A stretch of DNA of 55,032 nt from Candidatus Omnitrophota bacterium. GTDB taxonomy: Bacteria > Ratteibacteria > UBA8468 > B48-G9 > DTJG01. The notes under the pieces are model-generated. The model saw only the letters and a program-made list of their open reading frames with translations. It did no database searches and was not told the origin of the DNA. Of this stretch, positions 1-55,032 are shown one piece after another. A program made the position numbers and the translations under genes. The DNA lies in NCBI GenBank assembly GCA_023484085.1, contig JAMDAS010000019.1, positions 1-55,032 on the forward strand. The letters run 5' to 3'. Every line of letters starts with the position of its first letter. Positions within the stretch are counted from its first letter, which is position 1.

Positions 1-140
1 TTCCCGGTACGGTAATTATGACCGGAACGCCTTCAGGCGTTGGTTTTGCAAGAAAGCCCCCTGTATTTTTAAAAGACGGGGACGTTGTTGAAGTGGAAAT
101 AGAAAACATCGGCATTTTAAAAAACAGGATAACAATTTAG
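1..140 (+). CDS. Fumarylacetoacetate hydrolase family protein, C-terminal fragment (truncated by window start)
   Basis: Frame 3 reads [45 protein letters not shown], the typical FAH-family C-terminus (TGTPSGVG motif). Confidence 0.85.
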
Positions 141-153
141 TGGAATAAATATT

Positions 154-180
154 GTTTGACATGTTTTTATATGCTATAAT
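154..180 (+). promoter_or_regulatory. Putative promoter for the riboswitch transcript (extended -10 TGcTATAAT at 172-180)
   Basis: TATAAT with upstream TG, just 5' of the riboswitch. A TTGACA-like -35 is present but badly spaced. Confidence 0.45.
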
Positions 181-199
181 AAAAAAATAATTAAGGAAA

Positions 200-390
200 G
201 ATTGCAGATACTTTTAAAGAGTTTAATAGGGAAGACTGTGCAAAGCAGTCACGCTCCCGGCGCTGTAAGGGTTACAAAGGTCTTACCATTAAAGGGAAAG
301 AGCCACTGCTTATAAGCGGGAAGGCTGACCTGAGGATAAAACCCGAGTCAGAAGACCTGTCTGCAAAAGGATTCTCTGCGGAGTTCAGGG
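200..390 (+). ncRNA. Cobalamin (B12) riboswitch
   Basis: Core AATAGGGAAgactGTGCAAagcagtcACGCtCCCGGCGCTGTAA and a B12 box AGTCAGAAGACCTGTC at about 346-361 match the cobalamin riboswitch consensus. Confidence 0.9.
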
Positions 391-422
391 AAATATATAT
401 GGGTTAAGAAAAAAGGGTGCAG

Positions 423-450
423 CCCACCGGAAGGTGGGTTTTTTATTTTA
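423..450 (+). terminator. Intrinsic terminator as riboswitch expression platform
   Basis: CCCACC-GGAA-GGTGGG stem-loop followed by TTTTTTATTTT, between the B12 aptamer and the first ORF. Confidence 0.8.
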
Positions 451-469
451 ATAGGAGGGGGTGATACAG

Positions 470-562
470 GTGAAGAAAAAGGTTATCGCCAGCAGAAAAT
501 CATGCAAGGCAAAAGGAACAGGTCTATCTCATTATATTTTAGTTGATAAAAAAAATAAGTAA
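470..562 (+). CDS. cbpA: 30-aa RiPP precursor-like peptide (CbpA-like), MKKKVIASRKSCKAKGTGLSHYILVDKKNK
   Basis: GTG start 10 nt after an AGGAGGGGG Shine-Dalgarno, stop at 560-562. It lies between a B12 riboswitch/terminator and a radical SAM/SPASM gene. Below the ORF-track size cutoff. Confidence 0.75.
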   Translation: MKKKVIASRKSCKAKGTGLSHYILVDKKNK

Positions 563-566
563 TAAC

Positions 567-608
567 ATAATCAGGGACAGGACCTATTTCCGTCCTGTCC
601 CTGATTAT
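567..608 (+). repeat. 16-bp perfect inverted repeat (hairpin) between peptide gene and radical SAM gene
   Basis: ATAATCAGGGACAGGA (567-582) and TCCTGTCCCTGATTAT (593-608), 10-nt loop. Confidence 0.9.
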
Positions 609-622
609 TTATCGGGGGTAAA

Positions 623-2038
623 ATGGTAAATTTAAACAAGACAGATAAAAAAGAATGTGCGTCATCAAGGGGTGTTTTTTTTAATACGGGTAAAGGCTTC
701 CATCTCCAGATTTTAGACGTAAAACATCCTGACTACGTTGCAGTGGTAGACCCTGATACTGCTTTCTGGGCCCTTATTGAAAAAAAAAACATTGCGGAAA
801 ACATAGATGAAAACAGTCAACTTTTAAAGAAATACAGGGAAAAGTCTGAAAAATTCTCCTCTGAAATGGAAGATCTTCGTTTTAATCTTGCTCTTTCCGC
901 AGTATATTTCAATCCCACTGAAAGATGTAATCTTAACTGTAATTATTGTTATATACCGGAATCCTTCCGTAAAAATGGCAGGGATATGTCAAAAACAGAG
1001 ATATTCAATGCACTGGATATTTTAAAAAACCACTTCAATAAAACTCTTCCCAAAGGAAGACTTCCACAGATTGTCTTTCATGGTTCAGAGCCTATGCTTA
1101 ACAGGGAATCCATCTTTGAAGCAATGGATAAGTTTAAAAATGATTTTGCTTTTGGAATCCAGACCAATGGAACGCTTTTGGACGATGAGTCCATAAAGTT
1201 TCTGTCTTCTAAAAACATAAGCATCGGATTATCCCTTGACGGGCATATAAGTAAAATTGCAGATATGACAAGAAAAAACTGGGCCCAAAAGGGCGTTTCA
1301 GAAAAAGTCGTGGAAGTAATAAAAAAATTAAAAGGGTATCATAACTATAGCGTTATCTGCACGGTAACAAACAATAACATGGCTTATCTCACGGACATAG
1401 TTGAGTTTTTTCATAATTTAGAGATCCCCTACTGCATGCTTAACCCTGTCCGCTGTACTATGCCCGGCTCAAGAAAAATAAAGCCAAAGGACCATGAATT
1501 TTCAAAATATTATCTTTCTGCCCTTGACAGAACACACCAGTTATACAAAGAAACAGGAAGAAAAATAGTGGTTGCCAATTTTGCAAACGTTCTTATGAGT
1601 ATTCTTGCTCCGAGTGGCAGAAGACTGATGTGTGACATATCCCCTTGTGGCGGCGGAAGATGTTTTTTTGCAATTTCTGCCAAAGGAGATGCCTTCCCAT
1701 GCAGTGAATTTATCGGACTGGAAGAATTCTGTGGCGGAAACATATTTAAAAATAGCATTGAAGATATTATTAAAACCAGACCGTTCATGATGGTAAAAGA
1801 AAGAAAGGTTGAGAACATTGACCCATGTTTTAGATGTGCAATAAGGCACTTCTGCGGGGCGCCATGTCCTGCTGAAGCCCATGAAATGAATGGAGATATA
1901 GAAACGACAGGGGCTTTCTGTGAACTGTATGAAGAACAGGTCAGATATGCTTTCCGTTTAATCGCAGATGGCAAAGAAGATGCATACCTGTGGGATAACT
2001 GGGATTCGGATATGATCAGTTCTTTTGAACAAAAGTAA
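623..2038 (+). CDS. cbpB: Peptide-modifying radical SAM/SPASM enzyme (CbpB-like)
   Basis: CNLNCNYC radical SAM motif; C-terminal SPASM-type cysteines (CDISPCGGGRC...CSEF...CFRCAIRHFCGAPCPAE...C). Adjacent to short peptide ORF and B12 riboswitch. Confidence 0.85.
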   Translation: MVNLNKTDKKECASSRGVFFNTGKGFHLQILDVKHPDYVAVVDPDTAFWALIEKKNIAENIDENSQLLKKYREKSEKFSSEMEDLRFNLALSAVYFNPTERCNLNCNYCYIPESFRKNGRDMSKTEIFNALDILKNHFNKTLPKGRLPQIVFHGSEPMLNRESIFEAMDKFKNDFAFGIQTNGTLLDDESIKFLSSKNISIGLSLDGHISKIADMTRKNWAQKGVSEKVVEVIKKLKGYHNYSVICTVTNNNMAYLTDIVEFFHNLEIPYCMLNPVRCTMPGSRKIKPKDHEFSKYYLSALDRTHQLYKETGRKIVVANFANVLMSILAPSGRRLMCDISPCGGGRCFFAISAKGDAFPCSEFIGLEEFCGGNIFKNSIEDIIKTRPFMMVKERKVENIDPCFRCAIRHFCGAPCPAEAHEMNGDIETTGAFCELYEEQVRYAFRLIADGKEDAYLWDNWDSDMISSFEQK

Positions 2039-2045
2039 ATTTTCC

Positions 2046-3062
2046 ATGGATATAATCACAATAGGAATAAACCATAAAACTGCAGAAATAAAAGAAAGGG
2101 AGAGATTCTTTCTTACAAAAGAAAAACTGAAACAATTTCTCACCGGATTATACGAGATAAATCCTGTAAGCGGGGTGGTTATTCTTTCAACGTGCAACAG
2201 GATGGAAATATACGTTCATATGGATTATGATTTTGAAACAGGAAAAGAAAAAATCAAGGAATTCATATATGACAATTTCAGATGTGATGAACGTATTTTC
2301 AACAAATATTTTTATATGTTTGAAAACATAGATGCAATAAAACATTTGTTCCGGGTTTCTTCAGGCATAGATTCCCAGATTCTCGGGGAAACAGAAATAT
2401 TGGGGCAGGTGAAGGATGCCTTTTTAATTGCCAATGAAATGGAGACAATGGATACTTTTATTGAGGAGCTTTTCAGTAAAGCCATTTATACAGGTAAAAT
2501 GGCAAGAAGTAAAACAAACATCTCCAGGGGAAATATTTCCGTGGCAGGCATTGCCATAAAAAAATGTGAGGATTTTTGGGGCTCTCTGGAAAAAAAGGAA
2601 TGTCTTATAATAGGAGCAGGTAACGTTGCCTCTCTTTTAAGCAAATACCTGAAAGGAAAAAATATGAAGGGGATTTTTGTATCAAACAGGACGTTTGAAA
2701 AGGCAAAAGAGCTTGCATATTTTTGTAATGGTATTGCAATAAGATTTGATAGTATTGATGAAAAATTAAAAAACGTGGACATTGTTATCAGCTCCACGTC
2801 AAGCCCCCACGTTATCCTGAAAAAAGATAAAATTATGGAGATTATGAAAGAAAGGAAAAAACCTCTTTTGATTCTGGATTTATCCGTTCCCCGTGATGTA
2901 GACCCGTCAGTTAAAGAAATCAATGACGTTTACCTGAATGACCTTGATAACCTGAAATCTGTCGTGGAGGAAAATTACAAGAAAAGAAGGAAAGAGGCGG
3001 AAAAAGTTGAAAAAATAATTGAAAACGAGATTAAAAAATTTGCAGTAGTTGAAATATCTTAG
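2046..3062 (+). CDS. hemA: Glutamyl-tRNA reductase (lacks most of the C-terminal dimerisation domain)
   Basis: GINHKTA, STCNRMEIY, GETEILGQVKDAF and GAGN motifs. The protein ends at about residue 338. Confidence 0.9.
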   Translation: MDIITIGINHKTAEIKERERFFLTKEKLKQFLTGLYEINPVSGVVILSTCNRMEIYVHMDYDFETGKEKIKEFIYDNFRCDERIFNKYFYMFENIDAIKHLFRVSSGIDSQILGETEILGQVKDAFLIANEMETMDTFIEELFSKAIYTGKMARSKTNISRGNISVAGIAIKKCEDFWGSLEKKECLIIGAGNVASLLSKYLKGKNMKGIFVSNRTFEKAKELAYFCNGIAIRFDSIDEKLKNVDIVISSTSSPHVILKKDKIMEIMKERKKPLLILDLSVPRDVDPSVKEINDVYLNDLDNLKSVVEENYKKRRKEAEKVEKIIENEIKKFAVVEIS

Positions 3063-3147
3063 ATAAGTCTGCCCCTATCATGGCACTAAAAAATCCCGGA
3101 TATAATTACTAGATTTTTTTATTTCATTTTTATGGTATTATATCTAT

Positions 3148-3316
3148 AGCCTATCCCGTTTGTGTAAAGCGATAATTCTTGAGCCAACACCTATAATAAG
3201 GGAGTCAACGCCGTCTTAGGAACGTCATCTGGAAACAGATAACAAACTTATCCGGGACGACCCCCACTTATTCAAAGGGCCTCAAAGAATTCGTTTTTTA
3301 CGGCGGGATGGGTTAT
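3148..3316 (+). ncRNA. ssrS: 6S RNA (RNA polymerase-binding)
   Basis: Closing stem CCTATCCCG (3150-3158) / CGGGATGGG (3304-3312), CTTGAGCCAACACC, and a long imperfect hairpin returning through GGGCCTCAAAGAATTCG; -10-like TATTAT just upstream. Confidence 0.7.
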
Positions 3317-3322
3317 TTCTTA

Positions 3323-3405
3323 GGGTAGGTTGCCGAGAGGACAATGGCAGCAGACTGTAAATCTGCCGGCTCACGCCTTCGGAGGTTCGAATCCTCCCCT
3401 GCCCA
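3323..3405 (+). tRNA. tRNA-Tyr (GTA)
   Basis: Cloverleaf with long variable arm, anticodon loop actGTAaat, acceptor GGGTAGG/CCTGCCC, T-arm GGAGGttcgaatCCTCC. Confidence 0.93.
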
Positions 3406-3581
3406 ATAATTTTGGCTTCCTTGAAGGGAGGATTTGAATAGAGCGAAGTAAGAAATTGTGAGCGGGCGCAACAATTTCAGCGAATGGCCGACCCCGAGTG
3501 TAGTGGGAACGAGGGGCGCCGAATCCTCCCCTGCCCAATAATTTTAGCTTCCTTGAAGGGAGGATTTGAATAGAGCGAAGT
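3388..3581 (+). repeat. 132-bp-period tandem duplication covering the tRNA-Tyr 3' end and downstream T-arm-antisense repeat element
   Basis: 3388-3449 recurs at 3520-3581 with one mismatch (CGAATCCTCCCCTGCCCAATAATTTT[g/a]GCTTCC...GAGCGAAGT). Confidence 0.9.
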
Positions 3582-3611
3582 CCGTTTCCCCCTTCTTTTA
3601 AAACTTTTCAT

Positions 3612-3682
3612 GCGGGGTTAGTTTAGTGGTAAAACATCAGCCTTCCAAGCTGATTATACGGGTTCGATTCCCGTACCCCGCT
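3612..3682 (+). tRNA. tRNA-Gly (TCC)
   Basis: GCGGGGT/ACCCCGC acceptor, anticodon loop ctTCCaa, T-arm CGGGTTCGATTCCCG. Confidence 0.93.
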
Positions 3683-3696
3683 CTTATTAAATCTAT

Positions 3697-3870
3697 AAAT
3701 ACTCAGTGAACGGTCTTTGAAATAAGTTTGGATTGTCTTTGAGGCTTTGTTTGAAAGAATGTTTTTACAAAGAAGAGAAGAGCAATCCAGAACTTATTTC
3801 CTACTTCAGCTCAGTAAATTATACCTGTCCGCCAATCTTTTAGGCGGAAACACTGTCTTAGTGAATATTT
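3697..3870 (+). repeat. MITE-like nested-palindrome repeat, copy A
   Basis: AAATACTCAGTGAACGGTCTTTGAAATAAG...CTTATTTC...CCGCC/GGCGG hairpin...AAACACTGTCTTAGTGAATATTT; homologous to copies at 10683, 33170 (inverted) and 50541. Confidence 0.88.
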
Positions 3871-3907
3871 ATTTGAAATTCAGTCTGTTTTCTGCTAAAA
3901 TAACATT

Positions 3908-5158
3908 ATGCCTTCCATTTTAATTGCTGCAATTATTTTACTTATAATAACCACCGGCCTTATTATCGGCTTTGTTCTAATAAGAAGAAGCCCAGGGGAT
4001 TCAGAAGAACTTAAAAATAAACTTATCGCCATTGAATCTGACCTGTCCAAAATAGACCCGTTACTAAGAAGCGAATTTTCCATAAACAGGGATGAAACAC
4101 GGAAATCCTTTAAAGAAAACAGAACTGAACAATCCTGCTCCCTAAAATCCTTTGAGGATAAACTCAGGGAAATTAGGGATACCGTAGAAAAAAAAATAAG
4201 TGAACTACAGATAGAAAACAGTAAAAAATTGGACGAAATGCGTGCAACCGTTGATGAAAAACTTCAAAAAACCCTGGAAAACAGACTGACAGAGTCATTT
4301 AAACAGGTAAGCGAAAGATTAGAACAGGTACATAGGGGACTGGGGGAAATGCAGACGCTTGCAAAAGGCGTTGGCGATTTGAAAAAAGTTTTGTCTAACG
4401 TAAAAACAAAAGGGGTCCTGGGGGAGATACAACTTGGAAGTATTCTTGAAAGCTTTCTTGCACCTGCACAATATGAAAAAAACGTCTCTACAAAGGACTC
4501 CAGGGAAATGGTGGAATATGCAATAAAACTGCCCGGCAAAGATGAAACAGGACAGTCTGTTTACCTGCCGATAGATTCCAAGTTTCCCCTGCAGACGTAT
4601 GATGACCTTCTCACAGCCTATGAATCAGGAAACGCTGATGAAATAAAATCAGGAATCAAATCTCTGGAAAACGAGATTAAAAAGTGTGCAAAAGACATAA
4701 AGGATAAGTACATCAATCCTCCCTGCACCACTGATTTCGGAATTTTATTTTTACCGGTTGAAGGATTGTATGCTGAAGTTGTCAGGCAGTACAATCTTAT
4801 TGAAACGTTACAAAGAGATTATAAAATCAGCATTACCGGACCCACTACCATGGCAGCATATCTTAATGCCCTGCAGATGGGTTTCAGGACACTGGCTATT
4901 CAAAAACGGACAAGTGAGGTATGGAAAATTTTAGGCGCCATCAAAACCGAGTTTGAAAAGTTTGGCGACGTACTTAAAAAAGCCCAGGAAAAAATTACCA
5001 GGGCAAGTGAAGACATTGATACCTTAGTCGGAACCAGGACAAGGAAAATCCAGTCAAAATTAAGAGCTGTCCAGGAACTGCCTGAAGAAGAATCAAAGAT
5101 TTTATTCCAGTCTGATAACCCTGAAGAAACAACTGAAGATGATAATGAAACAGAATAG
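3908..5158 (+). CDS. rmuC: DNA recombination protein RmuC homolog
   Basis: N-terminal TM helix, coiled coil, and the RmuC core (KGVLGEIQLGSILESFLAPAQYEKN...PIDSKFPLQTYDDL). Confidence 0.93.
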   Translation: MPSILIAAIILLIITTGLIIGFVLIRRSPGDSEELKNKLIAIESDLSKIDPLLRSEFSINRDETRKSFKENRTEQSCSLKSFEDKLREIRDTVEKKISELQIENSKKLDEMRATVDEKLQKTLENRLTESFKQVSERLEQVHRGLGEMQTLAKGVGDLKKVLSNVKTKGVLGEIQLGSILESFLAPAQYEKNVSTKDSREMVEYAIKLPGKDETGQSVYLPIDSKFPLQTYDDLLTAYESGNADEIKSGIKSLENEIKKCAKDIKDKYINPPCTTDFGILFLPVEGLYAEVVRQYNLIETLQRDYKISITGPTTMAAYLNALQMGFRTLAIQKRTSEVWKILGAIKTEFEKFGDVLKKAQEKITRASEDIDTLVGTRTRKIQSKLRAVQELPEEESKILFQSDNPEETTEDDNETE

Positions 5159-6104
5159 TACCGCCATAAATTCTATTCCCCGGCAGGATTATTTTTATTC
5201 ATTTAATAAATACCTGAAGGAAAGATTTGGAGAGCGTGTCCACAGAATAAGTATTGATGCGGGATTTAATTGTCCCAACATAGATGGGATGTTAAGCAAT
5301 AAAGGCTGCATTTATTGCAATAATAAGGGGTTCGTAAGGTATGATGGCAGAACCAAAACAGTAGAAGAACAAATAGAGGAATCAATGGAGTTTTATCACA
5401 GGCATATGGGCGTTAACAAATTTATTGCATATTTCCAGGCGTTTTCAAATACCTATGCAGATGTTAAAACACTGCAAAAACAATATGACGTTATCAGAAA
5501 ATTTCCGGCTATCGTTGGATTATTTATTTCAACAAGGCCTGATTGTGTTGACAGGAAAAAGATTAACCTTATTGCCCAATATAGTCATGATTATTTAGTA
5601 TGGATGGAATATGGCTTGCAGACTACGCACGATCCGATTTTAAAACAGATTAACCGTAATCATACTTATGAAGACTTTTTAAAAGCCTGTGAATTAACCC
5701 GTAAACATAACGTTAACGTTGGAGTTCATATAATATTAGGTCTGCCTTCTCAAAAACATGAAGAAATGATGCTTGATGCAAAACGACTTGCCGGTCTGGA
5801 TATACAGGGAATCAAGTTTCATGTTTTACACGTTTTAAAAAATACCAGGTTGGAACGTTTGTATGAATCCGGTAAAATCCAGCTCCTGACTAAAAATGAA
5901 TATATTCCCATTCTCTGTGATTTTTTAGAACAAATTCCTAAATCAGTTATAATATTAAGACTTGTTTCAAGTGCTTCCAGGGATTATCTTATAGCACCTG
6001 ACTGGATAAATAATAAAGGAACGTTAAAGGAAGACATAATCAGGGAATTTAAAAGAAGAGGAACGTGCCAGGGTAAAAACGGATCCATTAAAGGGACTTT
6101 TTAA
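5139..6104 (+). CDS. TIGR01212-type radical SAM protein (YhcC-like)
   Basis: FNCPNIDG...GCIYC motif, FQAFSNTYAD, FISTRPDCV; overlaps the end of rmuC. Confidence 0.85.
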   Translation: MIMKQNSTAINSIPRQDYFYSFNKYLKERFGERVHRISIDAGFNCPNIDGMLSNKGCIYCNNKGFVRYDGRTKTVEEQIEESMEFYHRHMGVNKFIAYFQAFSNTYADVKTLQKQYDVIRKFPAIVGLFISTRPDCVDRKKINLIAQYSHDYLVWMEYGLQTTHDPILKQINRNHTYEDFLKACELTRKHNVNVGVHIILGLPSQKHEEMMLDAKRLAGLDIQGIKFHVLHVLKNTRLERLYESGKIQLLTKNEYIPILCDFLEQIPKSVIILRLVSSASRDYLIAPDWINNKGTLKEDIIREFKRRGTCQGKNGSIKGTF

Positions 6105-6750
6105 AATCTCCCAACGCATTTTTTATGTCCATAGAAAAAATATCTTTTTGTTTTCTATCTCCGCTAAGTTTTGTCAGGTACCGGTTTATAATCTTCTTAT
6201 CAGTATCTGAAATTTCTGTAAAATGGATACCATACATAAACGTATTCTCTCTTTGGCCTATTTTCTTCCTTATTTCAAAGGGGATGGACATTTTATGATT
6301 TCTTAGGATTATAGATAATATATATTGTTTATCTTCATCCAGAGATTCTTTAGCCCATATCTGTGCCCCTCCTTCTGAAAGGTCAACTACTTTTATTTCT
6401 ATTTCCGTCGTCCGTAATAATTTCCACATTGGTTTTGCAGATATTGTAGCAGGTAAAATACCTATTTCCGTTCTTTTTTGAATCCTTTTATCAGGGATAA
6501 TATCACCTGATTTTATTATCACTATTTTTTGGGGGTCAGGAAGATAAACAACTGCTGAAAAAGTATATTTTTTATCATTCAGAGTAAAAAATATATCAAC
6601 CGGTTTTTTCATCCATGAATCAATAATCGTAGAAACAGGCGCTGCTATAATTTTTACCATATCAGGTATCTCTACAATATTTGCCCTGTATTCTTTTGAA
6701 CCATCATGGATAATAATTTCTTTTATGTTTTTTAATTCCTCAAAAGTCAT
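6088..6750 (-). CDS. PilZ domain-containing protein (YcgR-like, putative c-di-GMP receptor)
   Basis: Internal RxxxR-like (RIQKRTEIG) and DLSEGGAQI motif typical of PilZ. Confidence 0.75.
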   Translation of the reverse strand: MTFEELKNIKEIIIHDGSKEYRANIVEIPDMVKIIAAPVSTIIDSWMKKPVDIFFTLNDKKYTFSAVVYLPDPQKIVIIKSGDIIPDKRIQKRTEIGILPATISAKPMWKLLRTTEIEIKVVDLSEGGAQIWAKESLDEDKQYILSIILRNHKMSIPFEIRKKIGQRENTFMYGIHFTEISDTDKKIINRYLTKLSGDRKQKDIFSMDIKNALGDFKKSL

Positions 6751-6915
6751 GGTATCCTTTCAAAAAATTCCTTCCACAAATTTACATTACCAAATACATT
6801 AACATAATTTTGAAATAAATAAAAAATATAAATTCTGAAATCCAGATATAAAGAATTTTAGGCACAACGCAAAAATTTGACAGGTATCCGTTACCCTGAT
6901 ATAATTTTTTACATT

Positions 6916-7173
6916 ATGGGAAGAAAAAAACAATGTAATGGCAGGGATTCAAGACCTAAAAAACTTGGCGTAAAGGTATCCCAGGGAAACACCGTAAAAG
7001 CAGGGAACATTATAGTAAGACAAAAAGGTTCACGGATATACCCCGGTAAAGGTGCTGACATGGGTTCTGACTGGACAGTATATGCTGTACAACAGGGAAT
7101 TGTAAATTTTACAAAAAGCAGAGGAAGAAAAGTTGTTGAGATTTTGCCCTTGCCGGTTGCTACGGTCCAATGA
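6916..7173 (+). CDS. rpmA: 50S ribosomal protein L27
   Basis: NGRDSRPKKLGVKVSQGNTVKAGNIIVRQKGSRIYPG. Confidence 0.93.
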   Translation: MGRKKQCNGRDSRPKKLGVKVSQGNTVKAGNIIVRQKGSRIYPGKGADMGSDWTVYAVQQGIVNFTKSRGRKVVEILPLPVATVQ

Positions 7174-7526
7174 CCTTATCTGAAATTGCCATTATTCCGG
7201 TCAGGGAGGTTGAAAAGGACGTAAAGAAAAAAAGATTAATGAAAATCTTTTCAGATAATGAACTCAGGTATTGTTTCAGATTTAAAAATTCATCCGTTCA
7301 CCTTGCAGGTAAATTAGCTGCAAAAAAGGCTTCAATAAAAATTCTCAGAAAAATCATCGGGCAGAATTACGCCCCGCGTGACATTGAAATAATAAATTTA
7401 CGTTCCGGAAAACCTGTCATAGTCCTTGGTAAAAAAGAACAAAACAAAAACCCTGAAATATCTCTTTCTATTTCACATACAAAAGACATTGCCGTTGCTT
7501 TATGCACTGCAAATGCAAATGTTTAA
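7170..7526 (+). CDS. acpS: Holo-[acyl-carrier-protein] synthase-like 4'-phosphopantetheinyl transferase
   Basis: VREVEKD, FSDNELRYCF, LAGKLAAKKASIK, LSISHTKDIAVA. Confidence 0.88.
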   Translation: MTLSEIAIIPVREVEKDVKKKRLMKIFSDNELRYCFRFKNSSVHLAGKLAAKKASIKILRKIIGQNYAPRDIEIINLRSGKPVIVLGKKEQNKNPEISLSISHTKDIAVALCTANANV

Positions 7527-8382
7527 ACCAGAAAAAAGAAAAAAAGAAACCCACAAAGGGGATTATGGACATCTTTTTATTATAGGCGGCTCCCCCGGTT
7601 TTACAGGCTCTGTCTGTCTTTCTGCAGAATCTGCATTAAGGTCCGGGTGCGGACTTGTTACCATAGGCGTCCCGGAAAGTCTTGACGTTATCATTGAAAT
7701 AAAAACCACTGAGCCAATGAGTAAAGGGCTCCCTGAGACAGAAAAGCATACAATAGGACCAAAAGCCGCAAAGGTATGCACTAAATTTATGAAGGATAAA
7801 GCAGATGGTTTGTTAATAGGTCCTGGTATGTCCACTGCTCCAGAGACAGAAAATTTTCTTAAAAAGCTTTTCCCTGAAATAAAAAAGCCGGTTATAGCGG
7901 ATGCAGATGCATTAAAAATTCTTGGTAAAAACCAGACACTTCTTGTGAACCATAATAATGATATGATACTTACGCCTCATCCAGGGGAGATGTCATTTCT
8001 TACCGGGCTGAAAATCAGCGAAATACAGAAAAACAGGGAAAATACGGCAAAAGAATTTGCAAAAAAATTTTCTGCCATAATTGTTCTGAAAGGACATGAA
8101 ACAGTCGTAACGGATGGAAAAAGGGTATACCTGAACCATACAGGAAATCCTGGAATGGCAACAGCAGGCAGTGGAGACGTTCTTTCAGGTATAATTGGCG
8201 GATTTATTGTCCAGGGCTTTTCTCCATGGGATAGTGCCTGTCTGGGAACCTATATTCACGGGCTTGCAGGAGACATGGCTGAAAAAGAATACGGGGAATA
8301 CTCTCTTATTGCATCTGACATTATAAGATTTATCCCCCCTGCAATAAAATATCTGCAAGGCTATTCAAATTCAAAAAGCTGA
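7513..8382 (+). CDS. nnrD: ADP-dependent NAD(P)H-hydrate dehydratase
   Basis: GDYGHLFIIGGSPGFTGSVCLSAESALRSGCGLVT, LTPHPGEM, NHTGNPGMATAGSGDVLSGIIGG. Start likely at 7513 or 7519. Confidence 0.92.
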   Translation: MQMFKPEKRKKETHKGDYGHLFIIGGSPGFTGSVCLSAESALRSGCGLVTIGVPESLDVIIEIKTTEPMSKGLPETEKHTIGPKAAKVCTKFMKDKADGLLIGPGMSTAPETENFLKKLFPEIKKPVIADADALKILGKNQTLLVNHNNDMILTPHPGEMSFLTGLKISEIQKNRENTAKEFAKKFSAIIVLKGHETVVTDGKRVYLNHTGNPGMATAGSGDVLSGIIGGFIVQGFSPWDSACLGTYIHGLAGDMAEKEYGEYSLIASDIIRFIPPAIKYLQGYSNSKS

Positions 8383-9392
8383 AGCTGTTTTTCCTCATCA
8401 AGAACAACAGAAACGGCATCAATGACGTCTTTAACGGGTATGTGGTTCATACATGCAAATTTTTTTCTGCATCCTGCCTCAAATCTGCACGGAAAGCAGT
8501 CAAGATACGTATGAAGAATGTAATTTTTTGTTCCGACAGGACCGTACCTGTATGGGTTTCCCGGTCCAAAAATCGCTATTACAGGACATCCCGCTGCTGA
8601 TGCGATGTGCATTGTCCCGGTATCATTTGTAATAAGAACGTCTGACATACTGAGGAGCGCATAAAGTTCTTCTACAGTTGTTCCGCCTGCAAGGTTAAAT
8701 ACATTTTTGTCGTTAATGCCTGTTTTTATGTCTTCTCCCAGAATTTTTTCCTGTTTATTACCCACGATAATAATTTTTGTATCATATATTTTTAAAAGTT
8801 CTTTGCCTGCCTGGATAAAGTTTTCCTTTTTCCATCTTTTTGCCGGAAAGGCTGCACCCGGGTTCATTACTACCACAATGTCTGATTTCTTTATTCCAAA
8901 TATCTTGAAAAGCTTTTCTATTTTCTCTTTGTTTGACTGCGAAACAGGGAAATACAGGTGTACGTCCTCTACTTTTCCCAGGTAGGGTTCAAGGAATTTA
9001 AGGGTCCGCTCGCTTTCATGCGTAAAAATTTTATCTGAAAAAAATTCTTTAAGGAAAAAAGTGAATTTGTATCTGCCGCGGATAAAAAAGGGGAGCAGGG
9101 AATTTCTAAAGTCAAATATAATGTCGTATTTTTTCTTTCTTAAGGATATAATGAGCCTTAAGACCCTTTTCTGGTTCCATACAGAAAAGCCTGAAAACCA
9201 TGGATTGTTTTTTGCAAACTCAACAGCCCTTGGTCCGACAAGAATTTCAATGTCGGCTTTCCCGTAGGTATCTCTTATCAGTTTTATGGACGGAGTCAGA
9301 AGAAGATTGTCCCCAAGAGAGCTCAAGCCAATAATCAAAATTGATTTTGCCGGATATTCCTTAATGTTGCCCGGTATTTTTTTCAAAAACAT
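8361..9392 (-). CDS. Glycosyltransferase family 9 (heptosyltransferase-like)
   Basis: GLSSLGDNLLLTPSIKLIRDTYGKADIEILVG, MNPGAAFPAKRW, LITNDTGTMHIASAAGCPVIAIFGPGNP. Confidence 0.92.
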   Translation of the reverse strand: MFLKKIPGNIKEYPAKSILIIGLSSLGDNLLLTPSIKLIRDTYGKADIEILVGPRAVEFAKNNPWFSGFSVWNQKRVLRLIISLRKKKYDIIFDFRNSLLPFFIRGRYKFTFFLKEFFSDKIFTHESERTLKFLEPYLGKVEDVHLYFPVSQSNKEKIEKLFKIFGIKKSDIVVVMNPGAAFPAKRWKKENFIQAGKELLKIYDTKIIIVGNKQEKILGEDIKTGINDKNVFNLAGGTTVEELYALLSMSDVLITNDTGTMHIASAAGCPVIAIFGPGNPYRYGPVGTKNYILHTYLDCFPCRFEAGCRKKFACMNHIPVKDVIDAVSVVLDEEKQLQLFEFE

Positions 9393-9457
9393 TTGATTAG
9401 TATATAATCAATGTTGCATTTTTACAATACCCAGAATATATTTTATAATTACTCATC

Positions 9458-10027
9458 ATGAAAGTACTTGGAATAAACGGAAGCCCCAGGATTGGGGGAA
9501 ATACGGATATTTTGCTTGACAGGGTACTGGAAGGGGCGAAAAGTGCCGGGGCTGAAACTGAAAAGATTATCCTGAACCGGCTTAAATTTGTGGGATGCCA
9601 GGAGTGCAGGGAAATACCTGATGAGAGACCCTGTATAGTCATGGATGACATGCAGTCTGTTTACCCGCGAATAAAACAAGCGGACGTGATTATTCTTGCC
9701 TCACCGATATTCTTTGGTTCTATTTCAGCCCAGACAAAAGCAATGATTGACAGGTTTCAGTGCGCGTGGGCATCAAAATATATTTTTAAGAGAGACATGT
9801 TTGCAGAGAAAAAAGTCGGTGCGTTTATTTTAGTGGAAGGTACTCATTCTGAAAATTATTTAAAAAACGCCCAACTAATAGTAAAAATATTTTTTAATGT
9901 AATAAACGTAGAATATAAGTATGAGCTTTTTTGCCCCGGAACGGATAAGAAGGGAAGCGTTTTGAATAAGCCTGACTGCATGGAGAAAGCGTTTCAATTG
10001 GGTGAAAAAATATCTGCGCGCCAATAA
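9458..10027 (+). CDS. NADPH-dependent FMN reductase / iron-sulfur flavoprotein family
   Basis: GINGSPRIGGNTDILLDRVLEGA, CQECRE, ADVIILASPIFFGSISAQTKAMIDR. Confidence 0.9.
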   Translation: MKVLGINGSPRIGGNTDILLDRVLEGAKSAGAETEKIILNRLKFVGCQECREIPDERPCIVMDDMQSVYPRIKQADVIILASPIFFGSISAQTKAMIDRFQCAWASKYIFKRDMFAEKKVGAFILVEGTHSENYLKNAQLIVKIFFNVINVEYKYELFCPGTDKKGSVLNKPDCMEKAFQLGEKISARQ

Positions 10028-10037
10028 CTGCATAAAT

Positions 10038-10469
10038 ATGCCTTATAGATACCTTGAAAATATCGCAATGGCTGACATAGCATTTGAAGCATGGGGAAAA
10101 ACCCCTGAAGAGATGATTATGTCCGCCTGTACCGCTACGGAAAACGTTATGATTGAAAACATTCAATGCATATCCCCTGCAGAAACCAGGCACATCCATA
10201 TTAAAGAGGATTCCCTGGAAATGCTGATTTTCAGAATAATTGAAGAACTGATTTTTCTAAAAGATTCAGAGAATCTCTTTCTTTTACCTTCAAACGTCGT
10301 CATGGAGGGGAAAAACAACGATTTTTTTCTTGACCTGACACTCCAGGGGGAAAAAATAAATCCTGGTAAACATAATCTCGGTGTTGACGTAAAAGGCATA
10401 ACCCTGTACAATTTTAAGGTTGAAAAAACAGCCGGTCAATGGAAAGCAACGGTTGTTCTTGACATATAA
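10038..10469 (+). CDS. Archease family protein
   Basis: PYRYLENIAMADIAFEAWGKTPEEMI...LGVDVKGITLYNFKVEK. Confidence 0.85.
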   Translation: MPYRYLENIAMADIAFEAWGKTPEEMIMSACTATENVMIENIQCISPAETRHIHIKEDSLEMLIFRIIEELIFLKDSENLFLLPSNVVMEGKNNDFFLDLTLQGEKINPGKHNLGVDVKGITLYNFKVEKTAGQWKATVVLDI

Positions 10470-10482
10470 CTTGACATATAAT

Positions 10483-10576
10483 AAAGAGGTTATGGACTAT
10501 TTAATTCTTAAGCTTACCTGTGTACCTTATGACCTTTAACAGATAACCTCTTTTTATACAATAGTCCATAACCTCT
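10483..10576 (+). promoter_or_regulatory. Overlapping alternative inverted repeats (possible attenuator or switch)
   Basis: The shared 5' arm AAAGAGGTTATGGACTATT can pair with ATAACCTCTTT (10543-10553, followed by Ts) or with AATAGTCCATAACCTCT (10560-10576). Confidence 0.5.
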
Positions 10577-10682
10577 GTCTGATATAGTTATACCTGAAAA
10601 AATCCGAAATGTAAACAGATAACAAAAAATTTTCCCGGGAGGAAAAAAATTTGACAATCTGCCGGGAATGATTTTAACTTAT

Positions 10683-10757
10683 AGATACTCAGTCAACGGC
10701 GTTTGAAATAAGTCTGGATTATCTTTGAGGCGGAAACACTGTCCTTAGCGAATATTT
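10683..10757 (+). repeat. MITE-like repeat, copy B (internally deleted)
   Basis: GATACTCAGTCAACGGCGTTTGAAATAAGTCTGGATTATCTTTGAGGCGGAAACACTGTCCTTAGCGAATATTT; both ends retained, centre missing. Confidence 0.82.
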
Positions 10758-10776
10758 ACGAAAAAAGGAGGCAACC

Positions 10777-11172
10777 ATGTCAGAATTGAAAGATCTTTAT
10801 CAAAGTGCAGACTGGAAAAAGGAAAAACACGTGCCTGTAATAGATTCACCGGAAAAAGTAAAAAAAGGTGAATTTTTTAAGGTGAACGTATCCGTGGGAA
10901 AGGAAATTGCCCATCCCAATACGACAGCCCATCATATAAGGTGGCTCGACATCTATTTTCTGCCTGATGGGGAAAAATTTCCATACCAGATAGGCAGGTT
11001 TGAATTCACCTCTCATGGTGAATCCGCCCAAGGTGCAGATACGAGCACAGTATTTACGCATCCGGAAGTTTCTGCAACGTTCAAAACAGAAAAATCAGGG
11101 ACTATTCTTGCATCCTCATATTGTAACATCCATGGACTCTGGCAGGATTCAAAAAAGTTAGAATCCGCTTAA
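10777..11172 (+). CDS. Superoxide reductase / desulfoferrodoxin (neelaredoxin-type)
   Basis: EKHVPVIDSPEKVKKGEFFKVNVSVGKEIAHPNTTAHHIRWLDIYF...SSYCNIHGLW iron-ligand motifs; strong RBS AGGAGG. Confidence 0.92.
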   Translation: MSELKDLYQSADWKKEKHVPVIDSPEKVKKGEFFKVNVSVGKEIAHPNTTAHHIRWLDIYFLPDGEKFPYQIGRFEFTSHGESAQGADTSTVFTHPEVSATFKTEKSGTILASSYCNIHGLWQDSKKLESA

Positions 11173-13106
11173 AAACCGGGCTTGAGGACCAGGAATCCAA
11201 GAGGAGGTAAGGTTATGGTAATTTTTGCGGGAAGCTGATGGATTGGAACGTTTATGGCATGAATATAATCCCCATTTCCAACGTTACTTCCTCCATAGTG
11301 GATACTGTCGCTGTTTAAAATTTCCCTGTAAGACGTCAGGAATGGAACCCCGAGCTGATAATTATTTCTTGCAACCGGTGTAAAATTAAATATAAATATA
11401 AGGCAGTTCTCTCTCTTTTTATCCCATCTTATAAAGGAAACAATACTGCCTTCATAATCAGAAAAATCTATCCACTGGAATGATTCCCATGACGTATCAT
11501 TTTCAGACAGGGCAGGGTCATTCATGTACAGCCTGTTTAAATCCTTTAAAAGGATACCTATACCTTTATGTTCAGCATATTGTAAAAGTTCCCACTGGAG
11601 CTGGCTATTACAATCCCATTCATTCCTCTGGGCAAACTCTCCGCCCATAAAAATCAATTTCTTCCCCGGATGCCCAAACTGCCACCCATACAGGAGCCGT
11701 AAGTTTGCAAACCTTTGCCAGTTATCACCGGACATTTTTTCAAGGAGGGACCTCTTTCCATAAACAACCTCGTCATGGGACAGGGGAAGTATAAAATTCT
11801 CAGTAAAGGCATAGAGAAGGCTGAAGGTAAGATTATTGTGATGATATTTCCTGTGCACCGGGTCCTTTGAAAAATATAAAAGGGTGTCATGCATCCACCC
11901 CATGTTCCATTTGAATCCAAACCCAAGTCCTCCTAAATATACAGGTTTTGAAACTCCCGGCCATGCCGTTGATTCCTCTGCAATCGTGAATGCATGAGGG
12001 TATTTTTTATAAATAGTCTGGTTAAGGTTCCTGATTAAATAGACGGCATCAAGGTTTTCATTTCCACCATACTTGTTTGGTATCCATTCGCCGTTTTTTC
12101 TTGAATAATCCAGGTAGAGCATTGAAGCAACAGCATCTGTTCTTATTGCATCTATGTGATATGTATCAAACCAGTTAATTGCGCTGCCAATTAAAAAATT
12201 CCTTACCTCATGCCTGCCATAATTAAATATGGCGCTTTGCCAGTCAGGATGGTCCCTGAGTTTTGGGTCAGCGTGTTCATAAAGATGTGTCCCATCAAAA
12301 AAATATAACCCGAACCCATCTTTTGGGAAATGTGCCGGCGTCCAGTCCGCTATAACCTTTATATTGTTTTTATGGCACCAGTCAACAAGAAAACAAAAGT
12401 CATCAGGGGCTCCATACCTTGAGGTCGGGGCATAAAACCCAGTTGTCTGGTATCCCCAGGAGGCATCAAACGGATGCTCACTGACAGGCATAAGCTGAAT
12501 ACAGTTAAATCCATACTCTTTTACATGCGAAACAATCTGGTAAGCAATCTCCCTATAGTTCATAAAGGTCCCATCCTCTTTTCTTTTCCATGAGCCGAGG
12601 TGTACTTCATATATGGAAAGAGGCTGGCTGTATAAATCCCGGGATTCCTGCTGGCCCAGCCATTCTTTATCAGTCCAGTTATACCTGTTTTTATATGTAA
12701 TGGATGCATTTTTAGGCCTGAGCTCATAAAATTTACCATAGGGGTCGCTTTTTAAAAAAAGAGATTGTTGTGTTTTTATTTCAAACTTATATATAGAGTT
12801 TTCTGTTATACCTGGAATAAACAGTTCCCATATTCCTGAATTTCCCAAAGAGTGCATCTGGTTAATCTTTCCATCCCAGTTATTAAAATCCCCTACAACA
12901 CTAACCCTTATGGCATTTGGCGCCCATACTGAAAAATTATACCCGCGGACACCATTAATTTTTCCTGGAACTGCACCTAATTTTTTATATACTTCCAAGT
13001 GATTGCCTTCATTGAATAAATGCAGGTCCATCTCTCCAAATATAGATGGCTCAGTTCCTGTCATAAATTTTCTGATTTGTTTTTTCATGTATGTTTTCCC
13101 GTTCAA
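11169..13106 (-). CDS. glgB: 1,4-alpha-glucan branching enzyme
   Basis: VSVVGDFNNWDG, YEVHLGSWKR, ELMPVSEHPFD-type motif, DAIRTDAVASMLYLDYSR. Start possibly 13088. Confidence 0.96.
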   Translation of the reverse strand: MNGKTYMKKQIRKFMTGTEPSIFGEMDLHLFNEGNHLEVYKKLGAVPGKINGVRGYNFSVWAPNAIRVSVVGDFNNWDGKINQMHSLGNSGIWELFIPGITENSIYKFEIKTQQSLFLKSDPYGKFYELRPKNASITYKNRYNWTDKEWLGQQESRDLYSQPLSIYEVHLGSWKRKEDGTFMNYREIAYQIVSHVKEYGFNCIQLMPVSEHPFDASWGYQTTGFYAPTSRYGAPDDFCFLVDWCHKNNIKVIADWTPAHFPKDGFGLYFFDGTHLYEHADPKLRDHPDWQSAIFNYGRHEVRNFLIGSAINWFDTYHIDAIRTDAVASMLYLDYSRKNGEWIPNKYGGNENLDAVYLIRNLNQTIYKKYPHAFTIAEESTAWPGVSKPVYLGGLGFGFKWNMGWMHDTLLYFSKDPVHRKYHHNNLTFSLLYAFTENFILPLSHDEVVYGKRSLLEKMSGDNWQRFANLRLLYGWQFGHPGKKLIFMGGEFAQRNEWDCNSQLQWELLQYAEHKGIGILLKDLNRLYMNDPALSENDTSWESFQWIDFSDYEGSIVSFIRWDKKRENCLIFIFNFTPVARNNYQLGVPFLTSYREILNSDSIHYGGSNVGNGDYIHAINVPIHQLPAKITITLPPLGFLVLKPGF

Positions 13107-14089
13107 ATTTTTGATAATTTTACTGCCAATTTTATTGCTTCTATCATACTGGAGGGATTGGCTCTTCCTTTATATGCAATGTCATAACCCGTGCCATGTC
13201 CCGGGCTTGTCCTGAGCCAGTTTAAACTTACGGATACGTTTACTAATTTATCAAAGAAAAATGTTTTCAGAGGTATCAGTGCCTGGTCATGATAGAGCGC
13301 TATAATAAGGTCAAAGCATTTGTTTTTTATGGCATTCCTGAAAATTACATCAGATGGCAGGGGACCTTCAACATGCATACCGGCACCTTCAAGTTTTTTA
13401 ATAGCGGGTGTAAGTATTTCTTTCTCTTCATTTCCAAGATAACCTGATTCACCTGCATGCGGGTTAAGTCCACAAAGTCCGAGTCTTTCTTTACTGCCTG
13501 TGAAAAATTTTCTTAAGAACAGGACTGTTTTTATCGTTGAGTCATAAATCCTGTCCATTGAAATGATATCCCATATTTTTTTCAGGGGTACGTGGGTGGT
13601 GATAAGAAGAACCTTTAATCTTCCGGCCACCATAAGCATTTCCACGTTTTCGCCGGAAAAATATTTAAGAGCTTCCGTATGGCCCTGGAATTTTATTCCC
13701 GCCATCTGCCATGAGGCTTTGGATACAGGAGCGGTTACAAGACAGGATATTTTTTTTTCTTTTAACATGTCCCAGCCCAGGTTGAAATATTCATAAGACG
13801 CCTTTCCGGATAAACGGTTATCCTTCCCGGTGATAAAATCATCATTTTTAATAATACCAGGGGAAACATAATAGATTTTTGTTTTTTCAGGTCTCGCGGC
13901 TATATCCCATTTCTCCAGAGAAAACCTTTCTTTCAGCATTTCCATGTTTCTTTTCAGAACAGAAATATCACCTATTAAAACAGGATAAAAATCATATGAC
14001 TGGCTTATAAGAGACTGTACTGCCCTGATAGAAACCTCAGGTCCTATTCCGGAAGGGTTCCCGATAGTAATTCCCGTGAATTTTTTCAT
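13103..14089 (-). CDS. pdxA: 4-hydroxythreonine-4-phosphate dehydrogenase
   Basis: GITIGNPSGIGPEV, GHTEALKYF, GLNPHAGESGYLGNEE, ALYHDQALIPLK, RTSPGHGTGYDIAYKG. Confidence 0.96.
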   Translation of the reverse strand: MKKFTGITIGNPSGIGPEVSIRAVQSLISQSYDFYPVLIGDISVLKRNMEMLKERFSLEKWDIAARPEKTKIYYVSPGIIKNDDFITGKDNRLSGKASYEYFNLGWDMLKEKKISCLVTAPVSKASWQMAGIKFQGHTEALKYFSGENVEMLMVAGRLKVLLITTHVPLKKIWDIISMDRIYDSTIKTVLFLRKFFTGSKERLGLCGLNPHAGESGYLGNEEKEILTPAIKKLEGAGMHVEGPLPSDVIFRNAIKNKCFDLIIALYHDQALIPLKTFFFDKLVNVSVSLNWLRTSPGHGTGYDIAYKGRANPSSMIEAIKLAVKLSKI

Positions 14090-14919
14090 TCTGATGATAA
14101 AATTGTTACGGGTATCTGTTTTTTCAGGCCAAGGATAAACAGGTCAAGTTGTTTATGATATTTTTCCTTGAAAATTTCCTCCCTTGCCTGGATATAAACG
14201 TCTTTAAGGGTGGTCCCCTTAATATCCTCAACATAAAAAACAGTCCATTGATTTGAGTTTTTTAAAGGCGGGGAAAGTTCACCCTTTGGGGTGTTGTCAA
14301 TCACTTTGGCTATATCTACGGTCAGCTCGTTAATATTAATCCAGCCGATATTTTGCATTTTATTTATTTCCCCGGAAGGATTCTTATGAAATTCTTTTAC
14401 AAAATCCTCTTCATCATTTTTAGTGGTAAATGACATTGTTCTCAGCATTAACGTTTTTCCAGGATTTATACCCTTCATTTCCCTGGCTATTTCAACGGGC
14501 GAAATCTGTATTTTACGGACAACGTCTTTTTGAATAAGATTATCTACTTTCAGCTGTTCACCGAGATAATTTTTAAATTTTTTTATATCGGTAAAATTGT
14601 TTTTATGAAGAAATTTCAAAAAATCCGGGGAAGACGGGAATTTTTTTTCTATTTCGTTTAATCTTTTGGTAATCTCATCCGGAGGCACTTTTATGTTTTC
14701 TTTATCAGCCTCGTATAGAAGCAGGTTTTCTTCAATGAGCTGTTTCATGGCATTATCAAAGGGTATATTCTCAAGAGCCGCTCTTTGCTGTATGATACTT
14801 TTCAGGATAACCTTATCACCGACAATTACATAAACCTCATCTTCTTTTTGAAAAGCGTAAGAGCTCACAACAGAAACGATAAGCCCGAATAAAATAAACG
14901 TCTTTATAATTTTTTTCAT
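14086..14919 (-). CDS. SurA-like periplasmic chaperone / peptidylprolyl isomerase
   Basis: Signal peptide plus SurA_N-like domain (VIVGDKVILKSIIQQRAALE...); translationally linked to pdxA, as surA-pdxA often are. Confidence 0.75.
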   Translation of the reverse strand: MKKIIKTFILFGLIVSVVSSYAFQKEDEVYVIVGDKVILKSIIQQRAALENIPFDNAMKQLIEENLLLYEADKENIKVPPDEITKRLNEIEKKFPSSPDFLKFLHKNNFTDIKKFKNYLGEQLKVDNLIQKDVVRKIQISPVEIAREMKGINPGKTLMLRTMSFTTKNDEEDFVKEFHKNPSGEINKMQNIGWININELTVDIAKVIDNTPKGELSPPLKNSNQWTVFYVEDIKGTTLKDVYIQAREEIFKEKYHKQLDLFILGLKKQIPVTILSSE

Positions 14920-15827
14920 AGATTTTTCAGTTTTTTTGAAAATATTTTTATTTTGGTTTTTTTTCTTAACCGGATTACGTAATCACCGAGTAATTGTTTT
15001 TTCTCCCGGGTGGAAATGACTTCCCTGATTAAAGGAGTTGCCTGGTCAAGAGTCTGCATCTGTGGAGGATACGATTTCCCAACCTTGACGATATGGTAAC
15101 CACTTGCCGTCTTGATGAATTTATTAAGAATCCTGCCTCTTTTTAACTGAAAAACGAGGTTTGCAAGATTAGGATATAGCTGGGATTTGGTTACAATACC
15201 CATATCACCGCCATCTTTTGCCGTGGAACTGATTGATTCCTTTTTTGCAATAGAGGAAAACTTTTCACCAAGACTCAATCTTTTAAAAACATCCCCTGCT
15301 TCTGTTTTTGTAGGGACAACTATTTCATAGAGATGAATTCTCTCCGGAAGAAAAAAATCGTTCAGGTGTGAATTATAATAACTTTTTATCTCATCAGGAG
15401 AAATTTTTATTCTTGATGTCAGTTTATTATCCAAAAAATCTTTTATAATAAGCTGGTCCTTGTAGTTTTTAACCTTTCTGTTTATTTTTTTTCTGTGTGT
15501 CAGGTAAAAACCTTTTGCTTTCTGGAGAAGAATTTTCTTGTCTATGTAATCATTAAGAGCCAGCCGGGGATTTTGTTTAATGAAATCCCGGTAAAATTTT
15601 GGATAATCAGAAATTTCTTCCCTGAGTTGCTGAACAGTGATTTTTTCTCCATTGACCAGGGCGACAACATTTCTGTTGATAAATATTGTGTGGTATATAA
15701 AAAATCCGAGGCAGATTACAATAATTATGGGTATAATCCATAAATATTTATGCATTTTATTTGTTTTTTTCCAGAACGATAAATAGTCTTTATATGGACT
15801 TCTTTTTATTTTTTCAAATATGTTCAT
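14916..15827 (-). CDS. PpiC/parvulin-type peptidylprolyl isomerase, membrane-anchored
   Basis: N-terminal TM, YYNSHLNDFFLPERIHLYEIVV, GGDMGIVTKSQLYPNLANLVFQLKRG, ASGYHIVKVGK. Confidence 0.88.
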   Translation of the reverse strand: MNIFEKIKRSPYKDYLSFWKKTNKMHKYLWIIPIIIVICLGFFIYHTIFINRNVVALVNGEKITVQQLREEISDYPKFYRDFIKQNPRLALNDYIDKKILLQKAKGFYLTHRKKINRKVKNYKDQLIIKDFLDNKLTSRIKISPDEIKSYYNSHLNDFFLPERIHLYEIVVPTKTEAGDVFKRLSLGEKFSSIAKKESISSTAKDGGDMGIVTKSQLYPNLANLVFQLKRGRILNKFIKTASGYHIVKVGKSYPPQMQTLDQATPLIREVISTREKKQLLGDYVIRLRKKTKIKIFSKKLKNL

Positions 15828-15842
15828 TTATAACCCCCTTTT

Positions 15843-17198
15843 TTATTTTAACACAGCAGGGAATAGTATCTTTACAATATCCTGGAGATATTCAGCCTGA
15901 AACGTTTCTATGCCGAATAATAAAAGATTATCCGAAGTCTTTGGTAAAAAGGCTTTCTTAAATCCCAGTCTGGCAGATTCTTTTACCCTTGCTGATACGT
16001 ATGGAACAGGTCTTATCTCCCCGGTTAATGAAAGCTCTCCAATAAAAACCGAGTCTGCCGGGGCAGGGACGTCCTTAAAAGAGGAGATTGATGCAATTGC
16101 TATTGCAAGGTCAACCCCCGGCTCATTTACCTTAAGTCCTCCTGAAACGTTAAAATAAACGTCATAGGATGAGAGATTCATCTTGTATTTTTTTTCCATA
16201 ATGGCAAGGATAAGATTTACCTTGTTATAGTCAAGACCCGTAAACGTTCTCCGGGGAATGTTAAAATAACCCGGACTTACAAGGCTCTGGATTTCCACTA
16301 AAATCGTTCTTTTACCTTCCTGTGAAGGAAAAATAGTTGAGCCCGGAACGTTTTCCTTCCTGGATGAAAGAAAAAGCCTGCTTGCTTCAGGAACTTCACA
16401 AAGTCCGCTTTCCTGCATTGTAAATACCCCTATCTCATCCGTTGGGCCAAACCTGTTTTTTATGGTTCTTAAAATCCTGAGATTTGACGTCTGTTCTCCT
16501 TCAAAATAGACGACAACGTCCACAAGATGTTCAAGCGTTTTTGGCCCTGCAATGGTGCCCTCTTTTGTAATATGGCCTATAAGAAATACCGGGATGCCAT
16601 TTGTTTTGGCCCATTCAATAAAAAAATGCGTATTTTCCCTGATCTGGAAAGATGAACCATAAGAATAATCCAGTTCAGAATTATGAACAAGCTGAATGGA
16701 ATCTATCACAAGCATCTGTGGTTTAAAATCATCCATTACCTTTTTAATTACCTCAATCTCACTATTGGATAAAAAATAGATATCGGCAGTATCGTTGAGT
16801 TTTAACCTGGCTGCCCTTATTTTCAGCTGGGAAAGAGATTCTTCCCCTGAAACGTAAAGAACTTTTTTGCCGGGAGAAACAGTTTTTCCTGCAATCAACA
16901 GGACAAGTGTTGATTTTCCAATACCCGGCTCACCTGCAAGTAAAATCACACTCCCGGAGACAACCCCCCCTCCCAAAACCCTGTCAAATTCAGAGATACC
17001 CGTAGGGGTTCTTTTTTCTGCCTCGTCCTTTTCAATTTCAGATAATTTTTTTGGCGGTTCAAAAATGAATTCCTTTCTGCTCTCTGTTTCCTGTTCAATC
17101 CTGAAAGAATTCCATTCCCCGCATGCAGGACACTTTCCGAGCCATCTGACTGAATGATATCCACATTCCCGGCAAATAAAAATGTTTTTTTCTCTCAT
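15843..17198 (-). CDS. radA: DNA repair protein RadA (Sms)
   Basis: Zn finger CRECGYHSVRWLGKCPACGEWNS, Walker A GEPGIGKSTL, KNRFGPT motif, Lon-like C-terminal domain. Confidence 0.97.
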   Translation of the reverse strand: MREKNIFICRECGYHSVRWLGKCPACGEWNSFRIEQETESRKEFIFEPPKKLSEIEKDEAEKRTPTGISEFDRVLGGGVVSGSVILLAGEPGIGKSTLVLLIAGKTVSPGKKVLYVSGEESLSQLKIRAARLKLNDTADIYFLSNSEIEVIKKVMDDFKPQMLVIDSIQLVHNSELDYSYGSSFQIRENTHFFIEWAKTNGIPVFLIGHITKEGTIAGPKTLEHLVDVVVYFEGEQTSNLRILRTIKNRFGPTDEIGVFTMQESGLCEVPEASRLFLSSRKENVPGSTIFPSQEGKRTILVEIQSLVSPGYFNIPRRTFTGLDYNKVNLILAIMEKKYKMNLSSYDVYFNVSGGLKVNEPGVDLAIAIASISSFKDVPAPADSVFIGELSLTGEIRPVPYVSARVKESARLGFKKAFLPKTSDNLLLFGIETFQAEYLQDIVKILFPAVLK

Positions 17199-18277
17199 CT
17201 CCCGAAAAGAAGCCTGGCAGGACGTTGTTTTATCTCCCTGACAAACTCAAGAAGAGTATTATAAAGCTCCTTGTCATATACAAGCTTCCCTAATGTACCT
17301 TTTTCTTTGTTTATTGCTGATACTGTTTCATTTATATTATCACTTAAGGCACTTATTTTTTCTGATGTTCTGGTAAAATTTTTTGACGTTGTTTTTAAAC
17401 TTGTAATAAGAGTATCAAGATTATCTGACGTTTTGACAAAAGAATTTTTTATTTCCCGGATATGCGTGGAAGTCTTTGCCGCGGTAAGGGAAATGTTCTT
17501 TACGGCCGTATCCGCATCCTTTACGGCTGTATCCGCATCTTTGATTGTTTTATTTGTGTTTTCCAGTGTTTTATCCGTTTCCAATATGATATGATGTATG
17601 TCCTCCTGGTTTTGGTTTAAAATCTTTTGGAGCTCATCGGAGTTCCTCTTTAAAGAAATAGCTAAACTATTAAAAGAATTTAAAGTTTTTGCAGTTTTCC
17701 GGACAAAAAAATGTAGATCCGGCCCTATACTATAAATGCCTGATTTGAATTTTTTACTGCTTAACATGGTATTTGTTGAAGAGACAAGAGTATTAAAATT
17801 TTTAACCATGGTGATACCGGTATTTAAAATCTCCCCGACGGAAACAGGACTGACTCCTTTTACAGTTTCTCCAGGGTAAATCAAGGGTGTATCATTTAAT
17901 CCTGTAGGTATGATTTCAACGTATTTTTCCCCTATAAGCCCCGTGCTGTCTATCGTAAAAACACTATGATGCCCGAGTTTCAGATTAGTACTAAGGTTAA
18001 GGGTAACCCTGATTTCCGGTTTTTCCGTAGTTTCTATTTTACCATAATAGATACTTATGCCCTTAACATCACCTGTTTTGTATCCGCTGACCCTGACAGG
18101 GTCCCCATTCTTAAGCCCTGCTATGTTGGAAAACAGGACGTTAACCTGGTACCATCTTCCATGGAATATTTTACCCTGTGAAAATATAAAGAAAAAGAAA
18201 ATAAAAAGTCCGCAAAGAATAAATATACCTATCTTGAACTCTGGTGTTATTATCCTTTTTTTCATAATATCCTCCAT
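17195..18277 (-). CDS. MlaD/MCE-family lipid-transport substrate-binding protein
   Basis: N-terminal TM then VNVLFSNIAGLKNGDPVRVSGYKTGDVKGI MCE domain and long helical tail. Confidence 0.9.
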   Translation of the reverse strand: MEDIMKKRIITPEFKIGIFILCGLFIFFFFIFSQGKIFHGRWYQVNVLFSNIAGLKNGDPVRVSGYKTGDVKGISIYYGKIETTEKPEIRVTLNLSTNLKLGHHSVFTIDSTGLIGEKYVEIIPTGLNDTPLIYPGETVKGVSPVSVGEILNTGITMVKNFNTLVSSTNTMLSSKKFKSGIYSIGPDLHFFVRKTAKTLNSFNSLAISLKRNSDELQKILNQNQEDIHHIILETDKTLENTNKTIKDADTAVKDADTAVKNISLTAAKTSTHIREIKNSFVKTSDNLDTLITSLKTTSKNFTRTSEKISALSDNINETVSAINKEKGTLGKLVYDKELYNTLLEFVREIKQRPARLLFGR

Positions 18278-18285
18278 TGTATTCT

Positions 18286-20205
18286 TTAATCAAAAGACCA
18301 TTCTTCAACACAGGAATTATCTATTTCCTGGATAAAAATAGACTTTCTAAAACTTATATTTCTAAAAAAATCAGAAACATAATACGTAAGATATAAATCT
18401 TCTTTTGCCCTGGTTATCCCGACATAAAATATTCTTCTTTCTTCTTCAAGCTTTGTGATATCATTGGTGCTTTGATGATGAGGAAAATGGTTTGCACAAA
18501 CCCCGATAACAAAAACCACTTTCCATTCAAGTCCCTTGGCCTGGTGGATGGTTGAAAGAATTACGTTTTCATGATTGGAATGCAGCTCCCCCCTGAAATA
18601 CTCCTGAAGGGTGAGCTGGCTGAGGAACTCTTCAATGTCAGAATAAAATAAGGCTGTTTCTTTCAGACTTTCAATGTCATTCAGTCTTTCCTCGGCATCC
18701 GTAAAATTATTTAAGGCATGATGTTTATAATAAGAATCAAGAATTATGTCTATCCCTGAAGAAATTTTGTCGGTTTCCTTTATTTTTTTTATAGTGGTGA
18801 TTATATTTTCAAATGATTTTTTAGCCCTGTCAGATATATGAAGGGAATCCCTGGATATAGTAACATCGTCAATACTGGAAAAAGTTTTTATCTCATCCAT
18901 AATTTTTTCCTGGTATACCTTTCCAATGCCGCTTGCCAATTTTAAAATCCTCTGCCATGAAATTTCATCCCTGAAATTATGTATAATCTTAAAAAAAGCA
19001 ATAACGTCTTTTATGTGTGCCTGTTCAAAAAACCGGACACCACCGCGGATAAGGTATGGAACGTTCATCCTGTTCAGGTTTATTTCCAATTCTGCCGCCT
19101 GGTATCTTGAACGGAAAAGAACCCCGATTTCCGATGGCTTGATACCGCGGGCTATTAGTTCATTTATCCTTTGCGTTACAAAAACCCCTTCACTTTTCAT
19201 GTTTTTACATCTTATTATTACGGGTTTTACGCCGGAAGTTCTTACACTTTTTAATTCTTTTGGAAACTGGTATCTGTTATGTCCGATTTCATTGTTGGCA
19301 ATATGAAGAATTTCCGGGGTGCTCCTGTAATTTGTCCGCAGGTAAAAAACCTTTGCTCCGGGGAATACTTTTGGAAATTCAAGAATATTCTGTATTGTGG
19401 CTCCACGGAAACTATAAATGGATTGTGCATCATCCCCGACAACCATAATGTTTTTATGATTTCTTGCAAGCTGATATAGAATTAATGCCTGCAAACGATT
19501 TGTATCCTGGTACTCATCAACAAGGATATGCTCAAACCTGCTGGAGATGCTGCCGGCTGTTTCGGCACAGGAAAAAAGTTTCAGCCATAGGGAAAGAAGG
19601 TCATCGTAGTCAACAACACCAAGTTCTTTTTTCCGTTTTGAGTATTCATGATTTACAGATTCAATCCTTGAAATTGAACCGGAAAGCCATAAAAAGTTTT
19701 TTTCCATAGTATCCTTTATTAATTCATTGCAGCTTACGGAAAGGCTTATAATTGTTTTTATAATCTCCGGAGATATGTCCATGTTATTATATGCAGTACC
19801 CTTTAAAATGTCTTTTATAAGAGAGACAGAATCATCCCTGTCCAAAATCAGATAATTGGGCGTAAGGTTAATGGTATTTGCATATCTTCTCAAAAACAGG
19901 TTTCCTACGTGGTGGAACGTGCCGGCAATAAGGTTTTTGGGGAAAACCCCCAGAGAATCCTCAATCCTCTTAACCATTTCCATTGCTGCTTTGTTCGTAA
20001 AAGAAAGAAGACATATGGATGAAGGCTTTACTTCCTGTTTAAGAAGGTATATGGTTCTGTAAATAATTGTTCTTGTCTTGCCTGAGCCGGGACCGGCAAG
20101 AACAAGTGACGGACCTGAGGCTTCAAGAACGACCTTGAGCTGCTCTTCATTTAATTCTTTTTTAAAATCAAAATCCGCTGTTTCCCTGGTTTTTATTATT
20201 TCCAT
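18286..20205 (-). CDS. UvrD/Rep/PcrA-type superfamily 1 DNA helicase
   Basis: LNEEQLKVVLEASGPSLVLAGPGSGKTRTI, LVDEYQDTN, VVGDDAQSIYSFRGA, TIHQAKGLEWKVVFVIG, ERRIFYVGITRAKEDLYLTY. Confidence 0.95.
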   Translation of the reverse strand: MEIIKTRETADFDFKKELNEEQLKVVLEASGPSLVLAGPGSGKTRTIIYRTIYLLKQEVKPSSICLLSFTNKAAMEMVKRIEDSLGVFPKNLIAGTFHHVGNLFLRRYANTINLTPNYLILDRDDSVSLIKDILKGTAYNNMDISPEIIKTIISLSVSCNELIKDTMEKNFLWLSGSISRIESVNHEYSKRKKELGVVDYDDLLSLWLKLFSCAETAGSISSRFEHILVDEYQDTNRLQALILYQLARNHKNIMVVGDDAQSIYSFRGATIQNILEFPKVFPGAKVFYLRTNYRSTPEILHIANNEIGHNRYQFPKELKSVRTSGVKPVIIRCKNMKSEGVFVTQRINELIARGIKPSEIGVLFRSRYQAAELEINLNRMNVPYLIRGGVRFFEQAHIKDVIAFFKIIHNFRDEISWQRILKLASGIGKVYQEKIMDEIKTFSSIDDVTISRDSLHISDRAKKSFENIITTIKKIKETDKISSGIDIILDSYYKHHALNNFTDAEERLNDIESLKETALFYSDIEEFLSQLTLQEYFRGELHSNHENVILSTIHQAKGLEWKVVFVIGVCANHFPHHQSTNDITKLEEERRIFYVGITRAKEDLYLTYYVSDFFRNISFRKSIFIQEIDNSCVEEWSFD

Positions 20206-20219
20206 ATTATTTTTCCAAA

Positions 20220-21146
20220 TCAGCCATTAAACTGTCCAACTGTCAGATACAGGACTGCCATTCTAACGGCTATACCGTTTGTTACCTGTTTCAGGATAAG
20301 GGAGTTTTCTTTTTCTGCCACGTCACTTTTTATTTCAATTCCCCTGTTCATCGGGCCGGGATGCATAATAACAAATTTTGAACGTATAAGACCACGCCTT
20401 TGCACGTTAAATTCATAAAGTGATGAATATTCTTCCATTGAAGGGAAAAAATTCTCCTGCTGTCTTTCTTTTTGCACGCGAAGAAGATAAACAGCGTCAA
20501 CGTTTTTAATGGCGTCCTCAACCCTGTAAAATATTGATGGACATACTTTATCTATTCCAGGCGGAATAAAAGTGGCGGGAGCACATAATCTGACATTGGC
20601 GCCAAGTTTTGTAAGCCCCCATATGTTTGACCGTGCAACCCTGCTATGAAAAATGTCTCCTATTATTGCCACCTTTAGTCCACTGATTTCACCAAAATGT
20701 TCCTTAAGCGTGAAAATGTCCAATAAAGCCTGCGTGGGATGTTCATGACATCCATCACCTGCATTTATAACAGCAGACTGAACCTCTTTACTGATAATTT
20801 CCGCCGCACCGCTTATTTTATGCCGGACTATAAAACAGTCAACCTTCATGGCTTCTATGTTTTTTACGGTATCAACAATTGTTTCACCTTTTGAGATACT
20901 TGAAGTTATTACCTCAAAATTAAGTACGTCTGCAGAAAGTCTTTTTGCTGCAAGCTCAAAAGAGGTTTTTGTCCTGGTACTTGGTTCAAAAAAAAGATTT
21001 ACAATTGTTTTTCCTCTTAGAGCCGGGACCTTTTTTACGGGTCTTAAACTTATCTCTTTAAAAGAGTAAGCCGTTTGAAGTATATAATTTATCTCTTCGC
21101 TTGTAAGCTCTTCAATCGTAAGGAGGGCTTTTTTATTCCATTTCAT
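20220..21146 (-). CDS. pyrB: Aspartate carbamoyltransferase catalytic subunit
   Basis: FFEPSTRTKTSFELAAKRL, NAGDGCHEHPTQALLDIFT, IGDIFHSRVARSN, MHPGPMNRGIEI. Confidence 0.97.
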   Translation of the reverse strand: MKWNKKALLTIEELTSEEINYILQTAYSFKEISLRPVKKVPALRGKTIVNLFFEPSTRTKTSFELAAKRLSADVLNFEVITSSISKGETIVDTVKNIEAMKVDCFIVRHKISGAAEIISKEVQSAVINAGDGCHEHPTQALLDIFTLKEHFGEISGLKVAIIGDIFHSRVARSNIWGLTKLGANVRLCAPATFIPPGIDKVCPSIFYRVEDAIKNVDAVYLLRVQKERQQENFFPSMEEYSSLYEFNVQRRGLIRSKFVIMHPGPMNRGIEIKSDVAEKENSLILKQVTNGIAVRMAVLYLTVGQFNG

Positions 21147-21672
21147 TTTTTATCCCCACGGCAACAACCTCTTCTGAACTATCAACCTCCCTGACCCTTA
21201 CCTCCACCATCTGGTTTTTATCAACGACTGTTTTCAGCCCTACAAAATCAGGTTGTATTGGCATCTCCCTGTTGTTCCTGTCAATCAAAACAAGAAGCTT
21301 TACTGCTCTGGGTCTTCCAAAATCCACTAATTCATCAAGTGCCGCCCTGATAGTTCTTCCTGTGTATAAAACATCATCAACCAACAGGATTTTTTTATCC
21401 TCCAGGTCAAACATGATTTTTGTTCCTGAAACTATAGGATTATGCCCGACTCTGCTAAAATCATCCCTGTAAAGCGTAATGTCAAGAAAACCAAGGGGTA
21501 TATTACTTAATCCCTCTTTCTCAAGTATGTTTTTTAATCTTTCAGCCAATACACCGCCTCTTCTCTGGATGCCAATAATTATAAAATCGTCTTTTAATTC
21601 ATTTCTGACTTTTATGGCAAGATTTTCAAGTAATCTCTTCATTGATAGAGAGCTTAAAATTTTTTCCTCCAT
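21133..21672 (-). CDS. pyrR: PyrR bifunctional regulator / uracil phosphoribosyltransferase
   Basis: IGIQRRGGVLAERL, LDITLYRDDFS, ILLVDDVLYTGRTIRAALDEL, VGLKTVVDKNQMVEVRVREVD. Confidence 0.96.
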   Translation of the reverse strand: MEEKILSSLSMKRLLENLAIKVRNELKDDFIIIGIQRRGGVLAERLKNILEKEGLSNIPLGFLDITLYRDDFSRVGHNPIVSGTKIMFDLEDKKILLVDDVLYTGRTIRAALDELVDFGRPRAVKLLVLIDRNNREMPIQPDFVGLKTVVDKNQMVEVRVREVDSSEEVVAVGIKNEME

Positions 21673-21768
21673 AAAACAATTATACCTTTAATTGAGATAA
21701 AATAAAAGGCTAATATTTGCATTATGATATACTGTTATATAACGTTGTGATGAAACATTTATCAAAAA

Positions 21769-22890
21769 ATGGAGGAGAAAATGGAAAGAATGTTAAAAAA
21801 ACCCGAGCCTGACATAAATGAATTTAAAAATATTATCCTGGGGAAAAAAACGTCCTCTAAGGTACACTTTGGAGAATTACATTTTGACAGGGAAGTAATA
21901 GAATATATTACAAAAAATACACTTGGCAGGGAATGGGTTGAACCTGTGCCAGATGATATAAAAAGCCGGGAAACGTATCTCAGGAATTTTATTGAGTGCT
22001 GGTATAGACTCGGTTTTGATTTCGTTAGACAAAGTAGTGATTTCAGGTTTGGAGCAAACCTGCATTTTGCAGCAAAAACAAGAAGCGGGAAAAATACTGC
22101 GGATCTTTCAACAAAAGAAAGACAATGGGTGGAAGAAGGCAGAGGGGTCATATCCAGCTGGGAGGATTTTGAAAAATATTCATGGCCGTCTGCGGATAAG
22201 TTGGACCTGTGGTCATTTGAATTCGTTTCAAAAAATCTTCCTCCTGGTATGGGGATGTTTGGATGTATCAGCCAGGGAATTCTTGAAATAGTTTTAAATA
22301 CCTTATTGGGATTTGAAAATTTTTCCTTTCTTCTTTATGATAACCCGGATATTATTAAATCCATATTTAACAGGGTTGGAGAAATCATCTACAGGGGCTA
22401 TGAAAAACTTATAGGTCTTGATAAATTAACCGGATTTTTCCAGGGGGATGATTTTGGATTTAAAACGTCTACTCTTGTGCCTCCAAAGATTCTGGAGAAT
22501 TATGTCCTGCCATGGCATAAAAAGATTGCAGAGTTGGCACATAAAAACGGGCTTATCTACGTTTTTCATTCATGTGGATATCTTGAACCGGTGATGGAAT
22601 CTCTTATTGAAGACGTAAAAATAGACGTAAAACATTCTTTTGAAGATGCCATTATGCCTGTAAGTGAATTTAAAGAAAAATACGGGAAAAGGATTGGCGT
22701 TATGGGTGGAATAGACGTGGACAAAATATGCAGACTTGAAGAAACAGAATTAAGGAAATACGTAAGAAATACCCTTGATAGATGTATGCCTGGTGGCGGA
22801 TACGTTCTCGGTTCCGGTAATTCAGTAACAAACTACATGTCAATGTCAAATTATTTTGCTGTTCTTGACGAAGGGATGCGATGGAAGTAA
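21769..22890 (+). CDS. Uroporphyrinogen decarboxylase (URO-D) family / MtaA-like protein
   Basis: FFQGDDFGFKTSTLVPPKILENYVLPWHKKIAELAHKNGLIYVFHSCGY, KYGKRIGVMGGIDVD, GGGYVLGSGNSV. Confidence 0.8.
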   Translation: MEEKMERMLKKPEPDINEFKNIILGKKTSSKVHFGELHFDREVIEYITKNTLGREWVEPVPDDIKSRETYLRNFIECWYRLGFDFVRQSSDFRFGANLHFAAKTRSGKNTADLSTKERQWVEEGRGVISSWEDFEKYSWPSADKLDLWSFEFVSKNLPPGMGMFGCISQGILEIVLNTLLGFENFSFLLYDNPDIIKSIFNRVGEIIYRGYEKLIGLDKLTGFFQGDDFGFKTSTLVPPKILENYVLPWHKKIAELAHKNGLIYVFHSCGYLEPVMESLIEDVKIDVKHSFEDAIMPVSEFKEKYGKRIGVMGGIDVDKICRLEETELRKYVRNTLDRCMPGGGYVLGSGNSVTNYMSMSNYFAVLDEGMRWK

Positions 22891-24212
22891 GTGTCAGAAA
22901 AAAATCAATAACAAATTTTCTTATTGGGCAGGGGTTTAACCAGGCGTACACCAATGTTGTTTTTGGTGGTGTCCTCACCCTTTTTCTTTTAAAAATAGGG
23001 GCAAGAGAGATTATGCTTGGTTTTCTTGCCATACTGGGTCCCATTATTGGTGTTCTTTCTATTTTTTCTATTTCTTTTGTTCAGAAAAAATATGAAAGAT
23101 ATATAAACTCCTCTGCTATTATTATGGCAATTCTTGGTTTTTTACTGCTTCCTGTCTTTTTTTTAGCGGGTAAAATCAGTTATGGTTTTCTGATTATTTA
23201 TTATCTTATATTTCTTGTTATTTATCTTATATCAAACCAGATTTTTTCAATTGCATTTATGCCGACAGTTACAAACCTTGTACCTGAAAATGAAAGAGGG
23301 GTTTTCTTTGGCAGGCTCAGGTTTTTTATTATGTTTCTCTCTCTTATGCTTTTTTACTTTGTATCAAAAATGCTTGGTAAATCTCCGCAATATATTGAAT
23401 TTTTCTGGATTTTTTTAATCCTCGCTGTACTTCAGGCAGTAGCTCCGGCGTATTTTTCAAAGGTTATATATAGTCCCAGGCCCCCGGAGGAAACTGATAA
23501 GGTTAACATTTTAGAAGGATTAAAAATTATATTCAGGGAAAAAAATCTCAAGAGATTTTTTTCCCTGCTTTTTATAAATACTTTTCTTACCGGTCTTGTC
23601 GGTCCGTTTCTCATACCGTTTTTAAAACTCCGTCTTGGTTTATCGGATTCTTTTTGTATTCTCCTGCAAACTATTACAATACTCGGTTATGCATTATCTG
23701 TCTATGCCTGGGGGGAAATAAATGATAAAAGGGGCAGCAGATTTGTTCTTTTTTCCTCACTTCTTTATGCTCCTGTTTTCTGGTTTATTCTTGCAAACCT
23801 GGATTTTTTTCCTGGTCAGTATATATCCAGGATTTTAATTGTTTTGTATTTCTTTTCCGGTATTTCAAATGCTGGATTTTTGATGGCAGTAACAACAAGA
23901 AGAATGACATTGGCTCCTCCTTCAGAAAAGATTTCTTTTTATTCAAACCTTATGATTTTTGGTGAGCAGTTTCCTATGATTATTTCCTCTCCTTTAGCTG
24001 GTTTTATACTTCAAAGGAACAAAAATTTTACTATTGGCCAGTATACCATATATCCTCTTTTGTTTATCTTTACTGGATTTGCAGGTATGTATCTTTTATT
24101 TAAGGTTTTGAAAATGGAAGCATTGGAAGAAAAACCCTTGAAAGAAATATTTACCGAGGTTATATCCCAGAATCTTTTAAAATTTAAGGATATTATTACC
24201 TCTCCGCCATAA
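22881..24212 (+). CDS. MFS transporter
   Basis: About 12 hydrophobic segments; start overlaps the URO-D-family gene by 10 bp. Confidence 0.85.
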   Translation: MEVSVRKKSITNFLIGQGFNQAYTNVVFGGVLTLFLLKIGAREIMLGFLAILGPIIGVLSIFSISFVQKKYERYINSSAIIMAILGFLLLPVFFLAGKISYGFLIIYYLIFLVIYLISNQIFSIAFMPTVTNLVPENERGVFFGRLRFFIMFLSLMLFYFVSKMLGKSPQYIEFFWIFLILAVLQAVAPAYFSKVIYSPRPPEETDKVNILEGLKIIFREKNLKRFFSLLFINTFLTGLVGPFLIPFLKLRLGLSDSFCILLQTITILGYALSVYAWGEINDKRGSRFVLFSSLLYAPVFWFILANLDFFPGQYISRILIVLYFFSGISNAGFLMAVTTRRMTLAPPSEKISFYSNLMIFGEQFPMIISSPLAGFILQRNKNFTIGQYTIYPLLFIFTGFAGMYLLFKVLKMEALEEKPLKEIFTEVISQNLLKFKDIITSPP

Positions 24213-24228
24213 ACGTGAACTACCGGAG

Positions 24229-25380
24229 TTAAAACCAATGCCATAACCACCATTTTTCAAAAAGAATCTTCGTCCAGTGCCAGATTTTGCCTGGTTTATG
24301 CATTTTCATTGCGGGTGAAGCGGAAGTGTAAAAGTTTCCACCGGCAAAACCTGCTTTTTCTTCGCCAATTTCAAGAAAACAATAGCCCTTTCCACTAAAT
24401 TGTTTTTTTAAGCCCCTGCCTTCAATTTCAGAGGCAATATTGTTTGCCACGACCTCTGCCTGGTAATGGGCAAACACCCCTGCTTTGGGAAGATTTTTTC
24501 CATTTGGTAATTTAATTGTTGTGACATCACCGATAGCATATATTTTCTCATATTTTGTCTGCAATGTTTTTGGGTCTGCGGGTATCCAGCCTGTCGGGTC
24601 TGTTAAACCTGCATCTTTCACTACCTCTGGCGCCTGATGGGGTGGAACAATAAGCAATAGATTAAACTTTTCAGTCCTGTCTGTAAACTTTATTTCATCT
24701 GTTTTCCCATCAATGGATAACAACTTTAAATCATGATTAAATTTAATTCCCTTTTGTTCAAGCATTTGCTTTATTGTGTTACCTATTATTGGTCCTGCAG
24801 TGGGCATTGGTAAACTTTCAGGAGTAAATATCTGTATATCAATCCTGTCTCTTAATCCCTTTTTCCTGAATAGATAATCCAGAAGAAATCCTGTTTCATA
24901 TGGTGCCGCAGGGCATTTAAATGGTGAGGAAGAAATTAAAATAGCAATTCTGCCTTCTGAAAATTGATTTATTTTCTTTTGGGCAAGCATAGCACCTTCA
25001 AGACAATAAAAATTATAAATGGTATCTGTTTTAGGGATTTTTGATGTATTAAGCTGGGCGCCCAAACTTATAATCAGGTAATCATAATTTAATTTTCTGT
25101 TACCCGCATATACTGACATATCTATAAAATCAATTTTTTCAACTTCACCGTAAATAAATTCTATCCCTTTTTTATTTAGAATATTTAGCGGCCGTTCTAT
25201 TTGTTCCTGCTTTCTCCAGTCAAAAAGCAACCAAAGCAGTGAAGGGTAAAATAAATGGTTCTCTTTTTTATCAACAAGTAATACCCGATGTCCCTCATGT
25301 AAATATTTTCTGATTTTATTAGCACAAATCAATCCTCCACTGCCGCCACCAAGAATAATAACAGTTTTTTCTTTATCCAT
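24229..25380 (-). CDS. NAD(P)/FAD-dependent oxidoreductase, sulfide:quinone oxidoreductase-like
   Basis: ILGGGSGGLICANKIRK, FKCPAAPYETGFLLDY, YAIGDVTTIKLPNGKNLPKAGVFAHYQAEVVANNI. Confidence 0.85.
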   Translation of the reverse strand: MDKEKTVIILGGGSGGLICANKIRKYLHEGHRVLLVDKKENHLFYPSLLWLLFDWRKQEQIERPLNILNKKGIEFIYGEVEKIDFIDMSVYAGNRKLNYDYLIISLGAQLNTSKIPKTDTIYNFYCLEGAMLAQKKINQFSEGRIAILISSSPFKCPAAPYETGFLLDYLFRKKGLRDRIDIQIFTPESLPMPTAGPIIGNTIKQMLEQKGIKFNHDLKLLSIDGKTDEIKFTDRTEKFNLLLIVPPHQAPEVVKDAGLTDPTGWIPADPKTLQTKYEKIYAIGDVTTIKLPNGKNLPKAGVFAHYQAEVVANNIASEIEGRGLKKQFSGKGYCFLEIGEEKAGFAGGNFYTSASPAMKMHKPGKIWHWTKILFEKWWLWHWF

Positions 25381-25498
25381 ATAAAAATATTATCCTATTA
25401 TCAATTTATAACTTTTCAATATTAAGTAATAATAACATAATATTCAAATTTTAACAATTTATCAGTATATGTTAATATATTAATTAAAGAATATAAAA

Positions 25499-25852
25499 AT
25501 GAGGATAAAATCAGGAAATCTGAACCTAAAAATGGATAATAGAAAACTTTATGAACTGCATGCACAATTATGTGAAGCATTTACTTCACCTAAACGGCTT
25601 GAAATATTAAATCTTCTTCAGGATAAAGAACTTTCTGTTATGGAATTCATAAAACTGACAGGCATGCGTCAATCCAATATTTCACAGCATCTCAGCATTT
25701 TGAGAGAAAAAGGCATTGTCAAAACAAGAAGAGAAGGCACAGCCGTTTATTATTCTCTTTCCAACCCTAAGATAATTAAGGCATTTAATATTATGAAAGA
25801 GATTTTAAAAGAAAGTATAGAAGAAAAAGATAAAATAACTTCTAAATGGTAA
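25499..25852 (+). CDS. ArsR/SmtB-family transcriptional regulator
   Basis: ALCEAFTSPKRLEILNLL-type wHTH, MRQSNISQHLSILREKGIVKTRREGTAVYYSLSNPKI. Confidence 0.9.
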   Translation: MRIKSGNLNLKMDNRKLYELHAQLCEAFTSPKRLEILNLLQDKELSVMEFIKLTGMRQSNISQHLSILREKGIVKTRREGTAVYYSLSNPKIIKAFNIMKEILKESIEEKDKITSKW

Positions 25853-25934
25853 ACAGCCGTCAAGTAAAAAAAATTTGAAACAGGAAAAACAAATGAATTT
25901 CCCCAAAATACCGGCTTTGGTATATAATCTGTAA

Positions 25935-27821
25935 ATGTGCGGAATATGCGGATTTGCAGGTATTAAAACAGAATATCTCACCAAAAAAAGTCTTGAGGAT
26001 ATGCTTGAAGAGATTAATCATAGAGGACCTGATGAGAAGGGTACATATTTTAAAAATGATGCAGCCTTTGGGTCCCAAAGATTGGCAATAATTGATTTAT
26101 TGAGGGGAATACAACCTATCCATAACGAAAATCAGAATATATGGGTGGTTTTTAACGGGGAAATATATAATTTTGAAATCCTGAAGAAAGACCTGCTGAA
26201 AAAGGGCCACACGTTTTATACAGCAGGTGATACTGAGGTAATTGTCCACCTGTATGAGGAATATGGTGAAAATTTTGCTTCATACCTGTCAGGAATGTTT
26301 GGACTTGCTATCTGGGATGAAAGGACAAAAAAGCTGATTTTGGCAAGGGACCCGTTAGGAGTAAAACCTCTATATTACACCTTAAAAGACAGGACAATTA
26401 TATTTGCTTCAGAAATAAAATCATTACTAAAAAACAGGCTTGTTGAAGTTAGCCTCAACTACAGAAAACTGTGGGATTTTTTGTCCTTTCGTTATATACC
26501 CGGGGAACAAACGCTTTTTAGTGATATATATAAGCTGATGCCGGGCAATATATTGATATTTTCAGACTACAGGATAAAAATAAAACGTTTCTGGGAAATT
26601 CCATACCAGGAAACCTATACACGACAAACAGAAGAGTTTTATGCAGATAATCTCTATGCAATGATTTCTGATTCTATCAGGGGTATGCTGAAAAGTGATG
26701 TACCTGTAGGAATATTTTTAAGCGGAGGACTTGATTCCAGCATCATCCTTTCCGAGGCAGCAAAACTAAATAGCAAAATGCAGACTTTCTCAGTAGCCTT
26801 TGAAAAACCGCAAAAGGCTGTTGACAGGAGAGAATACAATGAATTAGAGAATGCAGGAAAAGTAGCCCGTTATTATAATACAGAGCATTATGAATATATT
26901 ATCAAGCCGGCAGAGGTTATCAAGGATATTTATAAGATTATATGGCATTTGGAAGAACCATTATCTGACCCAACAGCCATTCCTTTGTATTATCTGTCAA
27001 ATCTTACCAGACAGAAGGGAATTAAGGCTGTTTTATCAGGTGAAGGGGCAGATGAAGTTTTTGCCGGCTATACAATTTATCAGGAACCAAAAGCAGTTGA
27101 CAGATATAAAAGATTGCCTGAATTGTTAAGAAAAAGGCTCATAGAACCTCTTGTTCTTTCTTCACCTATGGCTTATGGCAAGGATTTTATAAGAAGGACA
27201 AAAACACCTTTATCAGAAAGATATAAGGGCGTAGGAATGACTTTCCGTGAAAACGAGATTCATTCTTTGTTAAATAAGGACCTGCTTGCAAAGATTTCAC
27301 CGGAAGAAATTGACCCGTATGTTGTTTATGTTTTAAAAATGACTGAACAAAAAGACGGTGTTACCAAAATGTTATATTTTGACCAGAAACTCTGGCTGCC
27401 GGAAGATGTGCTTACAAAAGCTGACAAGATATCCATGGCTCATTCATTAGAAATGAGGGTTCCTTTTCTTGACCGGAAATTAGTGGAATTTGCGGCAGGT
27501 ATACCCTCGGATTTAAAGTATAAGGGTAATTGTGAGAAATATATCCTGAGAAAAGCTTTTCAACGTACGCTCCCGGATTTTATATATAAAAGACCAAAGA
27601 ACCAGTTTCCGGTTCCTATTTCTGTTCTGATAGAAGGAGAATATAAGGATTTTGTAAAAGATGTTTTATTATCACAGAAAGCAGTAAACAGAAATTATTT
27701 TAACAAATCATACATAAACGAACTTCTTGGACGTCCCCATAAGAAAAGTTTATTTAACAGACAGATCTGGATGCTTTTAATTTTTGAACTATGGCACAGA
27801 ATGTACTTAGATAAAAATTAA
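25935..27821 (+). CDS. asnB: Asparagine synthase (glutamine-hydrolysing)
   Basis: MCGICGFAG N-terminal Cys, GTYFKNDAAFGSQRLAIIDL, VPVGIFLSGGLDSS, SGEGADEVFAGY. Confidence 0.96.
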   Translation: MCGICGFAGIKTEYLTKKSLEDMLEEINHRGPDEKGTYFKNDAAFGSQRLAIIDLLRGIQPIHNENQNIWVVFNGEIYNFEILKKDLLKKGHTFYTAGDTEVIVHLYEEYGENFASYLSGMFGLAIWDERTKKLILARDPLGVKPLYYTLKDRTIIFASEIKSLLKNRLVEVSLNYRKLWDFLSFRYIPGEQTLFSDIYKLMPGNILIFSDYRIKIKRFWEIPYQETYTRQTEEFYADNLYAMISDSIRGMLKSDVPVGIFLSGGLDSSIILSEAAKLNSKMQTFSVAFEKPQKAVDRREYNELENAGKVARYYNTEHYEYIIKPAEVIKDIYKIIWHLEEPLSDPTAIPLYYLSNLTRQKGIKAVLSGEGADEVFAGYTIYQEPKAVDRYKRLPELLRKRLIEPLVLSSPMAYGKDFIRRTKTPLSERYKGVGMTFRENEIHSLLNKDLLAKISPEEIDPYVVYVLKMTEQKDGVTKMLYFDQKLWLPEDVLTKADKISMAHSLEMRVPFLDRKLVEFAAGIPSDLKYKGNCEKYILRKAFQRTLPDFIYKRPKNQFPVPISVLIEGEYKDFVKDVLLSQKAVNRNYFNKSYINELLGRPHKKSLFNRQIWMLLIFELWHRMYLDKN

Positions 27822-27834
27822 TCCAATGCTACAC

Positions 27835-27907
27835 TCGGGGTCGGCCACTCGCTGAGGATTGTTACGCCCGCTCACAATCCTCTTACTTCGCTCTATTCAA
27901 TTCCTCT
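27835..27907 (-). repeat. T-arm-antisense repeat element downstream of tRNA-Lys
   Basis: Minus strand AGAGGAATTGAATAGAGCGAAGTAAGAGGATTGTGAGCGGGCGTAACAATCCTCAGCGAGTGGCCGACCCCGAGTGTAG; homologous to 3426-3503. Confidence 0.88.
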
Positions 27908-27928
27908 TTCACAATAGATTTTCTGAAG

Positions 27929-28001
27929 TAGGCCGTAGAGGAATTGAACCTCCAACCTTGGCATTAAGAGTGCCCTGCTCTGCCGATTGAGCTAACGGCC
28001 C
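27929..28001 (-). tRNA. tRNA-Lys (CTT)
   Basis: Reverse complement GGGCCGTTAGCTCAATCGGCAGAGCAGGGCACTCTTAATGCCAAGGTTGGAGGTTCAATTCCTCTACGGCCTA; anticodon CTT. Confidence 0.93.
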
Positions 28002-28122
28002 AAATTATTAATTTGTAATGGATAAATTATATCATTTTTAAGGAAAATTAAAAGATTGCATCACGCAGAATTATAGGATATACTATTACAATATCCCCGC
28101 TGCGGGTCTGGAGGAATATAAA

Positions 28123-29094
28123 GTGACAGATTTTATATTACCGGAAGAAGTAAAGTCTATATCCATAGATGAGAATAAGATTTACGAGCTTGCCATTATA
28201 GGTGGAGGTCCTGCCGGAACAACGGCTACTGTTTATGCTGCCAGAAAAAAATTAGATATAATACTTATAAGTAGGGATATTGGCGGACAGCTTCTTTTAA
28301 CATCCGATATTGAAAATTATATGGGGTTTCATTATATAACAGGCAGTGAACTGATAAAAAAGTTTGAAAAACAAACAAAACAGTTCCCTGTACCGATTAT
28401 CCTGAATGAAGAGGTAAAAAGTATTGCTGCAGATAAGGGTATATTTACATTTTCAACATCAGAGAACAAGAATATAAAAGCCAAAACAGCCATAATTGCA
28501 ACAGGCAAACGTCCTAAACTATTAGAAGTTCAGGGTGAAAAAAAATTTATCGGGAAGGGTGTAAGCTACTGTGCTACGTGCGATGCACCTTTATTTAAAA
28601 ATATGGATGTAGCAGTAATTGGTGGTGGTAATTCTGCAATTACTGCCGTAATTGACCTTTTAAAAATTGCACATAAGATATATGTAATAAATATTCGTGA
28701 CTATTTTAAGGCAGACTCTATTTTAATAGAAAAAATAAAATCTTCGGATAAAACAGAATTTTTTTCAGGGTATGGAGTCAAAGAAATTAAAGGAAAAAAC
28801 CATGTGGAGGAAATTCTTATATATGCCCGGAAAACAAAAGAGGAAAAAACGTTAAATGTAAGTGGGGTTTTTGTAGAAATCGGCCTTATACCCAATAGCG
28901 AGTTTATAAAAGGATTTTTAAATCTTAATGGTAAAGGAGAAATTATTATTGACTGCGATTGTAAAACCAATATCCCGGGGATTTTTGCTGCTGGAGACGT
29001 TACCGCTGTTACGGAAAAACAGATTATAGTCGCAGCAGGGGAAGGGGCAAAAGCAACGCTTTCTGCTTATAAGTATCTATTGGGGATGAAATAG
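28123..29094 (+). CDS. trxB: Thioredoxin reductase family (FAD/NAD(P), CATC redox motif)
   Basis: IIGGGPAGTTATVYAARK, GKGVSYCATCDAPLF, VIGGGNSAITAVIDL, GIFAAGDVTAV. Confidence 0.9.
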   Translation: MTDFILPEEVKSISIDENKIYELAIIGGGPAGTTATVYAARKKLDIILISRDIGGQLLLTSDIENYMGFHYITGSELIKKFEKQTKQFPVPIILNEEVKSIAADKGIFTFSTSENKNIKAKTAIIATGKRPKLLEVQGEKKFIGKGVSYCATCDAPLFKNMDVAVIGGGNSAITAVIDLLKIAHKIYVINIRDYFKADSILIEKIKSSDKTEFFSGYGVKEIKGKNHVEEILIYARKTKEEKTLNVSGVFVEIGLIPNSEFIKGFLNLNGKGEIIIDCDCKTNIPGIFAAGDVTAVTEKQIIVAAGEGAKATLSAYKYLLGMK

Positions 29095-29104
29095 AACACA
29101 GGTA

Positions 29105-30202
29105 TTATTTCACTGCAGGGGATTCAATTTCCGCCTTTATAAATACGTCCATATCCCCATCCATCACAGCCTCAACATTGCTTACCTCAATGCCTGTCCT
29201 GTGGTCTTTGACCATCGTATATGGACAAAAAACATAGGAACGGATTTGATTGCCCCATGCAATTTCTTTCTGTATTCCTCTTTTTTCATTTTCTTTCTTT
29301 TTTTCCTCTTCCATCTTTAATTGGTATAATTTGCTTTTTAATATTTTTAATGCAATCTCCCTGTTTTTAAACTGGGACCGTTCTGTTCGGCACTGAACAA
29401 TAATACCGGTAGGAATATGTTTTATTCTGACAGCTGTTTCTACTTTATTAACATTTTGTCCACCTGGGCCTCCGGCCCGAGATGTTTCTATTTCAACTTC
29501 TTCATTTTTAATTTCTATATTTATGTCCTTGTTCAGCTCAGGTATTACGTTTACCGCGGCAAAACTTGTATGCCTTCTTTTATTGGCATCAAATGGCGAA
29601 ATCCTGACTAATCTATGAACACCCTGTTCCTCTTTTAAATATCCATAAGCCCATTTACCGGAAATAAGCACTGTAGCCCTTTTCAGTCCGGCCTCTTCAC
29701 CCTGTAAAAAATCAACCACCTCAAAACCAAACCCTTTTTTTGATGCCCACTTTGAATACATTCTCAGCAGCATGCTCACCCAATCACATGCCTCTGTTCC
29801 GCCTGCGCCTGAATGAAGCGTAAAAATAGCATTGTTTTTATCTTCAGGACTTGAAAAATAAAACCTGAACTGCCAGTCCTGAAGAATTTTTTCCATTTCA
29901 AGCAGAATTGCCTCTGCCTCTTTTAATAATTCCGCATCTGAAGAATCCCTGAGAAGTACTTCAATTGTATTAAAATCCTCTATTTTCTGTTTAAACGTGT
30001 TTAATTGTCCTGTGAATTCACCCAGGGATACCCATCGTTCCATTTTTTCCTTGTCCTGCCTCGGGTCCCAATAACCTTTTTTGTTTTTTTCTTCATCAAG
30101 TGATGAAAACTCTTTTATCTTGTCATCAAAATGAAGTTTTATTTTAATCTGGTCAAATGTGGTTTTAAGAGATTCAAATTTTGTTTTAAGTGTAATTTCC
30201 AT
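29105..30202 (-). CDS. prfB: Peptide chain release factor 2, continuous ORF without programmed frameshift
   Basis: [37 protein letters not shown] (SPF anticodon-like motif). Confidence 0.95.
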
Positions 30203-30219
30203 AGGATTAGTATAACATT

Positions 30220-32867
<2,648 letters not shown>

Positions 32868-32877
32868 TAAGTTTTCT

Positions 32878-33144
32878 TCATTGACTTTTCTTTATTTCTT
32901 CTCTTAATTTCTCAAGGTCACTTTTTGTGGCAACCCCAAAAAGATGAGCCAATCTATCTTTCTGTTTCTTTCCCATGTTATCAAACTTTTCAATTAACCG
33001 GTCTATTTTCTGGTCAATCTTTTCATTAATCTTTTTTTCCTTTACCTCTTCATCCAATTCAGACATAAAACCTTTTAACTTCTTTTGTAAAAGGGACATT
33101 GAACCAAGTGTCCATGCTATTCCCTTTTTAGTATATTTTTGCAT
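32878..33144 (-). CDS. Small coiled-coil protein upstream of UbiB (phasin/UbiK-like fold possible)
   Basis: 88 aa, charged helical, RLAHLFGVATKSDLEKLREEI C-terminus typical of phasin-like small proteins; co-directional with ubiB. Confidence 0.6.
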   Translation of the reverse strand: MQKYTKKGIAWTLGSMSLLQKKLKGFMSELDEEVKEKKINEKIDQKIDRLIEKFDNMGKKQKDRLAHLFGVATKSDLEKLREEIKKSQ

Positions 33145-33169
33145 TTTTCAGTCACCTCCTCAAAATTGT

Positions 33170-33344
33170 AAATATTCACTAAGGACAGTGTTTCCGCCAA
33201 AAAGATTGGCGGACAGGTATAATTTACTGAACTGAAGTAGAAAATAAGTTCTGGATTGCTCTTCTCATCTTTGTAAAAACATTCTTTCAAACAAATCCTC
33301 AAAGACAATCCAAACTTATTTCAAACACCGTTCACTGAGTATTT
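33170..33344 (-). repeat. MITE-like nested-palindrome repeat, copy C
   Basis: Reverse complement matches copies A and D through both termini and both internal hairpins. Confidence 0.9.
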
Positions 33345-33412
33345 TCTCAAAATTAAATTAATTTACCTGGTATTATTATAACAAAAAATAAGCCCGTAGG
33401 AAAGAATAGGAG

Positions 33413-33892
33413 CTATAGCTCTTTATAGTTTTTTTCAACAAATGAATAATTTTTTACGGATAGGATAGGACAGGGCGACTTCCATATTATCATATTTTCT
33501 TCATCATAAAACTCTTCCGGATTCATGGTTTTTGCTCCCGGACGACCTATTATAATAAGGTCTGCCTCAATTTCCAGGGCTTTGTTTATTACCTCTTCAT
33601 GAACAATACCGGTTAAAATATAATCTTTAATTCTGACGTCTTTTGCCTCTGCAAGTTTTCGACTCCTTTCAAGAAATGTTTCCCCAAAGGCATAAATCTC
33701 TTTTTCATATTGCTTTGCTTCGCTTTCAATAAAAATTCTATGCTTCAGAAGAAAATCTATGGATTTTTTGTTTATTACGTAGACAATACTCAATTGCGCC
33801 TGAAAATTTTTTGCAAGGCATATAGCATATTTAACAGCGACCATTGCATTTACTTCACCATCTATCGCCACCAATATATTATTGATTATCAT
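33413..33892 (-). CDS. Universal stress protein (UspA) family
   Basis: NILVAIDGEVNAMVAVKYAICLAK, EADLIIIGRPG, CPILSVK. Confidence 0.88.
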   Translation of the reverse strand: MIINNILVAIDGEVNAMVAVKYAICLAKNFQAQLSIVYVINKKSIDFLLKHRIFIESEAKQYEKEIYAFGETFLERSRKLAEAKDVRIKDYILTGIVHEEVINKALEIEADLIIIGRPGAKTMNPEEFYDEENMIIWKSPCPILSVKNYSFVEKNYKEL

Positions 33893-33936
33893 AGCATTCC
33901 CTTTTTAGTAAATATTTACTTTGTGCCTGTTTATTA

Positions 33937-34557
33937 TTATACCCTGCCTAATCTCTCTTTTATAATCTTAAGCATGGTAAAGGATTCCCTTGATTCCTCA
34001 TCAAGTCTTTCACCTATGAATTTTACCGTTTCCTTATAGTTGGGTATATGAATTTTCTCAAGGGCGTTGACTTTTCTAATTGTCTTCTGGATTTCTTTTG
34101 CAATACGTATAAGAGCAGTTTTTAATTCTGTAAGTTCTATAATAAGATTTAAGAGTTTTTTAAATCCTGCAATTGTTTCGTCTACAATAATATTGATATC
34201 TGAAAAACTATAAAATGGTGCAGTTTCTTTAATATCCATTGATATTACCGGAACTGCAACCCCCATTCTTCTTTTTTGAGAAATAAATAAATCCATTTCA
34301 ATGTTTACGGCAAGGCTTATGTCTTCTAATTTTTTTTTACCGGAAATGCTGATTGCTCTTGAAAGAGTATCGTAAGCCTGCTGGAATTCTTTGTCTATTT
34401 TATCCTGAAGTTCTAAAACCGTTTTTTCAATAGATGAAAGCTCCAGCATTAATATTCTTCTTTTCTCGTCAAGAAGCTGGTACCCTTCCTGCGTCAAAAG
34501 AAGGGTTTGCTTAATTTTTAAAAAATTTGTTTTTGTCGCCGGAACGTTTATTCTCAT
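33937..34557 (-). CDS. atpD: V/A-type ATP synthase subunit D
   Basis: MRINVPATKTNFLKIKQTLLLTQEGYQLLDEKRRILMLEL; operon position after subunit B. Confidence 0.93.
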   Translation of the reverse strand: MRINVPATKTNFLKIKQTLLLTQEGYQLLDEKRRILMLELSSIEKTVLELQDKIDKEFQQAYDTLSRAISISGKKKLEDISLAVNIEMDLFISQKRRMGVAVPVISMDIKETAPFYSFSDINIIVDETIAGFKKLLNLIIELTELKTALIRIAKEIQKTIRKVNALEKIHIPNYKETVKFIGERLDEESRESFTMLKIIKERLGRV

Positions 34558-34559
34558 AA

Positions 34560-35948
34560 TTATTTAGCAGTGTTCTTTTTATAGTATTTCTTTAATTCTT
34601 CCTCTTTCATCCTGATAAGCTCATCCTGCGGGAGAATACTTAAAATGTCCCAGCCAAGGTCAAGCCCTTCCTGAAATGTTCTTCTTTCATAATAGTCCTG
34701 TTTTAAAAATCTCTGTTCAAATAAATCTCCAAACTTAAGATACATCTGGTCCACTTCAGACAAATCCTCTTCACCAATAATAGATGCCAGGGCCCGGACG
34801 TCTTTTACCCGGGCATACGAGGCAAATAATTGTGATGCCACTGAAGGATGGTCCTCCCTTGTCTTGTTTTTACCAATATTATCTTTCATCAAACGTGAAA
34901 GAGAGGGAAGAACCGCAATAGGAGGATATATACCCTTGCCGTTTAGCTCCCTGTCCTGAACAATCTGACCCTCAGTTATATAACCGGTAAGGTCCGGGAT
35001 AGGATGTGTTATATCATCATTAGCCATCGTAAGAATGGGAATCTGTGTAATTGAACCATTAATATCTTTAATCAAACCAGCACGTTCATATAAACTTGCA
35101 AGGTCACTATATAAATAACCCGGGTATCCCTTTCTTGCAGGGATTTCCCCTCTTACAGAAGAAAGTTCACGTAAAGCTTCACAATAGTTTGACATGTCGG
35201 TCATTATTACAAGAACATGGATGTTTTTTTTAAATGCAAGATGTTCTGCAAGAGTAAGAGCCATCCTTGGAGTAAGTATCCTTTCAATTGACGGGCTGTC
35301 AGCAAGACTTAAAAAAATAGCAACTCTTTCAAGAACTCCTGATTGTTCAAAACTATCAATAAAAAATCTTGCCGTATCATATTTCACACCCATAGCAGCA
35401 AAAATAATACAGAAACTTTCACCTTTTACTCTTGCCTGTCGTGTTATCTGCGCGGCAACCATATCATGAGGAAGACCGCTTCCTGAAAAGATTGGCAGTT
35501 TCTGCCCCCGGACAAGTGTATTCATAATATCAATGGAAGATATTCCTGTTTCAATATTATTCTTGGGATATACGCGCGCCGTAGGGTTAATCGCCATACC
35601 ATTTACGTCTAACTGGTCTTCATAAGATATCGCCGGCAGACTATCCATTGGCTGCCCTAATCCATTAAAAACCCTTCCAAGCATTTCTTCTGATACGCCA
35701 ATTAAAAGAGGTTTTTCAGTAAACCTTATTCTACTATTGTTAAGGGATAACCCCGTTGTTCCGCCAAGAACCTGAACGACTGCATACCCCTTGCCTGCTT
35801 CAAGGATCATCCCGAGACGAACGTTTTCCTGCTCATCAACAACTTCAACCATTTCATTGTACCCAACGTTATGGACGTTGCGGATAATAATCAGAGGACC
35901 ATGGACCTCATCCAATCCTACGTATTCTCTTAATTTATATTCTTTCAT
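34560..35948 (-). CDS. atpB: V/A-type ATP synthase subunit B
   Basis: [61 protein letters not shown]. Confidence 0.96.
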
Positions 35949-37708
35949 TATTTAAGCTCCCAATTCTTTATATCCTGGTCAATTTTATTCGTTAAATTCT
36001 CAAGTTCAGAAAGATTGTCTTCAGAATATCTTGACCTCATTCTTATAATATCCTGATATACGGGTAGATTCCTTACGTCTTCTATTGATATGCCTTTTTT
36101 TATGATGTCTTCACATTTTCTATAAAAATAAATTATGGACTTTAACATTAAAAATTGTTTTCTTGCCGAAGAAAATTCATCTGTCTCATCAAAAGCGCTT
36201 TGTTGTAAAAAAGCATTTTTAAAAATACTGCATATTTCAAGAATAAGTTTCTGACTCTGGGGCAGAACGTCAGGCCCAACAAGTTTAACAACCTGAAGAA
36301 GTCTCTGTTCCCTGCCTAAAAGGTCCATAATAACACCCCGTAGTTCAAACCAGGAATGGTCTATGTTCTGATGCCACCACTCTTTTAAGTCATCAACATA
36401 TTCAGAATAACTATCTATCCATGAAATAGAAGGAAAATGTCTTGAATAGGCAAGGTCCTTGTCAAGAGCCCAAAAACATCTTATAAATCTTTTTGTATGG
36501 GACGTAACAGGTTCTGAAAAATCTCCGCCTGGGGGTGACACAGAGGCAACAACACTAACAGAACCGGTATTGCCTGAAAGAGTGTTAACCTTGCCTGCCC
36601 TTTCATAAAATTCAGCAAGTCTTGCAGACAGATACGCAGGGAATCCTTCTTCAAGCGGCATTTCCTCCAATCTTCCTGACAATTCTCTTAATGCTTCAGC
36701 CCACCTTGACGTTGAATCTGCCATAAGCGCAACGTTATATCCCATATCCCTGTAATATTCTGCAATGGTAATTCCGGTATATATACTTGCCTCCCTTGCA
36801 GCTACGGGCATGTTTGACGTATTGGCTATTAAAACCGTTCTTTCAAGAAGAGGTCTTTTGGTATGAGGGTCTATAAGTTTCGGAAAACTTAAAAGAACGT
36901 CTGTCATTTCATTTCCCCGCTCACCACAGCCTATAAAAATTACTATCTCTGCGTTACTCCATTTTGCCAGCTGGTGCTGTACAACAGTTTTACCCGCACC
37001 AAACGGACCCGGTACGGCGACACATCCGCCTTTGGCAACAGGGAAAAGCGTGTCAATAACTCTCTGCCCTGTAATTAAAGGCTCCCGTACAGGAATTTTT
37101 TCTTTATAAGGCCTTCTTTTTCTTACAGGCCATCTCTGGTACATAAAAATCTCTGTTTCTGAATTATTCTGCTCCACTATGGCAATTTTTTCATCAATGC
37201 TATAATTCCCTTCAGGTATAATCCATTTTAGGGTACCATTAATGCCGGGAGGTATCATAATTTTATGTTTTATAAGGAGCGTTTCATTAATTTCACCGAT
37301 TATCTGCCCTTCTTTTATCTGTTGGCCCTGTTGACTTAATGGATGAAAATCCCATTTTTTATTTCTGTCCAGAGCAGGAACGGAAATCCCCCGTCTTATA
37401 AAAAAACCCTCTTTTTTCTGAATTTCTTCAAGAGGCCTCTGTATCCCATCATAAATATTAGCAAGCAAACCCGGGCCAAGTTCTACGTAAAGGGCTACTC
37501 CTTCCGTATATACAGGGTCCCCGGCCTTTAATGACGTCGTATCCTCATAAACCTGGATAAAAGCACGTCCCTCACTAAGTTTTACGACCTCGCCAATAAG
37601 AGCCTGTTCACCTACTTTTACCATATCAAACATTCTGATGGAAGAAATATCTTCTATTTCTACAACCGGACCATTAATCCGAAAAATTTTACCTGCCAAT
37701 TCAGGCAT
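35948..37708 (-). CDS. atpA: V/A-type ATP synthase catalytic subunit A
   Basis: Walker [52 protein letters not shown]. Confidence 0.97.
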
Positions 37709-38357
37709 TTTTAGAAACCTCCTTAATAATCTCTCTTTGTAAAGATTCTTTCATCCTGTTAAATTTAGTGAAAAATCTGTTATCATAGATAATTTTTTTA
37801 TCTGAAGACCTGATAATTACACCTATGTCGCTAAAATTTTCTTTTTTGAAATCAATAACAGAGCGTTTCCCTGTTTCTTTATTGCAATATTCTTCTATTT
37901 CAAGAATAAATGACGGCTGAAAAATTTTTTCATCTGCATGGGAATATAAAACTTCTATTTTTTCTTTATCAATTACGTCTATACCCTCTTTTATAAATTT
38001 TTTTAAGAAATCCTTATATTCACCTGAATTACGAAAAACAGAAACACTTTCTTTAATTTTATCAAAAACCTTCTGCATAAAAATACCCCTCTGGATTAAA
38101 ACTGCTTTTTTTGCCTCCATGGTCTCCGTGGAAGAAATACGCTCTTTTAATCTGTTTATGTCGTCTTCACATTTCTTATTTTCATCTCTTTCAAATTTTT
38201 CAGCATGTTTCTGAGCCTGACTGATAATGCTTTCTGCTGCTTCTTTTGCCTTTTGGAGTATTTCCTTTTCTTTTATTTCTGCCTGTTTTATAATCCCGCC
38301 TAAAATTTTTTCCACGTTATTATTTTCACCGGTTGTTTCTATGTTTATCGTATCCAT
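37701..38357 (-). CDS. V/A-type ATP synthase subunit E
   Basis: Helical stalk protein in operon position upstream of subunit A; ESIISQAQKHAEKFERDENKKCEDDINR. Confidence 0.8.
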   Translation of the reverse strand: MDTINIETTGENNNVEKILGGIIKQAEIKEKEILQKAKEAAESIISQAQKHAEKFERDENKKCEDDINRLKERISSTETMEAKKAVLIQRGIFMQKVFDKIKESVSVFRNSGEYKDFLKKFIKEGIDVIDKEKIEVLYSHADEKIFQPSFILEIEEYCNKETGKRSVIDFKKENFSDIGVIIRSSDKKIIYDNRFFTKFNRMKESLQREIIKEVSKNA

Positions 38358-38358
38358 T

Positions 38359-38670
38359 TTATATGCTTATTCCTATCGTTTCTCTCAGGAATTCCTTTAT
38401 GTTTTGTTTTTTTACCCCGGGGGCATTTTTTATGGAAGGCACCTCAAAAATAAGAGGTCTTTCTTCCTTGGAGAGTAAAATCTCATCAACTTCTTTTCTT
38501 ATCAAAAAAGAGGTTGTATCCGTTATGAGAATGATTCCTACGTCTTGTTGTGCTTTAAATTTATTTAGATGCCTGAGGGCGGACTCTTTATCAGAGACAA
38601 TTACCGTTTCTATTCCAAGAAGACCAAATCCCAATGCGCTTTCTTTGTCGGAAATATATACCAATTTCAT
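38359..38670 (-). CDS. V/A-type ATP synthase subunit F
   Basis: MKLVYISDKESALGFGLLGIETVIVSD...DVGIILITDTTSFLIRKEVDE. Confidence 0.88.
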   Translation of the reverse strand: MKLVYISDKESALGFGLLGIETVIVSDKESALRHLNKFKAQQDVGIILITDTTSFLIRKEVDEILLSKEERPLIFEVPSIKNAPGVKKQNIKEFLRETIGISI

Positions 38671-38674
38671 GTTT

Positions 38675-39055
38675 TTAATGTGTTTTAACCAATATCATAA
38701 TGGCAAACATCAAACCATAAATTGCTATTCCTTCTGCAATTCCTAGGAAAATCAGCATTTTCCCCAGACTTTCAGGTTTTTCAGATACAACTCCTACGAT
38801 TGCGGCGCCAACAAAACCTACGGCAATTCCAGCACCAATTGCGGCAAGTCCCATTGAAAGACCCATACCAATATATCCGCCGGCATTTGAAATACCCGTA
38901 GCTAAAACTTTTTCACCTGTCTGTACGGTCCTGGCAACAGCATTTGATTGCTGAGCCGCCCATAAAGGTATGGATAAAACCAGGCTAATCAGTCCTGACC
39001 TTAAAATTATATTTCCAAAATCTTTTTTCTTAAGCATCTTTTCTTCCTCCTCCAT
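38675..39055 (-). CDS. V/A-type ATP synthase proteolipid subunit K (c subunit)
   Basis: GLSMGLAAIGAGIAVGFVGAAIVGVVSEKPESLGKMLIFLGIAEGIAIYGLMFAIMIL, with ion-binding Glu in the last helix. Confidence 0.93.
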   Translation of the reverse strand: MEEEEKMLKKKDFGNIILRSGLISLVLSIPLWAAQQSNAVARTVQTGEKVLATGISNAGGYIGMGLSMGLAAIGAGIAVGFVGAAIVGVVSEKPESLGKMLIFLGIAEGIAIYGLMFAIMILVKTH

Positions 39056-39060
39056 AATTT

Positions 39061-40947
39061 TTATATTTTTATAGGGTTATATTTTTCCTGGCTTACAACA
39101 TAAAATCTTGAAAAAAATTCATAATAGTGCAACCTGAGAACCTGAATGCTGACAATAAGCCCTTCCATAAGAATAATACCGAGATTGCCAAGAATTACAA
39201 TCAATAGAAATACACTCCCGGCAGCAAAATTTCCTATGAGCTTCGCAATAATAAAAGTTGCCATTAAAAGTGCGGCATGAGCAAGTTCAAACGCCGCAAT
39301 ACGAAGAAAAGACAGGGTATTGGTAAGATAAGTCAATCCAACGTCAATAAGATGCGGTGTGCTTTCTGTAAATTCAGCAAGCAAACTCTCTTTTTTTTTC
39401 AATAAAATTTTTTCAAAAACAGGTCTTAAAAATAATAAAATTATACTGCCGGCGGCTACAAAAATCAAAAGATATGATATATAGCCCGAATAAATAAATT
39501 TAAAACATACGCCAAGGGCTGACCAGTAAAAAATCCCTGAAAACAAACCGGAACCGTCAAACAATGCCTTTACGTATTCCTTATCTTTTATAAAATTGAT
39601 AATATTTATCAAAATGGCAGTCGTTAAAAACCCTATGCCCACCCAGATAGAAATCTTAAAAAGGAACATAATGCTATACATCGGGTCCAGCCAGATGGGA
39701 GTAAACCTTATTCCAAAAAAACTGCCATATAACAAACCAAATATCATTGCGGATACCCCACAATAGAGAAGCAGTAGCCCCACATGCAAAAATCCCTTTT
39801 TCCTTAATAATTTTATAAAAGCCAGTCCGGCCAGGGATAACACAAAACCATGTCCGAAATCTCCAAACATAGCGCCAAACATAATGGGAAAAACAATCGC
39901 AATAAATAACGTGGGGTCAATAGTCCCATATCTTGGAAGACCATAAGTTTTCGTAATAATTTCAAATGGCTTTACTAAAAAACTATGTGAAAGCAAAACA
40001 GGAACTTTTTCTTTGGAAATGTTCGTTTCTTCAGCTTTTTTTGACTCTATATAATGGGAATCTGACATATTTTTAACCTCTTTTAAAAATAAATCTTTTC
40101 CCCCGGAAGGGATCCAGCCTGAAATCAGTATTGTGTTTTCTGTAATCCATGCAAATTTTTTTGCTTCCATAAGACTTCTGCCAAATTTTATAAAAAATTG
40201 TATCCTTCCTATGTCTTTTTTAAATTTTTCCACCTTAGACGAAATTTCTTTGTCTATGGCTTCTACGTTTTTTTTCTTTTCTGCTATAGATTCCTTCAGT
40301 TTATCCGGCTGCGTAAGATTGTCACTTGCAGGCAATTCAACTTTTTCACAGTAAGATGTTCTAAATGCTTCCTCTAAAACGTTTTTGTCTTTTTTTAAAA
40401 GCATCACCAAAAATACAATCTTTGAATCTTCTTCCCTGAATGGATAAAATACGTAAGGAACAGAAGTAAGGATTTTTTTAAACTTATCTAAATTTTTTCC
40501 ATCTATTTTTCCAATAACGGTTTCAAGAAAAGTCAATTCTTTTGTCCGGTATCCCGGAAAAGGGAGATTCCGTGTCAATTGCTGCTCAACGAGCTCTTCT
40601 GTTTTTATTTTATTCTGAATATTCGTTTTCTCTTCAACAAAAGGCATGAGCTCACTCTTCATGTTTTCTATGATTCTTATTGCCTGGACCTTGTTCAATA
40701 ACTCGCTGTCATCTATGAGATTTTCAAGATTAAGCCCTGATATTATCTTATTAAATCCGTTCTCAACGTAAGACAGGGATTCACTTTCATCCTGGCTTGA
40801 ATATGGGTCCACCTGAGCCAGACTTTCGACATTTTTTATGTCCACAGGCTGGAAAATACCCGACCTTATCAAATGGGACGTAATCTCTTTTTCCTTATCC
40901 TTTTCAACCAAAATACTTATAATTTCCATTGAAGACGGTCTAAACAT
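39061..40947 (-). CDS. V/A-type ATP synthase subunit I
   Basis: Large N-terminal stalk plus membrane domain; PTLFIAIVFPIMFGAMFGDFGHGFVL, THLIDVGLTYLTNTLSFLRIAAFELAHAAL-type motif. Confidence 0.95.
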   Translation of the reverse strand: MFRPSSMEIISILVEKDKEKEITSHLIRSGIFQPVDIKNVESLAQVDPYSSQDESESLSYVENGFNKIISGLNLENLIDDSELLNKVQAIRIIENMKSELMPFVEEKTNIQNKIKTEELVEQQLTRNLPFPGYRTKELTFLETVIGKIDGKNLDKFKKILTSVPYVFYPFREEDSKIVFLVMLLKKDKNVLEEAFRTSYCEKVELPASDNLTQPDKLKESIAEKKKNVEAIDKEISSKVEKFKKDIGRIQFFIKFGRSLMEAKKFAWITENTILISGWIPSGGKDLFLKEVKNMSDSHYIESKKAEETNISKEKVPVLLSHSFLVKPFEIITKTYGLPRYGTIDPTLFIAIVFPIMFGAMFGDFGHGFVLSLAGLAFIKLLRKKGFLHVGLLLLYCGVSAMIFGLLYGSFFGIRFTPIWLDPMYSIMFLFKISIWVGIGFLTTAILINIINFIKDKEYVKALFDGSGLFSGIFYWSALGVCFKFIYSGYISYLLIFVAAGSIILLFLRPVFEKILLKKKESLLAEFTESTPHLIDVGLTYLTNTLSFLRIAAFELAHAALLMATFIIAKLIGNFAAGSVFLLIVILGNLGIILMEGLIVSIQVLRLHYYEFFSRFYVVSQEKYNPIKI

Positions 40948-40948
40948 T

Positions 40949-41968
40949 TTATTGTCTCTGTCCTATTAACATTGATATTTCCTCTTTTGAAAGATTATAA
41001 ATCTTTGCATTAATTATGGAAATAACGTTTTTTATTTCCCTGGTTTTAAGCAGGACGTAACTTAAAATTATCCCGAGAGTAAAAGGGTATCCTGAAAGTA
41101 TTTTTTTTATTTCCCCTGCTAAAATTTCATGTAAATAAATTCCAAGCCTGTATTCATTTTTTTCCGTAAGAGATGCAAGAGAAACATTATAAACGGATTT
41201 TATTCCTCCTGCAAGAAATACGGATACAAAATCATTGTTCGTAAGAATGCCACCTTTTATTAACCATCTGTCAATCTCCTCCCTTTCAAGGGAATAATAT
41301 TTTTTGGCTCTTATCAGCCAGTTAAGATTCTCCATGTCAATCATCGCTCCTATTATTCTATTTGCTATGTTTTTATCATTAAATGAAAGCTGTTTTATCG
41401 CAGAAACAAGTCTGACAAAATAATCTTTATCTAAATATGCCTCCAGAAAAAAAACTGAGTTTGTATCTGCAAACATTGTTTTTGCATCATCCAGCGGTTT
41501 TTTATAAGGAGTATCAGAAAGAATCTGTATAATGCCATTTAAGTCCGGGGATGAAATGATTTTATTATAATCAATGTCAAACCATATTTTTTCATTAAGA
41601 AGATATAAAGGGGCCTCCGAAATTCTTTTTTCATTCCATAACCTAAGAGATATTTTTATTTCTTCAATCTCATATTTTTGAATCAGTAAAGAAATAACGG
41701 CTTTGGTGGCGGGTGGGAAAGTAGGGCTGTAAACTTTTTTCAGAGTGGATATTTCATTCCTTAGAAATTCTTTTTCAAGAAAAGATATGTTGAATCCCCC
41801 TTTTTCAAAATTTTCAATTATTCCTTTATACTGCGTATCTTTAAGCATACCCAAAACCGAATAAACGTCCCTTGCATTAACAAGATTATTTAACATTTTT
41901 TCATCAAGCAAAAAAGACAGCATTACCCTTATTTTTGCGTTTGCATATGCATATTCTGCTATTGACAT
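40949..41968 (-). CDS. V/A-type ATP synthase subunit C (AC39 family)
   Basis: AYANAKIRVMLSFLL...ENLNWLIRAKKYYSL; operon position. Confidence 0.88.
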   Translation of the reverse strand: MSIAEYAYANAKIRVMLSFLLDEKMLNNLVNARDVYSVLGMLKDTQYKGIIENFEKGGFNISFLEKEFLRNEISTLKKVYSPTFPPATKAVISLLIQKYEIEEIKISLRLWNEKRISEAPLYLLNEKIWFDIDYNKIISSPDLNGIIQILSDTPYKKPLDDAKTMFADTNSVFFLEAYLDKDYFVRLVSAIKQLSFNDKNIANRIIGAMIDMENLNWLIRAKKYYSLEREEIDRWLIKGGILTNNDFVSVFLAGGIKSVYNVSLASLTEKNEYRLGIYLHEILAGEIKKILSGYPFTLGIILSYVLLKTREIKNVISIINAKIYNLSKEEISMLIGQRQ

Positions 41969-41970
41969 AA

Positions 41971-42279
41971 TTATGAGATAATTTGTTTAAATAAACGGTC
42001 TGCAATCAAAGGTATTTCTTTTTCAACGTTTTTTATCCATTCATTCTGTTTTTCTTTTATCCGTTTTATTGCTGCTTCTTTTTTTTCAAGAAACTTTTTT
42101 TCACTTTCTTTTCTTCGTTTTAAAACGCTTTCTTTTACTGTCTGCTCATTTATTTTAATAAGCTCCTGAGCTTTTTGTTCTGCTTGTGCTTTAATCCTTT
42201 CTGATTCTTTTATGGCATCATCAATTCTATTTTTTGCTTTTTCCTCTTCTTTTAATATCCTGTCAATAACCTCTTTCAT
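41971..42279 (-). CDS. V/A-type ATP synthase subunit G/H-like peripheral stalk protein
   Basis: Short coiled coil EEEKAKNRIDDAIKESERIKAQAEQKAQELI at the head of the operon. Confidence 0.8.
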   Translation of the reverse strand: MKEVIDRILKEEEKAKNRIDDAIKESERIKAQAEQKAQELIKINEQTVKESVLKRRKESEKKFLEKKEAAIKRIKEKQNEWIKNVEKEIPLIADRLFKQIIS

Positions 42280-42518
42280 TTTTCTCCCTGATTTTATAAT
42301 TTTATTAAGGGTTGATTTAAGTGTTATAGTATAATCTTACAAAATTATAAATAATATATTATAATCCATTTCTTGTCCAATAAAACCCCGCTTGGAAACA
42401 ATTTAGTTTTGAAACCAGCCGTCTGATAGTGTAAAATTATCTTTGAACAAATCCTTAAAAGAAGGCCGGAATGAAATATATTAACACAATATTTCATCTC
42501 ATGCCAGAGGCATAAAAT

Positions 42519-43586
42519 ATGAAAATCTCCAAAAAAAGCAGTTATATATACAGTGAGTTATCAAGAACTTTTATCACTTCTTTCCCTATTCTCTGTTTTG
42601 TTTTTCTTTTAGGCCCGCTTTTAAATTTTTTTGACCTGCTAATAAGTAATATCTTTTCAATAAAAAATATTTTTCTTTTTTTTATCTGGGCATTTTTCAC
42701 GGTTACCCCGTATCTTTTTGCATTAAGCGCATTTATATGCTTAGTAAGCGTTACGGGAAGAATGAACATGGATAAGGAATACTGGGCTATCATAACTTCA
42801 GGAATACCGGGGAAAACCATTATGAAAATATTATCAATGCCTGCCTTAATCTTTATGCTTATTGTTTTCATAAGTGCATTCTTTTTATCCCCGGAAGGCA
42901 AGTATAAGGAAAGAACTCTTCTTTATACCACCAAAATTATCAATCCATTAAAACTGATTAAGCCCAAAACCCTTATTACAAATTTCCCCCATACGACCAT
43001 GTACGTTGGAAGAATAAAAGGAAATGAGCTTCAAAATATCGTAATATCCTATAAAGAAAACACACAGAGAATCGTAACAATTTTTGCAGCAAAGGGCGCA
43101 CTCCAGATGCAAAGGGAAAAACCCGCCCTGATACTGCAAAATGGTTTTTCTGTCATCAATTCCATTAAAGGCGGAAAACTCTTTGCAAAAGTGGATTTTC
43201 AGGAATATACATTTCAACCTGACATTGTACTTACCCGCATAACCTCTCCTGAAAGAGGAATTACAGAACTGACTCTTTTTCAGATTCTTGCAAAGAGGAA
43301 CAAAAATATTTTTTTACTTACTGAGCTGAATGAAAAAATATTACTTACACTTTTCCCGGTTATATACCTGTTTTTTGCATTTTATGCAGGACTCGGGCTG
43401 AAAATCTTTCACATTGCGCAGATAGTGGTTCTTGCCGTAATACTTGGATTACTATCATTTGCGGTACTTGCTTTCAGTGAAACAATTTCATATTTTACAC
43501 ATAATGTTTTTATTTTCTGGCTTGTGCCTGTAATTTTTTCATCATCAATTTATTTCTTTAAAAAAAGGTTTTTCAATGTCACTTAA
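42519..43586 (+). CDS. LptF/LptG (YjgP/YjgQ) family permease
   Basis: YIYSELSRTFITSF, RMNMDKEYWAIITSGIPGKTIM, six hydrophobic segments with a periplasmic domain. Confidence 0.82.
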   Translation: MKISKKSSYIYSELSRTFITSFPILCFVFLLGPLLNFFDLLISNIFSIKNIFLFFIWAFFTVTPYLFALSAFICLVSVTGRMNMDKEYWAIITSGIPGKTIMKILSMPALIFMLIVFISAFFLSPEGKYKERTLLYTTKIINPLKLIKPKTLITNFPHTTMYVGRIKGNELQNIVISYKENTQRIVTIFAAKGALQMQREKPALILQNGFSVINSIKGGKLFAKVDFQEYTFQPDIVLTRITSPERGITELTLFQILAKRNKNIFLLTELNEKILLTLFPVIYLFFAFYAGLGLKIFHIAQIVVLAVILGLLSFAVLAFSETISYFTHNVFIFWLVPVIFSSSIYFFKKRFFNVT

Positions 43587-44592
43587 AAATAGATACATCT
43601 TAAAAGAACTTTTAAAATATTTCCTGATTTTTATTGTCGCTTTTTCTGTATTTCTTTTTTTGACGGATATTTTCAGCGGCATTCTTGCATATTTTAGAAA
43701 CCATGCCCAATTTCCATGGAGATACTATTTTACCCGTCTCCCGCACAAGGTATACGTTATTTCTCCGCTTATAACCCTTTTGTCAATACTTTTTGTCTTT
43801 GGGGAAATTGAAAAATCCAGGGAGATTGAAATCTTTGAAATAAAAGGACTCAGACCATTGCACATACTCAATCTTTTTTTTATTTTTGGCCTGTGTTCAG
43901 CAATCTTTTTTTTCCTGCTCGGAAACTTTTTCCCTGAAAATTTACGTACAGGTGGAATTAAATACGTCCATCTTGCAAGCCGGAATTTTGTATTCTGGGC
44001 TGAAAGATATTATCCTTCAGGAATGTTTAAAAACGTCGTAATAATCACCATTCAAAAAAAACATTTAAGGCTATACCAGATGCAATATGCATACCCGGAA
44101 AATAATACCTTTTTACTTAAAAATGGTGAAATCAGAAACCTGATAAATCCATCTGTTTCCACGAAAAAATTTATCAGTTACAACCTTAATGTTTCTTTTG
44201 ATACAAAAAAATTTATGGATTTTATTCTTTTAAACGTTAAAAAGTCTTCTTTTTTTAATGCGCTGACAGTGCTTAAGGCAATGGAAAAGATTGGATTTTT
44301 CCCGAAAAGCAAGTGGATAGATTTGTATGAAAAAATTGCCTACCCGCTCTTAAATTTTTTCTTTGTATTTATTATGCTTCCCCTGTTTTATAATAGAAAC
44401 GTTTTTTCAAGATTCAAAATATTCATTCTTGCAATTATTATTTCCATCTCTGCCTATTCAATATATTCAATCGGGATTGCCCTGGGTAAAAATGACATAA
44501 TCAATTGGGCAATATCCCCATGGCTCTTCCATATTATTTTACTTGTTACAGGCATTATATATCTGCTCAAAAAAGAAATGAGGTATATATAA
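43576..44592 (+). CDS. LptF/LptG (YjgP/YjgQ) family permease
   Basis: YILKELLKYFLIFIVAFSVFLFLTDIF, PLITLLSILFVFGEIEKSREIEIFEIKGL; overlaps the preceding paralogue. Confidence 0.85.
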   Translation: MSLKNRYILKELLKYFLIFIVAFSVFLFLTDIFSGILAYFRNHAQFPWRYYFTRLPHKVYVISPLITLLSILFVFGEIEKSREIEIFEIKGLRPLHILNLFFIFGLCSAIFFFLLGNFFPENLRTGGIKYVHLASRNFVFWAERYYPSGMFKNVVIITIQKKHLRLYQMQYAYPENNTFLLKNGEIRNLINPSVSTKKFISYNLNVSFDTKKFMDFILLNVKKSSFFNALTVLKAMEKIGFFPKSKWIDLYEKIAYPLLNFFFVFIMLPLFYNRNVFSRFKIFILAIIISISAYSIYSIGIALGKNDIINWAISPWLFHIILLVTGIIYLLKKEMRYI

Positions 44593-44594
44593 CA

Positions 44595-44936
44595 TTATCC
44601 TATGGCAACAGGTCCTCTTTCCTCTGTTCTTATCCTTATACAATCTTTAAGGTCCAGCACAAATATTTTGCCGTCTCCCGTTTCTCCTGTTTTGGCACCT
44701 TTTATAATCGCCTTGATTGTCGTCTCCACAAATTCCTCATTTACTGCTATATCAATTCTTATTTTTCTTAAAAGATTTCCTGACTCTTTTATTCCTCTAT
44801 AAATTTCTGTAATACCTTTTTGTCTTCCATGTCCCAAAACCTCGCTTACTGTCAGAAGATTTACATTCATCTTATACAACTCTTCCTTTACGTGCTCCAG
44901 TCTGTACGGCTGGATAATCGCAACTATCAGTTTCAT
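44595..44936 (-). CDS. P-II family nitrogen regulatory protein
   Basis: MKLIVAIIQPYRLEHVKEELYKMNVNLLTVSEVLGHGRQKGITEIYRG...GDGKIFVLDLKDCIRIRTEERG. Confidence 0.94.
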   Translation of the reverse strand: MKLIVAIIQPYRLEHVKEELYKMNVNLLTVSEVLGHGRQKGITEIYRGIKESGNLLRKIRIDIAVNEEFVETTIKAIIKGAKTGETGDGKIFVLDLKDCIRIRTEERGPVAIG

Positions 44937-44987
44937 CTTTTTCTCCGTTGTGTAAATTTTACTTACTGTCAAACATGGCTAAAGTTA

Positions 44988-46223
44988 TTATTCCATAAGG
45001 GTATATCCCGTTTCATGGTGCTGGGATAAGTCAAGCCCCATAAACTCCTCTTTTTCACCAACTCTTACCCCCAGGATAACGTCTATTAACTTATAAATTA
45101 TAAACGTTGCCATAAAGGTATAAACAATTGTTACTCCAACTGCCAGCAGCTGTATTAAAATCTGTTTTGTATTTCCATAGAGCAAGCCATTTGCACCATG
45201 AGGGTTTATCAGCGTTGAAGCAAAAATTCCTGTTGCGATGACCCCCAAAATCCCTCCTATTCCATGAACACCAAAAGCATCCAATGAATCATCATAAGCA
45301 AATCTTGGTTTGAGAAAACTTACTGCAAGAAAGCAGAAAACGCCGGCAAAAAACCCTATTATTATGGCAGACGCCGGGCTGACAAAACCTGATGCCGGGG
45401 TAATAGTGGCAAGCCCTGCTACTGCACCGGTTATTGTCCCCAGTACAGTTGTCTGTCCATTAAAAATCCAGTCCATAAACATCCATGTCAAACCTGCAGA
45501 AGATGCGGCTGTATTTGTTACAACAAAGGTGCTTACGGCAAGCCCGTTTGCAGCAAGAGCACTGCCCGCATTAAACCCAAACCATCCAAACCATAGCAGC
45601 GCCGCACCAAGAGCAGCAAAAGGCAGGTTATGTGGCGGTGAAGCCCTGTCAATTTTTCTTTTTCCAATAATCAGGGCCGTTACCAGGGCTGCAATACCGG
45701 CAGTCGTATGAACAACTATTCCACCCGCAAAATCAAGAACACCAAGTGTCCTTAACCATCCCCCCATTCCCCATACCCAGTGTGCAATAGGGTCATAAAC
45801 AAACGTTGTCCATAAAAGTGTAAACAAAAGGAAAGATGAAAATTTCATCCTCTCTGCAAAAGCACCGATTATCAAAGCAGGCGTGATAACCGCAAACATC
45901 ATCTGGAATACCATAAATGCCTCAAAAGGTATTGTTGGCGCATAAGCAGGATTTGGAGCAAATCCAACGCCTTTTAATCCTGCAAAGGCAAATCCCCCCC
46001 AGAACCCGTGTGATGGAGCAAAAGCAAGGCTAAACCCGAAAAGAACCCACTGGATGCTTACCACGCATAAGGCGGCAAAACATTGCATAAGAACACCAAG
46101 AATGTTTTTTCTACGGACAAGACCTCCATAAAAAAATGCTAACCCGGGAGTCATCAGCATGACCAGAGCCGTAGCCATCAAAACCCATGCAGTATCCCCT
46201 GCATTTATTATTGTATTTCCCAT
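44988..46223 (-). CDS. amtB: Ammonium transporter
   Basis: NAGDTAWVLMATALVMLMTPGLAFFYGGLVRRKN, DFAGGIVVHTTAGIAALV, DDSLDAFGVHGIGGILG. Confidence 0.97.
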   Translation of the reverse strand: MGNTIINAGDTAWVLMATALVMLMTPGLAFFYGGLVRRKNILGVLMQCFAALCVVSIQWVLFGFSLAFAPSHGFWGGFAFAGLKGVGFAPNPAYAPTIPFEAFMVFQMMFAVITPALIIGAFAERMKFSSFLLFTLLWTTFVYDPIAHWVWGMGGWLRTLGVLDFAGGIVVHTTAGIAALVTALIIGKRKIDRASPPHNLPFAALGAALLWFGWFGFNAGSALAANGLAVSTFVVTNTAASSAGLTWMFMDWIFNGQTTVLGTITGAVAGLATITPASGFVSPASAIIIGFFAGVFCFLAVSFLKPRFAYDDSLDAFGVHGIGGILGVIATGIFASTLINPHGANGLLYGNTKQILIQLLAVGVTIVYTFMATFIIYKLIDVILGVRVGEKEEFMGLDLSQHHETGYTLME

Positions 46224-46372
46224 TATTTTCTCCGTTGTAAAAGTTTAAATCTCATCTCTGAAATATAAAACCGGCATTGGTTGGTTTAGGACTTCTTTGT
46301 CCGGAAGGCTTTCATAGTCTTGCCTATGAATTATATCATAAATAATAAACTTACTATGGCATAAATTTCAGC

Positions 46373-48802
46373 TTACAGGTTAAATCTTTTGCATAGTTTA
46401 TATTTTGGAAAATCTATACTAAATGTATATAATGCTGATAAAATCAAAATTGTTAAAACCTGGTATGGCATAAGAGGATAAATTGTTCTCCAATACATCC
46501 CCAGGAAAACAAAAAGGATTAAAACAGATATACTGGCAAAGAATAATTGTTTCCCGGGTTTTGATTCCCAGAAATGCCCTCTTTCCCTGACAACCAATAT
46601 TTTATACTGACTATCAAATACAAGAGTAAGTAATACAAGCGTACGGAGTTGATTGAATCCCAAAGAAAATATCTTTATCCCTATCAATAACAAAATAATA
46701 TCACCTGCTATTAAAATAAAAGCAGGAACAAGTGAAACAATAGTAATATTTTTAATATTCCATATATTAGGATTGGGTGTATGCTGGACATTATCTGTGG
46801 CTAACGACATTGTTATAAAATCATTTGCAAATATAATTAAAGACATTCCAAGAAGAGAAATAACAATATTATGCAGCCATAAGAAACTTATTACCAAAAA
46901 ACCGGTAAATTCAATAACTTTTATAATCTTGTTTATAACCCATGAAAGCATTCTCTGGTATGTTTTCCTGCTTATTTTAATAGCATCTATTATTTGATTC
47001 AGCCCCTGTTCTGTTAAAACAACACTTGCTGATGCTTTTGCCACATCTGTTGAATTGCTAACTGCAATTCCCATTTCCGCCTGTTTAAGCGCGGGGGCAT
47101 CATTAACGCCATCTCCCGTCATTCCAACCATATACCCTTTTGACTGTAATAGCTTTACAACTTTATACTTATCTTCAGGATAAATCTCAGCAATTCCATC
47201 GCTTTCATCTAAAATTTTTATCTGTTCCTCTGCATTCAGGTCTTCAATATCTGTAAGACTTACAATCCTATCCCCGATACTGACATTACGGGCAACTTCT
47301 TTTGCTATTTCAATATTATCTCCTGTAAGCATTATAACCTTTATACCAAGTTTTTTTGCTTCTTCTATCATATTTTGTGAATCCGGCCTGGGAGGGTCAG
47401 AAAGTGCTAACAATCCTACAAATTTAAGATTATCCATATTTCCATTTTCTGAACGGGCAACTGCAATTGTCCTGTACCCTTTCAATGAAAACTCTTCCAT
47501 TATCTTACTGGATTTTTTTATTGTTTCTTCGTCAATCTGGTGGCACAATGACATAATTATCCGGAAAGCCCCTTTAATTATTTTTGTTTTTCTGCCATTT
47601 ATTTCAACAATTGCTTCTGTTCTTTTAATTGATGGATTAAAAGGGATATATGATATCTGCTTATAACCCGGAGGAATATTCAGCCCCATATTTTTAAGAC
47701 TTTCAATAATTGCAAGGTCTATTAAGTCCATTCCTTCTGCCCTGGATGCCATAACAGATGAAATAATAACATCCTCTTTTTTATAATCGTAAAAAGGAAT
47801 ACTATCTGTTACTGATAATTTATTTTGTGTTAATGTCCCTGTTTTATCAAGACACAAAACATTAATAGAAGCGGCATCCTCCAGTGAATCCAATTTTGTT
47901 ACCAATGTCCCTTTTTTGCTAAGCTCCATTGCACCCGCGGATTGGACAATGGTAAGAACTGCCGGCAGAGCAACAGGAACTGCGCCCATAAGAAATATTA
48001 CAGCAAGGGTTAATATAGTTATGGTATCTTCATGGATATTTATTAAAAATCCAAATATTAAAACCACTATTAATGCCGCTATCCCAACATACATCATATA
48101 TTTAACGATAGCAAGCATTACTTCCTCTTGATGGGATTTGGGTTTGGCTATTTTCACTAATTCAGCGGTTTTGCCAAAGTAGGTATTTCCACCTGTATTA
48201 ACAACCACGCATTTTGCCTCTCCATACTTTACCACGGAACCTGAATAGACAATATCCGATTGAGAGGCATGCACAGGAAGAGATTCTCCGGTTAAAGATG
48301 ACTGGTCAACGGAAATATCCCCGTTTAAAATTTTTGCGTCAACAGGAATTATATCTCCAAGTTTTATCGTAACAATATCCCCGGGTACAATTTCTCTTGC
48401 TTCTTTTACAATCCATTTTCCATCACGAAGAACCTTTGCCATTATTGCTAATTTTTTCTTTAGAAATTCAATTGCTTTCTGCGAACCTCTTGAATGAACC
48501 TGCCCTATGATTGCATTTATTGTCAGTAATGCAAAAATAATTATTCCTTCAAGAGAATGTTCTACTATAAAGGAAAGGATTATCGCAACTTCCAGCAGCC
48601 ACGGCATTGGTCCCCAATATCGTAAAATGAATTCATAAAAAGAATTTACTTTTTTTTCTATGATTTCATTGTATCCAAATACCCCCAGCCGATGTTTTGC
48701 TTCTTCACCTGTAAGACCGTCTGACGATGTTTCCAGAGATTTAAAAATGTCTTCTAATGAAATCTTTTTATATTCAGACGTATTTTTAGTTTTAAAATTC
48801 AT
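46373..48802 (-). CDS. Plasma-membrane H+-ATPase-like P-type (P3A) ATPase
   Basis: CLDKTGTLTQNKL, TGESLPVH, MLTGDN, MTGDGVNDAPALKQAEMGIAVSNSTDVAKASASVVLTEQGL. Confidence 0.93.
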   Translation of the reverse strand: MNFKTKNTSEYKKISLEDIFKSLETSSDGLTGEEAKHRLGVFGYNEIIEKKVNSFYEFILRYWGPMPWLLEVAIILSFIVEHSLEGIIIFALLTINAIIGQVHSRGSQKAIEFLKKKLAIMAKVLRDGKWIVKEAREIVPGDIVTIKLGDIIPVDAKILNGDISVDQSSLTGESLPVHASQSDIVYSGSVVKYGEAKCVVVNTGGNTYFGKTAELVKIAKPKSHQEEVMLAIVKYMMYVGIAALIVVLIFGFLINIHEDTITILTLAVIFLMGAVPVALPAVLTIVQSAGAMELSKKGTLVTKLDSLEDAASINVLCLDKTGTLTQNKLSVTDSIPFYDYKKEDVIISSVMASRAEGMDLIDLAIIESLKNMGLNIPPGYKQISYIPFNPSIKRTEAIVEINGRKTKIIKGAFRIIMSLCHQIDEETIKKSSKIMEEFSLKGYRTIAVARSENGNMDNLKFVGLLALSDPPRPDSQNMIEEAKKLGIKVIMLTGDNIEIAKEVARNVSIGDRIVSLTDIEDLNAEEQIKILDESDGIAEIYPEDKYKVVKLLQSKGYMVGMTGDGVNDAPALKQAEMGIAVSNSTDVAKASASVVLTEQGLNQIIDAIKISRKTYQRMLSWVINKIIKVIEFTGFLVISFLWLHNIVISLLGMSLIIFANDFITMSLATDNVQHTPNPNIWNIKNITIVSLVPAFILIAGDIILLLIGIKIFSLGFNQLRTLVLLTLVFDSQYKILVVRERGHFWESKPGKQLFFASISVLILFVFLGMYWRTIYPLMPYQVLTILILSALYTFSIDFPKYKLCKRFNL

Positions 48803-48935
48803 TATTTGGTATTGTAAAAGGTTTTATCCCTGATGTCAAAAAACCTGTCTATGGATAGAGCATAACAAAATTCAGGTTTCCGGAAAATTTGAAAGAATTT
48901 CACATTTGAGTATAATAAAACAATATAAAATAAAA

Positions 48936-49008
48936 GGGGATATAGCTCAATTGGGAGAGCGCCCGCCTTGCACGCGGGAGGTTGTCGGTTCAACTCCGAC
49001 TATCTCCA
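48936..49008 (+). tRNA. tRNA-Ala (TGC)
   Basis: GGGGATATAGCTCAATTGGGAGAGCGCCCGCCTTGCACGCGGGAGGTTGTCGGTTCAACTCCGACTATCTCCA. Confidence 0.95.
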
Positions 49009-49035
49009 TTGAAAAAACATATGTGAAAGGAGAAT

Positions 49036-50382
49036 TTGAATTTGGACAGGGAAAATAAACAGAATAAAAACAAATCGCAATCTCTTTTACAAATAATGGC
49101 AGAGGATGAAATAAAAAAAATTTTTATCCCAAAATTAAAAAATTCTACAAAAAACTTTTTTTATATACTCCATTATTTTGTCTTATTAAAAAAAATACCA
49201 TCCAGCAACTTTTTTTTTATTTTGTCAAAAGAGAGTGATAACGTAGAAATTTTTCTTGATGATTATGGAGCAAGAAACAATCAGAAATTTTATTACTTTG
49301 GAGAATTAGTCGCTTCTACAAGATGGATAACCATTGCCATTTCACACTATACCCACATTCTTTCCAGAATAGATTCATATAACCTTATTTTTGAAGACAA
49401 TGAAAAGAAAAAATTTATTTCATACCTTGAAAAAGAGCTTCAAATCAACATTTCCTCTTTAAAAATATTTGCAAAAGAAATCCTTTCAACAGGCAAAGAG
49501 ATTGATATTCTTTCTCCCTACAAAAAAGAAACAGAACTCCAGAAGAACGAAAAATCTGTAAAAAAAATTCTACCTCCTGATATATATCAAAAAACCATTA
49601 GTGACAAAAAAGAAAGAATTTTTGATATTTTAATGAAATTTCTTGAAACAGGTGAAAAGTTTGAGATGTTCATGAAAAAATATGATATTGAAATAGAACC
49701 CAGTGAGGAAATATTGGAGGATTTCCGCTCGTCTTTTCACAGGCTTCAGGCTTTATATGACACTTATATTAAAAATACTGATATTGAAGAAAGAATACCT
49801 ATCCTTGTTTCTTTAAGAGGGCATATATCCATTAATCTGCATCTTTTTGAAATCGGAAGGGCATTATAACATTTTTATGAAAGACATGCCAGAAAAATTG
49901 AAGAATTTTCTTCCAGAAAACCTGTTTTAAAAAATACTTATTATAATAAAATACAGGATGCAATAAAAAACTTTGTTCTTTTATATGCAGAAACTTTTAC
50001 TCAAAAAGGCAAAGAACTTGCAGAAGATATTTTTACTGGATTAAATTCCAATCCTGATGAATATATTCTTGATACAGTTTCTCTTCAAATACCCCACTAT
50101 AGACTTGAAGATTTTCATATACGGCCTATAATGCCCATAACCCGGATTGCACAGAAGTATTCCGTAAACTCTTATCTCTATTTCAATAGGACGAAATATG
50201 ATTTAAAAAGCCCTCTGGAAATGGCAATTGCCATACCTGACGTAAGGGAAACGTTAAGCAAGGAAAACGTTAATATCATAATCCAGGGACCTAAAAAATC
50301 CGTAAGCGAAATTGTAGAATTTTTTAAAAATGTATGCGGAGCATTTTATCTGCAGGAAACTGTTACAAAAACCAGAGCTTGA
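49036..50382 (+). pseudogene. Large protein with C-terminal HPr-like phosphocarrier domain, interrupted by one in-frame TAA (49867-49869)
   Basis: ORFs 49036-49869 and 50131-50382 share one frame. The stretch between them (HFYERHARKIEEFSSRKPVLKN...) has no other stop. C-terminus DFHIRPIMPITRIAQKYSVNSYLYFNRTKYDLKSPLEMAIAIPDVRETLSKENVNIIIQGPKKSVSEIVEFF resembles HPr. Confidence 0.7.
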
Positions 50383-50461
50383 AAATTTTATGTTTAGCCG
50401 GAAATAAAGTCTGAATTCACTTCAAATTATATAACAACAATTATGGTAGAATAATAAAAAT

Positions 50462-50535
50462 GCGCCTGTAGCTCAATCGGATAGAGCATCTGCCTTCTAA
50501 GCAGAGGGTCGCCAGTTCAAGTCTGGCCAGGCGCG
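50462..50535 (+). tRNA. tRNA-Arg (TCT)
   Basis: GCGCCTGTAGCTCAATCGGATAGAGCATCTGCCTTCTAAGCAGAGGGTCGCCAGTTCAAGTCTGGCCAGGCGCG. Confidence 0.95.
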
Positions 50536-50540
50536 ATTGT

Positions 50541-50717
50541 AAATACTCAAGTAGAACAGTGTTTGAAATAAGTTTGGATTGTCTTTGAGACTTTGTTTGA
50601 AAGAACGTTTTTACAAAGATGAGAAGAGCAATCCGGAACTTATTTCCCTACTTCAGCTCAGTCCATTATACCTGTCCGCCAATCTTTTTGGTGGAAACAC
50701 TGTCTTAATGAATATTT
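50541..50717 (+). repeat. MITE-like nested-palindrome repeat, copy D
   Basis: AAATACTCAAGTAGAACAGTGTTTGAAATAAG...CCGCCAATCTTTTTGGTGG...AAACACTGTCTTAATGAATATTT; starts 6 bp after tRNA-Arg. Confidence 0.9.
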
Positions 50718-50745
50718 ACTTATTTTCAGTTATGATATAATTATA

Positions 50746-51630
50746 TTGATGTTAAAAATAATTAAATATATAATTATTTTCTTGTTTATGTCAGCATTGT
50801 TCAGCACTTATTTTTTTCTATCATCGCATAATAAGAAAAATAAACCTGTTTTTAAAACACCCGTTAAGCCTCCCCAAAGAATAATATCTCTTGGTACATC
50901 TATAACTGAAGAGCTTTTTTTATTAGGTGAAGGGCATGAAATTATCGGTGATACTATATATGACGTAAAACCAAAACAGGCAAAGTCCATTGAAAAGGTT
51001 GGGTCAGTCACTGAAATAAACGTTGAAAAAATCGTAAGATTAAAACCTGATATAGTTTTTGCAACATCACTTACTGACCCGCGGGAAAAAGAAGAAATAA
51101 AAAAACTCGGAATAAAAGTTATTACATTTTCAGAACCGGAAAGTTTTAATCAGATATGCAGCCAGTTTTTAGAACTTGGTAAAACTGTGGGTAAACAGCA
51201 AAAAGCGGAAAACATAATTAATAAATCAAAACAGGAGGTTAACCTGCTCAGAAAAAAAGTGAAAAATCTGCCAAAGAAAAAGGTATTTGTAGAATTAGGG
51301 ACCAATCCCTTGTTTGCTGCAACCGGTAATACCTTTATTAATGATTTTATTACGTTTGCCGGTGGAATAAACATTGCGCAAAATGCAGGTTCAGGAATTT
51401 ATAGCAGGGAAGAGGTAATAAAACAAAATCCTGATGTAATAATTGTTGCAGATATGGGATTTTTAACAAATGATGAGAAAAAAATGTGGAAAAGATATAG
51501 AACAATAAATGCAGTGAAAAACCACAAAATTTTTGGAATAAACTCATATCAACTTGATAGTCCAACTCCTGAAACCTTCCCCAAAACATTAAAAAAATTA
51601 ATATATCTCATCCAGGGAAAAAATATATGA
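50746..51630 (+). CDS. Periplasmic substrate-binding protein, BtuF/FepB-like (cobalamin or siderophore type)
   Basis: PPQRIISLGTSITEELFLLGEGHEIIGDT, VGSVTEINVEKIVRLKPDIVFAT, YSREEVIKQNPDVIIVADMG. Confidence 0.88.
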   Translation: MMLKIIKYIIIFLFMSALFSTYFFLSSHNKKNKPVFKTPVKPPQRIISLGTSITEELFLLGEGHEIIGDTIYDVKPKQAKSIEKVGSVTEINVEKIVRLKPDIVFATSLTDPREKEEIKKLGIKVITFSEPESFNQICSQFLELGKTVGKQQKAENIINKSKQEVNLLRKKVKNLPKKKVFVELGTNPLFAATGNTFINDFITFAGGINIAQNAGSGIYSREEVIKQNPDVIIVADMGFLTNDEKKMWKRYRTINAVKNHKIFGINSYQLDSPTPETFPKTLKKLIYLIQGKNI

Positions 51631-51809
51631 ATAAAAAATTCAGTTCAATATTATGGGATATAGAACGTATGGCACATAAGGTTTATAGATACACCCATCT
51701 TTTTTGGCGTGATGTTACAACACATGGAGCCCTACTGAATTGGATTTTTCTGATTATTTGCGGACTCTTGATAATAGTTTTTTTAAAACATATAACAAGC
51801 GGCGATTAA
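51627..51809 (+). CDS. 60-aa single-TM membrane protein, unknown function
   Basis: MNKKFSSILWDIERMAHKVYRYTHLFWRDVTTHGALLNWIFLIICGLLIIVFLKHITSGD; overlaps the stop of the binding-protein gene. Confidence 0.55.
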   Translation: MNKKFSSILWDIERMAHKVYRYTHLFWRDVTTHGALLNWIFLIICGLLIIVFLKHITSGD

Positions 51810-52047
51810 AAACCCATGGTTCAAACCCGCCTTCACAGAATATTGGGTATAATTAAACAAATAGGGGAAATCTTTCATAGGATTTGGCAATTTTACTTTG
51901 ACACACGTTCTTTTTTATATCAAAATATAAGAAAAACAGGGGAAAACGCTATCCTTCAATTTTAATATGGCGGATTTGAGAACATATATTTCCGCCTTTT
52001 ATCCTTTTCTTTACTGGAGAGGACTTATCGGTAATAAATCAAAATAA

Positions 52048-54069
52048 ATGGAATTAAAATTTTATGTTGCTAAAAATGGAGATGATAAATGGTCGGGTAA
52101 TTTACCTTCTCCAAATAAAAATAAAGATGATGGTCCTTTTTTAACTTTAGAAAGGGTAATGTCCGCTGTTAGAAAATCTAAAGAACAAATCAGTGAACCA
52201 ATCAATTCTGTAACTGTTTATATTCGCGCAGGCACCTATTTTTTAACAAATCCGCTAACATTTACTCCAGAAAATTCTGGTATAGAAAATTGCTCTATAA
52301 CATTTACAAATTATAAGAAAGAAAAAGTTGTAATTAGCGGAGGAAGGCAAATTGATAAATGGGAAAAAATAAAAGTAAATGATAGAAGTTTATGGGCGGC
52401 AAAAGTACCGGAAATAAAAAATAAAAGGTGGTATTTTAGACAATTATGGGTTAATGGTAAAAGACAATTTCGTACAAGATATCCCCAAAAAGGATATTTA
52501 AAAATAGAACAATTTTCTGATATTAATAATGAGTCAGAATGGAAAAAAGGACAGAAACAATTTCAGTTTAAAGAAACTGATTTAAAAGAAAATTTCAACA
52601 TTTCTGATACAGAAATAATTTCAATGACCAAATGGGTTGAATCACGATCATTTGTTACAGATATAGATAAGAAAAAAAACATTATTTTTTTTGATAAACT
52701 TTCTGTTTTTAAACTTTACCCAGGAGACCTTTATTATCTTGAAAATATTTTTGACCTTTTGAAACTGCCTCAAGAATGGTATTTAAATAAAAATACAGGA
52801 ATTCTTTATTATCTTCCTCCTTCGGATATACAGATAAATAAAGACGAAATAATTGCACCAGTAATAAGTCAGATTATTCGTTTGGAGGGTGAGCCGGAAA
52901 AGGGAAAATTTATTGAAAATATAATTTTTAAAGGGTTAATTTTTTCTCATACTGAATGGTTATTATCAGAAACAAATGGAGATCCTTTTATGAAATTATC
53001 TGGTTTTGATCAAGCCGATATTGGAGTACCAGGTGCTATTTACGGCAGAGGAGTAAGAAACTGTGCTTTTGTAAATTGTTGTTTTACCCATTTAGGTACT
53101 TATGCCATTGAACTGGTTGATGGTTGTTCAAATAACAAAATTGTAGATTGCCAGATTTTAGATCTTGGTGCAGGAGGTATAAAAATTGGTGAATCTATCC
53201 GTAATTGGGATGAAAAACAAAAAAATAAAAATTTACATACATATTCCAATTTTATTTTAAATTGTCAGATTTATGACGGTGGAATAATGTTTCATAGTGC
53301 TGTTGGTATTTGGATAGGCCAAAGTTATAAAAATTATATTGGATATAATCATATACATGATTTTTATTACTCTGGACTTTCAATTGGATGGACATGGGGA
53401 TATGGTCCAACCTTAACAGGAGAAAATATTGTTGAATTTAATAATATTCATCATATTGGTATTCTTTCAAATGGAAATGGTCCAATTTTAAGTGATATGG
53501 GTGGAATTTATACATTAGGGATTCAACGAGGTACAATTATCCGCTATAATATTCTGCATGATATATATGGATTGAAATATGGTGGATGGGGAATATATTT
53601 GGATGAAGGAAGTTCATATATAGTAGCTGAAAATAATCTGGTTTATAATACAACTCATGGAGGATTTCATCAACATTATGGTAAAGAAAATATTATAAGA
53701 AACAATATTTTTGTTTTTGGCAGGGATCAGCAGATTCAAATAACACGGGCTGAAAAACACTTAAGTTTTACTTTTGAACATAATATTGTTTGTTATAATG
53801 AGGGTAAATTGATAGAAGGAAATACAAAAGAAAGTATTCTTGTATTTAACAATAATTTATATTGGAACGAAAATAAGATTGAATTAATATTTGGCGATTT
53901 TACATTTTCAGAGTGGCAAAATAAAGGTATGGATAAAAATTCTATAATTGCAAATCCTTTTTTTGTATCATTAAAAAAATACGATTTCAGATTAAAACAA
54001 AATTCACCGGCTTCAAAAATTGGTTTTAAAAGTTTTTTGCCGCTGAAAAAATTTAAAAATTCTTTATAA
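52048..54069 (+). CDS. Right-handed parallel beta-helix protein, carbohydrate-active enzyme-like (possibly GH141-like)
   Basis: FYVAKNGDDKWSGNLPS...DGPFLTLERVMSAVR...VTVYIRAGTYFLTNPLTFTPENSG start and repeated ENNLVYNTTHGGFHQHYGKENIIRNNIF rungs. No clear signal peptide. Confidence 0.7.
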   Translation: MELKFYVAKNGDDKWSGNLPSPNKNKDDGPFLTLERVMSAVRKSKEQISEPINSVTVYIRAGTYFLTNPLTFTPENSGIENCSITFTNYKKEKVVISGGRQIDKWEKIKVNDRSLWAAKVPEIKNKRWYFRQLWVNGKRQFRTRYPQKGYLKIEQFSDINNESEWKKGQKQFQFKETDLKENFNISDTEIISMTKWVESRSFVTDIDKKKNIIFFDKLSVFKLYPGDLYYLENIFDLLKLPQEWYLNKNTGILYYLPPSDIQINKDEIIAPVISQIIRLEGEPEKGKFIENIIFKGLIFSHTEWLLSETNGDPFMKLSGFDQADIGVPGAIYGRGVRNCAFVNCCFTHLGTYAIELVDGCSNNKIVDCQILDLGAGGIKIGESIRNWDEKQKNKNLHTYSNFILNCQIYDGGIMFHSAVGIWIGQSYKNYIGYNHIHDFYYSGLSIGWTWGYGPTLTGENIVEFNNIHHIGILSNGNGPILSDMGGIYTLGIQRGTIIRYNILHDIYGLKYGGWGIYLDEGSSYIVAENNLVYNTTHGGFHQHYGKENIIRNNIFVFGRDQQIQITRAEKHLSFTFEHNIVCYNEGKLIEGNTKESILVFNNNLYWNENKIELIFGDFTFSEWQNKGMDKNSIIANPFFVSLKKYDFRLKQNSPASKIGFKSFLPLKKFKNSL

Positions 54070-54222
54070 ATATTAATTTATTTATCCAATTTTATGGTTG
54101 GTTCTTATTCATTGCCTTATACTGGGTATAATTACATATTCCGGGCAAATGTTTCACGTGATTTTGCCAAACCTCCTTTAATTTTACCTCTTGATGTCGC
54201 ATTTGTTATCGCGGTGTCCCTT

Positions 54223-54396
54223 TCAGTGAACAGAAACCGTCTCTTTTGAAATTATTCGCAGGTGCATGTTTCTTTCCTTCATGATTTTTTCTACTTCTTT
54301 GTGGAGTCTTTCTCTTGCTTCCTCTGGACTCAAGCCGTTTCTTTCTTCGTGCATTCTTTCCCTTATATCGTGAATCTCTTTTAATGTTTTGTCCAT
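54223..54396 (-). CDS. Small antitoxin-like protein (57 aa)
   Basis: MDKTLKEIHDIRERMHEERNGLSPEEARERLHKEVEKIMKERNMHLRIISKETVSVH*; start overlaps the toxin stop (TAATG). Absent from the ORF track. Confidence 0.65.
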   Translation of the reverse strand: MDKTLKEIHDIRERMHEERNGLSPEEARERLHKEVEKIMKERNMHLRIISKETVSVH

Positions 54397-54860
54397 TATA
54401 ACGCCTCCTCCGGGGTGGCGATTTCTATTGTTTTATAGCCCATCTGCCGGTTTATCCATTCTACCGCCATTTTGGTTTTTAGTTTAACTATGTGTTCAAG
54501 GTTCCAACTGATAATTACATCTATATCGTTAACGGTGGCAATAGCAATATGCAAAGCGTCGTTGTCGAATTTTTGCGGGATTACGCCCTCTGCAACATAC
54601 CTTTTTGCTAATTCCTCGGCCTCTGCGGATTGATTAATCACTCCAACGTTATACTTTTCTATAAGTTCCAACATTTTTCCTTTTTTGGGTTCCTGGGCAC
54701 GGTTTATCTCCGCAAGGACTATCTCCGAAACAAAAATTTCAGTGCTTCCCGCCGAGACGTTTTCCAAAAACTTTTTTGTACTTTCTGTTTTCTCCGGTGC
54801 ATCATCGGCAAAAACAAAGTTAAAAACTGTTGTTTCAAGATAATATTTTATATTTTTCAT
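54396..54860 (-). CDS. PIN-domain protein (VapC-like toxin)
   Basis: YYLETTVFNFVFADDAPEK...FVSEIVLAEINRA...KFDNDALHIAIATVNDIDVIISWNLEHIVK. Confidence 0.88.
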   Translation of the reverse strand: MKNIKYYLETTVFNFVFADDAPEKTESTKKFLENVSAGSTEIFVSEIVLAEINRAQEPKKGKMLELIEKYNVGVINQSAEAEELAKRYVAEGVIPQKFDNDALHIAIATVNDIDVIISWNLEHIVKLKTKMAVEWINRQMGYKTIEIATPEEAL

Positions 54861-55032
54861 CTCTTTATTGTAAAAATATTATACCATAAGAATTTGTTTG
54901 TTTCATTTGAAATCTCTGGAAGCCTTGAGTATCAATGGTTGGACAGGTTTTTATATTTAATCTTTCTTGAAAATCCAATACATCTGGCTTTACCAGGGAC
55001 AAGAAAAAGGCTTTAAATTGATTATATGGAGG

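Follow-up and report, generated by a model that had tools for sequence, protein, structure and literature searches.

A cobalamin riboswitch-linked CbpA/CbpB cassette in a Candidatus Omnitrophota bacterium and its possible role in cobamide synthesis

What is the function of a 30-residue peptide and a radical SAM enzyme that are encoded together behind a cobalamin riboswitch? The question is raised by the beginning of the window, by which we mean the whole 55,032-nucleotide stretch of Candidatus Omnitrophota DNA that was analyzed (contig JAMDAS010000019.1). The window starts in the tail of an unrelated open reading frame and continues with the following features.

172 to 180, forward strand: extended -10 promoter element TGCTATAAT, the probable promoter of the unit by direct reading
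189 to 378, forward strand: cobalamin riboswitch aptamer (RF00174, 102.4 bits, E 1.4e-24)
374 to 390, forward strand: putative P13 hairpin CTCTG-CGGAGTT-CAGGG, from direct reading
400 to 426, forward strand: putative antiterminator, TGGGTT (400-405) with AGCCCA (421-426), from direct reading
421 to 440, forward strand: intrinsic terminator of the expression platform, AGCCCACC-GGAA-GGTGGGTT plus a T run (8 pairs, terminator scan)
470 to 562, forward strand: cbpA, GTG start, 30-residue precursor MKKKVIASRKSCKAKGTGLSHYILVDKKNK (TIGR04164; start set by locus L002, core seen in 61 loci)
567 to 608, forward strand: hairpin with a perfect 17-bp stem between cbpA and cbpB (hairpin scan)
623 to 2038, forward strand: cbpB, radical SAM/SPASM peptide maturase of 471 residues, from ATG at 623 to the stop at 2038 (TIGR04163; Radical_SAM and SPASM domains)
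2046 to 3062, forward strand: hemA, glutamyl-tRNA reductase (TIGR01035, 356 bits, cut-off 209.55)

Identity of the cassette

The cassette is almost certainly CbpA/CbpB. The peptide exceeds the cut-off of the NCBIfam model TIGR04164 (55.6 bits, E 2.5e-15; cut-off 35) and the enzyme that of TIGR04163 (694.2 bits, E 5.7e-209; cut-off 375), which places both in a family that is already known computationally; the cassette is therefore not a new family. A first-pass annotation of this DNA had proposed a riboswitch, a terminator, a 30-residue open reading frame, and a SPASM radical SAM enzyme of the CbpA/CbpB kind, and all of these elements are present (RF00174, terminator scan, TIGR04164, and TIGR04163), with the two curated models bearing out the family name. 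As elsewhere in the family, the peptide gene adjoins the enzyme gene directly upstream and a cobalamin riboswitch lies further upstream, an arrangement that recurs in relatives, whereas in the window the cassette is followed by hemA. A literature search on CbpA/CbpB found no paper on the function of this cassette. What is new here is the evidence from cob/cbi operons, a CbpA core defined over 61 loci, the hairpin between cbpA and cbpB, and the linkage to hemA; the first-pass annotation contained neither hemA nor the hairpin, nor the riboswitch-led cbi operon that lies elsewhere in the genome.

The best structural match of CbpB is CteB, the SCIFF thioether maturase (PDB 5WGG and 5WHY; TIGR03974), which aligns over nearly the whole length of CbpB (E 4.5e-19) and has the same radical SAM core, SPASM domain, and conserved cluster cysteines. 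Against the SCIFF maturase model, CbpB scores 125.9 bits versus a cut-off of 425, and CbpA has one cysteine, whereas the SCIFF peptide has six within 45 residues. The closest other NCBIfam model is that of the PapB-type ranthipeptide maturases (NF047865), where CbpB reaches 152.6 bits versus a cut-off of 340; PapA is built on repeated Cys-x3-Asp motifs, which CbpA lacks. Anaerobic sulfatase maturases (TIGR03942; PDB 4K36-4K39) also have the radical SAM and SPASM fold. The first-pass annotation had named a grouping with these enzymes as grounds for abandoning its proposal, and no such grouping is seen, with 126.2 bits in TIGR03942 (cut-off 349.45) versus 694 bits in the CbpB model; in addition, the window encodes a dedicated 30-residue substrate and has no sulfatase nearby.

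Enzyme and precursor peptide

In an alignment of 24 CbpB homologs with 52 to 77% identity, the cysteines of the CxxxCxxC motif (C102, C106, and C109) and seven SPASM cysteines (C342, C360, C402, C405, C411, C415, and C433) are invariant. An AlphaFold model of CbpB (mean pLDDT of 80, with low confidence over the first 25 residues and some of the SPASM region) is nearest to the two CteB structures 5WHY and 5WGG, followed by sulfatase maturases, ChlB, and TigE. Residues 38 to 87, a set of N-terminal strands and helices, could form a precursor-recognition domain, judging from the secondary structure and from the full-length alignment with CteB.

The start of cbpA was placed at the GTG at position 470 because a relative in the genus (L002/L021) has an ATG at exactly the equivalent place. 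An alternative GTG at position 461 would add 3 residues, and the program-made list of open reading frames gives this 33-residue form. CbpA could be read beside cbpB in 61 loci, including the window, so that the peptide accompanies essentially every enzyme, the co-conservation for which the first-pass annotation had called. When these peptides are aligned on the cysteine, the motif C-x3-G-x-G-L-S-H is invariant: Cys at position 0, Gly at +4 and +6, Leu at +7, Ser at +8, and His at +9 are each found in 61/61. Its flanks are nearly as constant, with Arg at -3 and Lys or Arg at -2 in 60/60 and Tyr or Phe at +10 in 61/61; neighboring positions vary among the 61 loci. The core had no homology to solved proteins at E values up to 10. 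Bacteriocins and signal peptides are usually far less conserved, and by its sequence the CbpA core appears unlike a fast-evolving antimicrobial or signal.

Riboswitch and expression platform

The aptamer upstream of cbpA passes the RF00174 covariance model well above its gathering score of 31.5 bits. The GGAG in the loop of the putative P13 hairpin (380-383) could pair with CTCC in L5 (254-257), and an L5-L13 kissing loop has been described for the cobalamin riboswitch class (PMC9600662). Further downstream, TGGGTT can pair with AGCCCA, which would put it in competition with the terminator's 5' arm. An equivalent pairing made of other bases (TGGGT/ACCCA) is present in the genus relative L002. 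Of 38 riboswitches of this class that functioned in a reporter study, 37 carried a predicted intrinsic terminator (PMC9600662).

By sequence, the arrangement of riboswitch and terminator has the layout of a transcriptional off-switch, from which it would follow that the unit is expressed when cobalamin is scarce, as the first-pass annotation had proposed. Given this layout and the known behavior of the class, a shortage of adenosylcobalamin or a related cobamide would turn cbpAB on, since RNA polymerase could read through the terminator (421-440) behind an unliganded riboswitch.

The intergenic hairpin and hemA

The hairpin at 567-608 has a stem of 17 bp, compared with a maximum of 10 bp in shuffled sequences. 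Stems of 11 to 18 bp, unrelated in sequence, are found at the corresponding position in eleven further loci (L021, L022, L023, L026, L027, L028, L059, L069, L072, L073, and L081), where a T run is mostly absent; loci with very short gaps between the two genes have no such hairpin. It is possible that the element acts in mRNA processing or partial termination, and its role may be to keep peptide mRNA in excess of enzyme mRNA.

The hemA gene begins 7 nt after cbpB and probably belongs to the riboswitch-controlled unit as its third gene, with cotranscription suggested by this position. The encoded HemA is short (338 residues), and Pfam matches its N-terminal and NAD-binding domains but not the C-terminal dimerization domain; HemA seems to be short in the genus relative L021 as well. 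In L021, a gene for a CobD/HisC-like aminotransferase lies 3' of the cassette. Beyond hemA, the window has a 6S RNA (RF00013) followed directly by a tRNA gene (together 3145-3405, the tRNA gene at 3323-3405), after which a near-identical stretch of about 50 bases occurs twice (3398-3449 and 3530-3581), as in a partial duplication.

The genome from which the window comes is 62.6% complete. It contains a second cobalamin riboswitch that heads an operon encoding CbiX, CbiC, a NiCoT-type permease, CbiD, CbiE, and CbiL, of which CbiE and CbiL were called by sequence inspection and similarity and the rest by family models. At its N terminus, the CbiX of this operon (L088 1927-2574, on contig C18) bears a fused Cys-rich zf-like domain (PF04071).

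Spread and genomic neighborhood of relatives

A single scan of 85,488 species genomes yielded 63 relative loci. By the labels of their metagenome-assembled genomes (MAGs), which may err, they come from Chloroflexi, Verrucomicrobia, Planctomycetota, Deltaproteobacteria, Nitrospirae, Nitrospinales, Firmicutes, Acidobacteria, Alphaproteobacteria/Magnetococcales, Elusimicrobia, and Armatimonadetes, among others. In a covariance-model search of 44 loci, 35 had a riboswitch immediately ahead of cbpA and in its orientation, and another 3 (L022, L026, and L027) had one at the head of a B12 operon containing cbpAB. The 6 loci in which this search found no riboswitch (L024, L038, L057, L073, L075, and L080) are on cut contigs or begin inside an operon. 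In L043 (9219-9643) and L050 (7871-8299), the stretch that separates a cob operon from cbpAB carries two cobalamin riboswitches, set back to back with one on each strand.

Most cassettes stand alone, so that linkage to cob/cbi genes concerns a minority of loci; at least 14 lie in or beside cob/cbi operons. The cassette is inside such an operon in nine cases (L022, L024, L026, L027, L038, L039, L073, L075, and L080), runs divergently to a cob operon in three (L043, L045, and L050), where each strand has its own riboswitch, and has cobT after it in two (L035 and L049). Cobalt-transporter or cobaltochelatase genes directly adjoin cbpAB in six loci (L022, L026, L027, L038, L039, and L080). L026, L027, and L038 share the order cob genes, cbiC, cbpA, cbpB, (cbiX), cbiM, cbiQ, cbiO, cbiD, cbiE, cbiL, and further genes; L022 has cbiM, cbiQ, cbiO, cbpA, cbpB, cbiX, cbiD; and in L075 the cassette sits between cbiD and cbiE. 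CbiM, CbiQ, and CbiO were confirmed by NCBIfam models, while the CbiX calls are matches below the cut-off to related chelatase models. An ancestral gene order is common to several of the linked loci, in Verrucomicrobia/Planctomycetota, a point that, like the predominance of stand-alone cassettes, counts against the role proposed below.

The cobT gene, which acts in lower-ligand activation, raises the possibility that the peptide or a derivative supplies the lower ligand of a cobamide, with the ring drawn from His or Tyr. This reading draws on the position of cobT after cbpB in L035 and L049 and on the cobT/cobU/cobS genes that L043, L045, and L050 have in their divergent operons. We consider it very improbable, because BluB, which makes dimethylbenzimidazole, is encoded in 24/24 of the CbpB-positive genomes of the contrast family described below and because the neighbors in other lineages are cobalt genes.

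Clustering of 756 neighboring open reading frames returned only cob/cbi genes as widely recurrent. ABC ATPases recurred in 12 loci as a mix of CbiO and unrelated transporters. Inspection of the neighborhoods revealed no exporter, protease, or partner common to the 63 loci, and the mature peptide is for this reason probably kept in the cell. These neighborhoods bear on whether the product is instead an exported antimicrobial, a signal, or a secreted cobalt scavenger. Transporter-type open reading frames, HlyD-like and/or ABC ATPase-like by sequence inspection, do lie downstream in four Desulfovibrionales loci (L062, L065, L067, and L074), but with no transporter or protease shared across the family and a core that is near-invariant across many phyla, export is quite unlikely. 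The suggestion in the first-pass annotation that the peptide might be a signal finds no support, as no conserved exporter, peptidase, or receptor was seen among the neighbors. In L062, L065, and L067 the HlyD-like gene is directly downstream of cbpB and encodes a possible exporter of that lineage only.

Co-occurrence with cobamide genes

CbiC is encoded in 41 of 52 CbpB-positive genomes, many of which are incomplete MAGs, and CobN in 10 of the 52. Since CbpB-positive genomes include both carriers of CobN and genomes without it, no single chelatase is an obligate partner of CbpB. For contrast, we used an alphaproteobacterial family around genome G101 with 55 genomes, 24 CbpB positive and 31 CbpB negative. 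Within this family, by p values that ignore phylogeny, CbpB showed no significant association with CbiD (p = 0.45), CbiM (p = 0.09), CobN (p = 0.50), or BluB (p = 0.12), which argues that CbpB is accessory there and dispensable for cobamide synthesis. NrdJ is nearly universal in the family. The cassette thus occurs mainly in cobamide makers and is not tied to one chelatase or transporter.

The same comparison bears on a B12-sparing role, in which the product would support a B12-independent substitute pathway derepressed through the riboswitch at low B12. Riboswitch control does imply expression at cobamide limitation. Such a role is nevertheless improbable: MetE is rare in the 55-genome family and does not track CbpB (3/24 CbpB-positive versus 1/31 CbpB-negative genomes, p = 0.31), CbpB-positive genomes belong mostly to de novo producers, and cbpAB is found in synthesis operons rather than beside B12-independent isozymes.

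Proposed role

Taken as a whole, the best explanation is that CbpA/CbpB makes a modified peptide that is induced at low B12, stays inside the cell, and serves cobamide synthesis, possibly as a cobalt ligand; we give this a probability of about 0.4. That the cassette has a role in the cobamide/cobalt regulon is, taken separately, likely. CbpB would modify the invariant core R-K-x-C-x3-G-x-G-L-S-H-Y, and the simplest modification would be a thioether centered on the lone cysteine, or another crosslink at this residue. The retained product would then act in cobamide synthesis, and in the window the riboswitch-controlled unit would also raise tetrapyrrole supply through hemA.

For the product itself, a cobalt ligand is a tentative lead in which metal binding is speculative. 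Its most likely role would be that of a ligand or chaperone for cobalt or a cobalt-corrin intermediate, improving cobalt use. The linkage to cbi/cob operons and the invariant Cys and His lend indirect support to this reading, which the first-pass annotation had raised as a cobalt or corrinoid ligand. Its fullest form, a ribosomally made ligand or chaperone that is induced by cobamide shortage and passes cobalt, or a cobalt-corrin intermediate, on to the B12 pathway, is doubtful. The mature peptide might instead be a small intracellular redox or catalytic cofactor like PQQ or mycofactocin, used by one cobamide-synthesis enzyme or B12-linked reaction, rather than a metal ligand. A short core with strongly conserved Cys, His, and Tyr would suit such a cofactor, as would the lack of exporter or bacteriocin-type genes at the loci and the placement of the cassette inside complete cob/cbi operons; no conserved partner enzyme stands beside the cassette, however, and the known genes of the pathway are already present in the linked operons, leaving no obvious gap to fill, so that we regard a cofactor as rather unlikely.

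The wide spread of CbpA/CbpB, its near-invariant core, and its place in cobamide/cobalt operons make it a part of B12 physiology that can be put to the test. Should the peptide prove to carry cobalt or to serve a B12 step, it would be a new kind of component in a pathway regarded as essentially complete, and a cobalt-carrying CbpA product would be the first carrier of this metal for B12 synthesis to derive from a peptide.
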